From contig JAEPNK010000001.1 of the NCBI GenBank assembly GCA_017643495.1, forward strand, positions 787,623-851,622: a stretch of DNA of 64,000 bases, given 5' to 3'. Shown in pieces: positions 1 through 64,000 of this stretch. Below the pieces are notes generated by a model. It was given only the letters and a program-made list of their open reading frames with translations. It did no database searches and was not told where the DNA came from. Source of the DNA: Rhizobiaceae bacterium (GTDB lineage: Bacteria; Pseudomonadota; Alphaproteobacteria; Rhizobiales; Rhizobiaceae). Each line of letters starts with the position of its first letter. Position 1 is the first letter of the stretch. The translations under genes were made by a program, and so were the position numbers.

Positions 1-730
1 CGCCTGGCAGGTTTCTTCCGTATACAATAATGAGGTCGTGCTTGCGGACCTTGATCTTGCATTTGGTACAGCCAACATGAACCTGGATCAGGATCCGACA
101 CAAGGGATTGCAGACGCCGTTTTCTCACCGGATCGGGTTGATGACATTCTTCTCGACCGTTTGCTTGCAAAATGTGCCAAGCATCTTAGCCTTCTGGCAG
201 CACCCTCCACTCTCGAGCGGACCTATGATTTCGATGCGCAGGCTTTCAGCTCAATTCTGGAAGTTGCGCAACGCGGTGCGCCTTGTGTGGTTGTTGACCT
301 GCCCAACCAGTGGAATGGCTGGACCAAACAGGTCCTTGCAGCAGCAGATGAAGTGGTGCTTACCGCTGAACCCGAGCTTGCCAATTTGCGCAATGCAAAG
401 AATCTTGCAGATACGCTTGTCGAAATCCGTCCGAATGACACACCACCACGTCTGGTGATGAACAAGGTCGGCATGCAAAAGCGCCCGGAAATTTCGGTTT
501 CCGACTTTGCGGGTGCCATTGGCCTTGAACCATCAGTGATCATCCCGTTCGATCCCGGTCTTTTTGGCCTTGCGGCCAACAATGGGCAGATGATTTCGGA
601 AGCGGATGCGAAAAGCCCGATTGCTGAAACCATGATGAACTTGTCGCAGATTGTGACCGGCCGGGCAGAGATCAAGAATGAGAAAAAATCCGCGTTCGGG
701 TTCCTGAAAGGGTTAACCCGCAAGAAGTAA
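1..730 (+). CDS. cpaE: Pilus assembly ATPase CpaE/TadZ (5' end outside window)
   Basis: This is the C-terminal 242 residues of a MinD/ParA-like ATPase of the Tad pilus system; the frame is open to the left edge, so the start lies upstream. The segment ADLDLAFGTANMNLD near the beginning matches the CpaE region (usually VDLDLxFGTA) that follows the P-loop. The rest has the expected CpaE pattern, with LLAAPSTL, VVVDLPNQWN and LVMNKVG. CpaE/TadZ localises the Tad secretion machine at the cell pole. It ends 36 bp before cpaF and belongs to the same operon. The GTG at 38 is internal to the gene, not its start. Confidence 0.9.
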   Translation, partial: AWQVSSVYNNEVVLADLDLAFGTANMNLDQDPTQGIADAVFSPDRVDDILLDRLLAKCAKHLSLLAAPSTLERTYDFDAQAFSSILEVAQRGAPCVVVDLPNQWNGWTKQVLAAADEVVLTAEPELANLRNAKNLADTLVEIRPNDTPPRLVMNKVGMQKRPEISVSDFAGAIGLEPSVIIPFDPGLFGLAANNGQMISEADAKSPIAETMMNLSQIVTGRAEIKNEKKSAFGFLKGLTRKK

Positions 731-766
731 CGCAACGCGTCGTAAGCAGAAGTACAGGATTTTGTA

Positions 767-2251
<1,485 letters not shown>

Positions 2252-2256
2252 TCGCA

Positions 2257-3264
2257 ATGTTCGGTATTGATATGAACGTCCTTGTCATTGCAGCCCTGAT
2301 CGGCGTCTCGGCGCTGAGCGTTGCATATGCGCTCCTTTTCAACCGTGTGGAAACCGAGCGAAAGCAGGAAAAACGGTTAAAGGGTATCAAGAACAATTCC
2401 GGAGACAGGCAGTCACGGCTTCAGGCAGAGGCCCGTCTTGCCGACACGGCCAAGCGTCGCCAGAACGTGCAAAACCAGCTCAAGGAACTCGAAGAGCAAA
2501 CAAAGGCCAAGGACCCCAACAAGAAGGGTATCAAGGAACAGTTGCGCCAGGCGGGCATGTCGGTTTCTGTTCGGCAGTTCTATCTCTTCAGCGTACTTTT
2601 CGCTGTCTTTGCCGGGTTCATGGCCCTCATACTAAGCGGCAGTATTTTTGTAGCAGGCGCAATGCTTGTCATCGGTGGAATTGGCATGCCCAGATGGTTT
2701 GTCGGGTTCAGGAAAAAACGCCGCATGAAAGCATTTCTGGAAGAGTTTCCTAATGCGGTTGATGTGATAACGCGCGGTATCAAGGCGGGTTTGCCTCTCA
2801 ATGACTGTATCGGGATTATTGCAACCGAAGCAAAAGAGCCGGTCCGCTCGGAATTCAAGAAAATAATCGAAACCCAGCAAATGGGTGTTCCGATGACCGA
2901 AGCTATCCAGAAGCTTTACAAGAATGTGCCGCTTACGGAGGCCAATTTCTTTGGCATTGTAATCGCCATTCAGCAGGGTGCAGGTGGTAACCTGTCCGAG
3001 GCGCTTGCAAACCTTTCAAAGGTTCTCCGTGACCGCAAAAAGATGAAGGCAAAAATCACCGCCATGTCATCAGAGGCGAAATCATCTGCTGCCATTATCG
3101 GTTGTTTGCCGTTCATCGTGACGTTTCTGATCTATATCACAACACCTGACTACATCATGCTGCTCTTTACGCATTCAACCGGAAACCTGATCCTGTTGGG
3201 CTCGGCTGTATGGATGAGTTGCGGGATCATGGTGATGAGACAGATGATCAACTTCGATTTCTGA
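2257..3264 (+). CDS. tadB: Tad pilus inner-membrane platform protein TadB
   Basis: A 335-residue T2SSF/GspF-type protein. An N-terminal membrane segment (about residues 6-28) is followed by a charged coiled stretch rich in Lys, Gln and Glu, a pair of hydrophobic segments (about 105-150), the cytoplasmic GspF domain with FPNAVDVITRGIKAGLPL, and two C-terminal membrane segments. TadB and TadC together form the inner-membrane platform on which CpaF acts. It is closely spaced with cpaF upstream and tadC downstream (47 bp). Confidence 0.95.
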   Translation: MFGIDMNVLVIAALIGVSALSVAYALLFNRVETERKQEKRLKGIKNNSGDRQSRLQAEARLADTAKRRQNVQNQLKELEEQTKAKDPNKKGIKEQLRQAGMSVSVRQFYLFSVLFAVFAGFMALILSGSIFVAGAMLVIGGIGMPRWFVGFRKKRRMKAFLEEFPNAVDVITRGIKAGLPLNDCIGIIATEAKEPVRSEFKKIIETQQMGVPMTEAIQKLYKNVPLTEANFFGIVIAIQQGAGGNLSEALANLSKVLRDRKKMKAKITAMSSEAKSSAAIIGCLPFIVTFLIYITTPDYIMLLFTHSTGNLILLGSAVWMSCGIMVMRQMINFDF

Positions 3265-3311
3265 TGAGCATACCGGCTTGAACCAGAATGCTTGCTTGAA
3301 GGCATAATGAA

Positions 3312-4283
3312 ATGATTGACCTGATATATTCGCTTACCGAGCCCCAGACACTGGTCAGTGTTCTTGCTGCAGTTGCCATGTTCGCAACAATGGTCACCAT
3401 TGCGATGCCGTTTCTGCAGAAGGACGAATTGAACACTCGCATGAAGTCTGTTGCAATCGAACGCGACAAGATCCGGGCTCGCGAGCGCGCACGGTTGGCG
3501 GAACAGAGCAAACGGGGCACGTTGAAACAGTCCGGCGGCGGATTTTACCAGGATTTTGCGGAAAAGCTGAACCTGCGAAAAATGCTTGCGGACGAAAATA
3601 CGTTCCAGAGCCTGGTCATGGCAGGTTACCGAAAAAAAGCCCACGTCAACGTATTTCTGGTTTTCAAGATGGTTGTTCCCATCTGCCTGTTGCTTGGAGC
3701 CTTGCTCTACACATTCGTTCTGACTTCGAATGATCGTGGTGTCATGTCAAATATTTTACTGTCGATGGTTGTGGCCATGGTCGGCTTCTATCTGCCTTCG
3801 ATCATCATCAAGAACAAGATTTCAAAACGGCAGCTGTCCATTCGCCGGGCCTGGCCGGATTGTCTTGACTTGTTGTTGATCTGTGTGGAATCCGGGATGT
3901 CACTCGAAGCATCGATGAAAAAGGTTGCTGTCGAGGTCGGGATACAATCACCCGAACTGGCCGAGGAGCTCACCCTCACCACGGCCGAACTTTCCTACCT
4001 GCAGGAGCGCCGGCAGGCACATGAAAACCTGGCGAAAAGAACAGGGCTTGATATAGTGAAAGCTGTCACAATGGCCCTTATTCAGGCCGAGCGCTACGGT
4101 ACACCGCTGGCAACCGCTCTGCGCGCACTTTCACAGGAAAGCCGTGACATGCGCATGGCAGAAGCGGAAAAGAAGGCTGCTGCATTGCCGCCTAAACTGA
4201 CTGTCCCAATGATTGTCTTCTTCCTGCCTGTGCTGTTTGCCGTTATCCTCGGACCTGCGATTATCCAGATCAGCAACGGATAA
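3312..4283 (+). CDS. tadC: Tad pilus inner-membrane platform protein TadC
   Basis: A 323-residue GspF-family protein and partner of TadB. It has an N-terminal membrane segment (residues about 12-33), a basic/polar linker, a central hydrophobic pair, the GspF signature WPDCLDLLLICVESGMSLEAS, and a C-terminal membrane segment (VPMIVFFLPVLFAVILGPAIIQI). It is the last plus-strand gene of the pilus cluster here. The next pilus gene, tadD, faces it from the other strand. Confidence 0.95.
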   Translation: MIDLIYSLTEPQTLVSVLAAVAMFATMVTIAMPFLQKDELNTRMKSVAIERDKIRARERARLAEQSKRGTLKQSGGGFYQDFAEKLNLRKMLADENTFQSLVMAGYRKKAHVNVFLVFKMVVPICLLLGALLYTFVLTSNDRGVMSNILLSMVVAMVGFYLPSIIIKNKISKRQLSIRRAWPDCLDLLLICVESGMSLEASMKKVAVEVGIQSPELAEELTLTTAELSYLQERRQAHENLAKRTGLDIVKAVTMALIQAERYGTPLATALRALSQESRDMRMAEAEKKAAALPPKLTVPMIVFFLPVLFAVILGPAIIQISNG

Positions 4284-4523
4284 TATCGCCTCGGCCATTT
4301 CCAATCAGACAAGTGCCACTTGGGTTCCTGGGCAAAATCAGACAGAGCTATCAGCCTGACAAGCAAATTGGCTTGGAACAGAGAAGCTTAGCCAGCATCT
4401 ACAATTATTTCGGGTAATTGTAATAGTCAGGTTATGGATGAAGTTTGGCTTGATGAAGCCGGCAGCTAAACTTGGAGAGGTCAGTCAACCGGGTTTGTAT
4501 CCGTTTGTCAGGAGAGGACAAGC
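4284..4523. other. Intergenic gap between convergent tadC and tadD
   Basis: About 240 bp with no credible reading frame. It is relatively AT-rich in the middle (around 4400-4440). I saw no convincing hairpin with a T-run, although both flanking genes would be expected to terminate here. Confidence 0.5.
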
Positions 4524-5342
4524 TTAGTTGGTATTGCCCGCGTCGACATCACCATTGCCATCGGCATTCTTGAGCAGGTTCCAGGCGTTTTGCTGGGACA
4601 ACATTTGCCGAAGAAACGCAATGTTTTCTTCTGCTTCACGGGGAGGCAGTTCTCCGCGTGCAATTGTTTCTGCCTGCTCGAAATTCCCTTGAAGGCCAAC
4701 GACAAGGGCAAGGTTTTGCCGAACGCGACTGTCGGCGCCAGGTTGGCGGATTGCCTTGCGCAGATAAGTCTCCGCAGATCGCAGGTCGCCACTTAGAACG
4801 TAGGACATTCCCAGGTTTGAAAGGACGGAAGGTTCATTCGGAACAATGTCCAGTGCCTTGCGATATTCAATGCGTGCAAGTTTCGACTGCTCAAGTTGAT
4901 CGAGAATCGCGCCCTTGGCCGAGTGTAGCCGCCAATCAGGCCTGTCCGGCCGTTGTGCGCGGTCAATGATCTTCAGCGCTTTCTGAAAATTGCCGGTTGA
5001 GGCCAATGCCTTGCCGTAGGCAGACAGAACGTCATTGTCCTCGGGGTGATGAATAACCATCTGCTGCATCACCGCAAGTGCCTGCTCGTTTCGGCCGGTT
5101 GCGCGCAGAATGTTCGCATATTGAAGGCCGGTTGCCTTGTCTTTGCGTCTGCGTTCGTAACGGTTGCCCAAGGATGCTGCTGCACGTTCCAGTTCAGGGA
5201 CCGACATCTGTTCGATCGACTTCCCCCTGGAAGTGATTGATCCGGTTGTTGTCGGGTCTTTCGCGCATCCCGCAAGTGCAAGGGAGGCTGCCAGAGCCAG
5301 GGTAGCCATGCTGGAGGAGCGCAGGAATTTATTTCGGGCCAT
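4524..5342 (-). CDS. tadD: TPR lipoprotein TadD
   Basis: A 272-residue tetratricopeptide protein of the Tad locus. I start it at the ATG at 5342 because this gives a clean lipoprotein signal peptide (hydrophobic LALAASLALAGC lipobox); an upstream in-frame GTG at 5393 would add 17 unneeded residues. TPR-like helices follow, with repeated patterns such as ALAVMQQMVIHHPEDNDVLSA and ALDIVPNEPSVLSNLGMSYV. TadD-type proteins are thought to act as periplasmic or outer-membrane pilotins for pilus assembly. It is convergent with tadC and probably has its own promoter. Confidence 0.85.
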   Translation of the reverse strand: MARNKFLRSSSMATLALAASLALAGCAKDPTTTGSITSRGKSIEQMSVPELERAAASLGNRYERRRKDKATGLQYANILRATGRNEQALAVMQQMVIHHPEDNDVLSAYGKALASTGNFQKALKIIDRAQRPDRPDWRLHSAKGAILDQLEQSKLARIEYRKALDIVPNEPSVLSNLGMSYVLSGDLRSAETYLRKAIRQPGADSRVRQNLALVVGLQGNFEQAETIARGELPPREAEENIAFLRQMLSQQNAWNLLKNADGNGDVDAGNTN

Positions 5343-5470
5343 GATCCAGTTTACCGGTACAGAAGAAAACGTATTTGGGGTGTTCTTGGACACCGCGATT
5401 CTTCTATAAGTATTCTGTTAACCCTAATGGATGGTTAATTTGGCCATCCCCTCACTCCCGGAGTTTATGC

Positions 5471-6838
5471 ATGACCAAGTTTGCCCTCGCCGGCTCCCGC
5501 TCAAAATCACTTCCTGTATGGCTTCTCGCGCCTGGTGAAATCGCCACTCAAAAAGAGATTGGCGATACGGCAAAGGCCTGGGCCAAGGCTAACGGGTTTG
5601 ACGGGCAGGCAAGCAGGCTTCTTCGTGTTCCCGACAGTGATGGCAATATAGCCGAAATCCTGTTTGGTATTGGCAAGGATCACAGTCCCTTTCATGTAGG
5701 CAAGCTTGCAAATGAGCTTGAAAAGGGGGCTTACCATTTTGCAAATCAGCCCGATGATGCCCACCATGCCTGCCTGGGATGGCTGTTGGGTGCCTATCGG
5801 TTCACGCGTTACAATGACAAGGATCAGTGCGCAGCCAGACTGGTTTTGCCAAAAGGCGTTGACCAGAACAATCTGGAGACCGAGGCAGGGGCCTGCTATC
5901 TCGCGCGTGACCTGATCAATACACCTGCCAATGACATGGGGCCACAGGAGCTTGAAGATGCCGTCAGGAAGCTTGGCCGCGAGCACAAGGCAAGGGTGAC
6001 GGTAATCAAGGGCGACAAGCTGCTTGAGAAAAACTTTCCCATGATCCATGCCGTTGGGCGGGCAAGTGACAATGCTCCACGCCTTATTGATCTCACATGG
6101 GGCAGCAAAGACCATCCCAGGGTAACGCTGGTTGGCAAGGGAGTGATCTTTGATACCGGCGGTCTCAACATCAAGCCGGGCACCAGCATGGCGTTGATGA
6201 AAAAGGACATGGGAGGGGCAGCAAATACCATTGCCCTTGCACAGATGGTGATGATGGCAAAATTGCCGGTCCGCCTGAGACTGCTCGTTCCGGCAGTCGA
6301 AAATGCGATTTCGGGCAATGCGTTTCGCCCCGGTGATATCCTTTCCAGCAGAAAGGGAATGACTGTCGAGATAGGCAATACCGACGCAGAAGGCCGGCTC
6401 ATTCTTGGAGATGCCCTTGCCTATGGCGATGAGGAGAGCCCGGACTTGATGGTCGACATGGCAACACTTACCGGAGCCGCCCGTGTCGCACTGGGACCGG
6501 ATTTGCCACCATTCTATACGCATGATGACGAACTTGCCGATGCTTTGACAGATGCCGGTCAGTCCCGCCATGATCCGCTGTGGCGCATGCCGTTGTGGAA
6601 ACCATACCAGAAAATGCTTTCCTCCCGTGTTGCTGACGTGAACCATATTTCCACCGGCGGATTTGCCGGATCAATAACCGCTGCGCTGTTTCTTTCCCGC
6701 TTTGTGGAGAAGGCAGGCAGTTGGGCACACTTTGATATTTATGGATGGAATCCTTCATCAAAACCATGGTCATCAATCGGCGGGGAAGCACAGGGCATAC
6801 GCGCGCTCCTTGAGGTGCTGACAAAGCGATACGGTTGA
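5471..6838 (+). CDS. M17 family leucyl aminopeptidase
   Basis: A 455-residue cytosolic di-metal aminopeptidase that removes N-terminal residues from peptides. The catalytic signature NTDAEGRL is at residues about 303-310, and the metal/bicarbonate region reads KGVIFDTGGLNIKPG followed by MKKDMGGAA. I use the ATG at 5471 (MTKFALAGS); the frame extends upstream to 5375 but without a good initiation site. It lies divergent from tadD and immediately before the MarR/NlpC pair. As I recall, several rhizobial genomes place these three functions beside the Tad locus. Confidence 0.93.
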   Translation: MTKFALAGSRSKSLPVWLLAPGEIATQKEIGDTAKAWAKANGFDGQASRLLRVPDSDGNIAEILFGIGKDHSPFHVGKLANELEKGAYHFANQPDDAHHACLGWLLGAYRFTRYNDKDQCAARLVLPKGVDQNNLETEAGACYLARDLINTPANDMGPQELEDAVRKLGREHKARVTVIKGDKLLEKNFPMIHAVGRASDNAPRLIDLTWGSKDHPRVTLVGKGVIFDTGGLNIKPGTSMALMKKDMGGAANTIALAQMVMMAKLPVRLRLLVPAVENAISGNAFRPGDILSSRKGMTVEIGNTDAEGRLILGDALAYGDEESPDLMVDMATLTGAARVALGPDLPPFYTHDDELADALTDAGQSRHDPLWRMPLWKPYQKMLSSRVADVNHISTGGFAGSITAALFLSRFVEKAGSWAHFDIYGWNPSSKPWSSIGGEAQGIRALLEVLTKRYG

Positions 6839-6851
6839 CCACAATCAGCTT

Positions 6852-6867
6852 GTTACGGGGTCGTAAC
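6852..6867. promoter_or_regulatory. Inverted repeat upstream of MarR-like gene
   Basis: GTTACG-GGGT-CGTAAC, a perfect 6-bp inverted repeat 18 bp before the ATG of the MarR-like gene. MarR proteins commonly repress themselves by binding such palindromes. The assignment as its operator is inferred from position only. Confidence 0.4.
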
Positions 6868-6884
6868 GTTTATATGATGCTTCA

Positions 6885-7232
6885 ATGAGCGCAATTGAGA
6901 TCAGCCCCGGATCGGCATTGAAACTATGGCACAGGGTTTCCCTTGCGCAGGTTCTGGGTAAAGAGAGGGACCTGACACAAAGGCAAGTTGCGATCTTGCT
7001 GATTGTCTATCTGGAGCCGCCGCCCCATACCGTACGCGGACTTGCTGCCCGGCTCGATGTTACCAAACCTGTCATTACCCGTGCGCTCGATACGATGGGG
7101 CAGATGAAACTCCTGCACCGTCGGCGTGACCCGGATGACAGGCGCAATGTAATCATTGGCCGTACACTGGAAGGTGCCTTGTATCTGGAAAAGCTTGGTG
7201 ATCTGGTAAGCTCACTTGCGGGAGAGATATGA
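6885..7232 (+). CDS. Small MarR-type winged-helix regulator
   Basis: A 115-residue protein consisting almost entirely of a winged-helix domain. The recognition-helix region is VRGLAARLDVTKPVITRALDTMGQMKLLHRRRDPDDRRNVI, with the DDRR wing typical of the MarR family. It is shorter than most MarR proteins and lacks the long N- and C-terminal dimerisation helices. Its stop overlaps the start of the NlpC/P60 gene by ATGA, so the two are translationally coupled. This suggests it regulates cell-wall hydrolysis or is needed at the same time. Its ligand is unknown. Confidence 0.8.
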   Translation: MSAIEISPGSALKLWHRVSLAQVLGKERDLTQRQVAILLIVYLEPPPHTVRGLAARLDVTKPVITRALDTMGQMKLLHRRRDPDDRRNVIIGRTLEGALYLEKLGDLVSSLAGEI

Positions 7233-8110
7233 TGTCGGACCTTCCCGTCCTTGAAAGCCTTGATCGCCGATTGAACGTCTTTTCGCCGGCGCTTGCCGAA
7301 AGCGGTTTGCGGGGAAAGGTCGAAGCGGAGCAATTCCTCGACGGTAAACCGGCGCAGGTGCGGGTCGCATTTACGGAACTTCGCGCCAAGCCCGATTCTT
7401 CTGCTCCCATTGATACCCAGTTGATGTTTGGTGAAACAGTGCGGGTGTTTGATACAGCCAACGGGTATTCATTGGTAAAGGCTGACAGGGACAGGTATGT
7501 GGGCTGGCTTGAGGAGGGCACGATCTCGCATAAAATTTGCGAGCCCACCCACCTTGTTTGTGTTCCGCGCACATTCTTTTATCCGGAGCCCGATCTCAAG
7601 CTGCCACACAAGGGAATGCGCTCAATGGGATCGGCGGTTCGAGTCGTTGACCAAGTCGAGAAGCGGGGTACCCGTTACGCACTGCTCGAAACCGGTGAAG
7701 CGGTTGTTGAAAGGCATGTACGGTTGGTGGGTCATCACGCTGACGACTATGTCGCTGTCGCGGAACAATTGATTCACACGCCCTATCTGTGGGCGGGTAC
7801 AACGGCTTTCGGAATTGACTGCTCGGGCTTTGTGAAATTGGCCATGTTGATGTGCGGAAAGCTGGTCTTGCGCGATTCTGACATGCAGGCTGCAACGCTT
7901 GGCGATGAAATTGATCCAGGAAAAACCTATGAAAACCTGCGGCGCGGAGACCTTGTCTTTTGGCGTGGCCATGTTGCCATTGTTCGTGATGAAAACTCGC
8001 TGATCCATGCAAACGGTCACACCATGAATGTTGCGATCGAGCCGTTGGATGAAGCAGTTTCGCGTATTGAATATCTCTATGAACGACCAATAGGTTGCCG
8101 AAGGCCCTGA
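7229..8110 (+). CDS. NlpC/P60 family peptidoglycan hydrolase with SH3-like domain
   Basis: A 293-residue protein. The N-terminal half has an SH3-like fold typical of cell-wall endopeptidases (VRVAFTELRAKPDSSAPI, WLEEGTI). The C-terminal catalytic domain carries the nucleophile Cys198 in GIDCSGF, His248 in RGHVAIV and His260 in LIHANGH, the expected Cys-His-His arrangement of gamma-D-glutamyl-diaminopimelate endopeptidases. No signal peptide is visible, so it may be exported another way or act on imported muropeptides. It is coupled by ATGA overlap to the MarR gene. Confidence 0.92.
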   Translation: MMSDLPVLESLDRRLNVFSPALAESGLRGKVEAEQFLDGKPAQVRVAFTELRAKPDSSAPIDTQLMFGETVRVFDTANGYSLVKADRDRYVGWLEEGTISHKICEPTHLVCVPRTFFYPEPDLKLPHKGMRSMGSAVRVVDQVEKRGTRYALLETGEAVVERHVRLVGHHADDYVAVAEQLIHTPYLWAGTTAFGIDCSGFVKLAMLMCGKLVLRDSDMQAATLGDEIDPGKTYENLRRGDLVFWRGHVAIVRDENSLIHANGHTMNVAIEPLDEAVSRIEYLYERPIGCRRP

Positions 8111-8238
8111 TTTGCCGGAATATCGACTGACATCAAAATGTCGACTATCACGATTATGGCAATGAACCTGTATCTGTCCCGGACTGCTGGTGCCGGAAAC
8201 AGATGGACATTTTACCAGCGGAAACGGGAGTATTTCAC

Positions 8239-8784
8239 ATGTCAATTTTAAAACGCGGCCTTAAAGGTGCCCCGGTCAAACGCCTTCAGGAGCGTCTGGG
8301 TATTGATGCGGATGGGGATTTTGGTCCTGGTACTGAAAAGGCAGTCAGGCAATTCCAGCAAGAGAACGGTCTTGCTGTTGACGGAATTGCCGGCCCGGAT
8401 ACATTCACCGCCATGGGCCTCAATGAACTCGTCCTTCTCCGGGTTGGTTCTCGCGGTGCTGCTGTGAAATCACTCCAGAAGGATCTCGGCATCGATGCCG
8501 ACGGTATCTTTGGCCAGGGCACCAAGAAGGCAGTCATGGAATTCCAGAAGGAAAACGGCCTTCAGGTTGACGGGATGGCTGGCCCCAACACCTTGTCGAA
8601 ACTTGGATCTTTTGCCGATACCTTCACAGCCGATACAATCCAGAAAGCAGAATTGCGCTCAGATGAAGAGCATTTTGACAGTGAGCCCCTTCCGGAGCTC
8701 AAGGGCTCGAACCCTGTCGAGGGTTCTGCTGATGCTGCTCCCGAAAAATCCCTTTGGGGAAAGGTCAAGGGCTGGTTCAGCTGA
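8239..8784 (+). CDS. Protein with two peptidoglycan-binding repeats
   Basis: A 181-residue protein starting at the ATG at 8239, preceded by GGGAG; an in-frame start at 8203 is less likely. Two tandem PG_binding_1 repeats (residues about 8-65 and 72-130) share the pattern VKxLQxxLGIDADGxFGxGTxKAVxxFQxENGLxVDGxAGPxT. The C-terminal 50 residues are acidic and low-complexity, ending in LWGKVKGWFS. There is no catalytic domain and no signal peptide. Only a wall-binding role can be inferred, and its neighbour is a wall hydrolase. Confidence 0.85.
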   Translation: MSILKRGLKGAPVKRLQERLGIDADGDFGPGTEKAVRQFQQENGLAVDGIAGPDTFTAMGLNELVLLRVGSRGAAVKSLQKDLGIDADGIFGQGTKKAVMEFQKENGLQVDGMAGPNTLSKLGSFADTFTADTIQKAELRSDEEHFDSEPLPELKGSNPVEGSADAAPEKSLWGKVKGWFS

Positions 8785-9738
8785 TCAGTAACCCAGCTTT
8801 CGATCAACGACATTTTCAAGCATTTCGCCTGCCTCATGGCGGGCGATTTGTTTTTCCACATGCCGCCCAAGGGCTGAAATATCCGATGTTGCCGCTGCAT
8901 GTGGGGTGATGATCAGCCCGGCTGCATTCCAAAGTTCACTGTCTTTGGGTAGTGGTTCAGTTTGGAACACATCGAGCGATGCACCTCCAAGGGTGCCATC
9001 CTGCAGGCAAGCCAGCACATCTTTTTCGTTTTGGCTTCGGCCCCGTCCGGCATTGATGAAGACGGGTGATTTCAGGTCTGCATGTTTTCGCAATTTCTGA
9101 AATACAGACCGGTCGAAAAAGCTTTCCGTATCCGGTGTCAAAGGCAGAAGGCCTACCAGGAAGTCCGTTTCTTCCAGAAAAGCGTCCGTTTCGTTCTGGT
9201 CGAAGCAGGTTAGTCCTTCGATACTTTTTTTGGTGCGACTCCAGCCCCTCACGCCAAAACCAAGCATTTTGAGTTTGCGGGCTGCGTCCTGTCCCAGAAC
9301 ACCAAGGCCCATGATCCCGACATTGATCTCGCTGGCCTGGGGCTGGGGCAGCTCTTTCCACTCTCGATTGTCCTGAAGCTGATCATAAGTGCGTTGCTGT
9401 CTGAGGTGCATCAGGCATTGCAAACATACCCACTCACTCATCCGGTTCGTGAGCGTATCGTCTACAAAACGCACAATCGGCACATCGGGCAAATGCGTTG
9501 CTTCCATGATCTTGTCAACACCGGCTCCGGCGGAGAAAATCACTTCAAGGTCAGGCATGCGATCAAAAAGGTCCGGGTCTATTTTCCAGACAAGGGCGTA
9601 TTTTACCCCTGCAAGGGATGTTGGTTTGTCGGCTTTCGTCCAGTCGATTACCGAACGGTTCAGGGAATTTGAAAGATTCTCACCAGTTCGGTTGCCGTCA
9701 AACTGAACAGATACAAGGATCGGGGATTTCTCGCTCAT
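8785..9738 (-). CDS. ghrA: D-isomer 2-hydroxyacid dehydrogenase (glyoxylate/hydroxypyruvate reductase A type)
   Basis: A 317-residue NAD(P)-dependent dehydrogenase. The Rossmann motif is GIMGLGVLGQDAARKL; the catalytic region shows INAGRGRSQNE (Arg) and the His in ITPHAAATSD. The overall pattern is that of GhrA, which reduces glyoxylate or hydroxypyruvate. Its start codon shares one base with the stop of the upstream ATPase gene (TAATG), so it is the last gene of the yej-type operon. Why a 2-ketoacid reductase belongs with a peptide importer is unclear. Confidence 0.88.
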   Translation of the reverse strand: MSEKSPILVSVQFDGNRTGENLSNSLNRSVIDWTKADKPTSLAGVKYALVWKIDPDLFDRMPDLEVIFSAGAGVDKIMEATHLPDVPIVRFVDDTLTNRMSEWVCLQCLMHLRQQRTYDQLQDNREWKELPQPQASEINVGIMGLGVLGQDAARKLKMLGFGVRGWSRTKKSIEGLTCFDQNETDAFLEETDFLVGLLPLTPDTESFFDRSVFQKLRKHADLKSPVFINAGRGRSQNEKDVLACLQDGTLGGASLDVFQTEPLPKDSELWNAAGLIITPHAAATSDISALGRHVEKQIARHEAGEMLENVVDRKLGY

Positions 9739-11381
9739 TACTCTTCTACAATACCTTTTCCGATTGCTTTCATGTCAAAGGCCGCTGCCATGAGGGCCTT
9801 TGTGTAGTCGGTTTGCGGGTCATTGAAAATTTTCGCCGACGGTCCCTGTTCAACCACTTTGCCATGCCGCATCACGATGACTTCGTTGGCGAGGGCTTTT
9901 ACGACCTTCAGGTCGTGGCTGATGAACATGTATGCGAGCCCTTTTCTTTTCTGAATGTCGCGCAGCAGGTCGACAACCTGTGCCTGAACGCTCATGTCTA
10001 GGGCAGAAGTCGGCTCATCCAGCATGATGAATTTCGGCTCGAGAACGATTGCGCGCGCAATGGCAATCCGTTGTCGCTGGCCGCCGGAAAATTCATGCGG
10101 GTAACGGTGCCGGGTTTCCGGATCGAGACCGGTTTCTGCCAGTGCGGCAATAACCTTCTCTTCCCGTTGGAGCTTGGAAAGCTCCGGCATGTGAATGCCC
10201 AACCCTTCCCCGACAATTTCCCCGACAGACATGCGCGGGCTCAGGGAGCCGAAAGGGTCCTGAAAAACCACCTGCATCCGGTCACGCATCTTGCGCATCT
10301 GCTTGAAGGAATACTGATTGATGTCATCGCCAAGAAATACAATGCGCCCTTCGGAAGAAATCAGCCGTGTCAGGGCCATTCCGAGTGTGGTTTTTCCTGA
10401 CCCGGATTCACCCACGACACCGAGCGTTTGTCCCTCCCGCAAGGTCAAGTCTATGCCGTCAACGGCCTTGACGTGATCAACGGTGCGGCGAAGCAGGCCT
10501 TTGCGGATCGGAAACCATACCCGGATATCCTTTGCTTCCAGTATGGTTGCAGCACGGTCATTCTGTCTTGGTGGCTCTCCTTTTGGCTCGGCCGAAAGCA
10601 GGTGCCGGGTATACGGATGTTGCGGATTTTCAAAGATTTCCCCGGTTTCCCCCGCCTCGACAATATTGCCGTCTTGCATCACGCAACACCGGTCCGCCAA
10701 CCGGCGGACGATCCCCAGGTCATGGGTGATGAACAGCATGGAGAGCTTGTTCTCGGTTTGCATGGTTTTCAGCAACTCGAGAATTTGTGCCTGTACCGTC
10801 ACATCAAGTGCAGTGGTCGGTTCATCGGCAATCAGCAATTCCGGTTCGTTTGCCAGCGCCATCGCAATCATGACCCGCTGGCGCTGCCCGCCGGACAACT
10901 GGTGCGGATAGGCGCCCAGCCGTTTCTCAGGATCATGGATGCCTACCTGTTCCAGCAGTTCAATGACCCGTTGCCGTGCAGCCTTGTCTCGCATGCCCTT
11001 GTGGAGGGAAAGGATTTCACTGATCTGTTTTTCAATCGTGTGGAGCGGATTGAGCGATGTCATCGGCTCCTGAAATATCATCGTGATGTCATTGCCACGC
11101 ACAGCCCGCATTTCGTCACTGCTTGCTGCCAACAAGTCCTTGCCCTTGAAAATAATCTTGCCGGAAGGGTGGCTGGCCGCCGGATAGGGGAGCAGTTTGA
11201 GGATGGACAGCGCTGTGACGGATTTCCCTGAGCCCGATTCACCGACAAGGGCAACGGTTTCGCCGGGTTTTATGTCAAAAGAACTGGCATGTACCGCCAC
11301 TTCCTTGTTGTTGCCCTGGGTAAAGGCAACGGAGAGATTCTGGACTGCTAGCAAGGGTTTGGTGTTGTTCTCTGCCATCAT
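9738..11381 (-). CDS. yejF: Peptide ABC transporter, fused double ATPase (YejF type)
   Basis: A 547-residue protein with two complete ABC ATPase domains in tandem. The first has [27 protein letters not shown] and [12 protein letters not shown]. The second has [27 protein letters not shown] and [12 protein letters not shown]. Two nucleotide-binding domains in one chain are typical of YejF/DppDF fusions. The start is the ATG at 11381 (a second ATG follows directly), one base after the stop of the permease gene; an earlier in-frame start would overlap it by 33 bases. It energises import by the two upstream permeases. Confidence 0.95.
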
Positions 11382-11382
11382 C

Positions 11383-12531
11383 TCACTCGAATGTCTTGCG
11401 CGGATCGAATGCGTCACGGATGGCTTCGCCGATGAAGATCAATAATGAAAGCATGAGCGAGATGACAAAAAATCCGGACATGCCGAGCCAGGGCGCTTGA
11501 AGGTTGTTTTGACCCTGTTTCAACAACTCTCCGAGGGAAGGGGATCCCGGTGGCAGGCCGAAGCCGAGAAAGTCCAGCGATGTAAGTGTGGTGATCGAAC
11601 CGTTGAGAATGAAGGGCAGGAATGTCAGTGTTGCAACCATCGCATTTGGCAGCAGGTGCCGGAACATGATGGTCCCGTTGTTCACCCCGAGCGCCCTTGC
11701 GGCATTGACATATTCAAAATTGCGGGCACGCAGAAATTCTGCGCGAACCACACCAACAAAGCCAACCCAGGAAAAAAGCAGCAGTATCCCAAGCAGTATC
11801 CAGAAGCCCGGTGCAAGGATGGCTGCAATGATAAGCAGCAGATAGAGGACCGGCATGGAAGACCAGATTTCGATGAACCTCTGGAATATCAGGTCGACCC
11901 ATCCGCCAAAATAGCCCTGTACTGCACCGGCGCTGACCCCGATCACGGCTGAGAGCGCCGTCAAAATCAATCCAAACAGCACCGATATGCGGAAGCCGTA
12001 TATTACCCTTGCAAGTACATCCCTGGCCTGGTCATCAGTTCCCAGCCAGTTCCAGTTGCCGATATGGCAGTCGGGGTCTTCCGTGCCAAGGGTATATTGA
12101 GAACACCGGGTTTCTGCATCATAGAGCCAGCTTGGCTTTGTCGGTGCCGGTTCGGGAATGTCGGTGTTGGTGGTGCGGAAAGAGTAGCGTACCGGAGGCC
12201 AGATGGCCCATCCGTTTGCGGCAATTGCCTCACGGATTTCAGGAATGCGGTAGTCGGTGCCAGGCAGAAAGCCGTCATCACCCAGAAAGGTTTCTTCCGG
12301 GTAATCGACAAGCAGCGGTGAATAGAATTTCCCCTTGAACGAAATCAGGACCGGTTTGTCATTGGCAATGAATTCGGCGAACAGGGAAAGTCCGAACAAG
12401 ACAATGAAAATCCACAGCGACCAGTATCCGCGCTTGTTTGCCTTGAAGTTTGCCCATCTCCTGCGATTGAGAGGAGAGAGCCAGGTTCGTTGCGGCACGG
12501 TTTGGGCCTGTGTTCCTTCGTTCACGGTCAT
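11383..12531 (-). CDS. yejE: Peptide ABC transporter permease (YejE type)
   Basis: A 382-residue BPD-type permease. The N-terminal membrane segment (about residues 35-52) is followed by a long periplasmic loop typical of YejE, then five membrane segments. The EAA loop reads EFLRARNFEYVNAARALGVNNGTIMFRHLLPNA. Its ATG overlaps the stop of yejB by ATGA. It pairs with YejB to form the channel for oligopeptides (in E. coli, also microcin C). Confidence 0.94.
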   Translation of the reverse strand: MTVNEGTQAQTVPQRTWLSPLNRRRWANFKANKRGYWSLWIFIVLFGLSLFAEFIANDKPVLISFKGKFYSPLLVDYPEETFLGDDGFLPGTDYRIPEIREAIAANGWAIWPPVRYSFRTTNTDIPEPAPTKPSWLYDAETRCSQYTLGTEDPDCHIGNWNWLGTDDQARDVLARVIYGFRISVLFGLILTALSAVIGVSAGAVQGYFGGWVDLIFQRFIEIWSSMPVLYLLLIIAAILAPGFWILLGILLLFSWVGFVGVVRAEFLRARNFEYVNAARALGVNNGTIMFRHLLPNAMVATLTFLPFILNGSITTLTSLDFLGFGLPPGSPSLGELLKQGQNNLQAPWLGMSGFFVISLMLSLLIFIGEAIRDAFDPRKTFE

Positions 12532-13631
12532 CAGACTTTACGAGCCTCAAAATCAATCCGCGGATCAATAACCGTGTAGATCACGTCAGAGACGAGAGTA
12601 ACGACAAGGCCGATCAGGGAGAAAATGTACAAGGTGGCAAAGACGACCGGATAATCGCGCCCTATCACGCTTTCAAACCCCAAGAGGCCAAGGCCATCAA
12701 GTGTGAATATGGTCTCGATGAGCAGGGATCCTGTAAAGAAAGAGGTTATGAATGCCGCCGGAAAACCGGCAATAATAATCAGCATCGCATTGCGGAATAC
12801 ATGGCCGTAAAGCACCCGTGCTTCCTTTAATCCCTTGGCACGTGCTGTTTGAACATACTGTTTGCGGATTTCATCCAGAAACGAGTTTTTGGTCAGAAGG
12901 GTTGTTGTGGCAAATGCCGAAAGGGCCATCGCCGTCAAGGGAAGCGCCAGATGCCAGAAATAGTCTGCAATTTTTGCCGGAAGCGACAGCTCGCTGAAAT
13001 TGTCTGAGGTCAATCCGCGCAGCGGGAACCAGTCAAAGAAGGAGCCGCCCGCGAAGACAACCATGAGGAGAATGGCAAACAGAAAGCCCGGTATTGCATA
13101 GGCAACAATGATCACCCCGCTGGTCCAGATATCAAAAGAGCCTCCGTCATGTACCGCCTTGCGGATGCCGAGCGGAATTGAAATGCCGTAGGACAGGAAG
13201 GTTATCCATATCCCCAGTGATATGGAAACCGGCAGTTTTTCAATGATCAGGTCAAGGACCTCGACATTCTTGAAATAGCTTTCTCCGAAATCAAACCGAA
13301 GATAGTCCCACAGCATTTTGAGAAACCGCTCATGGGCAGGCTTGTCAAAGCCGAACTGCTTTTCAAGCGATGCTATGAATTCCGGATCAAGCCCTTGGGC
13401 CCCGCGATATTTTGATGAAGCATCACCACCGTCAAATCCTTCTTCAAGTGTGGGCAGATCACTGCCGCCACTGACCCGATCGGTGGCAGAGCCTGCCTGG
13501 CCGGTAAGTTCAGCAACGATACGCTCTATGGGGCCGCCGGGGGCAAACTGTATCACTGCAAACGATATAGCCATGATCCCCAGCATGGTGGGTATCATCA
13601 ACAATAACCGTCGCAGGATGTAGGCAGCCAT
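12531..13631 (-). CDS. yejB: Peptide ABC transporter permease (YejB type)
   Basis: A 366-residue permease. The first membrane segment is at the N-terminus (LRRLLLMIPTMLGIMAISFAVIQFAPGGP, the DppB/YejB signature). A large periplasmic insert with TGQAGSATDRVSGGSDLPTLEEGFDGGD follows, as in YejB. The EAA loop is EIRKQYVQTARAKGLKEARVLYGHVFRNA. It lies between the solute-binding protein gene (103 bp gap) and yejE. Confidence 0.94.
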   Translation of the reverse strand: MAAYILRRLLLMIPTMLGIMAISFAVIQFAPGGPIERIVAELTGQAGSATDRVSGGSDLPTLEEGFDGGDASSKYRGAQGLDPEFIASLEKQFGFDKPAHERFLKMLWDYLRFDFGESYFKNVEVLDLIIEKLPVSISLGIWITFLSYGISIPLGIRKAVHDGGSFDIWTSGVIIVAYAIPGFLFAILLMVVFAGGSFFDWFPLRGLTSDNFSELSLPAKIADYFWHLALPLTAMALSAFATTTLLTKNSFLDEIRKQYVQTARAKGLKEARVLYGHVFRNAMLIIIAGFPAAFITSFFTGSLLIETIFTLDGLGLLGFESVIGRDYPVVFATLYIFSLIGLVVTLVSDVIYTVIDPRIDFEARKV

Positions 13632-13734
13632 GCCCTATTCCCCTTTGCTCATGATTCGAAGGGTTGTCCCCCCGACAGGTTTGCCCAAGCCGGAGTTCAA
13701 ATGCAAGGCAATGCCTCTTCTCTTCCCCCCGTTG

Positions 13735-15585
13735 TCAGTTGGCAGCCTTGTGATCGATCCATAGGGAAAGTGTGTCGATACCGACATATCCGGGTTGGGG
13801 AAGCGGTACTTGTATATGCTTCCATTTGGCAAACCATACTTCGGGCACATGCCATTGCGGCACAGCGTAATGGCGCCATTTCAGGATCCGGTCGAGTGCA
13901 TGGGTCAGCGCCAGCAATTCTTCCCGGTCAGGCGCCAGGATGACGCGCTCGACCAGTTCATCAATCAACGGATCCTTGATACCCGCATAATTGCGGCTTC
14001 CCGGCCGGTCCGCGGCTGATGAAGACCAGTACTCGCGTTGTTCGTTTCCCGGCGATGCAGACTGGATCGTTCTCAGGGAAACCATGTCAAAATCGAAACT
14101 GTCTACCCGCGACTTGAATTGGGCGGTATCCAGAATTCGAAGGCTCGTATCGATGCCGATTCTTCGCAATGCCTTCATGTAAACATTGATGTAGCGTTCC
14201 GATTCCTGGCTTGCGCTGATGAACTCGATGGTCAGTGGTTCTCCCTGCGGAGAAACGAGTTTGCGATTGTTGAACGTGAACCCGGCCTCCTGCATCAGTT
14301 TCAATGCTTGCCGCTGGTATTGGCGGGTGGCGGAAGGGTCGCTGTAATCGGGAACTTCAAAGGGCTCTGTGTAAAGTTCTTCCGGAAGCTGGTCGCTGTA
14401 TTCCTTCAGTATCTCGAGTTCTCGTCCTTCCGGTATGCCTTGCGATTCCAGTTCCCCGCCCTCAAAGAAGCTGTCGGTGCGGGTCTTGAGGTCGAAAAAA
14501 AGGTTCCGGTTGAGCGTTTCGAAATCAAGCAGCAGGCTGAGCGCCTTGCGGACCCGCACATCCTTGAACTTTTCCTTGCGGCTGTTGATGAAAAAGCCCT
14601 GGTAAGCCTGGCCCCGTTCAATTGGCAGAACAAGTTTTTCAACCTTGCCCTCTGTTATTCCCCTGAACGTGTATTCATTGACCCAGCGCTGCTCGTCTGT
14701 TTCTACCCAGTAATCTGCAATCTCGCCTTTCTTGAAGGCTTCCCACATGGCGTTTTCGTTCAGGAAATAGGTGTAGCGGATACTGTCAAAATTGTAGCGC
14801 CCCTTTCGTACCGGTATGTCCTTCGCCCAATAATCCTGCACCCGCTCGTAGGTAATGTATTTGCCAAGCTGGAAATCGCCGATTTTGTAGGGTCCCGACC
14901 CAAGCGGCGGTTCGGTTGTTGGTTGGCTGATATCACGTTGCTTGCCGTTGGCATCAGTTCCGGTCCACCAGTGTTTGGGAAGAACAACAAGATCACCCAG
15001 AATGTGCGGTAGCTCGCGGTTTCCTTTCTGGTCAAATCTGAATGTTATTTCACGATCCCCGGTTTTTTCGGCAGATTCGACATTCTGGAAATACTGCGAC
15101 CATAGCGGATAGTTTTCACGCAGCACTTCCATAGACCAGATGACATCCTCGGGTTTGATCGGCTCGCCGTCATGCCATTTGGCATCGGGATGAATACGGT
15201 AGACCGCCCATGAGGAATCGTCGGCTTTCCGGAAGGCATCGGCAACAAGCCCGTAAGAAGCGCCAGCCTGGTCCCGTGATTGCTCCATCAACGTGTCGTA
15301 CAGCAACCCGCCAAAATAGTTTAGTTGAACCGGAGCCCTGCCGCGGACAATAAACGGATTGAATGAGTCGTAACCACCAAATGCCGTCCGTTTCAGGTCT
15401 CCGCCCTTCGGTGCATCCGGATTGGCATGTTCGTAATGTTCGAAGTCGGGGCCGTATTTGAGTTCACCGAAAAGGGCGTCGCCATAGCGCCACTCTGTTT
15501 CGTCTGCCATTGCTGCAACCATGCCCAGCATGGTGATTGAGAATGTAATGCCTGCAAGCAAGCGGATCTGTTTCAGCAACGGCAA
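13735..15585 (-). CDS. yejA: Peptide ABC transporter substrate-binding protein (YejA type)
   Basis: A 616-residue periplasmic SBP_bac_5 (DppA/OppA family) protein. The Sec signal peptide is residues about 1-27 (hydrophobic core ITMLGMVAAMA). Mature features include FGELKYGPDFEHYEHANPDAPKGGDLK, which is diagnostic of the YejA branch, then TWHDGEPI-like AKWHDGEPIKPEDVIWS. It is the first gene of the five-gene minus-strand operon yejA-yejB-yejE-yejF-ghrA and delivers peptides to the permeases. Confidence 0.95.
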   Translation of the reverse strand: MPLLKQIRLLAGITFSITMLGMVAAMADETEWRYGDALFGELKYGPDFEHYEHANPDAPKGGDLKRTAFGGYDSFNPFIVRGRAPVQLNYFGGLLYDTLMEQSRDQAGASYGLVADAFRKADDSSWAVYRIHPDAKWHDGEPIKPEDVIWSMEVLRENYPLWSQYFQNVESAEKTGDREITFRFDQKGNRELPHILGDLVVLPKHWWTGTDANGKQRDISQPTTEPPLGSGPYKIGDFQLGKYITYERVQDYWAKDIPVRKGRYNFDSIRYTYFLNENAMWEAFKKGEIADYWVETDEQRWVNEYTFRGITEGKVEKLVLPIERGQAYQGFFINSRKEKFKDVRVRKALSLLLDFETLNRNLFFDLKTRTDSFFEGGELESQGIPEGRELEILKEYSDQLPEELYTEPFEVPDYSDPSATRQYQRQALKLMQEAGFTFNNRKLVSPQGEPLTIEFISASQESERYINVYMKALRRIGIDTSLRILDTAQFKSRVDSFDFDMVSLRTIQSASPGNEQREYWSSSAADRPGSRNYAGIKDPLIDELVERVILAPDREELLALTHALDRILKWRHYAVPQWHVPEVWFAKWKHIQVPLPQPGYVGIDTLSLWIDHKAAN

Positions 15586-15688
15586 GTCCTCCCGGTATGT
15601 TTCTGGTATCTAACAATAAGGGAGCTCTTGCCGAAAACAAGGCGCATGACCTGCTGATGAATCAGACAAATGTGATGTGGGGCAGATA

Positions 15689-15719
15689 CAAAAAAGGCCG
15701 GAACTTTTGTCCGGCCTTG
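15689..15719 (-). terminator. Rho-independent terminator of the cytochrome c gene
   Basis: On the minus strand, a GGCCGGA stem with a 7-nt loop is closed by TCCGGCC and followed by a run of six T. It lies about 25 bp after the stop of the cytochrome c gene. Confidence 0.8.
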
Positions 15720-15744
15720 TTCAATCTGGTGTTTGGCAAGCTGA

Positions 15745-16566
15745 TTACTGGCTAGCGCCCTCTTCTTCGGAAGCGGGTTGCTCCTCGGATGCAGCGCCTT
15801 CCTGGGCAGGGGTATTGTCTGAACCTGCTTCGGAATTTTCCGTTTCAGCCGAGCCTTCATCGCTTTCGGATGCCTCAGGGTTCTGGGAAGCATCGGATTC
15901 ACCGGAAGCCTCGGACTCTGTTGCTTCCGCATTTGCCGGAGCTTCTTCTTCTGCATTTTCGGTGTTGGCGGCGTCGCCCTCGTTTGCGGTTTCTTCAGCA
16001 GTGTCTGCTGCTGCAGCTTCCGGATCAGGCAATGGTGCCGGGGTGGCTGACAGGCTGCGAAGATAGGCAACAATGTCTGCTCGGTCTTCAACGTCTTTCA
16101 GACCTGCAAAGCCCATTGATGTGCCTTTGACATATGTCTTTGGCTTCCAAAGAAATCCGTTGAGCTCGTCGTAGGTCCACTGCTTTCCGTTGCCGTATTC
16201 GGTGAGGGCACCGGAATATCCAAAGCCGTCAACAGAAGCGATATCGCGGTTGACTACACCATAAAGTGCAGGTCCAACCTTGTTCGCTCCGCCCTGTTCA
16301 AACGTGTGGCAAGCTGCACAACGTTTGGCGACACCCTGTCCCGCTTCGACACTGGCATTTGCAAGCAGTGCAGCAATCGGCTCGTATGCCGGTCCGGTAT
16401 CTTCTTCGGCTTCCCCGCCGCTGCTTTCGGCCACTTCAATCAGGTAGCCCGGCTCTTCCGGCACTTCTGAATGGAATATGCCGTCAGAAACAAAATTCAG
16501 GGACATGACAATGAAAATAACGCCGAGAACCGACATTGCAATTTTGTTGAACTCAAATGAATCCAT
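15745..16566 (-). CDS. Membrane-anchored class I cytochrome c with acidic tail
   Basis: A 273-residue protein. An N-terminal uncleaved anchor (residues about 9-27) is followed by a cytochrome c domain: heme attachment CAACH at Cys83-His87, probable axial Met151 in KGTSMGFAG, and terminal helix DIVAYLRSLS. This matches the CycM/cytochrome c552 group that carries electrons from the bc1 complex to oxidases. From about residue 180 to the end it is a low-complexity tail of Glu, Ala, Ser and Asn, with almost no positive charge. The tail is unusual for the family, although acidic extensions do occur. It is divergent from kdsB. Confidence 0.92.
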   Translation of the reverse strand: MDSFEFNKIAMSVLGVIFIVMSLNFVSDGIFHSEVPEEPGYLIEVAESSGGEAEEDTGPAYEPIAALLANASVEAGQGVAKRCAACHTFEQGGANKVGPALYGVVNRDIASVDGFGYSGALTEYGNGKQWTYDELNGFLWKPKTYVKGTSMGFAGLKDVEDRADIVAYLRSLSATPAPLPDPEAAAADTAEETANEGDAANTENAEEEAPANAEATESEASGESDASQNPEASESDEGSAETENSEAGSDNTPAQEGAASEEQPASEEEGASQ

Positions 16567-16775
16567 AATGAAACTCCTGGCGTGCGGGCTGGTCCCGGTG
16601 CTTATTCAGGCTGACCAAGCAAAACCGTGGCCGATATTCCTCTATTAACATCCGCTCGCGGGAACCTATTGTGTTTGCAGCCATGATACAACGCTTGTAT
16701 GCAGGTTCCCGGTGAGACTTTTTGACACTATTCGCAGACTGATTACCCAACTTTCTTCAGATAATCCACGGTAAA
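16567..16775. promoter_or_regulatory. Divergent promoter region, cytochrome c / kdsB
   Basis: 209 bp between two divergent starts that must hold promoters for both. I saw no strong consensus hexamers or inverted repeats to place them. Confidence 0.4.
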
Positions 16776-17504
16776 ATGACAAAAACGCTTATACTTATCC
16801 CGGCCCGCATGGCCTCCACCCGCTTGCCGGGCAAGCCGCTTGCAGATGTTGCAGGCCTGCCAATGGTCTGTCAGGTCGTTGAACGGGCTAGGGAGGCGGA
16901 TGTGGGCGATATCGTTGTCGCAACGGACGCTGAGGAAATCCGGATTGCAGTCGAAAGGCACGGCGCAAGGGCGATCATGACACGCACGGATCATGAATCC
17001 GGATCCGACAGGATTTGGGAAGCCTTGTTGGCAAGTGATCCTGGCGGGGCTGTTTCAACAATCATCAACCTGCAAGGCGACTTGCCGACGATCAGTGCAG
17101 CCACAATCAGGAGTGCGTTGCTGCCGCTTGAGGAAAAGTCTGTCGACATAGCAACGCTTGCTGCTGAAATCCGTGATGATGAAGAACGGGACAATCCGAA
17201 TGTCGTGAAAGTTGTCGGGACGCCGAGTGGGGCTGAACGTCTTCGGGCCTTGTATTTCACCCGCGCCCGTGCGCCCCATGGAGATGGCCCGCTCTATCAT
17301 CACATAGGGCTCTATGCCTATCGGCGCGAGGCTCTTGGAAAATTTGTATCCCTCGCGCCGTCAATTCTCGAACGGCGCGAGAAACTGGAACAGCTTAGGG
17401 CACTGGAGAACGGAATGCGGATTGATGTGCAGCTTGTGGAAGAGGTTCCTGCCGGTGTAGACACGCCGGAAGATCTTGAACAGGCAAGGCGCTTCTTCAA
17501 ATAA
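16776..17504 (+). CDS. kdsB: 3-deoxy-manno-octulosonate cytidylyltransferase
   Basis: A 242-residue enzyme that makes CMP-Kdo from CTP and Kdo for lipopolysaccharide core synthesis in the cytosol. The nucleotide-binding start [20 protein letters not shown] is diagnostic, followed by [18 protein letters not shown] and INLQGDLP; the C-terminus [12 protein letters not shown] is also typical. Length is normal. It is followed closely by pheA, and cytochrome c-kdsB-pheA is a common order in rhizobia as I recall. Confidence 0.97.
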
Positions 17505-17533
17505 TTTTTGATTACTGATTGCGGATGGACATC

Positions 17534-18409
17534 ATGACGAGTGGCAAAACGGGCAAGATAGCATTTCAGGGAGCCAAGGGGGCAAATTCGGAGATTGCCT
17601 GCCGCGACGTGTATCCCGACATGGAACCGGTTCCATGCGAGACATTTGAGGACGTTTTCAAGGAGCTTGAAAACCACAGTGTCGATCTTGCGATGATCCC
17701 GATTGAGAACACCCTTGCTGGCCGGGTGGCAGATATCCACTATCTTCTGCCCCGTTCAAAAAGCTTCATTGTAGGCGAGTATTTTCTGCCGATCCGTTTT
17801 GACCTGATGGTATTGCCCGGTGTGAAGATCGAAGAGATCGAAACCGTTTACAGTCATATTCACGGGTTGGGACAATGCCGGGAAATAATTTCGAGATATG
17901 GCTGGAAAACCCGGAATGGGGGCGATACGGCCGGTTCCGCTAAATACGTGGCAGAAAAAGGCGACAGGACAAGTGCCGCCTTGGCACCGGCCTTGGCATC
18001 AGAAATATACGGACTGGAAACCCTTGAGGAAAGCGTGGAGGATGCGAAGCACAATACTACGCGCTTTGTTATACTGTCCCGCGAGCCGGCGCCGGTCCAC
18101 CCTTCCGGTGAAGAAACCATTACGACGTTTCTCTTCCAGGTGCGCAACATACCCGCAGCGCTGTACAAGGCCATGGGCGGGTTTGCCACCAATGGCATCA
18201 ACATGACCAAGCTGGAAAGCTATCAGTTGGGTGGGGAGTTCACCGCAACCCAGTTCTATGCTGATGTCGTGGGGCATCCCGAAGACAGAAACCTCAAGCT
18301 TGCGTTCGAGGAGCTGGAGTTTTTCACGGAAGAATTCAGGATTCTCGGAATTTATCCGGCAACAAAAGGGCGCAACAAGGTCAAGCCCCCGTCGACCAGT
18401 GCGCTATGA
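17534..18409 (+). CDS. pheA: Prephenate dehydratase
   Basis: A 291-residue monofunctional enzyme converting prephenate to phenylpyruvate in phenylalanine synthesis. The catalytic domain begins IAFQGAKGANSEIA and contains IPIENTLAGRV and the TRF motif in HNTTRFVIL. The C-terminal ACT domain (TTFLFQVRNIPAALYKAMGGF, KLESYQ) is the phenylalanine-sensing part. The start at 17534 gives the usual family N-terminus; ATG 17525 is an alternative. The last 29 bases overlap the end of nudC, which converges from the other strand. Confidence 0.95.
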   Translation: MTSGKTGKIAFQGAKGANSEIACRDVYPDMEPVPCETFEDVFKELENHSVDLAMIPIENTLAGRVADIHYLLPRSKSFIVGEYFLPIRFDLMVLPGVKIEEIETVYSHIHGLGQCREIISRYGWKTRNGGDTAGSAKYVAEKGDRTSAALAPALASEIYGLETLEESVEDAKHNTTRFVILSREPAPVHPSGEETITTFLFQVRNIPAALYKAMGGFATNGINMTKLESYQLGGEFTATQFYADVVGHPEDRNLKLAFEELEFFTEEFRILGIYPATKGRNKVKPPSTSAL

Positions 18410-19325
18410 GGGCTGAGGAGATTGCCCGGTTTGGCGGACATATAAATCCGTCAGGATGCTCTTGCCTGAGCATCAACAACACTTCGTCCCGGGTGAACCA
18501 ACGGCAGTCTTCCAGTTCGGATTCATCCATGTTGATTTCATCGCTGGTTGCTTCGCCGTAAAGGCCAAGCATCAGTGAATGAGGGAACGGCCAGGGCTGG
18601 CTTGCATGATAGGCGACCCTTCCAACCCGGATGCCGCTTTCTTCAAACGTTTCACGGCGCATGGCATCTTCCATTGTCTCGCCAGGCTCCACAAATCCGG
18701 CCAGTGTGGAATACCAGCCTTCCGGAAAATGAGGGCTGCGCCCCATCAGGCACTTGTCCCCGCTCACCGTCAACATGATGACAACCGGATCTGTTCTGGG
18801 AAAGAATTTCGCATCACATGCAGGGCAGTCCCTGCGGTATCCGCCAATCCGGCTTTCTGTCGGGGAGCCGCATCTTCCGCAATGGCGGTTCATGGCATTC
18901 CAGTGAAGCATGCTTCCTGCCTGGGCTATTGCACCGGCATCCTCTTCGCCGACACTCCCCGAATAAAGCAGGCTTCTCAGGTCATAGATGTCCCAGGGTT
19001 CCCTGGCTTCTTCCCAGATGTCCTCAAGAGGCAGCGCGACCTGCGGGCCATCCTCACCGATACCCAGCAGAATTGCATCATCAAACCGTGGGCCGAGTTG
19101 TTCAGCCTCGGTGTTTGAAAACAACACCCGGACTTGGTCGGTTTTGCTGAGGATGACGCGGTTGCCTGAAAACAGATAGTAGCGTGTTGCGGGATCAGCC
19201 ATTGCCTTTCCCAATGTTTCTTCGTCCCTGTTTTCCGCATCCCGCACGAGGCGGTTGCGGGAAAAGCCAACCAGGCTGGAGGGTTCAGGGTCGGGCAGAA
19301 GGTTGAAGTCGATGGGCATCGGCAA
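18381..19325 (-). CDS. nudC: NAD+ diphosphatase / NADH pyrophosphatase NudC
   Basis: A 314-residue Nudix hydrolase. It contains the zinc ribbon HCGRCG...DCPACDAKFFPRTDP and the Nudix box GFVEPGETMEDAMRRETFEESGI, followed by the NudC-specific SQPWPFPHSLM. It cleaves NAD(H), and in enterobacteria it also removes NAD caps from RNA. It overlaps the end of pheA in convergent orientation by 29 bp and is followed by the HIT gene 6 bp downstream of the nudC start on the other side, so HIT and nudC are likely co-transcribed. Confidence 0.95.
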   Translation of the reverse strand: MPMPIDFNLLPDPEPSSLVGFSRNRLVRDAENRDEETLGKAMADPATRYYLFSGNRVILSKTDQVRVLFSNTEAEQLGPRFDDAILLGIGEDGPQVALPLEDIWEEAREPWDIYDLRSLLYSGSVGEEDAGAIAQAGSMLHWNAMNRHCGRCGSPTESRIGGYRRDCPACDAKFFPRTDPVVIMLTVSGDKCLMGRSPHFPEGWYSTLAGFVEPGETMEDAMRRETFEESGIRVGRVAYHASQPWPFPHSLMLGLYGEATSDEINMDESELEDCRWFTRDEVLLMLRQEHPDGFICPPNRAISSALIAHWSTGA

Positions 19326-19330
19326 ATCTC

Positions 19331-19735
19331 TTAAAGGGCGTTTTGCAAATTCTGGACCAGCTTGTCTGCCGTTGCCGGATCATAAGGCGCGCCTTCTCCG
19401 TAGCCCCATACCGGACCAGGCCAGTTTGGGTCTCCGTTGCTGCGCGCAACTACATGTATGTGCAATTGCCGAACCATGTTGCCAAGTGAAGCGATGTTGA
19501 CCTTCTCGCAGCCGGTAATTGCTTTCAGCACGCTGGCAGAATTGGCAATTTCCAGATCAATGTCCTGCCTCTGGTCTGTAAACAGTTCATGCCATTCCAC
19601 GGCATCTTCCATTCGCGGCACGAGGATGAGCCAGGGCCATCGTTTGTCATTGGCCAGCAGCAACTCGCAGCTGTCCATGCTTTTGACGGCGAAAGTGTCG
19701 GCTGCAAGCTTGGGATCAAGTCGGAATTCGGTCAT
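19331..19735 (-). CDS. HIT family nucleotide-binding protein
   Basis: A 134-residue histidine-triad protein, with the triad in LHIHVVAR near residue 92. It starts at the ATG at 19735; the frame also contains a TTG at 19741. HIT proteins hydrolyse or transfer nucleotides from dinucleotide or adenylated substrates; the substrate here is unknown. Its stop is 5 bp upstream of the nudC start, which suggests an operon of two nucleotide-cleaning enzymes. Confidence 0.9.
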   Translation of the reverse strand: MTEFRLDPKLAADTFAVKSMDSCELLLANDKRWPWLILVPRMEDAVEWHELFTDQRQDIDLEIANSASVLKAITGCEKVNIASLGNMVRQLHIHVVARSNGDPNWPGPVWGYGEGAPYDPATADKLVQNLQNAL

Positions 19736-19821
19736 GGCCAAGCCTTACCACCGGATGCGGCCATCAGGAATAGCCTCCTGTGAAAATATAGCGGCCGCTT
19801 TTTGGTCTCCGGACACCTGGA

Positions 19822-20721
19822 TCAGTAGTCAATCGGTGTCAGGTATTTGTCTTGCTTGTGCCAGTCCCAATAGGTTTTCATGATCGCTTCGCTAATGGGG
19901 CCGATTTTGCCATTCCCCAATATGCGTGTGTTGGCTTTTGTGACTGGCACTGGCCCGCCAGCTGTTGTTGCCGTAAAAATCTCATCCGCATCAAGGAACT
20001 CCGAGACATTGATGTCCCTTGCCTCGCAGGGATAACCGAGCTCACTGCATATCTCGATTACGGTCTTGCGGGTAATGCCTTCAAGCATTCCGGATCGAGG
20101 CGTGATGACTTCACCATCTGTTACGGCAAATACATTGAACCCCGGTCCCTCTGTGACGTGCTCCTGTTCGTCCAGCAGCACGCATGTATCGAACCCTGCA
20201 TCAAGGGACTCAAACAGGGCTCGCGTCATGTCTCCCCAATGGTAGTTTTTCACCCTGGGGTCGACCGCCTCGGGCGAGATACGGCGCGACGTTGATGCCA
20301 CCATGATATGTGCCCCGCGTTTCGCGACTTCCGGCTTGATGACCCAGACAAAAGGCACTGCCCATGCATAGAAATGATTGTCACAGAGCCGCGGGTCACG
20401 TGTGCCGGGGATGGAAGGCGTTCCCCGACTGGCCACCATCGAGACGTATGCAGATTTCAAGCCGGTTGCCGCGACGACATCATTGAGAATTTTTCTGATG
20501 CTCTCGCGGTTCTGGCCGATATCGAGGCGCAGCGAGTTAACAGAAGCCTCAAACCGGTCGAGATAGTCATCAAGCCGGAAAAAGCTGCCTTCCCATGCAT
20601 GGACAACATCATAGGTTATGTCTGAACGAGTCAGCCCCCAGTCGAGCACTGATATCCCTGCATCGGCAATGGGCATGATCCGGTCCTGCATCCATGCTGC
20701 GCCTTTAGTAAAATCTTCCAT
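19822..20721 (-). CDS. Fold-type IV PLP aminotransferase, (R)-amine/D-amino acid transaminase-like
   Basis: A 299-residue class IV aminotransferase. The start at 20721 follows AGGTGAAT; an upstream in-frame start at 20751 is less likely. The PLP lysine is in VKNYHWGDM. The N-terminal region SDITYDVVHAWEGSFFRLDDYLDRF has the Y-D-V pattern and FRLDDH/Y context I associate with (R)-selective amine transaminases rather than with branched-chain or classical D-alanine aminotransferases. The C-terminal part (EIFTATTAGGPVPVTKANTR) fits the same group. The physiological substrate cannot be told from sequence. Confidence 0.8.
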   Translation of the reverse strand: MEDFTKGAAWMQDRIMPIADAGISVLDWGLTRSDITYDVVHAWEGSFFRLDDYLDRFEASVNSLRLDIGQNRESIRKILNDVVAATGLKSAYVSMVASRGTPSIPGTRDPRLCDNHFYAWAVPFVWVIKPEVAKRGAHIMVASTSRRISPEAVDPRVKNYHWGDMTRALFESLDAGFDTCVLLDEQEHVTEGPGFNVFAVTDGEVITPRSGMLEGITRKTVIEICSELGYPCEARDINVSEFLDADEIFTATTAGGPVPVTKANTRILGNGKIGPISEAIMKTYWDWHKQDKYLTPIDY

Positions 20722-20827
20722 CAATTCACCTGCTCCCGAAAGCATTACCATTTTGTAATTTGAACCAGATTACGCGCTCTCCATTTCTATGTCAGGCAAA
20801 TATCTTAAATAATGGATGGCGAGGAAA

Positions 20828-21559
20828 ATGAGTCTCAACCAGCTTTTCGATCAACTGATCGGTGGACAACAGTCCGGAACTTCAGAACAGGCTTCGAACC
20901 AGCAAACAGGACAGCAAGGCATATCCGATATTCTCAACAAAATGCCCGGAGGGGCAATGGGGGGACTGGCAGCTGGTGGTTTGCTCGGTGTTCTGGTTGG
21001 CAACAAAAAGGCTCGCAAAACGGCTGGAAAGCTGGCCGGGGGTGCCATGGCAGTAGGCGGCACCGCCTTGCTGGGTGCATTTGCATACAAGGCATACAGA
21101 AACTGGCAGTCAGGAAAGGCACCATCTGCGACGCCTGCAGCAATCTCTCATGAAGAAAATGCGGAAATAGCCAAGTTTGATGCCTCAACAAACAATGCCG
21201 GAGATGGCAAGCCGCTGCAGTTGACCCTGGTCAAGGCAATGATAGCCGCCGCCAATGCAGATGGGCATATCGACCGGGATGAACAGCGCTCGATATTCGA
21301 CGCCGTTAACCGGATGGATATGGATGCAGAAGACAAGGCGCTAGTTTTCGATACACTTCAGAACCCGCCTGACATACGCCAGATAGCCGCACTTTCCAAA
21401 GGCTTGGAGCAGGCATCAGAAATATATCTGGTTTCTCGTCTGGCAATTGATCCGGACCATCCGAGCGAGAAAGCCTATCTCGACGACCTTGCCATGTATC
21501 TGTCTATCCCGGATGACCTTAGGGAGCACCTTGAAAGCCAGGTGAGCGTGAATGCCTGA
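20828..21559 (+). CDS. TerB-domain / DUF533 inner-membrane protein (YebE-like)
   Basis: A 243-residue protein. A glycine/alanine-rich hydrophobic hairpin region (residues about 35-95, with GGAMGGLAAGGLLGVLVG) precedes a C-terminal TerB-like helical domain: LVKAMIAAANADGHIDRDEQRSIFDAVNRMDMD, acidic and likely metal-binding. Such proteins are envelope-stress associated in enterobacteria; no specific activity is known. The start at 20828 (MSLNQLFD) is preceded by GAGGAAA; ATG 20816 is the alternative. Confidence 0.82.
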   Translation: MSLNQLFDQLIGGQQSGTSEQASNQQTGQQGISDILNKMPGGAMGGLAAGGLLGVLVGNKKARKTAGKLAGGAMAVGGTALLGAFAYKAYRNWQSGKAPSATPAAISHEENAEIAKFDASTNNAGDGKPLQLTLVKAMIAAANADGHIDRDEQRSIFDAVNRMDMDAEDKALVFDTLQNPPDIRQIAALSKGLEQASEIYLVSRLAIDPDHPSEKAYLDDLAMYLSIPDDLREHLESQVSVNA

Positions 21560-21595
21560 GCAAGTTGTATTGCCCGGCATTCACCTGCTTTCTTG

Positions 21596-22648
21596 TCATG
21601 ACGGATTTGGACGATGATATCCGGGTGTAGAGTTGGAGATTTCCAACTCTTCGTCATTCATTTCCGCTTCGATATCGGCGAATAACGGTGTAGACAGGTA
21701 GCGTTCCCCGGTGTCCGGCAGCATGCAAAGGATGGTGGAGCCTTTTGGCGCCTTTTTTGCCACTTCAAGTGCGGTGGCAAATGTTGCGCCACTTGAAACG
21801 CCGCAGAAAATTCCCTCGTGCGTTGCAAGGTCCCGGGAACATTTCATGGCGTCTGCGCCACTGACCGTGTGCAATTCGTCAACAAAGTCCATTTTCAGGG
21901 CGTTTTCTGTAATCTGGGGAATGAAGTCCGGGCTCCAACCCTGAATTGGATGGGGTTTGAAGGACGGATGGCTGGTTGCTGCCGAGCCATCAGGATTCCT
22001 GTCTTGCTCAACGCCACTGGTAACCATTGCGGCATCAGCCGGTTCACTCAGGATGATCTTGGTTTCGGGGCGCTCTTTGGAAAGAACCCGGCCAACACCG
22101 TTGAGTGTGCCACCTGTGCCGAACCCGGTTACCCAGTAATCAAGGGCCTCTCCCTCGAAATCCTTGAGAATTTCCTGAGCAGTGGTCCGTTCGTGGATGT
22201 CAGGGTTTGCCTCGTTTTCGAATTGGCGTGTCTGGAACCAGCCGTGTTTTTCTGCAAGTTCCACAGCCTTCTTCACCATGCCTGTGCCTTTTTCCTTGGC
22301 AGGAGTGAGCACAACCTTGGCCCCCAGAAAGCGCATCAGGCGACGACGTTCGATACTGAAGCTTTCTGCCATGGTAATGACCAGCGGGTAACCTTTTGCA
22401 GCACAGACCATGGCAAGCCCTATACCCGTATTGCCGCTTGTCGCTTCAACCACGGTCATGCCCGACTTGAGTTCTCCGCTTTTTTCTGCTGCCTCGATCA
22501 CACCGAGTGCAAGGCGGTCCTTCACAGATCCGAGCGGATTAAAGGCTTCCACCTTCACATAAAGGTTGATGCCTTCCGGTGCGAGGCGGTTGATGCGAAC
22601 CGCAGGTGTGTTGCCGACGGTTTCGATGATGTTCTGGAACTTGGCCAT
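21596..22648 (-). CDS. cysK: Cysteine synthase (O-acetylserine sulfhydrylase)
   Basis: A 350-residue PLP enzyme making cysteine from O-acetylserine and sulfide. The PLP lysine lies in NPLGSVKDRLAL, the phosphate-binding loop is EATSGNTGIGLA, and the glycine-rich loop is VTGFGTGGTLNGV. The ATG at 22648 follows AGGAGAAAAAC; the frame continues upstream to 22705 without need. It is slightly longer than E. coli CysK because of a polar C-terminal extension (about 25 residues). Confidence 0.95.
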   Translation of the reverse strand: MAKFQNIIETVGNTPAVRINRLAPEGINLYVKVEAFNPLGSVKDRLALGVIEAAEKSGELKSGMTVVEATSGNTGIGLAMVCAAKGYPLVITMAESFSIERRRLMRFLGAKVVLTPAKEKGTGMVKKAVELAEKHGWFQTRQFENEANPDIHERTTAQEILKDFEGEALDYWVTGFGTGGTLNGVGRVLSKERPETKIILSEPADAAMVTSGVEQDRNPDGSAATSHPSFKPHPIQGWSPDFIPQITENALKMDFVDELHTVSGADAMKCSRDLATHEGIFCGVSSGATFATALEVAKKAPKGSTILCMLPDTGERYLSTPLFADIEAEMNDEELEISNSTPGYHRPNPS

Positions 22649-22795
22649 GAGTTTTTCTCCTGCCTGACTGATCTTGGTGCGGACGGTAACACCATGATGA
22701 AGCATTTTCCAACATCTGCATTCTCACAGATCTGTCTGGTAGCAAAAATTATTCCATCCCTTGTATTGTCGGGCAAAAAATACGATATGAGAGTT

Positions 22796-22892
22796 GGAAG
22801 GCCGGTGATGGACGGGTTCCTTGCCCATCGGGTCAGGTCCGGAAGGAAGCAGCCCAGTCGAGTTTTTCCCGGGTCATCTTTTCCGGTCTTCC
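22796..22892 (+). ncRNA. ffs: Signal recognition particle RNA, small (4.5S) type
   Basis: It contains the conserved SRP domain loop sequence GGTCAGGTCCGGAAGGAAGC followed by AGCCC (about 22840-22855). The ends pair: GGAAGGCCGG at 22796 with CCGGTCTTCC ending at 22892, one mismatch in ten. The 97-nt length fits bacterial 4.5S RNA. It lies just upstream of dnaX, as is usual in alphaproteobacteria. Confidence 0.93.
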
Positions 22893-23029
22893 ACCCTCAC
22901 CACAACACATTTTGCCATTCTGCTTGCCAGCAGGGTTCGCAGTGATGCCGAAACATGAACCGGGAAATTTCGGCTGAATAATTTTTTTGCCCCTGTATCC
23001 GTTTCCATCATCCGCGCTATAAGGTTGTC

Positions 23030-24877
23030 ATGAGCGAGGAATCCGTCCGTCAACAGCCCTATCGTGTGCTGGCACGAAAATACCGCCCTCAGGTTTTCGA
23101 TGACCTGATCGGGCAGGAACCGATGGTCCGCACCCTTTCAAACGCCTTTCGGCTGAACCGTATTGCACAAGCCTACATGCTGACCGGTGTTCGGGGGGTC
23201 GGCAAGACCACAACCGCCCGCATTCTGGCCCGGGCCCTGAATTACGAAACTGAAGAGGTTTCTCAGCCCCAGATTGATCTGAAGCAGGAGGGCAGGCACT
23301 GCCGCGCGATCGTTGAGGGCCGGCACATGGATGTCATCGAGATGGATGCTGCATCGCATACCGGAATTGATGATATTCGCGACCTGATCGAGTCTGCCCA
23401 GTACCGGCCAACCCAGGCACGTTACAAGGTCTACATTATCGACGAGGTGCACATGCTCTCGAAAAGTGCTTTCAATGGGTTGTTGAAAACACTTGAGGAG
23501 CCGCCCGAGCACCTGAAATTCATTTTTGCCACGACGGAAATCCGCAAAGTGCCGGTCACGGTATTGTCGCGCTGTCAGCGCTTTGACCTGAGACGCATCG
23601 AGGCAGGAACATTGAGCGCACATCTCGCCAGCGTGTGTGAGCAGGAAGATGTCAAGGCTGAGCCGGATGCACTTGCCATGGTTGCCCGTGCTGCCGAAGG
23701 CTCGGTAAGGGACGCACTTTCCATTCTGGATCAGGCAATTGCCCACGGACTGGGGGAGGGTGGTGACGGCGTAAGCCTGAATTCCGAAATGATGAGGGAC
23801 ATGCTGGGCCTTTCCGACCGGGCCCGGATTGTGGATCTTTTCGAACATCTGATGAAGGGTGACGTGGCGGCTGCACTGGCAGAGTTGAAGTCCCAGTACG
23901 ATACCGGAGCAGAGCCATCGGTTGTGCTGACCGATCTTGCCGATTTCATCCATCTTGTTACGCGTCTCAAATATGTACCCGAGACAGGTCAGGACAATGC
24001 GCTTTCTGAAGTGGAGAGGGTGCGGGGCAAGGAATTTGCCGAAAAACTTTCTGTGCGCATTCTGGGTCGTGCATGGCAAATGCTTCTCAAGGGCCTGGCT
24101 GAAGTGAATGCAGCAGAACGTCCGCTTGTTGTAGCTGAAATGGTGCTGGTACGCATGGCACATGCCTCGAGCCTGCCGACACCTGACGAATTGCTCAAGG
24201 AACTGGGTAGCGGTGACCAGGGTAACGGGGCAACACAATCATCTGGCGGCACACATTCCCCGGTCCAATCCGGAATGTCTGCTGCCATTGCACCAGATGC
24301 CGGACCTTCCGGGGGGGCGCCGACTGGTACCGGGAGTTCGCCACCGACAATGCAGGCAGCCTCATCAGGTGGAAATGTCGTGGCGATGCGCAAACCGCAG
24401 CCACAAGCAGATCCGGCGGACACAACTCGTGGCGAAGCACCTGTCGGACGTAGCCTTAACTCGTTTGACGAACTGATATTCCTTGTTGAAGACAAACGTG
24501 ATCTTGCCATGAAGCAGGTCATCAAGAGACACGTCCGGCTCGTATCCTTCGCGGACGGGCGTATGGAAATGAATCTTGTTGAAAATCCGCCCAGGGATTT
24601 TCTTGCCCGGCTGTCTGCCCGTTTGGAGGAATGGACCGGCAAGCGGTGGATGCTCTCTGTCAGCAGTGAGGAAGGCCAGCCAACGCTGGCAGAGGTTGAA
24701 GCTGCAGAAGCCGCTGCCCAGATGGATACGGCACGAAACGATCCGGCTGTTGACGAAATTCTGGCCCTGTTCCCTGGCTCGCGCATTGTTGACATCCGCA
24801 TCCGCCAGGATGATATGGAGCCGGTTGCGCCTGTAGCCGATGAATCTGATGACAATCTCGACGGGTTTTTCGAATAG
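23030..24877 (+). CDS. dnaX: DNA polymerase III subunit gamma/tau
   Basis: A 615-residue clamp-loader subunit. The Walker A region is TGVRGVGKTTTARILARALN, the DEAH-like box is IIDEVHMLSKSAFNGLLKTLEEPPEH, and the SRC sensor is LSRCQRFDLRRI. The four-cysteine zinc module of E. coli DnaX is reduced here, since only one Cys (GRHCRAI) remains in that segment. The tau-type C-terminus contains a Ser/Gly/Pro-rich linker (about residues 400-460) and an alpha-helical tail. I saw no clear slippery heptamer for making gamma. Confidence 0.95.
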   Translation: MSEESVRQQPYRVLARKYRPQVFDDLIGQEPMVRTLSNAFRLNRIAQAYMLTGVRGVGKTTTARILARALNYETEEVSQPQIDLKQEGRHCRAIVEGRHMDVIEMDAASHTGIDDIRDLIESAQYRPTQARYKVYIIDEVHMLSKSAFNGLLKTLEEPPEHLKFIFATTEIRKVPVTVLSRCQRFDLRRIEAGTLSAHLASVCEQEDVKAEPDALAMVARAAEGSVRDALSILDQAIAHGLGEGGDGVSLNSEMMRDMLGLSDRARIVDLFEHLMKGDVAAALAELKSQYDTGAEPSVVLTDLADFIHLVTRLKYVPETGQDNALSEVERVRGKEFAEKLSVRILGRAWQMLLKGLAEVNAAERPLVVAEMVLVRMAHASSLPTPDELLKELGSGDQGNGATQSSGGTHSPVQSGMSAAIAPDAGPSGGAPTGTGSSPPTMQAASSGGNVVAMRKPQPQADPADTTRGEAPVGRSLNSFDELIFLVEDKRDLAMKQVIKRHVRLVSFADGRMEMNLVENPPRDFLARLSARLEEWTGKRWMLSVSSEEGQPTLAEVEAAEAAAQMDTARNDPAVDEILALFPGSRIVDIRIRQDDMEPVAPVADESDDNLDGFFE

Positions 24878-24933
24878 CTTCCGATAATGGACAGCCATCG
24901 ACTGAAACCTGACGCAATCGAAAAGGTAATGAC

Positions 24934-25257
24934 ATGAAAGACCTGATGAATCTGATGAAGCAGGCCAAGGAAATGCAGTCAAAAATGCAATCCATGCAGG
25001 ATGAGCTTGCGGAGTTAACTGCTGAAGGCGTTTCCGGTGCAGGTCTTGTAAAGGTGACCCTGACAGGCAAGGGGCAGATGGCATCTGTGGAAATTGACCC
25101 TAGCCTCATGAAAGAGGGCGAGCAGGATATTCTCGAGGATTTGATTGTAGCGGCCCACAATGATGCAAAGCAGAAGGTCGAGGAAGAGACTGCCAGAAAA
25201 ACCCAGGAACTGACAGCCGGCATGCCGCTTCCCCCGGGTATGAAACTGCCCTTCTGA
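24934..25257 (+). CDS. ybaB: YbaB/EbfC family nucleoid-associated protein
   Basis: A 107-residue protein with the family start [25 protein letters not shown], the central [21 protein letters not shown] and the C-terminal [12 protein letters not shown]. YbaB binds DNA as a homodimer. It sits between dnaX and recR in the conserved order and ends 14 bp before recR. Confidence 0.95.
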
Positions 25258-25271
25258 AGCGTGCATTTGTC

Positions 25272-25892
25272 ATGCCAAAACGTGTCACCGGTCCCGAGAT
25301 CGAAACCCTCATACAGCTGCTTTCGAAAGTGCCCGGACTTGGGCCACGCTCCGCACGCCGTGCTGCCCTGCACCTGATCAAGAAGAAGGACCATTTGCTG
25401 AAGCCGCTTGCACATGCTGCGGCTGATGCAGCGGAAAAAGTAAGCGAGTGTTCCATCTGCGGAAATGTCGATACGGCAAATCCGTGTACAATCTGTCAGG
25501 ATCCGAAACGTGATCACGGAGTGATTGTTGTCGTCGAGGACGTGTCGGACCTCTGGGCGCTTGAACGGGCCGAGGCGGTCAATGCATTGTACCATGTGTT
25601 GGGTGGAACGCTTTCCCCGCTCGATGGTATCGGTCCGGAAGAGCTGAACATTGATGCCCTCATCGACCGTGTGTCACAAGGTGCCGAAAGCAGACAAACC
25701 CCGCTCGAACTGATCATAGCTGTAAATGCGACGGTGGAAGGCCAGACTACAGCCCATTATATCACCGATCGTCTGGACGGTCTGTCTGTACGCGTCACGC
25801 GGCTTGCGCACGGGGTGCCGGTCGGTGGAGAGCTTGACTATCTTGATGAAGGCACGCTTGCAGCTGCAATAAAAAGCCGCAGTGATTTCTAG
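25272..25892 (+). CDS. recR: Recombination mediator RecR
   Basis: A 206-residue protein of the RecFOR pathway. The N-terminal HhH ([23 protein letters not shown]) is followed by a four-cysteine zinc finger ([16 protein letters not shown]) and a Toprim domain ([31 protein letters not shown]). The length is normal and the order dnaX-ybaB-recR confirms it. Confidence 0.97.
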
Positions 25893-25919
25893 TTTCCCGT
25901 CATGATCTGAAACAACAAA

Positions 25920-26011
25920 CCGCCCCAACCGGTGGCGGTTGGAGCGGCTGCTTTCCCAGCAAATTTTTGCGGGGCGGTTATCCTCTGCTGGGTTTGGCCA
26001 GATAACCGCCC
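25920..26011. terminator. Two tandem hairpins between convergent recR and amt
   Basis: The first hairpin pairs CCGCCCCAACC (25920-25930) with GGTTGGAGCGG (25937-25947), with one mismatch and a 6-nt loop. The second pairs GGGCGGTTATC (25972-25982) with GATAACCGCCC (26001-26011). Because the flanking genes converge, these probably act as terminators in both directions. Neither has a long uninterrupted T-run, so the efficiency is uncertain. Confidence 0.6.
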
Positions 26012-26030
26012 GTCTTGTCCGAAAATCCGA

Positions 26031-27335
<1,305 letters not shown>

Positions 27336-27359
27336 TGAATGATTCCGTTCTTGATATGC

Positions 27360-27746
<387 letters not shown>

Positions 27747-27853
27747 CTAACTACCCAGCAAGCCCCCGGGCGGAATTGTTAGCTTTGACAGGTGGTGCTG
27801 TCTGTTGCTAATTTTCGGGATATGTGTTGCAAAAAATGCAACGCATCTTCAAA

Positions 27854-28801
27854 ATGCCTCATTTTACAAAGGAATCATGCGCAAAAATGCGTCATTTACT
27901 GCCCTATAAATACGTGGAAGCCATCGCCAAGGCCGGCTCGATTCGCAAGGCAGCCGAGCTGCTGGCCATCACGCCGTCGGCTTTGAACCGTCGGCTGTTG
28001 TCGATCGAGGAAGAATTGGGAGTGTCGATTTTCGAGCGCCTGCCCGTTGGCGTTCGGTTGAACACTGCAGGTGAAATTCTGCTCGAACACATTCGCAACC
28101 AGATGTCGGATCTTGAAAGGGTGCAGTCCCAGATTGCAGATCTGTCAGGTCAGCGCAGGGGATCGGTCTCGATTGCATCAAGTCCCGAGATACTGGGAGG
28201 TTTTTTGCCCGAACAGGTGCGCTTGTACCAAAGGGAATTTCCCGGTGTTACCTTCCGTGTAAACCAGTATTTCCGTGGTGAAGTCGAACGTGCACTTGCC
28301 GAATACATCGCCGACATTGCCCTTGTATTCGAGCCGATGAAATTGACCGACTTCCAGGTTATTTACAATGTTCGCCAACCGATCCTGTGCATCATGAACA
28401 AGTCCCATCCCCTTGCGGGAAAGGAACAGGTGCGCCTCTACGAATGTGCGGAATTTCCAATGGTGCTGCCGGAAGTTTCATGGGGCGTTCGTCACCTTAT
28501 GGAACAGTCGGCATTACGTCTCAGCCTAAATCTGCGATGTGTGGTTCAGTCGGACAGCCGTGATTTTTTGCGTGATTACAAGCGGGATACGGAACAATTG
28601 TCTTTCGGGATACCGGTTAACACTCCTGACAACCTTGCTGACACGGATCGCGTTGCCGTGCCAGTCAACGCCCTGGATGTTCCCAACGGTTATGTTTTCC
28701 TTGGTCATCTGAAAGGAAGGACATTGCCGGTTGCTTCAGCCCGTTTTCTGGAGCAGCTTACGACAAACCTTGCCGGGCGTTTCGAACAATACAACGCCTG
28801 A
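27854..28801 (+). CDS. LysR family transcriptional regulator
   Basis: A 315-residue regulator. The winged HTH is at residues about 15-75 (YVEAIAKAGSIRKAAELLAITPSALNRRLLSIEEELGVSIFERLPVGVRL), followed by a LysR substrate-binding domain. The start is uncertain: ATG 27854 or ATG 27887 (MRHLLPYKYVEA) both fit. It is divergent from glnK and 26 bp upstream of the acyl-CoA dehydrogenase on the same strand, which suggests it controls that gene. Confidence 0.87.
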   Translation: MPHFTKESCAKMRHLLPYKYVEAIAKAGSIRKAAELLAITPSALNRRLLSIEEELGVSIFERLPVGVRLNTAGEILLEHIRNQMSDLERVQSQIADLSGQRRGSVSIASSPEILGGFLPEQVRLYQREFPGVTFRVNQYFRGEVERALAEYIADIALVFEPMKLTDFQVIYNVRQPILCIMNKSHPLAGKEQVRLYECAEFPMVLPEVSWGVRHLMEQSALRLSLNLRCVVQSDSRDFLRDYKRDTEQLSFGIPVNTPDNLADTDRVAVPVNALDVPNGYVFLGHLKGRTLPVASARFLEQLTTNLAGRFEQYNA

Positions 28802-28827
28802 AGAAACAGGCGTTCAGCATAAAATGG

Positions 28828-29997
28828 ATGATTTCGGATATGGATGCGACTGATAATTACGGTGAAATCAGGGAAGCGGTCGCCAGGCTTTGCGCCCGTT
28901 TCTCGGGAGAATACTGGCGGAATCTTGATCGGGAGATGGCTTATCCCGAGGAGTTTGTAAGTGAACTGACCAAAGCAGGGTGGCTGGCAGCCTTGATACC
29001 GGAAGAATTTGGCGGGGCAGGGCTGCCGCTTTCTGCCGGGGCTGCAATTCTTGAAGAGATACACAAGTCCGGTGGCAATGCCGGTGCATGTCATGCCCAG
29101 ATGTACACGATGGGAACACTCCTCAGGCATGGGTCACAAGCCCAGAAAGAGAGTTATCTTCCGGCTATTGCAAATGGCAGCCTTCGTCTGCAGGCATTCG
29201 GTGTGACAGAGCCTGGTTCGGGCACGGATACAGGGTCCTTGCGCACGACTGCACGTCTCGACGGAGACCATTATGTCGTCAATGGCCAGAAAATCTGGAC
29301 CAGTCGGGCGGAGCATTCTGACTTGATGATCCTGCTTGCCCGCACGACACCACTTGAAGAAGGCATGAAGAAAACCCACGGTTTGTCAGTCCTGCTGGTG
29401 GACATGAGGGAAGCGCGGGATAAGGGGCTGTCCATCCGGCCGATCCGCACAATGATGAATCACGCTACAACCGAAGTGTTTTTTGACAACCTCAAGGTGC
29501 CCGCAGAAAACCTCGTTGGTGAGGAAGGCAAGGGCTTTCGATACATATTGTCCGGTATGAATGCTGAGCGCATCCTGATCGCGGCGGAATGTATCGGTGA
29601 CGCAAAATGGCTGATTGGCAAAGCTGTGGAATATGCCGGCGAACGCAGGGTGTTTGGACGGGCCATCGGCGAAAACCAGGGGATCCAGTTTCCGATTGCA
29701 AAGGCATATGCAAACATGCGGGCTGCAGAACTCATGGTGCGTGAAGCCTTGCGGCGATACGAGGCAGGCGAAAACCCCGGAGCAGAAGCAAACATGGCAA
29801 AAATGCTCGCGGCCGATGCATCCAACGAGGCTGCCAATGTTTGTATACAGACCCATGGAGGTTTCGGGTTTGCCGAGGAGTATGACGTGGAACGCAAATT
29901 CCGTGAAACACGGCTCTATCAGGTGGCGCCTATCTCTACCAACCTGATCCTGTCCTATCTTTCGGAGCACGTTCTGGGGCTGCCAAAATCATACTGA
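28828..29997 (+). CDS. Acyl-CoA dehydrogenase family flavoprotein
   Basis: A 389-residue FAD enzyme that should introduce a double bond into an acyl-CoA thioester. Signatures are FGVTEPGSGTD, GQKIWTSRAEHSD and the C-terminal TRLYQVAPISTNLI. At the classical catalytic Glu position of medium-chain enzymes (the YEGT motif) this protein has AP. Instead Glu247 in MNAERILIAAE aligns with the catalytic Glu used by isovaleryl-CoA-type enzymes. Its position suggests coordination with the LysR gene upstream and the decarboxylase-like gene downstream. The substrate is unknown. Confidence 0.88.
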   Translation: MISDMDATDNYGEIREAVARLCARFSGEYWRNLDREMAYPEEFVSELTKAGWLAALIPEEFGGAGLPLSAGAAILEEIHKSGGNAGACHAQMYTMGTLLRHGSQAQKESYLPAIANGSLRLQAFGVTEPGSGTDTGSLRTTARLDGDHYVVNGQKIWTSRAEHSDLMILLARTTPLEEGMKKTHGLSVLLVDMREARDKGLSIRPIRTMMNHATTEVFFDNLKVPAENLVGEEGKGFRYILSGMNAERILIAAECIGDAKWLIGKAVEYAGERRVFGRAIGENQGIQFPIAKAYANMRAAELMVREALRRYEAGENPGAEANMAKMLAADASNEAANVCIQTHGGFGFAEEYDVERKFRETRLYQVAPISTNLILSYLSEHVLGLPKSY

Positions 29998-30081
29998 CTG
30001 GCAATTTTCTCTCGCCAAGCTGTGCAATCTTGCCACAACGATGAATGTTGCCATGACGGACAAAACAAACCGGGAGGAAAA

Positions 30082-30471
30082 ATGGATACCTTTGATGAAG
30101 ACTTGTTCAGGAAGGGTTTGGAGCAGCGCAAGGCAACCCTGGGTGCAGATTATGTCGAGAAAAACCTTGATGCAGCAGATGAGCTGACCCGTCCTTTTCA
30201 GGAAACCATGACAGCATGGTGTTGGGGGTTCGGCTGGGGCGATGAAGTGATCGAACCGAAAACCCGTTCCATGATGAACCTTGCCATGATTGGTGCGCTT
30301 GGAAAAATGCATGAATGGGAAATCCATTGTCGCGGTGCCCTCAACAATGGTGTGAGCAAGGAGGAAATTCGCGCGATTGTTCATGTCGTTGCAATATACT
30401 GCGGCGTTCCACAGGGGCAGGAATGTTTTCGTGTGGCACGCAAGGTGCTGGACGAACATGATTTGTTATGA
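30082..30471 (+). CDS. Carboxymuconolactone decarboxylase family protein
   Basis: A 129-residue protein starting at the ATG at 30082, with GGGAGGA just upstream. The family core is NLAMIGALGKMHEWEIHCRGALNNGVSKEEIRAIVHVVAIYCGVPQG, closest to PcaC-type gamma-carboxymuconolactone decarboxylase and lacking the CxxC of AhpD peroxidases. Other protocatechuate genes are absent nearby, so an aromatic-degradation role is not supported by context. It follows the dehydrogenase by 84 bp and may be co-transcribed. Confidence 0.8.
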   Translation: MDTFDEDLFRKGLEQRKATLGADYVEKNLDAADELTRPFQETMTAWCWGFGWGDEVIEPKTRSMMNLAMIGALGKMHEWEIHCRGALNNGVSKEEIRAIVHVVAIYCGVPQGQECFRVARKVLDEHDLL

Positions 30472-30610
30472 GATGCCCCAATGGGTTGCTACTGCGGGAA
30501 GTTTGGTAGAGACTGCGCGCCAAGGGATACATTCAGTTGGCGATACGGCTTGTATTGGCAACAGGGTAAATTCGAATTCATATCGTAACCACACACAAGG
30601 GAGAATATTG

Positions 30611-31414
30611 ATGAAATTCAAAAGTCTGATTGGTGCAATCGCTGTTTCTGCAGTTGCACTTGCTTCCGGGTCTGCACTTGCCGGTGCGATCGAGGATATC
30701 AAGGCTGCTGGCGTGCTGAAGGTCGGCGTCAAGGCTGATTACAAACCATACGGCTATCGTGACCCGTCGGGTTCGATAGTTGGTATCGAGCCTGATCTGG
30801 CAAAAGACGTTGCTGACAAACTTGGGGTCAAGGTTGAGTACGTACCCGTTGTTAGCTCCAACCGCATGCAGTTCCTTGAGCAGGGCAAGATTGACCTGAT
30901 GATCGCAACCATGACGGACAATGAAGAGCGCCGCAAGGTCGTCAACATTGTCGATCCGAACTACTATTCCTCCGGCACCAATGTCCTGGCTCCGAAGAAG
31001 GCCGAACTGAAAGAATGGACAGACCTTGAAGGCAAGCCAGTCTGCGGTATCCAGGGTGCTTTCTACAACAAGAAAACCGGGCAGGAATTCGGCGCTGAAA
31101 TCGTTGCTTTCAAAGGCACTGCAGAAGCATATGCAGCTCTCAAGCAGGGCAGCTGTGTGGCATTTGTCTATGATGACTCCGCGATCGTGGCAAAAACTAA
31201 CGATCCCGAGTTTTCCGATTTTGAAATGCCCCTGAAAACCATTGATGATGCCCCTTGGGGACTTGCCGTCAAACTTGGCGAAGACGACTTCAAGGCTTTC
31301 ATGTCCGACATGATCAAGGAATGGCACAAATCGGGCCGCATCCTTGAGCTTGAAACAAAATGGGGTGTTGAAAACACGCCATTTGCAAAAGCAATGAACG
31401 AGAAATACCAGTAA
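30611..31414 (+). CDS. Polar amino acid ABC transporter substrate-binding protein
   Basis: A 267-residue periplasmic SBP_bac_3 protein. The Sec signal peptide is residues 1-24 (LIGAIAVSAVALASGSALAG). The core reads GVLKVGVKADYKPYGYRDPSGSIVGIEPDLAKDVADKLGV with DLMIATMTDNEERRKVV, typical of glutamate/aspartate/glutamine-type binders. The start at 30611 follows AAGGGAGAATATTG. It is the first gene of a four-gene importer operon and is separated from the permeases by a strong hairpin. Confidence 0.93.
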   Translation: MKFKSLIGAIAVSAVALASGSALAGAIEDIKAAGVLKVGVKADYKPYGYRDPSGSIVGIEPDLAKDVADKLGVKVEYVPVVSSNRMQFLEQGKIDLMIATMTDNEERRKVVNIVDPNYYSSGTNVLAPKKAELKEWTDLEGKPVCGIQGAFYNKKTGQEFGAEIVAFKGTAEAYAALKQGSCVAFVYDDSAIVAKTNDPEFSDFEMPLKTIDDAPWGLAVKLGEDDFKAFMSDMIKEWHKSGRILELETKWGVENTPFAKAMNEKYQ

Positions 31415-31431
31415 GTCTCGCAAGCTAAGGC

Positions 31432-31466
31432 AAAATGGCAGGGCGCAATTGTTCCCTGCCATTTTC
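31432..31466 (+). terminator. Hairpin between binding-protein and permease genes (partial terminator)
   Basis: A perfect 12-bp stem: AAAATGGCAGGG (31432-31443), loop of 10, CCCTGCCATTTT (31454-31465). The T-rich end gives it terminator character. In ABC operons such structures commonly reduce permease transcription relative to the abundant binding protein or protect the upstream mRNA. Confidence 0.75.
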
Positions 31467-31492
31467 ATTGAACGATATATTGGGGAGGCTGC

Positions 31493-32236
31493 ATGGAAGC
31501 GTTTTTTGAGTGGTTCCGTGTATTGTATGACACGACAGGCATCAACCTGCCGTTCCTGTATGACAGTTATGACAGGGGCCGGATGCTGGACGGTTTTCTG
31601 ACCACGGTCCAGTTATCGGTAATTTGCCTGTTCTTTTCGGTGATAATCGGCATCATTGGTGCCTGGTTGCAGGGGTCCGCCTTTACCTGGACACGCCGTA
31701 TCGTGAACGGCTACATCCAGTTGTTCCGGAACACTCCTCCGCTGGTCCAGCTTTACTTTTTTTATTTCGCCATAGGCACATTGCTTCCCAAGGTTGAAAC
31801 CGACTGGGGAGGGCAGGCTCCCATGCTTGGCAGTTTTGCCTGGGCGGTGATTTCCCTTTCCTTCTTTGCCGGTGCCTTCAATGTAGAAATTTTCCGCTCC
31901 GGCATTGAAGCGGTCCCCAAATCAACTGTCGAGGCGGCAGAGGCGCTGGGGTTTACCCGGTTGCAGATTTACATGGACATCACCTTGCCGCTTGCATTCC
32001 GTGTCTGTCTTCCTGCCCTCAACAACAATCTTGTCAATCTCGTAAAAACCACAACGCTGGCCTATGCGATTGCGGTTCCCGAGATGTTGTATGAGGCGAA
32101 CCAGATTTGGTCCGACAATGTAAATGTGACAGAGATGATGATCTTTCTTCTGATCGCGTATTTTGTGCTCGTCGGCATTCTTGTGTGGGCCATGAACAGT
32201 TGGGAACGCAAACTGAAAATCCCGGGGTACGGATGA
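31493..32236 (+). CDS. Amino acid ABC transporter permease
   Basis: A 247-residue His/Glu/Gln/Arg-type permease with about five membrane segments. It carries the signature NGYIQLFRNTPPLVQLYFFYFAIG and the EAA loop EAVPKSTVEAAEALGFTRLQIYMDITLPLAFR. Its stop overlaps the start of the second permease by ATGA. It is inner-membrane and forms a heterodimer with the next gene product. Confidence 0.93.
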   Translation: MEAFFEWFRVLYDTTGINLPFLYDSYDRGRMLDGFLTTVQLSVICLFFSVIIGIIGAWLQGSAFTWTRRIVNGYIQLFRNTPPLVQLYFFYFAIGTLLPKVETDWGGQAPMLGSFAWAVISLSFFAGAFNVEIFRSGIEAVPKSTVEAAEALGFTRLQIYMDITLPLAFRVCLPALNNNLVNLVKTTTLAYAIAVPEMLYEANQIWSDNVNVTEMMIFLLIAYFVLVGILVWAMNSWERKLKIPGYG

Positions 32237-33081
32237 TGAGCAAGCCACAGTTCAAGACCGACCTGCCAGTGCTTCTGCCTGCCGGCATCAGGAAGCAGCA
32301 TGATAATTTCCGCATCAGGCTTTGGCATGGCGTTGCCCTGTTCGCATTCTGCCTGTTCTCGTCCGGCTATGTATTTGCCGTGGAGGATGGTGCGCAGGCA
32401 TCTGCGCTCGCTACGCTGGTTAAATGGATACCGTTGCTGCTTAGCGGTTTCATATTCAACATAGTCATTTCCTTTTGCGCTATGGCATTGGGCACGTTTG
32501 TCGGCACGATTCTGGGGCTTGGCCAGATATCCCTGATGCCGGCTGTGAAAGGATCATCCTGGTTCGTGACCCAGTTTTTCCGTAATGCGCCCTGGCTGGT
32601 ATTGCTCTTCTTTGCCATGTTTCTCTTGCCCTTCGAATTTGATCTGGGCTTTGTTGTCATTCCGTTTCCAGATTGGGTGAAGGCAATTATCGGACTCTCA
32701 CTTCCGGTCATGGCCAATGTTTCCGAAGTGGTTCGGGGGGCGATTGCCTCCCTGCCAAGTGGTCAATGGGAGGCTGCGGAAAGCCTTGCCTATACACGCA
32801 GGCAAACGTTGTGGCTGATTATTTTGCCACAATGCGTGAAGCGGATGCTGCCGCCCTGGATGAACCTTTATTCGATCCTGACTATGGCAACGGTACTTGC
32901 ATCCGTGGTGGGCGTTTCGGAAGTCATGACACTTACTGGTGAAGCACTTGCAGCTGAAGGCGGCCGTACCGACCTGCTTGCACCGTTTTATTCATTCGTT
33001 CTGCTGATTTTCTTTCTCTATTGCTATCCGATTGCCCGGTACACGGTTTATCTGGAGAAGAAGTTTGCGGTCAAAAACTAG
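32233..33081 (+). CDS. Amino acid ABC transporter permease
   Basis: A 282-residue second permease. An extended N-terminus (about 40 residues) precedes the membrane segments. The conserved TQFFRNAPWLVLLFFAMFL and EAA loop ASLPSGQWEAAESLAYTRRQTLWLIILPQC are present. The start at ATG 32233 overlaps the preceding stop; upstream in-frame codons back to 32107 lie inside the first permease and are not used. Confidence 0.93.
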   Translation: MMSKPQFKTDLPVLLPAGIRKQHDNFRIRLWHGVALFAFCLFSSGYVFAVEDGAQASALATLVKWIPLLLSGFIFNIVISFCAMALGTFVGTILGLGQISLMPAVKGSSWFVTQFFRNAPWLVLLFFAMFLLPFEFDLGFVVIPFPDWVKAIIGLSLPVMANVSEVVRGAIASLPSGQWEAAESLAYTRRQTLWLIILPQCVKRMLPPWMNLYSILTMATVLASVVGVSEVMTLTGEALAAEGGRTDLLAPFYSFVLLIFFLYCYPIARYTVYLEKKFAVKN

Positions 33082-33093
33082 GGGATTTTGCTG

Positions 33094-33840
33094 ATGAACT
33101 GGACACCTGACCAACCCATGGTTTCCATCAAGGATGTTCATAAGGCTTTTGGCGACTTCGAAGTGCTGAAGGGCGTTTCCTTTGATGTCATGAAAGGGGA
33201 GGTGATATGCATTATCGGCCCTTCCGGATCGGGAAAGTCCACGCTCATCCGGTGCATCAATGCCCTTAATGACATCCAGCAGGGTTCCATTCTTGTAGAA
33301 GGACAGGAGGTCAACGATCCCAATCTCGACAAGCTTGAATTGCGGAAAAAGGTCGGCATGGTTTTCCAGCAATACAACCTGTTTCCGCACAAGACAGCGC
33401 TGCAAAACATCATGATGGCACCGATCCGTGTGCTGAAGCGTGACAAAAAGGAAACCGAGGAACTGGCACGCCAGCTCATCAGGAAAGTGCGTCTTGAAGG
33501 CAAGGAAGACAGCTACCCGGGGGAATTGTCAGGTGGCCAGCAGCAACGTGTTGCCATTGCCCGCTCGCTTGCCATGAAGCCGGACATCATGTTGTTTGAC
33601 GAGGTAACCGCGGCACTTGACCCCGAGACGGTCGGTGAGGTTTTGTTGACAATCAAGGAACTTGCCCAGGACGGCATGACATGTATCCTTGTCACGCATG
33701 AGATGGGGTTTGCACGGGAAGTGGCCGACCATATCTACTTTACCGACAAGGGCCTGATTATCGAGCACGGCCCGCCCAAAACCTTTTTCGACAAGGCGAA
33801 GGACCCGCGCACCAAGGAATTCCTGAGCCAGATTCTCTAG
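33094..33840 (+). CDS. Amino acid ABC transporter ATP-binding protein
   Basis: A 248-residue ATPase (GlnQ/AapP type). Walker A is GPSGSGKSTLIRCIN, Q-loop MVFQQYNLFPHKTALQN, signature LSGGQQQRVAIARSLA and Walker B IMLFDEVTAALDPE, followed by the H-loop VTHEMGFAREV. The start is the ATG at 33094; a TTG at 33088 is in frame. It is the last gene of the operon and the last ordinary gene before the gene-poor stretch ahead of the tetrapyrrole operon. Confidence 0.95.
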   Translation: MNWTPDQPMVSIKDVHKAFGDFEVLKGVSFDVMKGEVICIIGPSGSGKSTLIRCINALNDIQQGSILVEGQEVNDPNLDKLELRKKVGMVFQQYNLFPHKTALQNIMMAPIRVLKRDKKETEELARQLIRKVRLEGKEDSYPGELSGGQQQRVAIARSLAMKPDIMLFDEVTAALDPETVGEVLLTIKELAQDGMTCILVTHEMGFAREVADHIYFTDKGLIIEHGPPKTFFDKAKDPRTKEFLSQIL

Positions 33841-34399
33841 TCAGGCTTCCGGTTTTCAAAAACGCATGAAAGTCCCTCCGGATGATCACGATGTTTCGCT
33901 CGTCGGGCGGGGCAAAGATCGCATGAATGGGCACCCAGTTCTGACGAGACTGGTGTTGCAGCGTTCTGTCAGCATCAAAAGTGAACACCAGGAACATTCG
34001 TTGGATTCAATGGACTTGGTTTCCTGTTCAGGCACTCAGCTCAGACCGAAATGGGCGCCTTCTGCCCTTTCGCGGCAATGCTGCTCACCAGAAATATGAA
34101 GCCTTCCCGGCCCGCCCAGTCCTGTCGCCGGTCGACTCCATCGGATCCAGGATCTGACCCAGCGTCGCGTTCCCAGTAACAGGCCCTGCCATAGGACTCC
34201 ATAAGCCCGAGCAAGTCATGGAGGTGTTCATCCTGTCCGCGTTGCCTGCAAGATCGGGTGCCTTCGATCTCTGGCTACGAATACACTGCAGACAACTTCT
34301 TGAACGCAGATCAGTCACCCGCTGGCCATTGTAGCACTTAACTTGGAAACGCGGCGCGACAGTTTGACTGTCCTGTGAGCAAGTCTATTGATCATTGCA
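33841..34399. other. Gene-poor stretch, possible gene remnants
   Basis: About 560 bp without a convincing gene. On the minus strand two open stretches occur. One of 77 codons (34041-34274) reads HLHDLLGLMESYGRACYWERD then GREGFIFLVSSIAAKGQKAP but lacks a start. A second starts at 33997 with MFLVFTFDADRTLQHQSRQ and runs into the end of the ATPase gene. I do not recognise either family. They may be decayed genes left at the edge of an insertion, or simply chance frames. Confidence 0.3.
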
Positions 34400-34416
34400 A
34401 TGTTATAACATATCAG
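34388..34416 (+). promoter_or_regulatory. Candidate promoter with 12-bp palindrome for the tetrapyrrole operon
   Basis: TTGATC (34388-34393), 17-bp spacer, TATCAG (34411-34416) is a plausible weak sigma-70 promoter 36 bp before the receptor ATG. The spacer contains a perfect palindrome ATGTTATAACAT (34400-34411), well placed for a repressor to block RNA polymerase. The regulator is unknown; iron- or heme-responsive control is the natural guess. I saw no cobalamin riboswitch here. Confidence 0.45.
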
Positions 34417-34452
34417 TATGTTTGCAATTTATCTTGAGTGCTGGAGTCTAGT

Positions 34453-36399
34453 ATGTCGTCACAAAAAATCGTTCTGAGCGGTGTTTCCGCTATTATGCTT
34501 GCCGCCCTGACAAATGGCGATGCTGAAGCGCAGGATAGTCAATCCGAGCCATTTATGCTGGGCACGGTTGTGGTGACTGCCACACAAACTGAACGGGCAC
34601 TGCGCGATACGCCCGCCAGCGTTTCCGTCATCGACGGGCGCGATCTGGAAAAGCGTCCAATCCACGATCTGGGCGATGCGTTGCAGGGCACACCGGGCAT
34701 CACCATCAATAGTGTGGGCACCGGAAACCGGGGTATTTCCGTGCGCGGCATGGGCGCCGATCACACTTTGATTTTGATTGATGGTGGACGTTTTGCAAAT
34801 TCAGCGTCTGCAGTGGCGCACTCCGATTATGAATTGGGCTGGGTTCCGGTCAGCGCGATCGACCGGATCGAAGTGGTTCGCGGCCCGATGTCTTCACTGT
34901 ACGGGTCTGAGGCGCTTGGCGGTGTGGTCAATATCATCACGCGTGAACCAGGGGACGAGTGGCGCAGCTCGGTAACCATAAACGGTGCAATGCCGTCCGG
35001 CGGGCGTGGTGGTGAACAAGGGAGTTTGAGTTTCTATTCCGCCGGACCAATTGTTCCGGGCGTTCTGGGGCTGAGCTTTTGGGCCGAACATCGCCACCGA
35101 GGAGAAATGACTTCGACATTAGACCCGCTCGATTCCTCTTTCGGGGAGGAAAAAGCCAGCATGGCAGGTTTGGGTTTGACCTGGACCCCGGACGACCGGC
35201 AGAAAATCGACCTGACTTTAGGGGCCGGGTATGAGACCCGTTGGCAGAATGTTTCGCCGCGCAGCGGGCCATACCGGACCGACGACACGATCAGGCGCAA
35301 CCGGGTGGTGTTGTCGCATGAGGGCGATTGGGATTGGGCTGTAAGTCGGCTGCGGCTGAACCGCACGGAGTTGAACCGAAAGAACACGCGCACCAACGGA
35401 CGGGCGGTGTCGGGACCGCATAACCTGATTGATACGACCCTCGACGGGCAGTTGGTTTTTGCGCCGCTGGGGATGCATGAACTGACCATCGGCGCTGAAC
35501 TGCGCGAGGAAATCCTGGAAGATCCGACGGTGAACAGGGCCGGAAATGCAAGTCAAATGCATTTTGCGTCCTTTTTTCAGGACGAGATCCGGTTGAGCGG
35601 CCATGTGACGCTAACCCTGGGTGGCCGTCTTGATAATCACGAGGCATTCGGGTGGGAAGTCAGCCCTCGTGCCTATCTGCTCTGGCATGCCAGCGATGTG
35701 CTGACATTCAAGTTGGGTGGCGGCAGGGGGTTTCGCGCACCGACGCTTAAGGAGTTGTCACCGGAATACATGGCGATTGCAGGCGGTGGACGCTTTAGCA
35801 TTACGGGCAATCCCGACGTGAAGCCGGAAACCGCCGTCACGGCTGAGCTGGGTGTCGATTACACTGGGCAGGGATGGCGGCTGGGAGCGACAGTGTTTCA
35901 GAATGAAGTGGAGAATCTGATTCAGGCCAGGTGCATAACAGGTTGTGCAGCACCATTTGGTGCACGCTGGAGCTATCGTAACATCAACAAGGTTCGCATT
36001 CGCGGTGTGGAACTCGATGGGGACGTGACGCTGCATCCCGATCTGGTATTGCGGGCGAACTATTCTTATCTGGATGCGCTTGACCGTACCGCTGATACGC
36101 AGCTGGATAACCGCCCCCGTCATCAAGCCACGGCCGAGTTGGAATGGCAGGTACAGCCGGATTTTTCTGCCACGCTGCGGCTCCAGCACGTGGGCAAGCA
36201 GAACACATCGACAGGCACAGGCGAAGCACCAGCCTATACGATGTCGTCGATCTACGGGGATTATGCATTTAACTCGGCTACCTCGATCCGTTTTGGTGTC
36301 GAAAACCTGGAGGACCACCGACTGGCAAATGATGACCCTGCGTTCGCGCTTGCTGACCCGGGGCGGCGGGTTTTCGTTGCCCTGAGCACCAATTTTTAA
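34453..36399 (+). CDS. TonB-dependent outer-membrane receptor of tetrapyrrole/heme operon
   Basis: A 648-residue receptor. The signal peptide (about residues 1-26, ending DAEAQ) is followed by the TonB box region TVVVTATQTERALRDTPASVSVI, a plug domain (GISVRGMGADHTLILIDGGRF, VVRGPMSSLYGSEALGGVVNI) and a beta-barrel ending in FVALSTNF with the terminal Phe. The FRAP box starts at residue 427 and an NPDVKPE box at 453. These are shared by heme receptors, but the His usually found between them in heme receptors is not present. The start at ATG 34453 follows CTGGAG. It is the first gene of the operon and its stop lies 7 bp before the chelatase start. The substrate (heme, another porphyrin or a corrinoid) is inferred from the next gene. 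Confidence 0.9.
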   Translation: MSSQKIVLSGVSAIMLAALTNGDAEAQDSQSEPFMLGTVVVTATQTERALRDTPASVSVIDGRDLEKRPIHDLGDALQGTPGITINSVGTGNRGISVRGMGADHTLILIDGGRFANSASAVAHSDYELGWVPVSAIDRIEVVRGPMSSLYGSEALGGVVNIITREPGDEWRSSVTINGAMPSGGRGGEQGSLSFYSAGPIVPGVLGLSFWAEHRHRGEMTSTLDPLDSSFGEEKASMAGLGLTWTPDDRQKIDLTLGAGYETRWQNVSPRSGPYRTDDTIRRNRVVLSHEGDWDWAVSRLRLNRTELNRKNTRTNGRAVSGPHNLIDTTLDGQLVFAPLGMHELTIGAELREEILEDPTVNRAGNASQMHFASFFQDEIRLSGHVTLTLGGRLDNHEAFGWEVSPRAYLLWHASDVLTFKLGGGRGFRAPTLKELSPEYMAIAGGGRFSITGNPDVKPETAVTAELGVDYTGQGWRLGATVFQNEVENLIQARCITGCAAPFGARWSYRNINKVRIRGVELDGDVTLHPDLVLRANYSYLDALDRTADTQLDNRPRHQATAELEWQVQPDFSATLRLQHVGKQNTSTGTGEAPAYTMSSIYGDYAFNSATSIRFGVENLEDHRLANDDPAFALADPGRRVFVALSTNF

Positions 36400-36406
36400 G
36401 GTGGAT

Positions 36407-39400
36407 ATGATGCATCGCGTTTTCCCGATATTGTGCCAGTGCGCCCTGCTGTTTTGGACCATATCTGCAGCCATGGGTCAGACACAGGACCAGCTCTCCG
36501 CACCAGAAGGGCCCCTGATCCGGTTTCTTGCATCCGATTTCGTACTGCCGGGGAAATTTCGCGCGCTGAATCCGTTGGCCCGGGCCGAAGGTGTTCGAAT
36601 TGAGGCGGTGACACTCAGGCCCGGACAAACGGATGAGGAGCTTCTGACAGGCGCGGCTCTGGTGGTGATCGATTCGCCACGCCGCAGTGATCGTGCGTTG
36701 GCGGAGGGATTGTTGAACGATCAAGCAACTTCCACCGCACGTCTGATCGTGGGCGGTGGAAGTCCGGCCTGGCAAGGGCTGGACGATCAGGACGCCCGGC
36801 GGCTGATGGGCTGGTATGCGGCGGGCCGGGAAGAGAATTTCCAGCAATTTTTCCGCTATGTTGCCGCGTGGGCGCATCATGCGCCGCGCGATGATTTTCC
36901 CGTTCCGGTGCCATTGCCCGAAACCGGGATCTATCACCCTGATGCGCCGCAGGTTTTTGATACGGTGAAGGCCTATATGGCCTGGTTCAAGGCTCGCGGC
37001 ATCGTAACGGCCGGCGTTGCCGGGCTGGCCATTCATTCCGGCGCGGTTTCGAATTTGCAAAGCGGTATCGTTGATACCACCATTCGTGCCATCGAAGCCG
37101 AGGGGCTTGTTCCGGTCGCCTTCTGGACCAAAAACGAAGCACTACGCGAGCTGGCGCACGAGGCGCAGTTTGATGCGCTGGTGATCCGTACCCATATGCG
37201 GGGTGGTGAAAAATTGGCACGGACTTTTCTGGATATGGACATTCCAGTGATTCAGACCATGGGCTATCGCTCGGGTACACGCGATGACTTCCGTGAGGCG
37301 CAAAGTGGTGTTGCTGCGGGTTCGGCGGCAGTGTTTCTGGCGGGCGCCGAAGTCTGGGGTGCTTCGGATCCCATCGTTTTGATGGCGGTCGAAAAGGGCG
37401 AAGAGGTGATCATCCCTGAACAACTGGCTGCACTGACGGGAAAACTTCGACGCCTCTCGGCCCTGCGCCATACCCCGGCCAAGGACAAGCGGCTGGCAAT
37501 GATGTTCTGGAATTATCCGATGGGGGAAAAGAATCTGTCGGCTTCGAATCTGAACATTCCGCGCAGCATTGAGGAGATCACCCGGCGGCTGAAGGACGGG
37601 GGCTATGATGTGACGCCGCTCGCCGAGAAAGAGATGATCGATGTGGGGCAGGCGATGCTGGCAGGAATCTGGCGCTCCACGCCATTGGAAAACCTGCTTG
37701 GCCGGGACCTGGCCGGCACGCTACCACTGGCTACCTATACCGATTGGTTGAAGTCATTGCCCGACAGTCGCCGGACGGAAATCCATGCCGGGGGTGACCC
37801 GGCAGAGCATTGGGCAGTGCGGGAAGTTGCCGGAGAACGGGTCTTTGTTATTCCACGCGTGAAGATCGGCAAAATGGTAATTCTGCCCCAGATGCCGCGT
37901 GGCACGTCAGGACAAGGACAGTATCATGATACTTCTTCCGCGCCAGATCATCTTTACCTGGCTGCCTATCTCTGGCTGCGGAAGGTGTTTGACGTGGATG
38001 CTATTGTGCACCTGGGTACCCATGGAACCCAGGAATGGTTGCGCGGCAAGGATCGTGGGTTGTGGGCCTTTGATTACCCTGGTCTTGCAGTCGGGGATGT
38101 CCCGGTTTTCTATCCCTATCTTCAGGACAATGTTTCCGAGGCGATCCAGGCCAAGCGTCGGGGGCGGGCGGTGATCGTCAGCCATCAGACCCCGCCGTTT
38201 GCGCCAGCGGGCCTACAGGAGGATTTGCGCGATTTGCACCAACTGATCCATGAATATGCCCAGTTGTCCGAAGGGCAGGTGCAGGATGAGGCCGCGCGCA
38301 ATATCCGCGCAGTGGTGGCGGATAACAGGATCGCAGCGGATATGGGCTGGGACGATGCGCGCATCAAGGACGATTTCTCCGGCTTTATGAGCGCGCTGCA
38401 TGATCATCTGCATTTCCTGGCCGAAAGTGCGGTGCCGCTGGGGCTGCACAGTTTTGGCCGTGCGGCGGATCCTGATCACCGGCTGGTCACGGTTATGCAG
38501 CAGTTGGGGGATCCGTATCTGTCGCGCTTCACAACAGATGGAGAACCATTCAGCGAAGACCCGTCACTTGTTTACGATAGTGCGCCGGTGGCCGAATTGC
38601 GTCGCTGGCTGCGCAAGGGTGCTCCTCCCCCGGAAACCCCGGAGGATGCCGCTCTGTACGCCCGTGCCGCTAGCCTTGATAAGGCGTTGGCCAACCCCGG
38701 CGAGGTTGAAGCCCTGTTGGCCGGGCTCGAGGGCCGGCTAGTGGCCCCGGGATCCGGTGGCGACCCGGTCCGCAATCCTGATGTGCGTGCGGGGCGTAAC
38801 CTCTATGCCTTTGAAGCCGACCGGATCCCGGCGGTCAGTGCCTATGAGGTCGGCCGACAGGCTCTGGACCAGCTGATTGCATCCTATGGCGATACAAATG
38901 ATGGGGCGGTGCCGGAAAAGCTGGCGTTCAGTCTGTGGTCGTCCGAAGCGATCCGTCATCTGGGCGTGACCGAAGCCCAGGTACTGCATGCGCTCGGTCT
39001 GCGCCCGGTCTGGAACAAGGCTGGCCGCGTAACTGCGCTGGAGATCATCAGTGCCCGGGAGTTGGGCCGGCCGCGCATTGATGTGGTGTTATCAGTCACC
39101 AGTGTCTACCGCGACCAGTTCGACAGTTTCATGCGGTTGCTGGACGATGCTATCTTGCGGTTAGGTGATCTGGACGAGCCGGGCAATCTGGTTGCAGCCA
39201 ACAGTCTGCGCATTGCCGAACAATTAATCGCAGGGGGGCTTCCTCCCGATGAGGCCCGCCGTCTGTCGCGCTATCGTATTTTCAGTAATGCACCGGGAAC
39301 GTATCGGTCCGGAGTCAGCGATGTCACACTAGATTCCACCAGCTGGGAGGATGAGACTGTACCGGCAGAAGTTTTCCTGAACGGATCGCAGTACGCCTAT

Positions 39401-40363
39401 GGTGCCCAAGCTTGGGGCGTAGCACCCGACAGTGTCAACCTGTTTGCCGAGCAGCTGCGCGGCAGCGATGCGGTGATCATGTCGCGTTCGTCGAATCTGC
39501 ATGGCGTATTGGGCAGCGATCATCCGTTTGAATTTCTTGGTGGGCTGGCATTGGCGGTCCGGCATTTGGATGGCGAAAGCCCCGGTCTGTTTATTTCAGA
39601 CCTGCGGCGCGGCAGCCCGCGCACCACAACTATGGCCTCCTTCCTGTCGGACGAATTACGGTTGCGCTATCTCAGCCCCCAGTGGATCACTGCCATGCAG
39701 GAAGAAGGGTATGCCGGTACGTTGTCTGCGCTTGAGGGTGTGAACAATTTGTTCGGCTGGCAGGTCACTGCGCCGGACAGTGTACGTGACGACCAGTGGC
39801 AGGCGCTGTTCGAAACCTATGTTAACGACAGTCAGGGGCTGGAACTGGAAGCCTGGTTTGAAACACATAACCCCTCAGCCCAGGCCCAGCTAATCGCACG
39901 CATGGCCGAAGCAGTGCGCAAGAACTATTGGCAGGCCAATAATTCCACGCGTCGCAGAATGGCCGAACGGTGGGTCGAACTGGCGGCAAACCCCGATGTA
40001 CGCGCCGGTGAAGCCGAAGCGACACGGGTGTTTTTGGAGGACATGGCGGCCGGCTTTGGCCTCAGCGCGGCCCCGGCTGCGACTCTGACGCCATCCACGG
40101 TCGCTGCTGCCGAAACCATGTCGCAGCCGGATCGGTCCACCCCGTCCCAGACCAAGGCCGAGAACACCCCCGCCCGCGATCCGCAAACCACGCCGAAGCA
40201 AGTGCGAGGCCCGGTGTTGGAACCTGTTCTTCCTGCCGATCAGGTCGAGGGTATGCACAATATTCGGGCGTTACTTGGTGGGCTGGCGCTTCTGGCATTG
40301 ATCGTCCTGGGCGCCGCACTGCAAATTCGGGCCAACCGTATCACGGGGAGATATAGCGCATGA
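36407..40363 (+). CDS. hmuS: Secreted, membrane-anchored CobN/HmuS-family chelatase
   Basis: A 1318-residue protein of the CobN/magnesium-chelatase H family. The family signature is VHLGTHGTQEWLRGKDRGLW, with His535 and His539 (counting from ATG 36407; ATG 36410 is equally possible). Unlike cytosolic CobN it begins with a Sec signal peptide (about residues 1-25, ending AMG-Q). It ends with a Pro/Thr-rich linker and one membrane segment (about 1288-1308) followed by a short basic tail. This puts the catalytic body in the periplasm. No CobS/CobT or ChlI/ChlD ATPase genes are present. As I recall, HmuS of the Bacteroidota hmu operon has this architecture and removes iron from heme. Function here as heme dechelatase or other tetrapyrrole chelatase is inference. 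It overlaps the next gene by ATGA. Confidence 0.88.
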   Translation: MMHRVFPILCQCALLFWTISAAMGQTQDQLSAPEGPLIRFLASDFVLPGKFRALNPLARAEGVRIEAVTLRPGQTDEELLTGAALVVIDSPRRSDRALAEGLLNDQATSTARLIVGGGSPAWQGLDDQDARRLMGWYAAGREENFQQFFRYVAAWAHHAPRDDFPVPVPLPETGIYHPDAPQVFDTVKAYMAWFKARGIVTAGVAGLAIHSGAVSNLQSGIVDTTIRAIEAEGLVPVAFWTKNEALRELAHEAQFDALVIRTHMRGGEKLARTFLDMDIPVIQTMGYRSGTRDDFREAQSGVAAGSAAVFLAGAEVWGASDPIVLMAVEKGEEVIIPEQLAALTGKLRRLSALRHTPAKDKRLAMMFWNYPMGEKNLSASNLNIPRSIEEITRRLKDGGYDVTPLAEKEMIDVGQAMLAGIWRSTPLENLLGRDLAGTLPLATYTDWLKSLPDSRRTEIHAGGDPAEHWAVREVAGERVFVIPRVKIGKMVILPQMPRGTSGQGQYHDTSSAPDHLYLAAYLWLRKVFDVDAIVHLGTHGTQEWLRGKDRGLWAFDYPGLAVGDVPVFYPYLQDNVSEAIQAKRRGRAVIVSHQTPPFAPAGLQEDLRDLHQLIHEYAQLSEGQVQDEAARNIRAVVADNRIAADMGWDDARIKDDFSGFMSALHDHLHFLAESAVPLGLHSFGRAADPDHRLVTVMQQLGDPYLSRFTTDGEPFSEDPSLVYDSAPVAELRRWLRKGAPPPETPEDAALYARAASLDKALANPGEVEALLAGLEGRLVAPGSGGDPVRNPDVRAGRNLYAFEADRIPAVSAYEVGRQALDQLIASYGDTNDGAVPEKLAFSLWSSEAIRHLGVTEAQVLHALGLRPVWNKAGRVTALEIISARELGRPRIDVVLSVTSVYRDQFDSFMRLLDDAILRLGDLDEPGNLVAANSLRIAEQLIAGGLPPDEARRLSRYRIFSNAPGTYRSGVSDVTLDSTSWEDETVPAEVFLNGSQYAYGAQAWGVAPDSVNLFAEQLRGSDAVIMSRSSNLHGVLGSDHPFEFLGGLALAVRHLDGESPGLFISDLRRGSPRTTTMASFLSDELRLRYLSPQWITAMQEEGYAGTLSALEGVNNLFGWQVTAPDSVRDDQWQALFETYVNDSQGLELEAWFETHNPSAQAQLIARMAEAVRKNYWQANNSTRRRMAERWVELAANPDVRAGEAEATRVFLEDMAAGFGLSAAPAATLTPSTVAAAETMSQPDRSTPSQTKAENTPARDPQTTPKQVRGPVLEPVLPADQVEGMHNIRALLGGLALLALIVLGAALQIRANRITGRYSA

Positions 40364-40824
40364 CCGCGTTCGAAGTTACATTATACGAAATTTCTCGGCT
40401 TTTCCTGTTGCCTGTGCTGACGATGATCCTGCTGTCGTTGGCCTATGGACTCATCGCCTTTGGCATGTTTCTGGCTGAGGCAGTTCAGCGGCGCCGCGCC
40501 ACATGGCGGCCCACTCTTGGCCAAACGGCAGCATCACCGGCAAGCGACGACCTGGAGCTGGAAATTTTACGCCGAACCGAATGGCTGCGCATTGTGTCGC
40601 GAGCGGCGCCAATGCTGGGATTGGTGGCCACAATGATCCCCATGGGTCCAGCCCTTTTGGCGCTGGGGCGCAATGATGCCATAGGGGTGGCGGACAATCT
40701 GGTTGTTGCCTTTTCGGCGGTGATCCTGGCGCTGGTGGCGGCGTCACTGTGCTTTCTGGTGCTGACTGTACGCCGTCGTTGGCTGATGACAGAGTTGCGC
40801 GCTTTTGAACGGGAGTCGCTGTGA
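40360..40824 (+). CDS. MotA/TolQ/ExbB-type proton channel protein (HmuU-like)
   Basis: A 154-residue inner-membrane protein with three membrane segments (about 13-38, 83-102 and 112-136). The block APMLGLVATMIPMGPALLALGRNDAIGVADNLVVAFSAVI corresponds to the ExbB/TolQ core (GLLGTVxGM...). Its ATG overlaps the chelatase stop and its stop overlaps the DUF2149 start, so the three are translationally coupled. ExbB-type proteins turn proton flow into mechanical work on a periplasmic partner. Here the likely partners are the DUF2149 protein and the anchored chelatase. Confidence 0.88.
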   Translation: MTAFEVTLYEISRLFLLPVLTMILLSLAYGLIAFGMFLAEAVQRRRATWRPTLGQTAASPASDDLELEILRRTEWLRIVSRAAPMLGLVATMIPMGPALLALGRNDAIGVADNLVVAFSAVILALVAASLCFLVLTVRRRWLMTELRAFERESL

Positions 40825-41141
40825 TGCGGTTTCTCGAACCTGAAGACGATGATCCGATTCTGTCGGTGGTAAACCTGATTGACCTGTTTCTGGTGGTCAT
40901 CGGAATTCTGATGATCACAATCCTGCAAAACCCGCTAAATCCCTTTGCGGCACAATCCGTCACCGTGGTTGAAAACCCTGGCACTGATGCGATGCGGATC
41001 ACCGTGAAAGAGGGCCACGATCTGCAACGCTATGAGTCCAGCGACGGTATCGGTGAAGGCGAAGGGATCCGCGCCGGGGTTACCTATCGGCTGGATGACG
41101 GGCGCATGATCTATGTGCCGGAAGGGCAGGCCACTCAGTAA
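40824..41141 (+). CDS. DUF2149 protein with ExbD-like membrane segment (HmuV-like)
   Basis: A 105-residue protein. A single N-terminal membrane segment (residues about 14-36) reads LSVVNLIDLFLVVIGILMITIL, with Asp20 placed like the proton-carrying Asp of ExbD/TolR (FIDVxLVLLIIFM). A small periplasmic domain ends in GVTYRLDDGRMIYVPEG, the DUF2149 signature. I start it at ATG 40824, after GGGAG; the GTG at 40821 is also possible. It is coupled to the channel gene and ends the operon. The role as an ExbD analogue is inference from topology and neighbours. Confidence 0.85.
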   Translation: MRFLEPEDDDPILSVVNLIDLFLVVIGILMITILQNPLNPFAAQSVTVVENPGTDAMRITVKEGHDLQRYESSDGIGEGEGIRAGVTYRLDDGRMIYVPEGQATQ

Positions 41142-41321
41142 CCCGATGCCGCTGCAATGGGTTGCAACGTTAATGCGCCGGGTCGCGAGAAAATAGTAAA
41201 TGCCTCGTTTGGTGTATATGTACCAGGCTGTTTTGATATGCTGCATGGTCTACACCCCGCTCGATGTCCGAAAGAAAACCATCGAAAAACAACGGGTTAA
41301 CCTGAGTGTGCTGGGGGTAAA
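41142..41321. other. Gap between tetrapyrrole operon and tRNA-Leu
   Basis: 180 bp between the end of the operon and the 3' end of tRNA-Leu. No gene and no clear terminator hairpin were found. I could not find a copy of the tRNA 3' end on the other side of the operon that would prove site-specific insertion. Confidence 0.4.
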
Positions 41322-41408
41322 TGGTGCCCAGAAGAGGACTCGAACCTCCACGGCCTTGCGGCCACTGCGACCTGAACGCAGCGCGTCTACCAATTCCGCC
41401 ATCTGGGC
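41322..41408 (-). tRNA. tRNA-Leu (anticodon CAG)
   Basis: An 87-nt class II tRNA read on the minus strand. The acceptor GCCCAGA pairs with TCTGGGC, discriminator A and an encoded CCA. The anticodon loop TTCAGGT within the stem TGCG/CGCA gives CAG, which reads CUG. The long variable arm (GGCCGCAAGGCC) and T-loop GGTTCGAGTCC are normal. Its 3' end faces the tetrapyrrole operon. Confidence 0.97.
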
Positions 41409-41523
41409 AAACAGTAAGCGTGGTAACAGTGCGCACAGATAAAACCGTGCCAGTGTCATGTCAACGCGTTTTTCTCCATTCCGCAGCAAACTGTTCAGGC
41501 ATTGCAGATCAGGCTGAACAGGA

Positions 41524-42783
41524 TCACTTTGTCTTTCCGGTGGCGCCTGAAGCGTGAATGCGTGTAATTTCTTCGGACTGCAGTCCCAGTAACCCGGAGA
41601 GAATTTCTTCGGTATGTTCACCCAGCAACGGAGATCTGGTTACCGGTACGCAACTGTCGGAAAACTTGATCGGGCATCCAACGCTCAAATACTCGCCACG
41701 CGCTGGATGGGGAACCCTGACCATGGTGCCGGACTTGTAAAGTGCCTCATCCTCGGCAAGCTCTTTCATTGACAGAATGGGCCCGACGGGGATGTCGTGC
41801 GGATTGCAGATTTCCATGACCTCAAACTTGGTTTTTGTCATTGTCCATTCTTCAATGGTGGAGAAAACCTGGCTGAGTTTGTCGAGCCGCTCGCCGGCCG
41901 TTGCATAGCCCGTTTCGGTTTTCCATTCAGGCCTGCCGATCACATCGCAGATTTTTTCCCAGACATGCCCCTGTATGACGAAATAGATATACGCATTGGG
42001 GTCAGTTTCCCAACCCATGCATTTGAGGATGCGACCCGGTTGCCCGCCACCGCCATCATTGCCAGCCCTGGGGGTGGTGTCGCCAAAGGAAATGCCTTCA
42101 CCAAACTGCGAATATTCGCGCAACGGGCCTGCGGCGAGCCTTTGCTGGTCTCTCATCTTGACCCTTGTGAGGTTCAGCACCGAATCCTGCATCGCGCAGG
42201 AAACTTTCTGGCCTTTCCCGGTGCGCTCCCGCTGAAAAAGAGCAGCGACGATGCCGAGTGCAAGATGCAGACCCGTACCGCTGTCTCCTATTTGTGCGGC
42301 GGTAACCAGTGGGGGGCCATCCCGGAACCCGGTTGTGGAAGCGGAGCCTCCGACGCATTGGGCGATGTTTTCATATACCTTGCAGTCTTCATGCTTGCCC
42401 GGGCCGAAGCCCTTGATTGATGCGAGAATGAGTCTTGGATTGATTTTCTGCATTCGTTCCCAGGAAAACCCCATCCTATCAAGGGCGCCGGGTGCGAAAT
42501 TCTCAACGAGAACATCGCATGCAGCGATCAGGCGGCCGAGCACTTCCTTCCCGGTTTCATTCTTGGCGTCCAGTTCTATCGAGCGCTTGTTGTGATTGAG
42601 CATGGTAAAATACAGGCTGTCGGCATCGGGAATGTCGTTCAACTGTCCGCGGGTTACATCCCCTGTTCCGGGCCGCTCTATCTTGATTACGTCAGCGCCA
42701 AGCCATGCCAGCAATTGCGTACAGGAAGGTCCTGACTGGATATGGGTGAAGTCGAGTACCTTGATTCCATCTAGTGCAGTCAT
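41524..42783 (-). CDS. frc: Formyl-CoA:oxalate CoA-transferase (CaiB/BaiF family)
   Basis: A 419-residue class III CoA-transferase. From memory it aligns closely with the Oxalobacter enzyme: [25 protein letters not shown], catalytic Asp167 in [11 protein letters not shown], and the glycine loop [12 protein letters not shown]. It moves CoA from formyl-CoA to oxalate. The usual partner oxalyl-CoA decarboxylase is not in this window, so the substrate may differ. The gene is monocistronic, downstream of an empty 216-bp region and upstream of tRNA-Leu. Confidence 0.85.
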
Positions 42784-42999
42784 CGGCGTCAGTTATCCTG
42801 TTTTATCATTCGCAAGGTTTTTGCAGGCTTTCGAGGTTGGAATATGGCGCGTTGCGGCGCGCGGACCAGTTCAAGTGCCGGCATGTCGGTTGCCTAGAAC
42901 AAACGCACTGGGAAAGCATGTAAATTTTAGTTGTTGGGCTTGCCGAAGCCTGTCCGGCGCGTGCTAGATAAGCCTTAATCAAAACAGCGAAAGTCAGCC

Positions 43000-43983
43000 A
43001 TGCTTCCCGAAAACATGCGAACAGTTGAAATCAGTGAACCCGGAGAACCCTCCGTACTTGTAACGGGTGAGCGCCCGCTTCCTGTGCCGGGGGCGGGCCA
43101 GGTTCTCGTCAAGGCTGCCTCGATCGGCGTAAACGGACCGGACATCATGCAGCGTCGCGGCCTGTATCCTCCGCCACAGGGCGCGTCGGACCTTCTGGGG
43201 CTCGAGGTTTCCGGAACTGTTGTTGCAGTCGGGGAAAACTCAAGCCGCTGGAAGGTGGGCGATGCGATATGTGCCCTTTGTCATGGTGGCGCCTATGCCG
43301 AGTATGTTGCCATAGATGAAGATCACTGCCTCCCGGTTCCCGACAGCGTTTCGCTTGAGGATGCAGGCGGATTGCCCGAAACTTATTTCACGGTCTGGAG
43401 CAATCTATTCCTTGATCATCCTGTGAAAAAAGATGGTTTGCTGCTCGTGCACGGCGGTGCAGGCGGGATAGGAACAACGGCCGTCCAGCTTGGTGCAGCG
43501 CTCGGAATGCGTGTTTTCACCACATGTTCAAATGCGGAGAACATGGCTTTCTGCGAAGGTCTGGGAGCCGAAAAGGCAATCAACTACCGGGAAGAGGATT
43601 TTGTTGAAGTGGTCCGGGAAGCAGGGGGGGCAGATCTTATAGTTGATATTGTCGGCGGAGATTATATTGAGCGAAACATGAAAGCCGCCGCACCCGATGC
43701 AAGGATGGTCCAGCTTGCATTTCGAACCGGCTCCAGGGTTGAAGTCAATCTGATGCCGATCATGCTCAAGCGTCTGACAATTACCGGATCAACGCTTCGT
43801 TCAAGGCCTCCGGAATTCAAGGCCCGCATAGCAAAAGACCTTGAGGACCGGGCCTGGCCTCTGTTTTCTGACGGGAAGCTGAAAGCGTTGACGCATGCCG
43901 TCTTGCCACTTGAAGATGCTGCAGAAGCGCACCGGATGATGGAGGCGGCCACGCACCGGGGCAAGATTCTCCTGGTTCCCTGA
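43000..43983 (+). CDS. Zinc-free NAD(P)H:quinone oxidoreductase
   Basis: A 327-residue MDR-superfamily protein of the quinone oxidoreductase (PIG3-like) branch. The N-terminal GroES-like domain has VKAASIGVNGPDIMQRRGLYPPPQG, and the nucleotide-binding motif is HGGAGGIGTTAVQL. The catalytic zinc ligands of alcohol dehydrogenases are absent. It probably reduces small quinones or enones with NADPH. It is transcribed away from frc. Confidence 0.88.
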   Translation: MLPENMRTVEISEPGEPSVLVTGERPLPVPGAGQVLVKAASIGVNGPDIMQRRGLYPPPQGASDLLGLEVSGTVVAVGENSSRWKVGDAICALCHGGAYAEYVAIDEDHCLPVPDSVSLEDAGGLPETYFTVWSNLFLDHPVKKDGLLLVHGGAGGIGTTAVQLGAALGMRVFTTCSNAENMAFCEGLGAEKAINYREEDFVEVVREAGGADLIVDIVGGDYIERNMKAAAPDARMVQLAFRTGSRVEVNLMPIMLKRLTITGSTLRSRPPEFKARIAKDLEDRAWPLFSDGKLKALTHAVLPLEDAAEAHRMMEAATHRGKILLVP

Positions 43984-44050
43984 ACGGCTTGGGTATTGAT
44001 GGCCTGGACACTGGCACTGGCGAAGGACAGGTCTGTTGAGGGAGCGCGGC

Positions 44051-45217
44051 CTAATTCTGTACGCGCGTTTCATGCTGCGCTGACGGGGTATGAAACAGAT
44101 ACGCGGCTACTGCAATAGATGCTGCAACGAGCAGCAGGCCAAATGCACTCATTGCAGTTAGCAGTCCGAACATGTCTGCAAGAACGCCGCTCCCGATGAC
44201 CGGAATGGAAAAACCGACATAGGCATACACAAACATGCCCGCCGTTGCCCTGGCCCGGTTTTCAGGTGCGCGGGTTGAAAATTCGGATAATGCCGACAGA
44301 TAGGTAAACCCGTAGCTTGAGGCGCTTGAAAGGGCTGTGCCGAGCAATACAAGGCCAATCGAATTGAGCCATGCCCCGGACAGCAGAAACAGGAAGCCGA
44401 GAGGTGTCAGCAACAGGCCGGTGGCGAGAGCCCTGCTGTTTGACAAGCGCCTTGCAGCAGGCTGACAAAGGAAGCCGGCAAATATCGCTAAGAAGATCAC
44501 GAGACCGGTCCAGTTGCCGTATCCGTGGGCTGAGAGTTGCAGGGGGATGATTGCGATTGTCATGCCTGTTGTTGACCACGCAAGGGCCATGGCCATTCCG
44601 AACGCAGCTGTATTTTCTGGAAATACTGGCCAGCGAAACAGTGATACCTGTTTGGTATTGTCGACGGGTGGAAACAGCATAATGGCAAGCGCCAACAACG
44701 GGGTTACAAGAAAAAGTGCCCAATAGCTGGCAGGAAAAAAACTCTCCCCGTGAAGGCTGAGGCTTATACCGGTCGCCAGAGCGCCACCTCCGAAACCCAG
44801 ACTTGTTGCCGAGGTAACAACAAGTGCGGCCCGCCGGGTGTGGTCCGTGCCCATGAGTTCTGCCATGTAAGCTGTGCCTGCTGTCGTCGCGAGACCGGTT
44901 CCAACCCCCAGCAACAACCTTGCGATAATCAGGCTCATCCATGAAGGCGAAACGACCAGTAGCCCGGTCGCCAGTGCACCAAGCATCAGTGAAATGGCAA
45001 TCGGTGTCCGCCTGCCGATACGGTCCGAAAGTCCACCCAGTAACAGCAGTGTGGGCATCAGGCCTGCCACATAGGCTGAAAAGGCAATGGTTACAGCAGC
45101 AGCACCCATTCCGCTTTCTGCAGCATAGGCGCTGTAGAGGGGAGCCTGCAGGTTCACGGCGAAGGTGACGGTGAACAATGCCAGTGCAAGACCGGTAGCT
45201 GCCAGAGAACGGAACAT
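44051..45217 (-). CDS. MFS transporter, drug-exporter-like
   Basis: A 388-residue major facilitator protein with about 12 membrane segments. The intracellular loop 2-3 motif is LGGLSDRIGRRTP (canonical G-x-x-x-D-R-x-G-R-R), and the second-half loop also carries basic residues. It is divergent from the MocR-type gene with 103 bp between starts, so it is the likely target of that regulator. The substrate is unknown. Confidence 0.88.
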   Translation of the reverse strand: MFRSLAATGLALALFTVTFAVNLQAPLYSAYAAESGMGAAAVTIAFSAYVAGLMPTLLLLGGLSDRIGRRTPIAISLMLGALATGLLVVSPSWMSLIIARLLLGVGTGLATTAGTAYMAELMGTDHTRRAALVVTSATSLGFGGGALATGISLSLHGESFFPASYWALFLVTPLLALAIMLFPPVDNTKQVSLFRWPVFPENTAAFGMAMALAWSTTGMTIAIIPLQLSAHGYGNWTGLVIFLAIFAGFLCQPAARRLSNSRALATGLLLTPLGFLFLLSGAWLNSIGLVLLGTALSSASSYGFTYLSALSEFSTRAPENRARATAGMFVYAYVGFSIPVIGSGVLADMFGLLTAMSAFGLLLVAASIAVAAYLFHTPSAQHETRVQN

Positions 45218-45271
45218 GGTGCAATCCTCGCTGATATGTCTCCGGCGGTATTGACATTATATCAAATCCGT

Positions 45272-45289
45272 TACAATATTTTTATTGTA
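45272..45289. promoter_or_regulatory. Inverted repeat between MFS and MocR genes
   Basis: TACAATA-TTTT-TATTGTA, a perfect 7-bp inverted repeat centred in the AT-rich divergent intergenic region. A TTGACA at 45251 and an ATTATA (TATAAT on the minus strand) at 45256 are nearby. It is a likely site for the MocR-type regulator controlling both genes. Confidence 0.5.
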
Positions 45290-45320
45290 CTAAATACAGT
45301 TCCACTTTCTGGAAGGCCCG

Positions 45321-46658
45321 ATGCCAAAGTCCCGTTTTGCAGAACTTGCAGAAACCGTTGCCGCCCGGATCGCGGACGGAACGCTTGCACCCGGCACACG
45401 TCTCCCCACCCACAGGGCGTTTGCAGATCACCATGGAGTTGCTCTGGCTACAGCAACCCGTACCTATCGGGAGCTTGAAAAACGCGGCCTGATTGTTGGA
45501 GAGCGTGGCCGCGGTGTCTTTGTTCGCGATGCAGGGGTGCCGGCAAGTCTGGGAATAGAACAATCGGTTTCGGACGGTCTTGTGGACCTCGTTTTCAACA
45601 TGCCCGGTAATATGGCGGATGCGGAAATGTTGCGTTCAGCCATCAAGCGATTGGCCGCTGGTGGAGACCTTGAGGCCATGTTGAGATATCAGCCCCATGC
45701 CGGGCGACCCCACGAAAGAAAAGTGTTTGCCACCGAAGCAGGGCGCCGACTCGGTAATGTTGATCCGGATCATTTGCTTGTTACTTCCGGCAGCCAGCAT
45801 GCACTGTCTCTTGTGGTTATCGGGTTGATCGGCCGTGGGGAAACGATCGGCGTGGACCCGTTGACATATGCTGGTTTCAAGACCCTTGCTGCGGTTCAGA
45901 ACATGCCGCTCGTCGCAGTTGAAGGTGAAGGCGGCCTGATGTCACCGGACGCACTTGACCGGTTGTGCCACACAAAACCGCTTCGGGCCGTTTACCTCAT
46001 GCCTACAGTGCATAATCCGCTCGGGGCCGTGATGAATGAAGATACGCGGTGCGCGTTGGTGTCAGTGGCGCGAAAACACGATTTGTTGCTGATTGAAGAT
46101 GCAGCCTATGCATTTCTGGAAACGGATCCTCCCCCAACCTTTAGGGAACTGGCTCCGGAAAGGACAGTGCATGTCGGGGGGTATTCCAAGTGCATTGGTA
46201 CGGGTTTAAGGGTCGGGTATCTTGTTTCTCCCGCCCGCTACGTCGATCGTCTGGTCACTGTGATACGTGCGACTACCTGGAATACGCCAGCCCTGATGTC
46301 ATCGCTGGTTGCGGCATGGATTGAGGACGGAACGCTGGCAAAATGCGAAGCAGTGCGACGAGAGGACGGGTTTGAACGCCAGAAGCTTTGCCGTGAAATA
46401 CTGGGTGGGGATGCTGTCACCGCACACCGCAATGCAGGCTTTGGCTGGCTGCCCCTGCAACCGGGTGAGCGGGCAGGCCCGTTGGTGGCCCGGTTGAAGG
46501 AAAAGGGTGTGGCAGTTTCTCCGGGTGCGCCCTATGCGACAACGGAGCCGGTTCCCCAGGCACTCAGGCTTGCTTTTGGCGGCGTACCAATGGCGGACCT
46601 GGAAGAAGCATTGAAGACAATCCGCTTCGAGCTGGGCGAATTCCGGAAAGGCTCTTGA
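45321..46658 (+). CDS. MocR-type regulator (GntR HTH fused to PLP aminotransferase-like domain)
   Basis: A 445-residue protein. The GntR winged helix is residues about 1-72 (ARIADGTLAPGTRLPTHRAFADHHGVALATATRTYRELEKRGLI). An aminotransferase-like domain follows, with LVTSGSQHALSLV, EDAAYAFLE and the PLP lysine in HVGGYSKCIGTGLRVGY. MocR proteins sense PLP or amino compounds. It probably controls itself and the divergent MFS gene. Confidence 0.92.
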   Translation: MPKSRFAELAETVAARIADGTLAPGTRLPTHRAFADHHGVALATATRTYRELEKRGLIVGERGRGVFVRDAGVPASLGIEQSVSDGLVDLVFNMPGNMADAEMLRSAIKRLAAGGDLEAMLRYQPHAGRPHERKVFATEAGRRLGNVDPDHLLVTSGSQHALSLVVIGLIGRGETIGVDPLTYAGFKTLAAVQNMPLVAVEGEGGLMSPDALDRLCHTKPLRAVYLMPTVHNPLGAVMNEDTRCALVSVARKHDLLLIEDAAYAFLETDPPPTFRELAPERTVHVGGYSKCIGTGLRVGYLVSPARYVDRLVTVIRATTWNTPALMSSLVAAWIEDGTLAKCEAVRREDGFERQKLCREILGGDAVTAHRNAGFGWLPLQPGERAGPLVARLKEKGVAVSPGAPYATTEPVPQALRLAFGGVPMADLEEALKTIRFELGEFRKGS

Positions 46659-46772
46659 ACCGGCGGCACAAATATCTGCCAGTAAGCAATTGTTCGCAGC
46701 AAGGAAAACGGCAACCCCTGCCGCCCGAAGTTCGAACTGATAAACTTGGTCGATGTTTGAACGTAGTGAGAA

Positions 46773-46849
46773 TGGCGCGCTCGGGAAGATTCGAACTCCC
46801 GACCCCTTGATTCGTAGTCAAGTACTCTATCCAGCTGAGCTACGAGCGC
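46773..46849 (-). tRNA. tRNA-Arg (anticodon ACG)
   Basis: A 77-nt tRNA on the minus strand. The acceptor GCGCTCG pairs with CGAGCGC, with discriminator G and encoded CCA. The anticodon loop CTACGAA within CTTGA/TCAAG gives ACG. The D-arm (AGCTCAGCTGGATAGAG) and T-arm (GGGAGTTCGAATCTTCCC) are canonical. Confidence 0.97.
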
Positions 46850-47022
46850 GCTTTGGCAAAAGCCAATTCCCGGATTTTGCCCGAGATACAGGGCCGATGC
46901 AACAGGCCCGGCACATGCAGGGAGCTACCTAAAGCCTGATACTTTCAAAAGCAAGTCTTTTCGGAACAAATCTGTTCGTTTGTGGCCAGCTTGCTTAATA
47001 TCTGGTGACAGGCAGGCGCAGC

Positions 47023-48534
47023 CTACAAATTCGCTGGACTGGTGTGACCGTTATCGGGCCGGTTGCTGTCAGGTATCCGGACTTCAAAGGCAGTTCCTTC
47101 CGGCGATGTCTTTGTTATTGTGATTGTCCCGCCATGGGCTTTCACCAGTTCCATGGCGATGGTTACCCCAAGCCCGGAACCTCCCGACCGTGTGGAGCCT
47201 TCAAAGGCACGGAAAATCTTGTTTCGAACATGTTCAGGTATGCCCGGCCCATTGTCGCTGACCGTAATGGACACCGTGTCACCATCGCGCTTGCCGTGAA
47301 CGGTTATCTCCGCTTCACGGTCATTCATCTCGCAGTCATCAAGCGCCTGGACGGCGTTGCGGCACAGGTTCATGAGCACCCGGAACAGCTGCTCGGGGTC
47401 AGCATCCGCTTCAAGATCAAGTTCAATCCTGTTTGACCACCGGATACCGTTGAGGGCTTCTTCGGAAAGTCCGAGCATCTCTGCAATTTCTTCTACGGTG
47501 CTGTGTACGAGAAGCTTTCTGCGCTTTGGAGGGGACTCGATGGCTTTGCCGTAATCAAGTACGGATTTTGTATAATCCACCGCCCGGTCGATTGAACGGA
47601 TCAGTTTTGGCGCAAACCGTTGTACAGTCGGGTCGGGCAGGGCGGTAAGACGATCAGAAAAAAGCTGCGCCGAAGCAAGGATATTACGCATGTCGTGATT
47701 GATCTTGGACACGGCAAGTCCGAGTTCGGCAAGGTGTTGCTTTTGACGAAGGGTTTTCTGCAGCTCTTTCTGGAATGCTGAAATCCGTTCTTCGGCAATG
47801 CCGATCTCGTCATTGCGGCCGCCGGGCTCAAGAACAAGGTCAGGATTTTCCATTTCGGCAGAAAAACGCTCCATGTTGCTTGAGATGCGTTTGATTGGAA
47901 GCACGATCAAACGGTACAGTGCAAAGTAAACCAGAGCAGCTGTAAACACGGAAATCAGCAGTGACAGAATGAGAACATTGCGTGCATAGACCCAAAGTGC
48001 CACCTGTATGTGGCGCATTTCCATGACCAGTTCGATCGTGCCTTCACCGGACCGCAGGGTGCCGAAAACACGGTAGAGGGCATCGGGATTTTCCAGGATC
48101 ATGCCCAAAGAACTGGTGATGGAATTGAGCGGCCCGGTCTCATCGAGATTGATGTGATAGACAAGTTCGCTTGATATGTCGCTTGATGCCATCAGTTGCG
48201 AAGCGCCGTCACGCCTGATCGCCACATTGACGGCCATGGTTGATTGCAGGAGGTCGCGACCTGCCTCTTCACTGAGCATGCTGATGTCTGAATCCAGAAA
48301 CACAATGCTTGCAGCTTCTGCCGTATCAAGCCGGTTCTGCAGCCAGACATTTCTGAAATTGGCCACAGAGGGAACAAAAATCAGGACTTCCGCGATCATC
48401 ACAAAGGCCAAAGTCATCAGCAGCAACTTGCTGGAAAGTCCTCTGGCCGCTTTCATGCTGTCGCTGGCAGCGGAGCGCAGGGGGGTCTCCGGAAGAGTGC
48501 GTTGTTCAACTTGTTGGCCCATGTGCAGGTTCAT
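47023..48534 (-). CDS. Sensor histidine kinase (no adjacent response regulator)
   Basis: A 503-residue inner-membrane kinase. Membrane segment 1 (about 36-56) is followed by a periplasmic sensor region of some 125 residues, membrane segment 2 (about 182-208), a HAMP linker, a dimerisation helix with phospho-acceptor His280 in KINHDMRNILAS, and an ATPase domain with the N box LCRNAVQALDD, G1 DNGPGIP, and G2 GSGLGVTIA. The stimulus is unknown. The partner regulator must be elsewhere, since the neighbours are a flavoprotein and a tRNA. Confidence 0.92.
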   Translation of the reverse strand: MNLHMGQQVEQRTLPETPLRSAASDSMKAARGLSSKLLLMTLAFVMIAEVLIFVPSVANFRNVWLQNRLDTAEAASIVFLDSDISMLSEEAGRDLLQSTMAVNVAIRRDGASQLMASSDISSELVYHINLDETGPLNSITSSLGMILENPDALYRVFGTLRSGEGTIELVMEMRHIQVALWVYARNVLILSLLISVFTAALVYFALYRLIVLPIKRISSNMERFSAEMENPDLVLEPGGRNDEIGIAEERISAFQKELQKTLRQKQHLAELGLAVSKINHDMRNILASAQLFSDRLTALPDPTVQRFAPKLIRSIDRAVDYTKSVLDYGKAIESPPKRRKLLVHSTVEEIAEMLGLSEEALNGIRWSNRIELDLEADADPEQLFRVLMNLCRNAVQALDDCEMNDREAEITVHGKRDGDTVSITVSDNGPGIPEHVRNKIFRAFEGSTRSGGSGLGVTIAMELVKAHGGTITITKTSPEGTAFEVRIPDSNRPDNGHTSPANL

Positions 48535-48543
48535 TTCTGCAGT

Positions 48544-49974
48544 TTAGCCGAATTTTCTCAAAATGCCGATCAACCAGCGCACCCAGCCGCTACGGGCCAT
48601 CGGCGCGTAACTTGATATTGCAGCGCGCTTGCCGATTTCGGTTAGCGTTGGATAAGGGGAAACGTAGCCGGTTACATCGCGAACCTTCATGCCCTGGCTG
48701 ATCGCCAAAGACCAGGTATTCATCATCTCACCCGCCTGGGCTCCGGCAATGGATACCCCGAGAATGCGTCCTTTCCGGTCAGCAACCATTTTGATCAGGC
48801 CTTGAGTTTTGCGTTCTGCCTGCGCCCTGTCATTTTCTTCATAGGGCCAGCGCAGAACCTGAATGCGGCTGCCGTGTTTCTCTCTTGCCTGTGCCTCGGT
48901 CAGTCCGACCTGCCCCAGTTCGGGCTCCGTATAGGTCACCCACGGAATCTGGTTGTTGTCGGGTTTTGCAGAAAGCCGGAACAGGATGCTCCGGATCACA
49001 AGTCCGGCGTGGTAATTGGCAACATGTGTGAATTGCAGCCCGCCGATCACATCTCCAATGGCATAAACACGCCGGTTGCTGGTTCGCAGGTCTGAACGGA
49101 CCTTTATGCCCTTGCGGTCATGATCGATGCCTGCATCTTCCAGGCCGAGGTTTTCGGTATTGGGTACACGGCCTGTGGCAATCAGGAGGTGTGTGCCTTC
49201 AACGATGGTTTCGCTGCCATTGGTCTGGCAGGTTACCCGAACACCGGTCTTGCCCTTTTTTGATACCTGGGAGACTTGTGCCCCCTCATGTATGACAATG
49301 CCTTCATTGCGCAGGTTCTCCAGAACGATCCCTGCCAGTTCCGGATCGTCCTTGCCAAGGGCCCTTTCACCTTCAATCACGGTTACCTGGCATCCAAGCC
49401 GGTGGTGTGCCTGAGCCATTTCCATGCCAATCGGGCCACCGCCGACGATGATGAGGTGTCCCATTTTCCGGGTATTGTCGAAAATGGTTTCATTTGTCAG
49501 ATACGCAACCTCGTCCAATCCCGGTATCGGGGGTACAAACGGAGACGATCCGGTTGCGATCACGAACCGCCGGGGCCGAATGATATTGTCGCCTGCCGTT
49601 ACGGTCCGGGCATCAGTGAACCGGGCATCTGCCTCGATTACTTCCACGCCCAGGCCGGTAAAGCGTTCAACAGAATCGTTGGGTTCGATTGCCGCAATGA
49701 CACCATGAACATGCTCATGGACCTTGCGGAAATTGACTTTTATCTCGCTTGCTGAAATCCCGTACGCTGCGGCGTTGCGAATGGACTGTGCGTGTTTGCC
49801 TGCTGACAGCAGGGCCTTTGACGGTACGCAGCCATAGTTCAGGCAATCGCCACCCATCTTGCCTTTTTCTACAAGCACAACGGAAACCCCGAACGAGGCA
49901 GCAGCAGCGGCCACGCTCAATCCGCCGGAGCCTGCGCCAATCACACAGATGTCTGGGGTCAATTCGTTACTCAT
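48544..49974 (-). CDS. FAD-dependent disulfide oxidoreductase (mercuric reductase/dihydrolipoamide dehydrogenase-like)
   Basis: A 476-residue class I pyridine-nucleotide disulfide reductase. The FAD site is GAGSGGLSVAAAAA, the redox-active pair is in GGDCLNYGCVPSKALL (C-x4-C), the NAD(P) site is VGGGPIGMEMAQA, and the C-terminal dimerisation domain is present. It has neither the N-terminal HMA domain nor the C-terminal Cys pair of true mercuric reductase. It is paired with a TVP38 protein gene 37 bp upstream on the same strand, a combination I recall from other proteobacteria. Its true substrate is unknown. Confidence 0.88.
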   Translation of the reverse strand: MSNELTPDICVIGAGSGGLSVAAAAASFGVSVVLVEKGKMGGDCLNYGCVPSKALLSAGKHAQSIRNAAAYGISASEIKVNFRKVHEHVHGVIAAIEPNDSVERFTGLGVEVIEADARFTDARTVTAGDNIIRPRRFVIATGSSPFVPPIPGLDEVAYLTNETIFDNTRKMGHLIIVGGGPIGMEMAQAHHRLGCQVTVIEGERALGKDDPELAGIVLENLRNEGIVIHEGAQVSQVSKKGKTGVRVTCQTNGSETIVEGTHLLIATGRVPNTENLGLEDAGIDHDRKGIKVRSDLRTSNRRVYAIGDVIGGLQFTHVANYHAGLVIRSILFRLSAKPDNNQIPWVTYTEPELGQVGLTEAQAREKHGSRIQVLRWPYEENDRAQAERKTQGLIKMVADRKGRILGVSIAGAQAGEMMNTWSLAISQGMKVRDVTGYVSPYPTLTEIGKRAAISSYAPMARSGWVRWLIGILRKFG

Positions 49975-50011
49975 GAAACATCATCCTGTATGCTTGTAGC
50001 CGAGCCGGGGG

Positions 50012-50791
50012 TCAGCTTTCCTTTTTTGCTATCGGTTTGCCGCCACGCAGTTTCCTGATGATCAGGGGCAGAATGGATATGGCTGCCAGCCCGAGCATGG
50101 CAAGAAGCATTTCCGTTGTTACCAACTGTCCGAAATCAAAGGAACAGGTCGCCGCTTCACCACATCCCGGCTGCTCTTCCCGGATACGATCAAGAATACT
50201 GTCGAGACCGGCCCCGATAAAGGCAAAAACAAACGTTGCCGGTATGATGCCCAGAAAGGTTGCCAGCGTATAGGGTGCCAGCTTCATGTTGAGCAGGGCA
50301 GGTACGATATTCACTGCCCAGAAAGGGAAAACCGGGGTCAGCCTGATTGTAAGAAGATATTGGAAGGCATCTTTCTGAAAGCCGTCAATCATTCGGTTGA
50401 TGAACGGTCCGGCCTTGTCTTCAAGAAAGTCGCCCAGTGACGAGCGTGCTATGAGAAAGATTGCAACAGCACCAAGAGTGGCACCAAATACAGTCAGGAT
50501 TCCGCCGGCAAACCCGCCAAACAGCAACCCTGCCGTCAAAGTCAGCAGACTGGCCCCGGGAAAAGACAGGGCCACCAGTACAGCGTAAACCGCAACAAAC
50601 CCGAATGCAGAAACAAAAAGGTTTTCTGCAACAAAGCTACCCAATGCCTGACGGTTTTTCACCAGGCTGGAAACAGAAACGTATTCGTGCAGGCCTGCTG
50701 CATAGCCGGCTCCCAATAATGCCAGAACGGCAATTACCGGCCCCCATCGTTTCAGGAGACCCTTGTTCGTCTTGTTGATTTTGGAAGTCAT
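50012..50791 (-). CDS. TVP38/TMEM64 (DedA-like) membrane protein
   Basis: A 259-residue integral membrane protein with the SNARE-associated/VTT domain: ALSFPGASLLTLTAGLLFG and FLIARSSLGDFLEDKAGP, then RLTPVFPFWAVNIVPALLNM with the conserved Arg and Pro. About five or six hydrophobic segments are visible. Related proteins move lipids or ions across the membrane. It is upstream of the flavoprotein and probably in the same operon. Confidence 0.88.
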   Translation of the reverse strand: MTSKINKTNKGLLKRWGPVIAVLALLGAGYAAGLHEYVSVSSLVKNRQALGSFVAENLFVSAFGFVAVYAVLVALSFPGASLLTLTAGLLFGGFAGGILTVFGATLGAVAIFLIARSSLGDFLEDKAGPFINRMIDGFQKDAFQYLLTIRLTPVFPFWAVNIVPALLNMKLAPYTLATFLGIIPATFVFAFIGAGLDSILDRIREEQPGCGEAATCSFDFGQLVTTEMLLAMLGLAAISILPLIIRKLRGGKPIAKKES

Positions 50792-51105
50792 TTGGGTAAA
50801 CCGTTGTTTGTCCAGCGTAGCGTTAAATGAAAACCGCCTGATTTTCCATGACGATGGATGACATTTCCGTGTTCATTGCCGCGAAATGACCATCTCGGGG
50901 AAGCAAAATTTGTTGACTCGCGCCGATTGGATGCTTATAAGCCCGCCAACGATGGGATGTGCGTGCAAACGCACCATGATGCCTTCACCACAATTCAGTT
51001 TCACATCCGGCCCGCTCCGGTATGTTGTTACGGTTGGGTATCCAGCTATCCCAAGGGATCATAGCAAGTTCAAGGGTTCACCGGTCGACAGGTGAATATA
51101 GCAAG
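50792..51105 (+). promoter_or_regulatory. rpmH leader region with promoter
   Basis: 314 bp between divergent genes. TTGACT (50913-50918), a 17-bp spacer and TATAAG (50936-50941) form a near-consensus sigma-70 promoter on the plus strand. This leaves a leader of about 155 nt before rpmH, long enough for regulatory structure. The left part should hold the promoter for the TVP38 gene; I did not find it. Confidence 0.7.
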
Positions 51106-51240
51106 ATGAAACGTACATTTCAGCCAAGCAATCTCGTTCGCAAGCGCCGTCACGGATTCCGTTCGCGCATGGCAACCAAGGGCGGTCGCCGCGTAATCGC
51201 AGCCCGTCGTGCCAAGGGTCGCAAGCGCCTGTCCGCGTAA
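51106..51240 (+). CDS. rpmH: 50S ribosomal protein L34
   Basis: A 44-residue basic protein: [18 protein letters not shown] at the start, then [20 protein letters not shown]. Length and sequence are complete for L34. It is the first gene of rpmH-rnpA-yidC-engB, driven by the promoter at about 50913. As in other alphaproteobacteria, dnaA is not adjacent. Confidence 0.98.
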
Positions 51241-51288
51241 TCGCGTCCAGAACAGGTTTCAGGAAAATTTGCAGATCAGGAGCAGGCC

Positions 51289-51741
51289 TTGAAGCAAAGC
51301 GGGCCGAAGTCTGCACAGGTTTCGCGGAGGGTACCTACCCTCAGGAAGCGGCACGAGTTTTTGCGCCTTCGTTCAGGCCGACATTTTCACACACCACATT
51401 TCTTGCTTCAGGCCTCGCAACATCCTGCGGATTCCGAACAGGCTTCGTCCGGTCCGGTTCGTGTCGGATATACCGTGACAGCCAAGACGGGCAAGGCCGT
51501 GGTTCGCAGTCGCATCAAACGCCGCTTGCGCGAAATTGCTAATGCCGTTTTCCCTACAAAAGCAAAGCCTGGACACGATTATGTGCTGGTCGGAAAGCGC
51601 CAGGCACTTGTTGGCGATTTTGCCGCAATGAAAAACGATTTGTCGATAGCCCTTGACCGTGTTCACGCTAAAAGGGCAAATGGCGCAAAACGCAAGGGGA
51701 AACCCGGCAGAAGCAAGCCACCTACTGGCACTGAAACCTGA
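51289..51741 (+). CDS. rnpA: Ribonuclease P protein component
   Basis: A 150-residue basic protein that assists the RNase P RNA in tRNA 5' processing. Signature: RVGYTVTAKTGKAVVRSRIKRRLREI (the RNR-type helix), with LRKRHEFLRLRSGRHFHTPHF upstream. It uses a TTG start at 51289 with AGGAG 6 bp ahead. It has a basic C-terminal tail (KRANGAKRKGKPGRSKPPTG) longer than in E. coli. Confidence 0.95.
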   Translation: MKQSGPKSAQVSRRVPTLRKRHEFLRLRSGRHFHTPHFLLQASQHPADSEQASSGPVRVGYTVTAKTGKAVVRSRIKRRLREIANAVFPTKAKPGHDYVLVGKRQALVGDFAAMKNDLSIALDRVHAKRANGAKRKGKPGRSKPPTGTET

Positions 51742-51756
51742 TCTGGACTGGATTAC

Positions 51757-53727
51757 ATGGACGGTAACAACAAGAACACCATCATCGCACTCGTGCTTTC
51801 GGGCCTGGTGCTGCTTGCCTGGCACTTTCTTTACTTTGGTCCGAAGATCGAGGCTGAGCGACGTCAGGCGGAAATCAGCTCCCAACGTCAGGCGGAACAA
51901 AGCGCTGCAAATCCGGGACCGGCAGAAGGAGGCGTTGTTGCCGGGGGGCAGCAGGATGCCGCAATTCCGGGTGAAGAAAGTGAAACAAACACGCCTGCGG
52001 TTAGTGCTGCAGACAATGCGGCAGGCCAGTCAGGAAATGATGCCAAGCGTATTTCGTTTGATACGCCCGAACTGATCGGTTCAATCAATCTTCGCGGTGC
52101 GCGTATCGACGATATCAAGCTGAAGAACTATCGCCAGACAATTGACCCCGACAGCCCGCTTATTGAATTGTTGAGCCCTGCCGGGTCTGCAAACGCCTAC
52201 TTTGCGGAATTTGGCTATTCCCGCTCTGCGAGTGCAGGGGAAGTGCCCGGCCCTTCAACGGTATGGAACGCCTCATCTGATACACTGACGGCAAACGGTT
52301 CAGTCACCCTGGATTGGACAAACGATCAGGGATTGCGTTTCGAGCGAACAATTTCACTCGATGACAAATACATGTTCACCATTGATGACAAGGTGATCAA
52401 TGCAACATCCGGTCCCGTGGATGTGAAGCCTTATGGACGCGTGGCGCGTTTCGGAACACCGGTTACCCAGGGCATTTTCGTTTTGCATGAAGGGTTGATT
52501 GGCGTTCTTGGTGAAGATGGCCTTCAGGAAATCGACTACGATGATCTGGAGGAAGACGGGCAAATCACGCAGGCATCGGTTGATGCAGGCTGGCTGGGTA
52601 TCACGGACAAATACTGGGCCACTGCGATGATCCCGGGATCTTCATTCAAGCCGCGGTTTGCCTTTTTTGACCGTGGTCAGAAGCTTTATCAGGCAGACTT
52701 TGTTGGTGAGGCAAGGCAGGTTGCTGCCGGTAGCGAGACAACATACCAGAACAGGCTGTTCGCCGGCGCCAAGCAGACTGAAATTGTTGACGGATACGAT
52801 GAAAACCTTGGCCTTCTCAATTTCGACCTGCTCATTGACTGGGGCTGGTTCTATTTCATAACCAAGCCGCTTTTCCATTTGATCCATTTCTTCAATGGCA
52901 TTTTCGGAAATTTCGGGGTCGCCATCCTTGCCGCCACTGTGTTGATCAAGCTCATCTTCCTGCCTCTTGCGAACATGTCTTACGCCTCCATGGCCAAGAT
53001 GAAAAAGGTTCAGCCGGAAATGACGGCGCTGCGGGAGCGTTTCTCGGATGACCGCATGAAACAGCAGCAGGAAATGATGGCGCTCTACAAACGCGAGAAG
53101 ATCAATCCGGCTGCAGGGTGCTGGCCAATTCTGATCCAGATCCCGGTATTCTTTGCGCTCTACAAGGTATTGTTTGTTACCATCGAAATGCGGCACGCGC
53201 CTTTCTTCGGCTGGATCCAGGATCTTGCTGCACCAGACCCGACTTCAGTGTTCAACCTGTTCGGGCTGCTGCCTTACGAAGTACCTGCTTTCCTTCTGAT
53301 CGGCGTTTGGCCATTGATCATGGGCGTAACAATGTTCTTGCAGATGCAGATGAACCCTGCACCACCAGACCCTACCCAGGCGATGATCTTCAAATGGATG
53401 CCGGTTGTGTTCACGTTCATGCTGGCAACTTTCCCGGCAGGTCTGGTAATCTATTGGGCATGGAACAACACGCTTTCCATCATCCAGCAGGGCTTCATCA
53501 TGCGCCGCCACGGAGCGAAAATTGAATTGCTGGATAACCTGAAAGGGTTATTCTCAAGAAAGAGCCCGGAAAAGAATTCCGATACTGGAAAACCGGTCGA
53601 TGAAAACTCCGAGAAGCAAGAGGCTGACGCACCATCTGACGAACCAGATACCGGTAAGGCGCAGCCAAAGGCCGCCCGGAAACGGAGTTCGACAAGCGGC
53701 AAGAAACCTCGTCGCCGGAAAGGTTAG
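51757..53727 (+). CDS. yidC: Membrane protein insertase YidC
   Basis: A 656-residue inner-membrane insertase. The N-terminal anchor (IIALVLSGLVLLAWHFLYF) is followed by an Ala/Gly/Gln-rich linker and the periplasmic P2 domain. The conserved core has five membrane segments, including FFNGIFGNFGVAILAATVLIKLIFLPLANMSYASMAKMKKVQPEM and GCWPILIQIPVFFALYKVLF. The tail is charged and rich in Lys, Arg and Glu. It inserts membrane proteins alone or with SecYEG. The small yidD gene sometimes found between rnpA and yidC is absent. Confidence 0.97.
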   Translation: MDGNNKNTIIALVLSGLVLLAWHFLYFGPKIEAERRQAEISSQRQAEQSAANPGPAEGGVVAGGQQDAAIPGEESETNTPAVSAADNAAGQSGNDAKRISFDTPELIGSINLRGARIDDIKLKNYRQTIDPDSPLIELLSPAGSANAYFAEFGYSRSASAGEVPGPSTVWNASSDTLTANGSVTLDWTNDQGLRFERTISLDDKYMFTIDDKVINATSGPVDVKPYGRVARFGTPVTQGIFVLHEGLIGVLGEDGLQEIDYDDLEEDGQITQASVDAGWLGITDKYWATAMIPGSSFKPRFAFFDRGQKLYQADFVGEARQVAAGSETTYQNRLFAGAKQTEIVDGYDENLGLLNFDLLIDWGWFYFITKPLFHLIHFFNGIFGNFGVAILAATVLIKLIFLPLANMSYASMAKMKKVQPEMTALRERFSDDRMKQQQEMMALYKREKINPAAGCWPILIQIPVFFALYKVLFVTIEMRHAPFFGWIQDLAAPDPTSVFNLFGLLPYEVPAFLLIGVWPLIMGVTMFLQMQMNPAPPDPTQAMIFKWMPVVFTFMLATFPAGLVIYWAWNNTLSIIQQGFIMRRHGAKIELLDNLKGLFSRKSPEKNSDTGKPVDENSEKQEADAPSDEPDTGKAQPKAARKRSSTSGKKPRRRKG

Positions 53728-53733
53728 GTAACC

Positions 53734-54396
53734 GTGCCATCAAACGGACCGGAAGAAAACGAGGCCGCCCTGGAAGAAGGGCGGCTTTTGTTTGCCCGCC
53801 AATGGGAATTCATTCGTGGCGTTCCTTCGATGAAATTTCTGCCTCCTGAAGGCCCCATGGAAATATCGTTTGCGGGGCGTTCAAATGTAGGAAAATCCTC
53901 GCTGATAAATGCACTGGTCAATCAGCGTGGTCTTGCCCGTACATCCAACACGCCAGGCCGGACCCAGGAACTGAATTATTTTGTTCCGTCAGGCTTTGCG
54001 GACATGCCGCCTTTGGCGATCGTTGACATGCCCGGATACGGTTTTGCGAAGGCTCCAAAATCGCAGGTTGAGGCGTGGACCCGGCTGGTATTCGATTATC
54101 TGCGTGGCCGTTCTACCTTGAGGCGGGTATTCGTGCTGATTGACGCGAGGCACGGTATCAAGCCGAATGATGCGGATGTTCTTGATCTGCTAGACACGGC
54201 AGCAGTGTCATACCAGATCATTCTCACCAAGGTTGACAAGCTCAAGGCGGGTCAGCTGGCAAAGCTTGAGGATGCAACCTTGGCAAAACTTGCCAAACGT
54301 GCTGCAGCATTTCCCGAGATTATTACAACCTCTTCAGAGAAGAATCTTGGAATGGCAGAGCTGCGCCAGACAATAGCAGGGCTTGTGCTGAAATAA
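53734..54396 (+). CDS. engB: Ribosome biogenesis GTP-binding protein EngB/YsxC
   Basis: A 220-residue GTPase needed for large ribosomal subunit assembly. G1 is [16 protein letters not shown]2 the TSNTPGRTQ region, G3 [12 protein letters not shown] and G4 LTKVDKLK. It starts with GTG at 53734, 6 bp after the yidC stop, preceded by AGGTTAGG. The first 20 codons contain a GC-rich hairpin with a T-rich 3' side, described separately. Confidence 0.95.
53764..53793 (+). terminator. Terminator-like hairpin inside engB start region
   Basis: GCCGCCC (53764-53770), 8-nt loop, GGGCGGC (53779-53785), then TTTTGTTT. It looks like a rho-independent terminator yet lies within codons 11-20 of engB. It may attenuate engB transcription relative to yidC, or affect translation. 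Confidence 0.5.
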
Positions 54397-54550
54397 TCCA
54401 TTCAAATCTTGCCCGGAGAACTGGTGGGCTTGATCCGGATTGAATGCGGCGCAAGGCCGGCATGATGCCAATGGCAACCAGCCAGCTACCTGGCCACGGA
54501 TTTGAGAATGGCGTTTTGTCCCTGCATTAAATACATTGTTTTGCTTAGGA

Positions 54551-55249
54551 TCATGTTTGGCGGTGCAATTGCACCAATTGAACAAGGTTGCCGCAGGTAT
54601 CATCAAGGACAGCCATGCTGACATCGCCTGCATCAATCGGAGCTTGGGTAAACTTGACGCCCTGTTTTGTCAGGCGTTCAAATTCAGCATCCAGGTTTTC
54701 AACGCGAAATGATGCGGCGGGGATGCCGTCAGCCATCAACGCATTCTTAAAGGGCGGCACAGCCGGATGGTCGCTTGGTTCAAGAAGCAGTTCCGTGCCT
54801 TCAGGTTGCTCGGCAGAGACCACCGTCAACCAGCGATGCTCGCCCACTGGAATATCGTTCTTTGGTTTGAAGCCCAGCTTGTTGGTATAGAATTCTAGAG
54901 CATTGGACTGGTCATCAACAAAGATGCTTGTGATGTGGATTTGCATGGCGTTCCTTTCCTGCAGATATGGTTTTAACACATCCTCATAAGCTTCCTTCAG
55001 GGGCGAGGCTTTGGCTGAATGCATTTTGGTTCTTCCCTTCCAGCTGCTCTCAATCAGCCTTGCCTTTTCCAGGGCGTTCAAATGTTGAGAGATTGTTTGG
55101 CGCGAAAGAGCCTGTCCATTTGTTGCATGTGATGTGGTGCAGATTTCAAAAAGTGATTGTTCGGGCTTTCTGTGCAGCGATGCGAAAATACGACGACGTT
55201 CAGGGTGCGCCATTGCCTTGAGCACTAGATCGGTCCGGTTGTCATTCAT
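54551..55249 (-). CDS. Fusion of ArsR-type repressor and glyoxalase/VOC domain
   Basis: A 232-residue two-domain protein. Residues 1-98 are an ArsR winged helix (DLVLKAMAHPERRRIFASL, LSRQTISQHLNALEKARLIESSWKGRTKMH). Residues 102-230 are a VOC domain (MQIHITSIFVDDQSNALEFYTNKLGF, ending CGNLVQLVQLH). Met102 is preceded by AGGAAAGGAACGCC, a strong internal ribosome site, so the VOC domain could also be made alone. Separate ArsR and VOC genes are often neighbours; here they share one frame. It is transcribed towards engB and has a perfect inverted repeat in its promoter. Confidence 0.85.
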   Translation of the reverse strand: MNDNRTDLVLKAMAHPERRRIFASLHRKPEQSLFEICTTSHATNGQALSRQTISQHLNALEKARLIESSWKGRTKMHSAKASPLKEAYEDVLKPYLQERNAMQIHITSIFVDDQSNALEFYTNKLGFKPKNDIPVGEHRWLTVVSAEQPEGTELLLEPSDHPAVPPFKNALMADGIPAASFRVENLDAEFERLTKQGVKFTQAPIDAGDVSMAVLDDTCGNLVQLVQLHRQT

Positions 55250-55262
55250 GCGGCTGATAATA

Positions 55263-55282
55263 TGCAGTAAAGTTACTGCATG
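55263..55282. promoter_or_regulatory. Perfect inverted repeat in ArsR-VOC promoter
   Basis: ATGCAGTAA-AG-TTACTGCAT, 9-bp arms with a 2-bp spacer, 14 bp upstream of the start. Size, symmetry and position are what is expected of an ArsR-family autoregulatory operator. Confidence 0.65.
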
Positions 55283-55310
55283 TCAAACTTTCAGGTTTTC
55301 ACCCTGTCAT

Positions 55311-56387
55311 TTAGCCAACATCATGCGGGGCTACCGAAACCGTTTTGATGACTGCATGAACGTGCACACCCGGGGAAAGCTCCAGTGTTTGTGCTGAACG
55401 GCGTGTGATGCGAGCGAGTATCCGTCCGGCTTTTGTGTCCAGTGCTATCATCACCCCTGGACCATCTCCCGATCGCACTTCCTGCACAATGCCCGGGAGA
55501 ATGTTGAGCGCAGAAAGACCTTCCGGGCGGTTGCGTGAGATGATGACATCATGCGCTGCGACGCGGATTCGGATTTCCGATCCGGGATTTCTGGGTACCC
55601 GGGGCAAGAAAAGGGGAATGCCACCGGCATTGAGTTCACTTATGCCGTCTTCATGATGGGTTTCCACGCGCGCTGTCAGCAAGGCACCCGCTTCACGTGC
55701 ACCCGCTGGTAGTACTGCCGGGTCTCCCAGAACATCAACTGCCGGGCCATGACTTGTCACCTTGCCGTTTTCAATGGCGACAACACTGGTCGCCAGACGC
55801 GCTACCTCGGAAACGGAATGGCTTACATACAGTATCGGTATTGATACTTCGTCCCGCAGGCGTTCCAGGTAAGGAAGGATCTCAGCTTTTCGGGCTTCAT
55901 CAAGCGCTGCGAGGGGTTCGTCCGCAAGTATCATGCGCGGAGCCGAGAGGAGTGCCCGGCCGATGGCTACTCGTTGTTTCTCTCCACCTGACAGGGCACC
56001 CGGTTTCCTGTCCAGCAATTGACCGATCCCCAGCATTTCCACGACACGATCAAAGTTTTCCCGTGGCGCATTGCGGGGGGCAAAATAAGAGCCGTAAGCC
56101 AGGTTCCCTCTTGCGCTCAGGTGGGGAAACAGTCTGCCTTCCTGAAAAATATAACCGAGCCTTCTGCGATGGGGCCGCAACCGGATTTTCCTTGAGGTGT
56201 CCAGAAGCAGGTCGTCATCAAGGGATATGCGGCCTTCATCTGGCATGAGCAATCCGGCTACCGCATTCACAATGCTGGTCTTGCCTGAACCCGAGCGGCC
56301 AAACAATGCAGTCACACCATGCGGGGCTTTGAAATCGGCATTGATGGAAAAGTCTGAAAACCGATGCTGCACAGAGACCTCAAGCAT
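55311..56387 (-). CDS. modC: Molybdate ABC transporter ATP-binding protein ModC
   Basis: A 358-residue ATPase starting at MLEVSVQHRFSDFSI (56387), which overlaps the end of modB by 8 bp; the open frame extends further upstream but this start fits the family. Walker A is FGRSGSGKTSIVNAVAG, signature LSGGEKQRVAIGRALL, Walker B MILADEPLAALD. The C-terminal MOP/TOBE domain (LNILPGIVQEVRSGDGPGVMIAL) binds oxyanion. It is the last gene of modEABC. Confidence 0.95.
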   Translation of the reverse strand: MLEVSVQHRFSDFSINADFKAPHGVTALFGRSGSGKTSIVNAVAGLLMPDEGRISLDDDLLLDTSRKIRLRPHRRRLGYIFQEGRLFPHLSARGNLAYGSYFAPRNAPRENFDRVVEMLGIGQLLDRKPGALSGGEKQRVAIGRALLSAPRMILADEPLAALDEARKAEILPYLERLRDEVSIPILYVSHSVSEVARLATSVVAIENGKVTSHGPAVDVLGDPAVLPAGAREAGALLTARVETHHEDGISELNAGGIPLFLPRVPRNPGSEIRIRVAAHDVIISRNRPEGLSALNILPGIVQEVRSGDGPGVMIALDTKAGRILARITRRSAQTLELSPGVHVHAVIKTVSVAPHDVG

Positions 56388-57078
56388 TACGTCCCCCGAC
56401 TTTCGAAGCCACACGTCGGCCGACAAGTTCGGATAGGAAAAGCGCTGCCATGGCAATTGCAACAGACACAATTACCAACCGGATCGCAGCACTCTCGCCT
56501 CCCGGCACCTGTAGAAAGGCGTAAATGGCTGATGGGACCGTGCGCGTCTGGCCGGGAATGTTGGAGACGAATGTGATGGTCGCACCGAACTCTCCCATCG
56601 CCTTGGCAAAGGCAAGGATCGTTCCGGCGATGATGCCGGGGAGGGACATGGGCAAGGTTATCGTCAGGAATACCCATGCCGGAGAAGCGCCGAGTGTAGC
56701 GCCGGCTTGCTCAAGCTTGGGGTCAATTGCCTCCATGGATAGCCGGATGGCCCTGACCATCAATGGAAAGGCCATGATGGCGGCGGCCAGTGCTGCACCA
56801 CTCCACCGGAATGCGAATACAATTCCGAATTCGGCAAACAGGCCGCCAATTGCCCCTTGCGTACCCATGGTAAGCAACAAGAGGTATCCGGTAACGACCG
56901 GCGGCAGGATCAGGGGCAAATGGACAAGGCCGTTCAGCAACTGTTTTCCCGGGAAAGACCACCTTGCCAGGGCATAGGCAACCAGAATGCCCGGAGGCAG
57001 GCTGCATAGCACAGCCCAAAACGATACCCGGAGGGAGAGCAACACCGCATTCCATTCTTCCGGGCCGAGCCAATCCAT
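56380..57078 (-). CDS. modB: Molybdate ABC transporter permease ModB
   Basis: A 232-residue permease with five membrane segments. It has LVHLPLILPPVVTGYLLLLTMG and the EAA loop EAIDPKLEQAGATLGASPAWVFLTITLPMSLPG, then FAKAMGEFGATITFVSNIPGQTRT, all diagnostic of ModB. It starts 6 bp after the modA stop. Confidence 0.96.
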   Translation of the reverse strand: MDWLGPEEWNAVLLSLRVSFWAVLCSLPPGILVAYALARWSFPGKQLLNGLVHLPLILPPVVTGYLLLLTMGTQGAIGGLFAEFGIVFAFRWSGAALAAAIMAFPLMVRAIRLSMEAIDPKLEQAGATLGASPAWVFLTITLPMSLPGIIAGTILAFAKAMGEFGATITFVSNIPGQTRTVPSAIYAFLQVPGGESAAIRLVIVSVAIAMAALFLSELVGRRVASKVGGRNA

Positions 57079-57084
57079 GAAAGC

Positions 57085-57924
57085 CTACTTTCCGGTAACC
57101 ACGAAACCCTGGCGCTCAAAAGCTTCTTTTGCTTCAGGGCCACGCAGGTAGTCGAGGAATTCCCGTGCAGCAGGAAAATTGCGGTTTGCAATGCGTGCCA
57201 CAGGATAGACGATTGGTGGGTGTGTTTCAGGTGGAAAGGTTCCGATAACCTTGACGCGTTCCTCCGCAACAGCGTCAGTTGCATAGACAATTCCGTAACG
57301 TGCTTCCCCTGTTGCAACAAGCGTCAGCGCTGAGCGAACATTGTCCGTTTGCGCAACTTTGGAGGCAACTGTCTCCCAAAGGCCGAGGCTTTCAAGTGCA
57401 GCTTTCCCGTATATTCCCGCCGGTACGGCATCCACCAGTGCCATTGCAAGATATCCGCCATCGAGCGATCCGGAGAGGTCCATCCCAGGGGAGATGGGGG
57501 TCTGTTTGACGCTGGTGTCGGCAGAGATCAGCACCAGGCTGTTTTCGACCAGGTTGAAACGGGAACCGGCTTCCAGAAACCCTGCCTTCCCGAGGACATC
57601 CATCCAGTCAGGATTTGCGGAAATGAAAATATCAGCAGGAGCCCCGTGCTGAATCTGGCGCGCAAGAATGGATGAACCGGCAAAGGATATGGTCAGTTTG
57701 TGATCGGATGCAGCCTCAAAGCCTTGCTCGATTTCAGCAAGCGCATTCGTCATGCTTGCCGCAGCAAATACATTGATGTCATCTGCCTCGGCAAACACGA
57801 TGCCTGCAGATGCGGCGACAGATCCGGCCAGAATGGCAATTTTGGCGAGAGATACAAAATTCGAAATTGAAAACATCCATGCATGCTTGCTGGTTTTGTT
57901 GGGAAACATATTGCAATCGGGCAT
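57085..57924 (-). CDS. modA: Molybdate-binding periplasmic protein ModA
   Basis: A 279-residue protein. The signal peptide core is FVSLAKIAILAGSVAASAGIVFAEA. The mature protein begins INVFAAASMTNALAEI with FAGSSILARQIQHGAPADIFISANPDWMD, the ModA signature with Ser residues for the oxyanion. The exact start is uncertain (ATG 57924, 57909 or 57876; none has a strong ribosome site). It follows modE by 19 bp and precedes modB. Confidence 0.94.
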   Translation of the reverse strand: MPDCNMFPNKTSKHAWMFSISNFVSLAKIAILAGSVAASAGIVFAEADDINVFAAASMTNALAEIEQGFEAASDHKLTISFAGSSILARQIQHGAPADIFISANPDWMDVLGKAGFLEAGSRFNLVENSLVLISADTSVKQTPISPGMDLSGSLDGGYLAMALVDAVPAGIYGKAALESLGLWETVASKVAQTDNVRSALTLVATGEARYGIVYATDAVAEERVKVIGTFPPETHPPIVYPVARIANRNFPAAREFLDYLRGPEAKEAFERQGFVVTGK

Positions 57925-57943
57925 CGTCAATCAAGCGTTATTT

Positions 57944-58321
57944 TCAGCCAGACATATCCCTTGTTATGGACCGGATAGCATCGATTTTTTCTGCGCCTGC
58001 TTCTGCCACGATCCGTTCAAGCTTGCGATAATTGTCCAGAACCATCACGCCGGCCTCGGTCAACCGGGCACCTCCGCCATTCTTTCCGCCACGTGTTGAT
58101 ACAACAAGGGGCATCTGAAAAGCAGTGTTCATCTCTTCCACAAGAGTCCATGCCCTTTTGTAACTCATGGCCATGCAACGCCCGGCGGCTGCAATCGAAC
58201 CGGTTTCGCGGATGTGGCCAAGCAAGTCTGCCTTGCCGGGCCCCAGCATCGAACTTTCCCCGAAGATGATCCGGATACGAAGGCTTGGGGAGGTGTCAGT
58301 TTCTGATGGATTGTCGGTCAT
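57944..58321 (-). CDS. modE: ModE-type molybdate regulator lacking MOP domains
   Basis: A 125-residue protein consisting of only the LysR-like winged-helix domain: LGPGKADLLGHIRETGSIAAAGRCMAMSYKRAWTLVEEMNTAF, then GGKNGGGARLTEAGVMVLDNY. The C-terminal molybdate-binding MOP repeats of E. coli ModE are missing. Such short forms are known in alphaproteobacteria and may sense molybdate another way. The start is ATG 58321; an upstream GTG at 58330 is in frame. It is the first gene of modEABC. Confidence 0.9.
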   Translation of the reverse strand: MTDNPSETDTSPSLRIRIIFGESSMLGPGKADLLGHIRETGSIAAAGRCMAMSYKRAWTLVEEMNTAFQMPLVVSTRGGKNGGGARLTEAGVMVLDNYRKLERIVAEAGAEKIDAIRSITRDMSG

Positions 58322-58367
58322 GTATCTCACTATTGCAGGGTGACATTCAGCGCAACAAGTAATGGAA

Positions 58368-58709
58368 TCATTCTGCTCGGGGTTTCCGCAACAAAATTAC
58401 GGTTCCGGAAGGGTCAGATGTCCAGTGGCCTGTCACTTCGGTAAGTGGCTCCAGTTCATCCCGTTTCGGACTCCCGAGATCGACCAGGGCCGCATCCGGA
58501 TCGTCTGTAAACAGTTCAATCCATACATCTGACTGGCTCTGGTGCGGCACACGGTCAATCCACAAGGTTATACCGCCAAATTCGAAAGCGGTGCTGGCTT
58601 CCAGCTCCCGTGTCACCTTCAAGCCTGCCCGGTCACGGTAGAACGCCACGGTATCTTCCCATTGATGTATCGGCACCTTGATTGCAATGTTGCGACCTGG
58701 TGTGATCAT
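58368..58709 (-). CDS. VOC family (glyoxalase-like) protein
   Basis: A 113-residue protein with one vicinal-oxygen-chelate half: IAIKVPIHQWEDTVAFYRDRAGLKVTRE at the start and DPSGTVILLRKPRAE at the end. It lies 27 bp after the SRPBCC gene on the same strand and is probably co-transcribed with it under ArsR control. The substrate is unknown. Confidence 0.85.
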   Translation of the reverse strand: MITPGRNIAIKVPIHQWEDTVAFYRDRAGLKVTRELEASTAFEFGGITLWIDRVPHQSQSDVWIELFTDDPDAALVDLGSPKRDELEPLTEVTGHWTSDPSGTVILLRKPRAE

Positions 58710-58736
58710 GTGATTTTCCTTGTTTTGGTGTAAGTA

Positions 58737-59183
58737 TTACCTGTAAAAGCCGTCACGCAGATTGATGCCGTGTTCCAGCCAGGCTTTCATGGCGCAGAGC
58801 ATGCCTGTCCACCCTTCACAATTGCCGAGACACGATTTCAACCCGTCATCCGTATCCGGCCAGCCATATTCGCTGATCTGGACATGGGTGCGCCCGTCTT
58901 CAAGCGAACGGAAGGCCATCGTCACAGTTGTCCATGTGTCAATGTTTCCGTCTGCTTCCCATTGAAGGACTATTTTCTCATTCGCAATGACTTCCTGTAC
59001 GAGAACCGGAAATGCCCCGGGAAAGTCATGGAAGTCCCAGGTAACCTCGCTGCCACTGGCAATCCGGCCCTTGGCGCCTCCAGTAGTGAAGAAACGGGAA
59101 AGGTGATCAGGATTCACAACTGCTTCGAATACGTCTTCAACCGGTTTTGACATGCGTCCACCGACGGTAAACTTGAGTTCCAT
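58737..59183 (-). CDS. SRPBCC/AHSA1-domain protein
   Basis: A 148-residue START-like domain protein: VGGRMSKPVEDVFEAVVNPDHLSRFFTTGGAKGRI, then VTWDFHDFPG and a C-terminal helix GWTGMLCAMKAWLEHGINLRDG. Proteins of this family (AHSA1/CalC-like) bind hydrophobic ligands and are often encoded next to ArsR repressors, as here. It is divergent from the ArsR gene; the 48-bp gap holds their shared control region. Confidence 0.88.
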   Translation of the reverse strand: MELKFTVGGRMSKPVEDVFEAVVNPDHLSRFFTTGGAKGRIASGSEVTWDFHDFPGAFPVLVQEVIANEKIVLQWEADGNIDTWTTVTMAFRSLEDGRTHVQISEYGWPDTDDGLKSCLGNCEGWTGMLCAMKAWLEHGINLRDGFYR

Positions 59184-59213
59184 GGCAATATCCTCCTTGC
59201 ATGTATCCTAGAT

Positions 59214-59233
59214 ATGTTATAATTATATAACAT
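59214..59233. promoter_or_regulatory. Inverted repeat overlapping ArsR start codon
   Basis: ATGTTATA-ATTA-TATAACAT, a perfect 8-bp repeat whose right end overlaps the ATG of the ArsR gene. It lies between the divergent ArsR and SRPBCC genes and is a good candidate operator for both. It slightly resembles a ModE box, but position favours ArsR. Confidence 0.65.
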
Positions 59234-59573
59234 GTCAATCGAGAAAAAACACGACCTGCTTTTCAAGGCGCTGGGGCACCGGATGCGCCGGGAAATTCTT
59301 GACCTGATCAAGGATGCTCCCAAAACAACCGGAATGCTCTGCGAAGCCTTGCCCGGGCACGACAGGTGCACGGTGATGCAACATCTTGGCGTTTTGGAAA
59401 AAGCGGGTCTGGTAGTAGTGGAACGGCGCGGAAGAGAACGGTGGAACCATCTTGACGCATTGCCGATTTGCGAAATTCAGGAACGCTGGATCGGCCCTTA
59501 TGCCGCGCACGCAGCAGACATGCTGAACCGGTTGAAGCATTCGCTTGACGAGGAAGAGAAGCTCACTTCCTGA
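59232..59573 (+). CDS. ArsR family transcriptional repressor
   Basis: A 113-residue winged-helix protein: KHDLLFKALGHRMRREILDLIKDAPKTTGMLCEALPGHDRCTVMQHLGVLEKAGLVVVERRGRERW, with the ArsR recognition helix. No obvious metal-binding Cys pair of the ELCVCDL type is present, so it probably senses something other than arsenite. It regulates the divergent SRPBCC-VOC genes by inference. Confidence 0.9.
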   Translation: MSIEKKHDLLFKALGHRMRREILDLIKDAPKTTGMLCEALPGHDRCTVMQHLGVLEKAGLVVVERRGRERWNHLDALPICEIQERWIGPYAAHAADMLNRLKHSLDEEEKLTS

Positions 59574-59600
59574 ATGCCCTGCGCAAATTGTGAACTATCA

Positions 59601-59624
59601 GACGGGCCTGGTATTCAGCCCGTC
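59601..59624. terminator. Hairpin between convergent ArsR and Old Yellow Enzyme genes
   Basis: GACGGGC, 10-nt loop, GCCCGTC. It lies between two convergent genes and is a probable bidirectional terminator, although the flanking T-runs are short. Confidence 0.5.
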
Positions 59625-59650
59625 CGGATATTTCGCAGGGGTATTTGCCC

Positions 59651-60745
59651 TTATGTTTGCAGTTGGTACGTAGTGTAACCGTCGGCATTGCCGCCAAAGA
59701 GCTTTGTTCCGTCAAAATCGTTCAGTGCCTGTTGTTCAGCGAGGCGTCGCGGCAAATCCGGATTGGCGATGAATGGGCGGCCAAAAGCAACTGCGTCTAC
59801 CAAGCCTTTTCCAATAAGGGCTTCAGCTTTGTCACGGTCATAACCACCAGCAACAATAATGGCGCCACAAAATTCGGAGCGCAGCTTCTGACGAAACCAG
59901 AGTGGCGTTTCAGGTGCATCATCCCAATCGGCTTCCGCTATGTGAATATAGGAAATGCCTGCCCGGTCGAGTTCCTGCGCGAGTTTGAGAATGGTCTCGG
60001 GAGCCTCTGGGTCATCCATGCCCCGCTGGGTTATGAATGGTGAGAAGCGAATGCCAATGCGGTCAGGGTCGATCTCGCCGGCAACGCCCTCTATGACTTC
60101 CAGTGCAAACCGTATGCGGTTTTCTGTGCTGCCCCCATACCGGTCGTTTCTGTGATTGGAAGTTTGGCGCATGAATGAATCGATCAGGTAACCATTGGCC
60201 GCGTGGATTTCTACCCCGTCAAAGCCTGCAAGCCTGGCATTGCGTGCAGCCTTTCGGTAATCCTCGATAACCCTTGCAATTTCGTCTGTTTCAAGTGCGC
60301 GAGGCGTTGGACAGTCAACCATTCTTCCTTCGCCAGTTTCAGTGTTTGCTACCCACACCTGGGCTTGCGGGGCAATCGCCGACGGCGCTACAGGCATTCC
60401 GTCGGCATGGAAGCTCTCGTGACTCATTCGCCCGACATGCCAAAGCTGTAATACAATCCTTCCGCCTGCCTTGTGTACAGCGTCTGTGACGAGCCGCCAG
60501 CCCTCTACCTGTGCCGGGCTGTGGATGCCGGGAGTAAAAGAATAACCCTTGCCTTCGGCAGATATTTGCGTGGCTTCGGTAATGATCATGCCGGCAGAAG
60601 CGCGCTGTGAATAATATTCTGCCATCATGGCGTTAGGCACGTCTCCGGGTTGCGTGGATCGGGAACGGGTCATAGGTGCCATTATGATCCGGTTCGGCAG
60701 TTGCATGGCGCCTGCTGTTGCGGGCTGAAACAGGGGTGAGGTCAT
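59651..60745 (-). CDS. Old Yellow Enzyme family alkene reductase
   Basis: A 364-residue FMN TIM-barrel protein (NemA/OYE family) that reduces activated C=C bonds such as enones, maleimides and nitrate esters with NADPH. Signatures: NRIIMAPMTRSRST, QLWHVGRMSH, and EIHAANGYLIDSFMRQTSNHRNDRYGGSTENRIRF. Its start is 90 bp from the divergent LysR gene, which probably controls it. Confidence 0.95.
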   Translation of the reverse strand: MTSPLFQPATAGAMQLPNRIIMAPMTRSRSTQPGDVPNAMMAEYYSQRASAGMIITEATQISAEGKGYSFTPGIHSPAQVEGWRLVTDAVHKAGGRIVLQLWHVGRMSHESFHADGMPVAPSAIAPQAQVWVANTETGEGRMVDCPTPRALETDEIARVIEDYRKAARNARLAGFDGVEIHAANGYLIDSFMRQTSNHRNDRYGGSTENRIRFALEVIEGVAGEIDPDRIGIRFSPFITQRGMDDPEAPETILKLAQELDRAGISYIHIAEADWDDAPETPLWFRQKLRSEFCGAIIVAGGYDRDKAEALIGKGLVDAVAFGRPFIANPDLPRRLAEQQALNDFDGTKLFGGNADGYTTYQLQT

Positions 60746-60789
60746 GGCATTTTTCCTTTCCCCTTGAGGCTAGAATAATTCGAAAAAAT

Positions 60790-60821
60790 GAATAATATGG
60801 TAATATTCGATAATATTATTC
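60790..60821. promoter_or_regulatory. AT-rich inverted repeat between OYE and LysR genes
   Basis: GAATAATAT (60790-60798) and ATATTATTC (60813-60821) are perfect arms. The 14-bp centre itself contains the AATATT-CGAT-AATATT symmetry. It is a likely regulatory site for the LysR protein. Confidence 0.5.
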
Positions 60822-60835
60822 GGTAATTTCAAATA

Positions 60836-61738
60836 ATGGATCGGCTTGAGAATCTCGCGCTTTTTGTCCGGATTGTTGAAAAAAGAGGTGTTGCTGCCGC
60901 GGGGCGTGATTTCGGATTGTCACCTGCCACCGCATCAGAGCGGCTTGCTGCTCTTGAAGCTTATTATGGTGCATCACTTCTGCACCGAACCACGCGCTCC
61001 ATCAGCCTTACAGATGCAGGAAAGACCGTGGTCGAGAGAGCGCGGATATTGTTGGCAGAAGCAGATGACCTTGAGGCCCGCGTCAAACGTGGCATTGATC
61101 AGCTTTCAGGCAATATCCGGATCAGTGCGCCACATGATCTGGGAGAGCGGAGAATAGCCCCGCTTCTGGATGACTTCATGGATATCAACGCCGGTATATC
61201 GATCGAGTTGCTGTTGGCTGATGGTTATGTTGATATCGTAGGGCAGGGACTTGACCTGGCAGTTCGTTTTGGTGCCCTGAGAGATAGCAATCTGATAGCC
61301 AGAAAACTGGGGCCAAATCGCCGGGTCATATGTGCTTCGCCAGCCTATCTGGAAGCCCGTGGCGTTCCGCGCCACCCTGAAGAGCTTGTAGACCACAATT
61401 GCCTGGTCATGCAGTTTGGCCAGATTGTTGACCGTGAGTGGAGTTTCCTGATCAACAACCAGCATTGCAAGGTCAGTGTCTCGGGAAACCGTATAGCCAA
61501 TTCGGGTATTCGGGTCAGGGAGTGGTGCCTTGCAGGTCATGGCATAGCGCTCAAATCTGTCTGGGACGTACATGAAGATCTGGAATGTGGCAGGCTGGTT
61601 GAATTGCTTGACGCGTTTTCTCCGGATGCACAATCAAGCTTGCAGTTTCTGTTTCCGAAAAGCAGCCGTCTGGTAAGGCGGGTCCGCTCGCTCATGGACT
61701 TTCTGGATGCCCGTCTGGTCAAGCCCGATGTAACCTGA
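60836..61738 (+). CDS. LysR family transcriptional regulator
   Basis: A 300-residue regulator. The HTH is at residues 1-60 (LENLALFVRIVEKRGVAAAGRDFGLSPATASERLAALEAYYGASLLHRTTRSISLTDAG), close to the AaeR/DmlR-like branch. The effector domain starts near residue 90 (GNIRISAPHDLGERRIAPLLDDF). It is divergent from the alkene reductase and is its probable regulator. Confidence 0.92.
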   Translation: MDRLENLALFVRIVEKRGVAAAGRDFGLSPATASERLAALEAYYGASLLHRTTRSISLTDAGKTVVERARILLAEADDLEARVKRGIDQLSGNIRISAPHDLGERRIAPLLDDFMDINAGISIELLLADGYVDIVGQGLDLAVRFGALRDSNLIARKLGPNRRVICASPAYLEARGVPRHPEELVDHNCLVMQFGQIVDREWSFLINNQHCKVSVSGNRIANSGIRVREWCLAGHGIALKSVWDVHEDLECGRLVELLDAFSPDAQSSLQFLFPKSSRLVRRVRSLMDFLDARLVKPDVT

Positions 61739-61925
61739 TCGCTTTCTGCGCTTGCTTAACCGATGCCTTCAGGCATCCGGCTGTGGCTACATCATTTTTC
61801 ATGGATGTATCTGCGCCAGCCAGCCTTCTCACCGTTGCTTGTAAGTGTGCTTACTGGTTACCCGCATGAGCGGGTTGTTGGAATTGTCAAAACCCGAATT
61901 TCAGAAGGGGCTTTACAGAGCAATT

Positions 61926-61952
61926 AATCATGGATAAATATTATCCATGATT
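61926..61952. promoter_or_regulatory. Perfect 12-bp inverted repeat before Rrf2 gene
   Basis: AATCATGGATAA, spacer ATA, TTATCCATGATT: 24 of 24 bases paired across 27 bp. It is 11 bp upstream of the Rrf2 start. Length and symmetry match Rrf2-family operators, and it is the strongest operator-like palindrome in the window. Confidence 0.75.
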
Positions 61953-61963
61953 GGAGTATGGTC

Positions 61964-62464
61964 ATGAAATTGAGCGATGGCGTGGAGCAGGCAATTCATA
62001 GTGTTGCCATGCTGACTGCTCTTTCAGAAGAAGGGCTACTGTCAGCGGCTGCACTGGCTGAATACCATGGCGTTTCTGCAAGTTACTTGCTGAAGCACAT
62101 GCAGGCCTTGTCGGGAGCAGGCATTGTCAAAACACTGTCGGGTCCCAAAGGTGGCTACCGGCTTGCGCGCGCGCCCTCGAGCATCACATTGCTTGACATT
62201 GTGTTGGCAGTTGAGGGTGCCGGGCCTGCCTTTCGGTGTAATGAAATCAGGCGTCGTGGACCAAATCCGTTGCCCCCGCACACCCTTACCCGGCCATGCA
62301 ACATAAATGTTGCCATGTTGCGGGCAGAACAGGCGTATCGCGCGGAACTGCGCAGGGTCACCATCGCCGATATTGTTGCCGAAGTTGTTGAGGCAGATGA
62401 CGGATCAATTGCTGCCCGCAGCTGTGCATTTCTGGAGATGCATGAGCGAAAAACCAAATCCTGA
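61964..62464 (+). CDS. Rrf2 family transcriptional regulator
   Basis: A 166-residue Rrf2-type winged-helix protein: LSDGVEQAIHSVAMLTALSEEGLLSAAALAEYHGVSASYLLKHMQALSGAGIVKTLSGPKGGYRLARA. It has cysteines at FRCNEI and RPCNIN but not the three closely spaced Cys of [Fe-S] IscR/NsrR, so sensing may involve thiols or a different ligand. The start is at ATG 61964, with GGAG 7 bp ahead. It is followed by an AhpD-type gene and is likely its regulator. Confidence 0.88.
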   Translation: MKLSDGVEQAIHSVAMLTALSEEGLLSAAALAEYHGVSASYLLKHMQALSGAGIVKTLSGPKGGYRLARAPSSITLLDIVLAVEGAGPAFRCNEIRRRGPNPLPPHTLTRPCNINVAMLRAEQAYRAELRRVTIADIVAEVVEADDGSIAARSCAFLEMHERKTKS

Positions 62465-62510
62465 TCACCAAACCGAAACAGACTTTCAACCAACTGGAAT
62501 GGAGAAAACA

Positions 62511-62975
62511 ATGCAGACCCGTTTCGATTTTTCAAAGGCAGCGCCCGAAGCATATTTGGCGGTTGCTGCGCTCGACAAATATGTCAGGGAGGATTCCGGA
62601 ATTGACCATAAGCTTCTTCACATGATCAAGTTGCGGGCATCACAGATAAATGGCTGTGCCTATTGTGTTGACATGCATGTCAAGGAGGCGCGGCGTGATG
62701 GTTGTAGTGAGCAATGGATCAACCTGATAAGTGTCTGGCGAGAGTCGCCGGTTTACGATGACCGGGAACGGGCTGTTCTTGCATGGACGGAAGCCCTGAC
62801 AAATGTTGCCGAGACCCGGGCACCGGATGCTGATTACGAATTGATCAGGTCGTTTTTCTCCGAAGCGGATACGATGAAGCTCTCGGTAGCCATCGCAACG
62901 ATAAATGTCTGGAACCGGCTATGTGTTGCCTTTCGTTCCATGCATCCTCTGGATGCGCCAGGCAAGGCAGCCTGA
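62511..62975 (+). CDS. AhpD-like carboxymuconolactone decarboxylase family protein
   Basis: A 154-residue protein. The redox motif is NGCAYCVDMHVKEARRDG (CxxC plus His), as in AhpD alkylhydroperoxidases. It starts at ATG 62511, preceded by GGAG; the longer open frame upstream overlaps the Rrf2 gene and is not used. It is 46 bp downstream of the Rrf2 gene and ends before a strong terminator, so the two form an operon, likely for peroxide or thiol stress. Confidence 0.9.
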   Translation: MQTRFDFSKAAPEAYLAVAALDKYVREDSGIDHKLLHMIKLRASQINGCAYCVDMHVKEARRDGCSEQWINLISVWRESPVYDDRERAVLAWTEALTNVAETRAPDADYELIRSFFSEADTMKLSVAIATINVWNRLCVAFRSMHPLDAPGKAA

Positions 62976-63005
62976 GCCCGGATACAACAGGAACTTTTTT
63001 ACAAT

Positions 63006-63041
63006 ACGGGCGGGGCATTGTTGCATTACCCGCCCGTTTTT
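63006..63041 (+). terminator. Rho-independent terminator after AhpD-like gene
   Basis: ACGGGCGGG (63006-63014), 14-nt loop, CCCGCCCGT (63029-63037) and a T-run. This is a strong terminator just after the stop codon. Confidence 0.85.
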
Positions 63042-63402
63042 GCAGGCCTTATGGTCCACCCTAGGCATCGTCTTCAGAAGAAAACTACTGGTTTGTGAAG
63101 GGTAGTCTGGGGATGTAAACGGACAGGGCTTATGAGGAAATTGGCGCACTGGGAGGAGAAAGCTCGAACGAATTGTTCGATACGCTGGCCGAATGAAACA
63201 CCCAGCTAGAGAACCTGTGGCAAAAAACTTCCGGTACCGCCAAGTCCGCATTGGCCAATCAACAAAAGCATCACCGGCTTAAGGTGGTGGGGGTGGCAAA
63301 GTCGTATTCGTGCGTGATCGAACTGATTTGCCAACGCTTGCTCGATTTCAGCACGGCGCATCGCACGCCGCCAATTGGCGGAATCTGAGTAACCGGCATG
63401 CT
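63042..63402. other. Gene-poor gap before DUF3592-like gene
   Basis: About 360 bp with no convincing gene. One short perfect inverted repeat TCGAAC-GAATT-GTTCGA occurs near 63164. No insertion sequence or RNA gene was recognised. Confidence 0.4.
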
Positions 63403-64000
63403 TCAAGGTCGGCCCCCGCCTTGCTGATGAATATCAGGTGTCGAATTATTCGTGCGGTCTGTATCATCATGCACATCTTTCGGCTCCAACTCCGTCAAGA
63501 GTTGCTTGAGTTTGGAAGGAACCACCTTCGGTTTAGGTTTGGGCTTTGGTATCTGCTTTCGTATGAGCCAATAACCAAGGCACCCGACAAGAAACAGCAC
63601 AATCATCCACACCAATCCGAACTCGCGTGTTTCGTGGAGCGGATCGATCTGCACTGTTTCTGGCTCTTCGGACAGATAGCGAATCTGGACACTGTCGCCC
63701 GGTTCAACCGTTCTGTGAAACCCGGACGAAACCGGTGCTTCGGCGGTAATGGCCTGGCCATCGACAAGGAACTGGACCTGGCCGAAATATTGGAAGGTAG
63801 GCGGTCGCTCTGGCCTGCTCGACGCCGTCAGCACTCGCCCGCCGACATAGGTTGCAGTGATCGTTACACCCGAGCGTTCAAAGGCAGAAGTACGCTTCTG
63901 TCTATCGTATAAGCCGTATCCGATAAGAGAGAGAAATATGCCGCCAACAATGGCCATATAGAGATAGACAAAGAACGCGTTTCTGTTTTCCTTTGGGCGT
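63403..64000 (-). CDS. DUF3592-like membrane protein (5' end outside window)
   Basis: At least 198 residues, open to the right edge, so the start is missing. A membrane segment is visible at the left of the protein (NAFFVYLYMAIVGGIFLSLIGYGLY) and continues before the first Met, then an extracytoplasmic domain (FQYFGQVQFLVDGQAITAEAPV, HRTVEPGDSVQIRYLSEEPETVQID), a second membrane segment (FGLVWMIVLFLVGCLGYWLI) and a Lys/Pro-rich tail. This is the DUF3592 layout. No function is known. Confidence 0.7.
   Translation of the reverse strand, partial: RPKENRNAFFVYLYMAIVGGIFLSLIGYGLYDRQKRTSAFERSGVTITATYVGGRVLTASSRPERPPTFQYFGQVQFLVDGQAITAEAPVSSGFHRTVEPGDSVQIRYLSEEPETVQIDPLHETREFGLVWMIVLFLVGCLGYWLIRKQIPKPKPKPKVVPSKLKQLLTELEPKDVHDDTDRTNNSTPDIHQQGGGRP

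Follow-up and report, generated by a model that had tools for sequence, protein, structure and literature searches.

A four-gene operon of a Rhizobiaceae bacterium probably encodes a zinc-scavenging relative of HmuS, the heme demetallase of gut bacteria, and is probably not a system for heme or vitamin B12. It lies in a stretch of 64,000 nucleotides, referred to here as the window. The zinc link of the operon, read from the promoter sequences of this operon and its relatives, is strong. If the proposed role is true, bacteria strip zinc from its chelates outside the cytoplasm, powered by the proton-motive force (PMF) where CobN and ChlH depend on AAA+ ATPases. A large protein named CobN by NCBIfam, which proteobacteria apparently make under zinc shortage, thus gains a testable role.

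The operon and its products

Open reading frame (ORF) calls and Pfam matches agree with a preliminary description of this DNA on the identity and position of the four genes. Its claim that the last three are coupled by overlapping start and stop codons was borne out by an ATGA overlap at the CobN-like/ExbB-like junction and a GTGA overlap at the ExbB-like/DUF2149 junction, while 1 nt separates the receptor gene from the CobN-like gene. Alternative starts are open at GTG 34438 for the receptor and possible at ATG 40824 for the DUF2149 protein. The features of the operon are:

34397-34414, no strand assigned: Zur-box-like palindrome GCAATGTTATAACATATC, from a pattern scan, 38 bases from the receptor ATG
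34453-36399, plus strand: TonB-dependent receptor, CirA-like, ATG start (ORF call, Pfam plug and barrel)
36401-40363, plus strand: CobN-fold, HmuS-related chelatase-like protein, predicted periplasmic, 1320 aa, GTG start
36401-36481, plus strand: N-terminal signal sequence region of about 27 residues (hydropathy prediction)
37193-37195, plus strand: H265, aligned to HmuS H254, a ligand of heme site 1 (His in 81/84 clade rows)
38021-38023, plus strand: H541, aligned to the catalytic HmuS H538 (84/84 clade rows)
39521-39532, plus strand: H1041 to E1044, aligned to HmuS H1209 and E1212 (83/84 each)
40262-40333, plus strand: C-terminal membrane anchor (hydropathy; G1304 and Q1308 conserved)
40360-40824, plus strand: ExbB/TolQ-like proton channel subunit (ORF call, Pfam MotA_ExbB)
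40821-41141, plus strand: DUF2149 protein with ExbD-like membrane segment (ORF call, Pfam)
41207-41228, plus strand: terminator-like hairpin 3' of the operon (consensus scan only)

The palindrome and the hairpin are both absent from the preliminary description. Because the four genes abut, there is no space for HmuY or HmuT inside the operon, and the reported lack of both is confirmed. The operon also contains no AAA+ gene, in keeping with the claim that the chelatase has no ATPase partner there, and no inner-membrane permease gene. A separate CobN of the same genome is encoded on contig C11 with a cobW-family gene nearby, and CobS on C10, about 620 kb from the operon. DUF2149 occurs once in this genome.

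Relatives were collected by a scan of genome contigs with four alphaproteobacterial orthologs as query, and the best 80 of 397 relatives, a selection that favours close ones, were taken as loci; they belong to alpha-, beta- and gammaproteobacteria and are 44-61% identical. These 80 named loci, three further loci and the window make up a clade set of 84 operons. A receptor ORF lies directly upstream in 80 of them, DUF2149 is present in 77, the ExbB-like gene in 71 and the complete set in 67; some contigs stop inside the operon.

The chelatase-like protein belongs to the CobN-Mg_chel superfamily (PF02514; 916.6 bits over residues 138-1183, profile positions 3-1089 of 1090) and scores 1572.6 bits against a cut-off of 1248 with the NCBIfam model NF004644, named CobN. 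The signal and C-terminal anchor that had led to its description as periplasmic are both predicted by hydropathy, the thresholds being passed by 72/75 (signal) and 66/75 (anchor) full-length clade proteins, that of the window included; within the anchor, G1304 is found in 75/75 and Q1308 in 67/75. The histidine pair on which the HmuS-type reading had been made to depend is present as H541 and H1041 with E1044, which together correspond to the HmuS bis-His/Glu site as defined for that enzyme (PMC12583661). Of the HmuS heme ligands M79 and H254, the histidine is kept and the methionine is absent: its position is a gap in 84/84 clade rows, and one of the three HmuS rows used lacks it too. The Met-rich insertion is likewise missing, with at most 7 Met per 120 residues in the clade against 30 in P. 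nigrescens HmuS, and is also missing from the HmuS rows of a B. finegoldii plasmid (10) and Aureibacter (9). The absence of M79 and of this insertion indicates that the head-neck site differs from that of HmuS.

In a careful tree of 27 chosen rows, from which, among others, the antisense ORF artefacts G_L045, G_L048 and G_L052 and the long rows PL_L149 and B12_Marinobacter of a quick tree were left out, the superfamily splits into two halves, the clade lying with HmuS in one and CobN/BchH in the other; in the quick tree, unlike the careful one, HmuS lies nearer CobN/BchH. The four BchH-labelled rows of the tree score above the magnesium chelatase H cut-off. A single clade of these proteins and HmuS alone was rejected (p-AU 0.0004), and a grouping that also takes in Diaphorobacter and Pseudoalteromonas gave p-AU 0.036. 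By sequence, the clade is thus related to HmuS, yet is not HmuS itself. A cytosolic cobaltochelatase was rejected on tree position, active-site residues and the signal and anchor: the protein does not cluster with the CobN of cobalamin operons, and CobN rows carry D and mostly Q at the clade's H and E positions.

The ExbB-like protein (MotA_ExbB, 27.9 bits against a cut-off of 22.9) has a conserved core. The DUF2149 protein (Pfam, 91.4 bits) carries in its membrane segment an Asp (codon 40881-40883) that is found in 77/77 clade members, and shares 34-40% identity with three copies from hmu-type operons of Bacteroidota; the likeness to the hmu operon noted in the preliminary description extends to this same ExbB/DUF2149 pair. 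A profile comparison of DUF2149 with ExbD aligned 19 membrane columns only (probability 26%, E 7e-4), and DUF2149 as a full ExbD was rejected by sequence, the membrane segment alone being alignable. A stator role of the pair is likely, as judged from these resemblances.

Among solved structures the receptor is closest to CirA, the receptor for colicin I (348 bits), and next to enterobactin receptors; BtuB (98), the heme receptor PhuR (94) and ZnuD (38 bits) follow. Among NCBIfam models it scores 374.4 bits with CirA (cut-off 745) and 200.9 with BtuB (cut-off 599.7), both below cut-off. Heme receptors have as a motif a His located between FRAP-like and NPxL segments; 73/76 clade receptors have no His there. 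The receptors in HmuR position at loci L145 and L146 lack the pattern too, so its absence does not discriminate for heme. A conserved Cys pair and His columns of the receptor were considered as a metal site and dropped, since CirA/FepA-type receptors also carry such residues. No sequence feature, receptor included, reveals the substrate.

The Zur-like box and the spread of the operon

Four places in the genome match the Zur pattern with up to two mismatches, the operon promoter included. The second lies between znuA and znuC, next to znuB and a Zur-like gene. The third is at the likely aztD start, where the box is upstream only if the long, TTG-started ORF begins later than called, and the fourth (C10:1727445) is within a coding frame. 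In NCBIfam, ZnuA scores above its cut-off; Zur, ZnuB, ZnuC and AztD are best names with scores below theirs, and the naming of Zur rests on a 120-residue stretch. At up to three mismatches the backward control outnumbered the real pattern (35/28 against 23/16 matches), so matches with three mismatches were treated as noise and only sites with up to two were used. The genome's CobN locus contains no Zur-pattern site, and a scan around the box (34250-34470) found no sigma-70-like promoter.

Across the clade, the promoter search covered 400 bases before and 150 bases after the called start of the receptor, a region that was testable in 80/84 operons (all except L082, L108, L119 and L130). The core ATGTTATAACAT occurs with up to two mismatches in 56/80 clade receptor promoters against 17/712 other ORFs of the same loci (Fisher p 4e-51, from rows that are not independent). 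Thirty dinucleotide shuffles gave a mean of 0.53/80 promoters with the core and a maximum of 2, and the reversed motif matched 0/80. The core lies fully upstream of the called start in 51 of the 56 and overlaps it or lies inside in the other 5, and flanks outside the search pattern show conservation as well (G at -3 in 50/56, C at +14 in 34/56). Counted by genus-like units, 40/51 have the site. The 24 testable operons that miss the core at this threshold were inspected together with the four untestable ones: a site with no more than one mismatch lies close to the operon in 7 and over 3 kb away in 2, while the locus contains none in the other 19. NCBIfam identifies the COG0523 GTPase of locus L059 as ZigA (641 bits, cut-off 600); profile matches to it occur in 14/84 clade loci, and DUF1826 in 5/84. 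When the neighbouring ORFs were clustered, five families recurred in at least five loci, all generic by eye.

The operon is rare in alphaproteobacteria: among 385 sampled genomes, a near full-length ortholog of at least 48% identity was found in the present genome, G135, G266 and G183, and one at 38% in G127. Among the genomes listed, DUF2149 is found in none of the 20 of the same family, with 358 further genomes without a match standing outside that list; the patchy spread suggests transfer between lineages. The preliminary description placed the operon outside its best-known phylum, Bacteroidota, where it is no isolated case: there are at least 80 Pseudomonadota loci and a P. aeruginosa counterpart in print since 2015 (PMC4542158).

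DUF2149 itself gave 20 matches in 19/397 sampled Pseudomonadota genomes, and 18 loci besides those of the present genome and G183 were examined in stretches of 6-9 kb. L197, at 1860 bits, scores as the zinc clade does; a lower-scoring CobN-like ORF (556-1362 bits) is present in 8 loci, and 9 have no CobN-like ORF or only a fragment in the stretch, which makes the zinc clade a minority of the classifiable DUF2149 modules. The core with up to two mismatches is found in three of these loci, namely L197, L196 (just before the receptor ORF) and L203 (inside the CobN ORF); of the 17 loci other than L197, 15 have no core at this threshold in the stretch. The His/Glu motif was scored in the 9 loci with a CobN-like ORF; L195 has the same motif and no box, and L196 has a box with another gene order. 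Related modules also occur in HmuY-bearing operons of Bacteroides, Prevotella and Aureibacter, among hyp hydrogenase genes on a Runella plasmid, and near BzaF, a benzimidazole-synthase gene, on a Trichlorobacter plasmid. These single cases suggest a module tuned to different metals in different bacteria.

A candidate mechanism and its alternatives

We see an even chance that the operon is a module under Zur repression by which a zinc chelate is imported and, in the periplasm, stripped of its metal, probably driven by PMF. When zinc is sufficient, Zur would very probably sit on the palindrome and shut the operon off; the site is seen here, and Zur binding and induction are taken by analogy from P. 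aeruginosa PA1922-PA1925. When zinc is short, the receptor would carry a chelated metal, in all likelihood zinc, into the periplasm, a step that we somewhat favour. Shared residues and fold make it about equally plausible as not that the anchored CobN/HmuS-fold protein would grip its ligand between H541 and H1041 and extract the metal. The ExbB-like/DUF2149 pair may, with a similarly balanced probability, act on the C-terminal membrane helix of the chelatase, PMF, the energy source plausibly proposed in the preliminary description, taking the place of the AAA+ ATPases of CobN and ChlH. Freed zinc would then join the ZnuABC/AztD route of the genome.

Cobalt offers another explanation: a cobalt chelate or corrinoid would be imported and stripped, and Co(II) would substitute for zinc in the starved cell. 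CobN relatives insert cobalt, and the related Trichlorobacter module lies near its benzimidazole-synthase gene. In a P. aeruginosa znuA mutant cobalt is up, a rise for which the authors suggest that the operon may account (PMC4542158), and cobalt helps strains incapable of zinc import (PMC11481552). The latter source, in the passages cited, nevertheless connects the uptake of cobalt with pyochelin and PA2911-2914 and reports no cobalt rise on znuA loss alone; the receptor is nearer CirA than BtuB, and the window has no cobalamin riboswitch at the Rfam gathering threshold. We consider this route rather improbable. An unlikely reading is also that the receptor passes free zinc ions to a CobN-fold protein acting as zinc-binding acceptor or TonB-like energiser and no enzyme. 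It agrees with a Pseudomonas review that regards PA1922 as a likely free-zinc importer (PMC10393844) and with HmuS holding a cation between the same two histidines. Against it speak a chelatase fold and active-site residues conserved beyond a carrier's needs, and nearest solved receptors of the CirA/enterobactin type, with ZnuD far lower.

The hmu gene set minus HmuY and HmuT, and catalytic residues as in HmuS, would fit an HmuS-type heme demetallase whose zinc control is accidental or crosstalk. The Zur-like site across many genera, the absence of M79 and the rejected grouping with HmuS alone make this very unlikely, the missing receptor His being a weak, non-discriminating point. For heme and cobalamin alike, which the preliminary description had put forward as substrates, the box common to relatives, the CirA-like receptor and the missing M79 and Met-rich insertion leave the claim without support; regulation, as far as the Zur motif tells, does not support a heme or corrinoid substrate. 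It is most improbable that the protein runs forward, loading a periplasmic tetrapyrrole with zinc to store the metal or to make a zincophore. CobN and ChlH do insert metals, and a cheese-rind bacterium is reported to produce zinc coproporphyrin III (PMC6104308), but an operon induced by zinc shortage would thereby spend zinc, and the same operon encodes an import receptor.

A narrower form of the preferred reading, removal of metal from an imported zinc chelate, is less likely than not: a periplasmic enzyme that uses PMF to demetallate tetrapyrroles loaded with zinc, or zincophores of a similar kind. It would be one branch of a metal-tuned module that handles heme iron in hmu operons, nickel in Runella, cobalt or corrinoids in Trichlorobacter and zinc here.

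Relation to known systems

CobN and ChlH are cytosolic and work with AAA+ partners. The protein of the window shares with CobN cobaltochelatase and ChlH/BchH the PF02514 fold and the HxGxHG loop; it differs from CobN in having H and E for D and mostly Q, and CobN/ChlH lie in the other half of the tree. To HmuS and the Bacteroidota hmu operon it is closer, with a common fold, the bis-His/Glu site, H254, ExbB-like and DUF2149 partners, a TonB receptor and a membrane-anchored chelatase, whereas the clade lacks M79, the Met-rich insertion, HmuY and HmuT, is separate in the tree and has the Zur-like box; by eye, the N-terminus of the window protein is signal-like rather than anchor-like. Recombinant HmuS is reported to convert heme to protoporphyrin and iron in vitro in an NADH-dependent reaction (PMC12583661), so that, by this report, HmuS chemistry does not require a PMF drive. 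BtuS, a CobN-like protein of a third type studied for heme iron in Bacteroides fragilis (PMC6460266), resembles the present protein in being CobN-like outside cobalamin and chlorophyll synthesis.

The closest known system is P. aeruginosa PA1922-PA1925, with the same gene set and order (TonB receptor, CobN-like, ExbB/D-like, DUF2149), Zur control and a zinc-starvation response. Its transcripts are up 147-, 122-, 45- and 56-fold in a znuA mutant, in a report whose cited passages leave the function open (PMC4542158); Zur shifts the PA1922 promoter in gels even without metal (PMC8531726), and PA1925 is a DUF2149 protein (PMC9431628). The cluster there also lists PA1921, a methyltransferase, and the counterpart is assigned by gene order; the window has the four genes in order and a Zur-like motif at the promoter. 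Among the matches listed, no paper naming both PA1923 and HmuS was found, and no report of zinc dechelation by this clade or by another CobN-like protein. A review holds that among Pseudomonas, Zur control of PA1922 is seemingly confined to P. aeruginosa (PMC10393844); the boxes described here would extend the Zur link beyond that species, from alpha- to gammaproteobacteria, which is wider than the review's view of Pseudomonas. The zinc link in P. aeruginosa is already known; the present analysis contributes how widely it extends, together with the HmuS-type active site.

Naming of the chelatase-like protein and other features

The CobN-fold, HmuS-related protein of the probable zinc-starvation operon (window 36401-40363) is named cobaltochelatase CobN by NCBIfam model NF004644, a name that is probably wrong for the clade to which this protein belongs, since it is contradicted by the evidence of the present analysis. 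Elsewhere in the same genome, the likely start of an aztD-like gene (locus L064, 2920-4344) carries a Zur-like palindrome. The window also contains the following RNA genes:

22799-22892, 41325-41408 and 46776-46849, one gene for small SRP RNA and two for tRNAs

Variant loci with DUF2149 in other Pseudomonadota

A related operon, L195, possibly represents an intermediate branch: the DH..E motif is present, the profile score is lower, and a motif scan of the locus found no Zur box. In a further DUF2149 locus, L196, a Zur-like core with one mismatch (5650-5661) immediately precedes the receptor, and the CobN-like gene seemingly follows DUF2149.

Related plasmid modules

The Trichlorobacter lovleyi plasmid module (L147, 1-10465) encodes a DUF2162 transporter and ExbB-like, DUF2149 and CobN-like proteins; a nearby 5-hydroxybenzimidazole synthase gene hints at corrinoids. 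The module on a Runella slithyformis plasmid (L148, 2446-10480) comprises a TonB receptor, a membrane protein with weak, below-cut-off DsbD/NicO matches, and ExbB-like, DUF2149 and CobN-like proteins, and its setting amid hyp hydrogenase genes hints at nickel.
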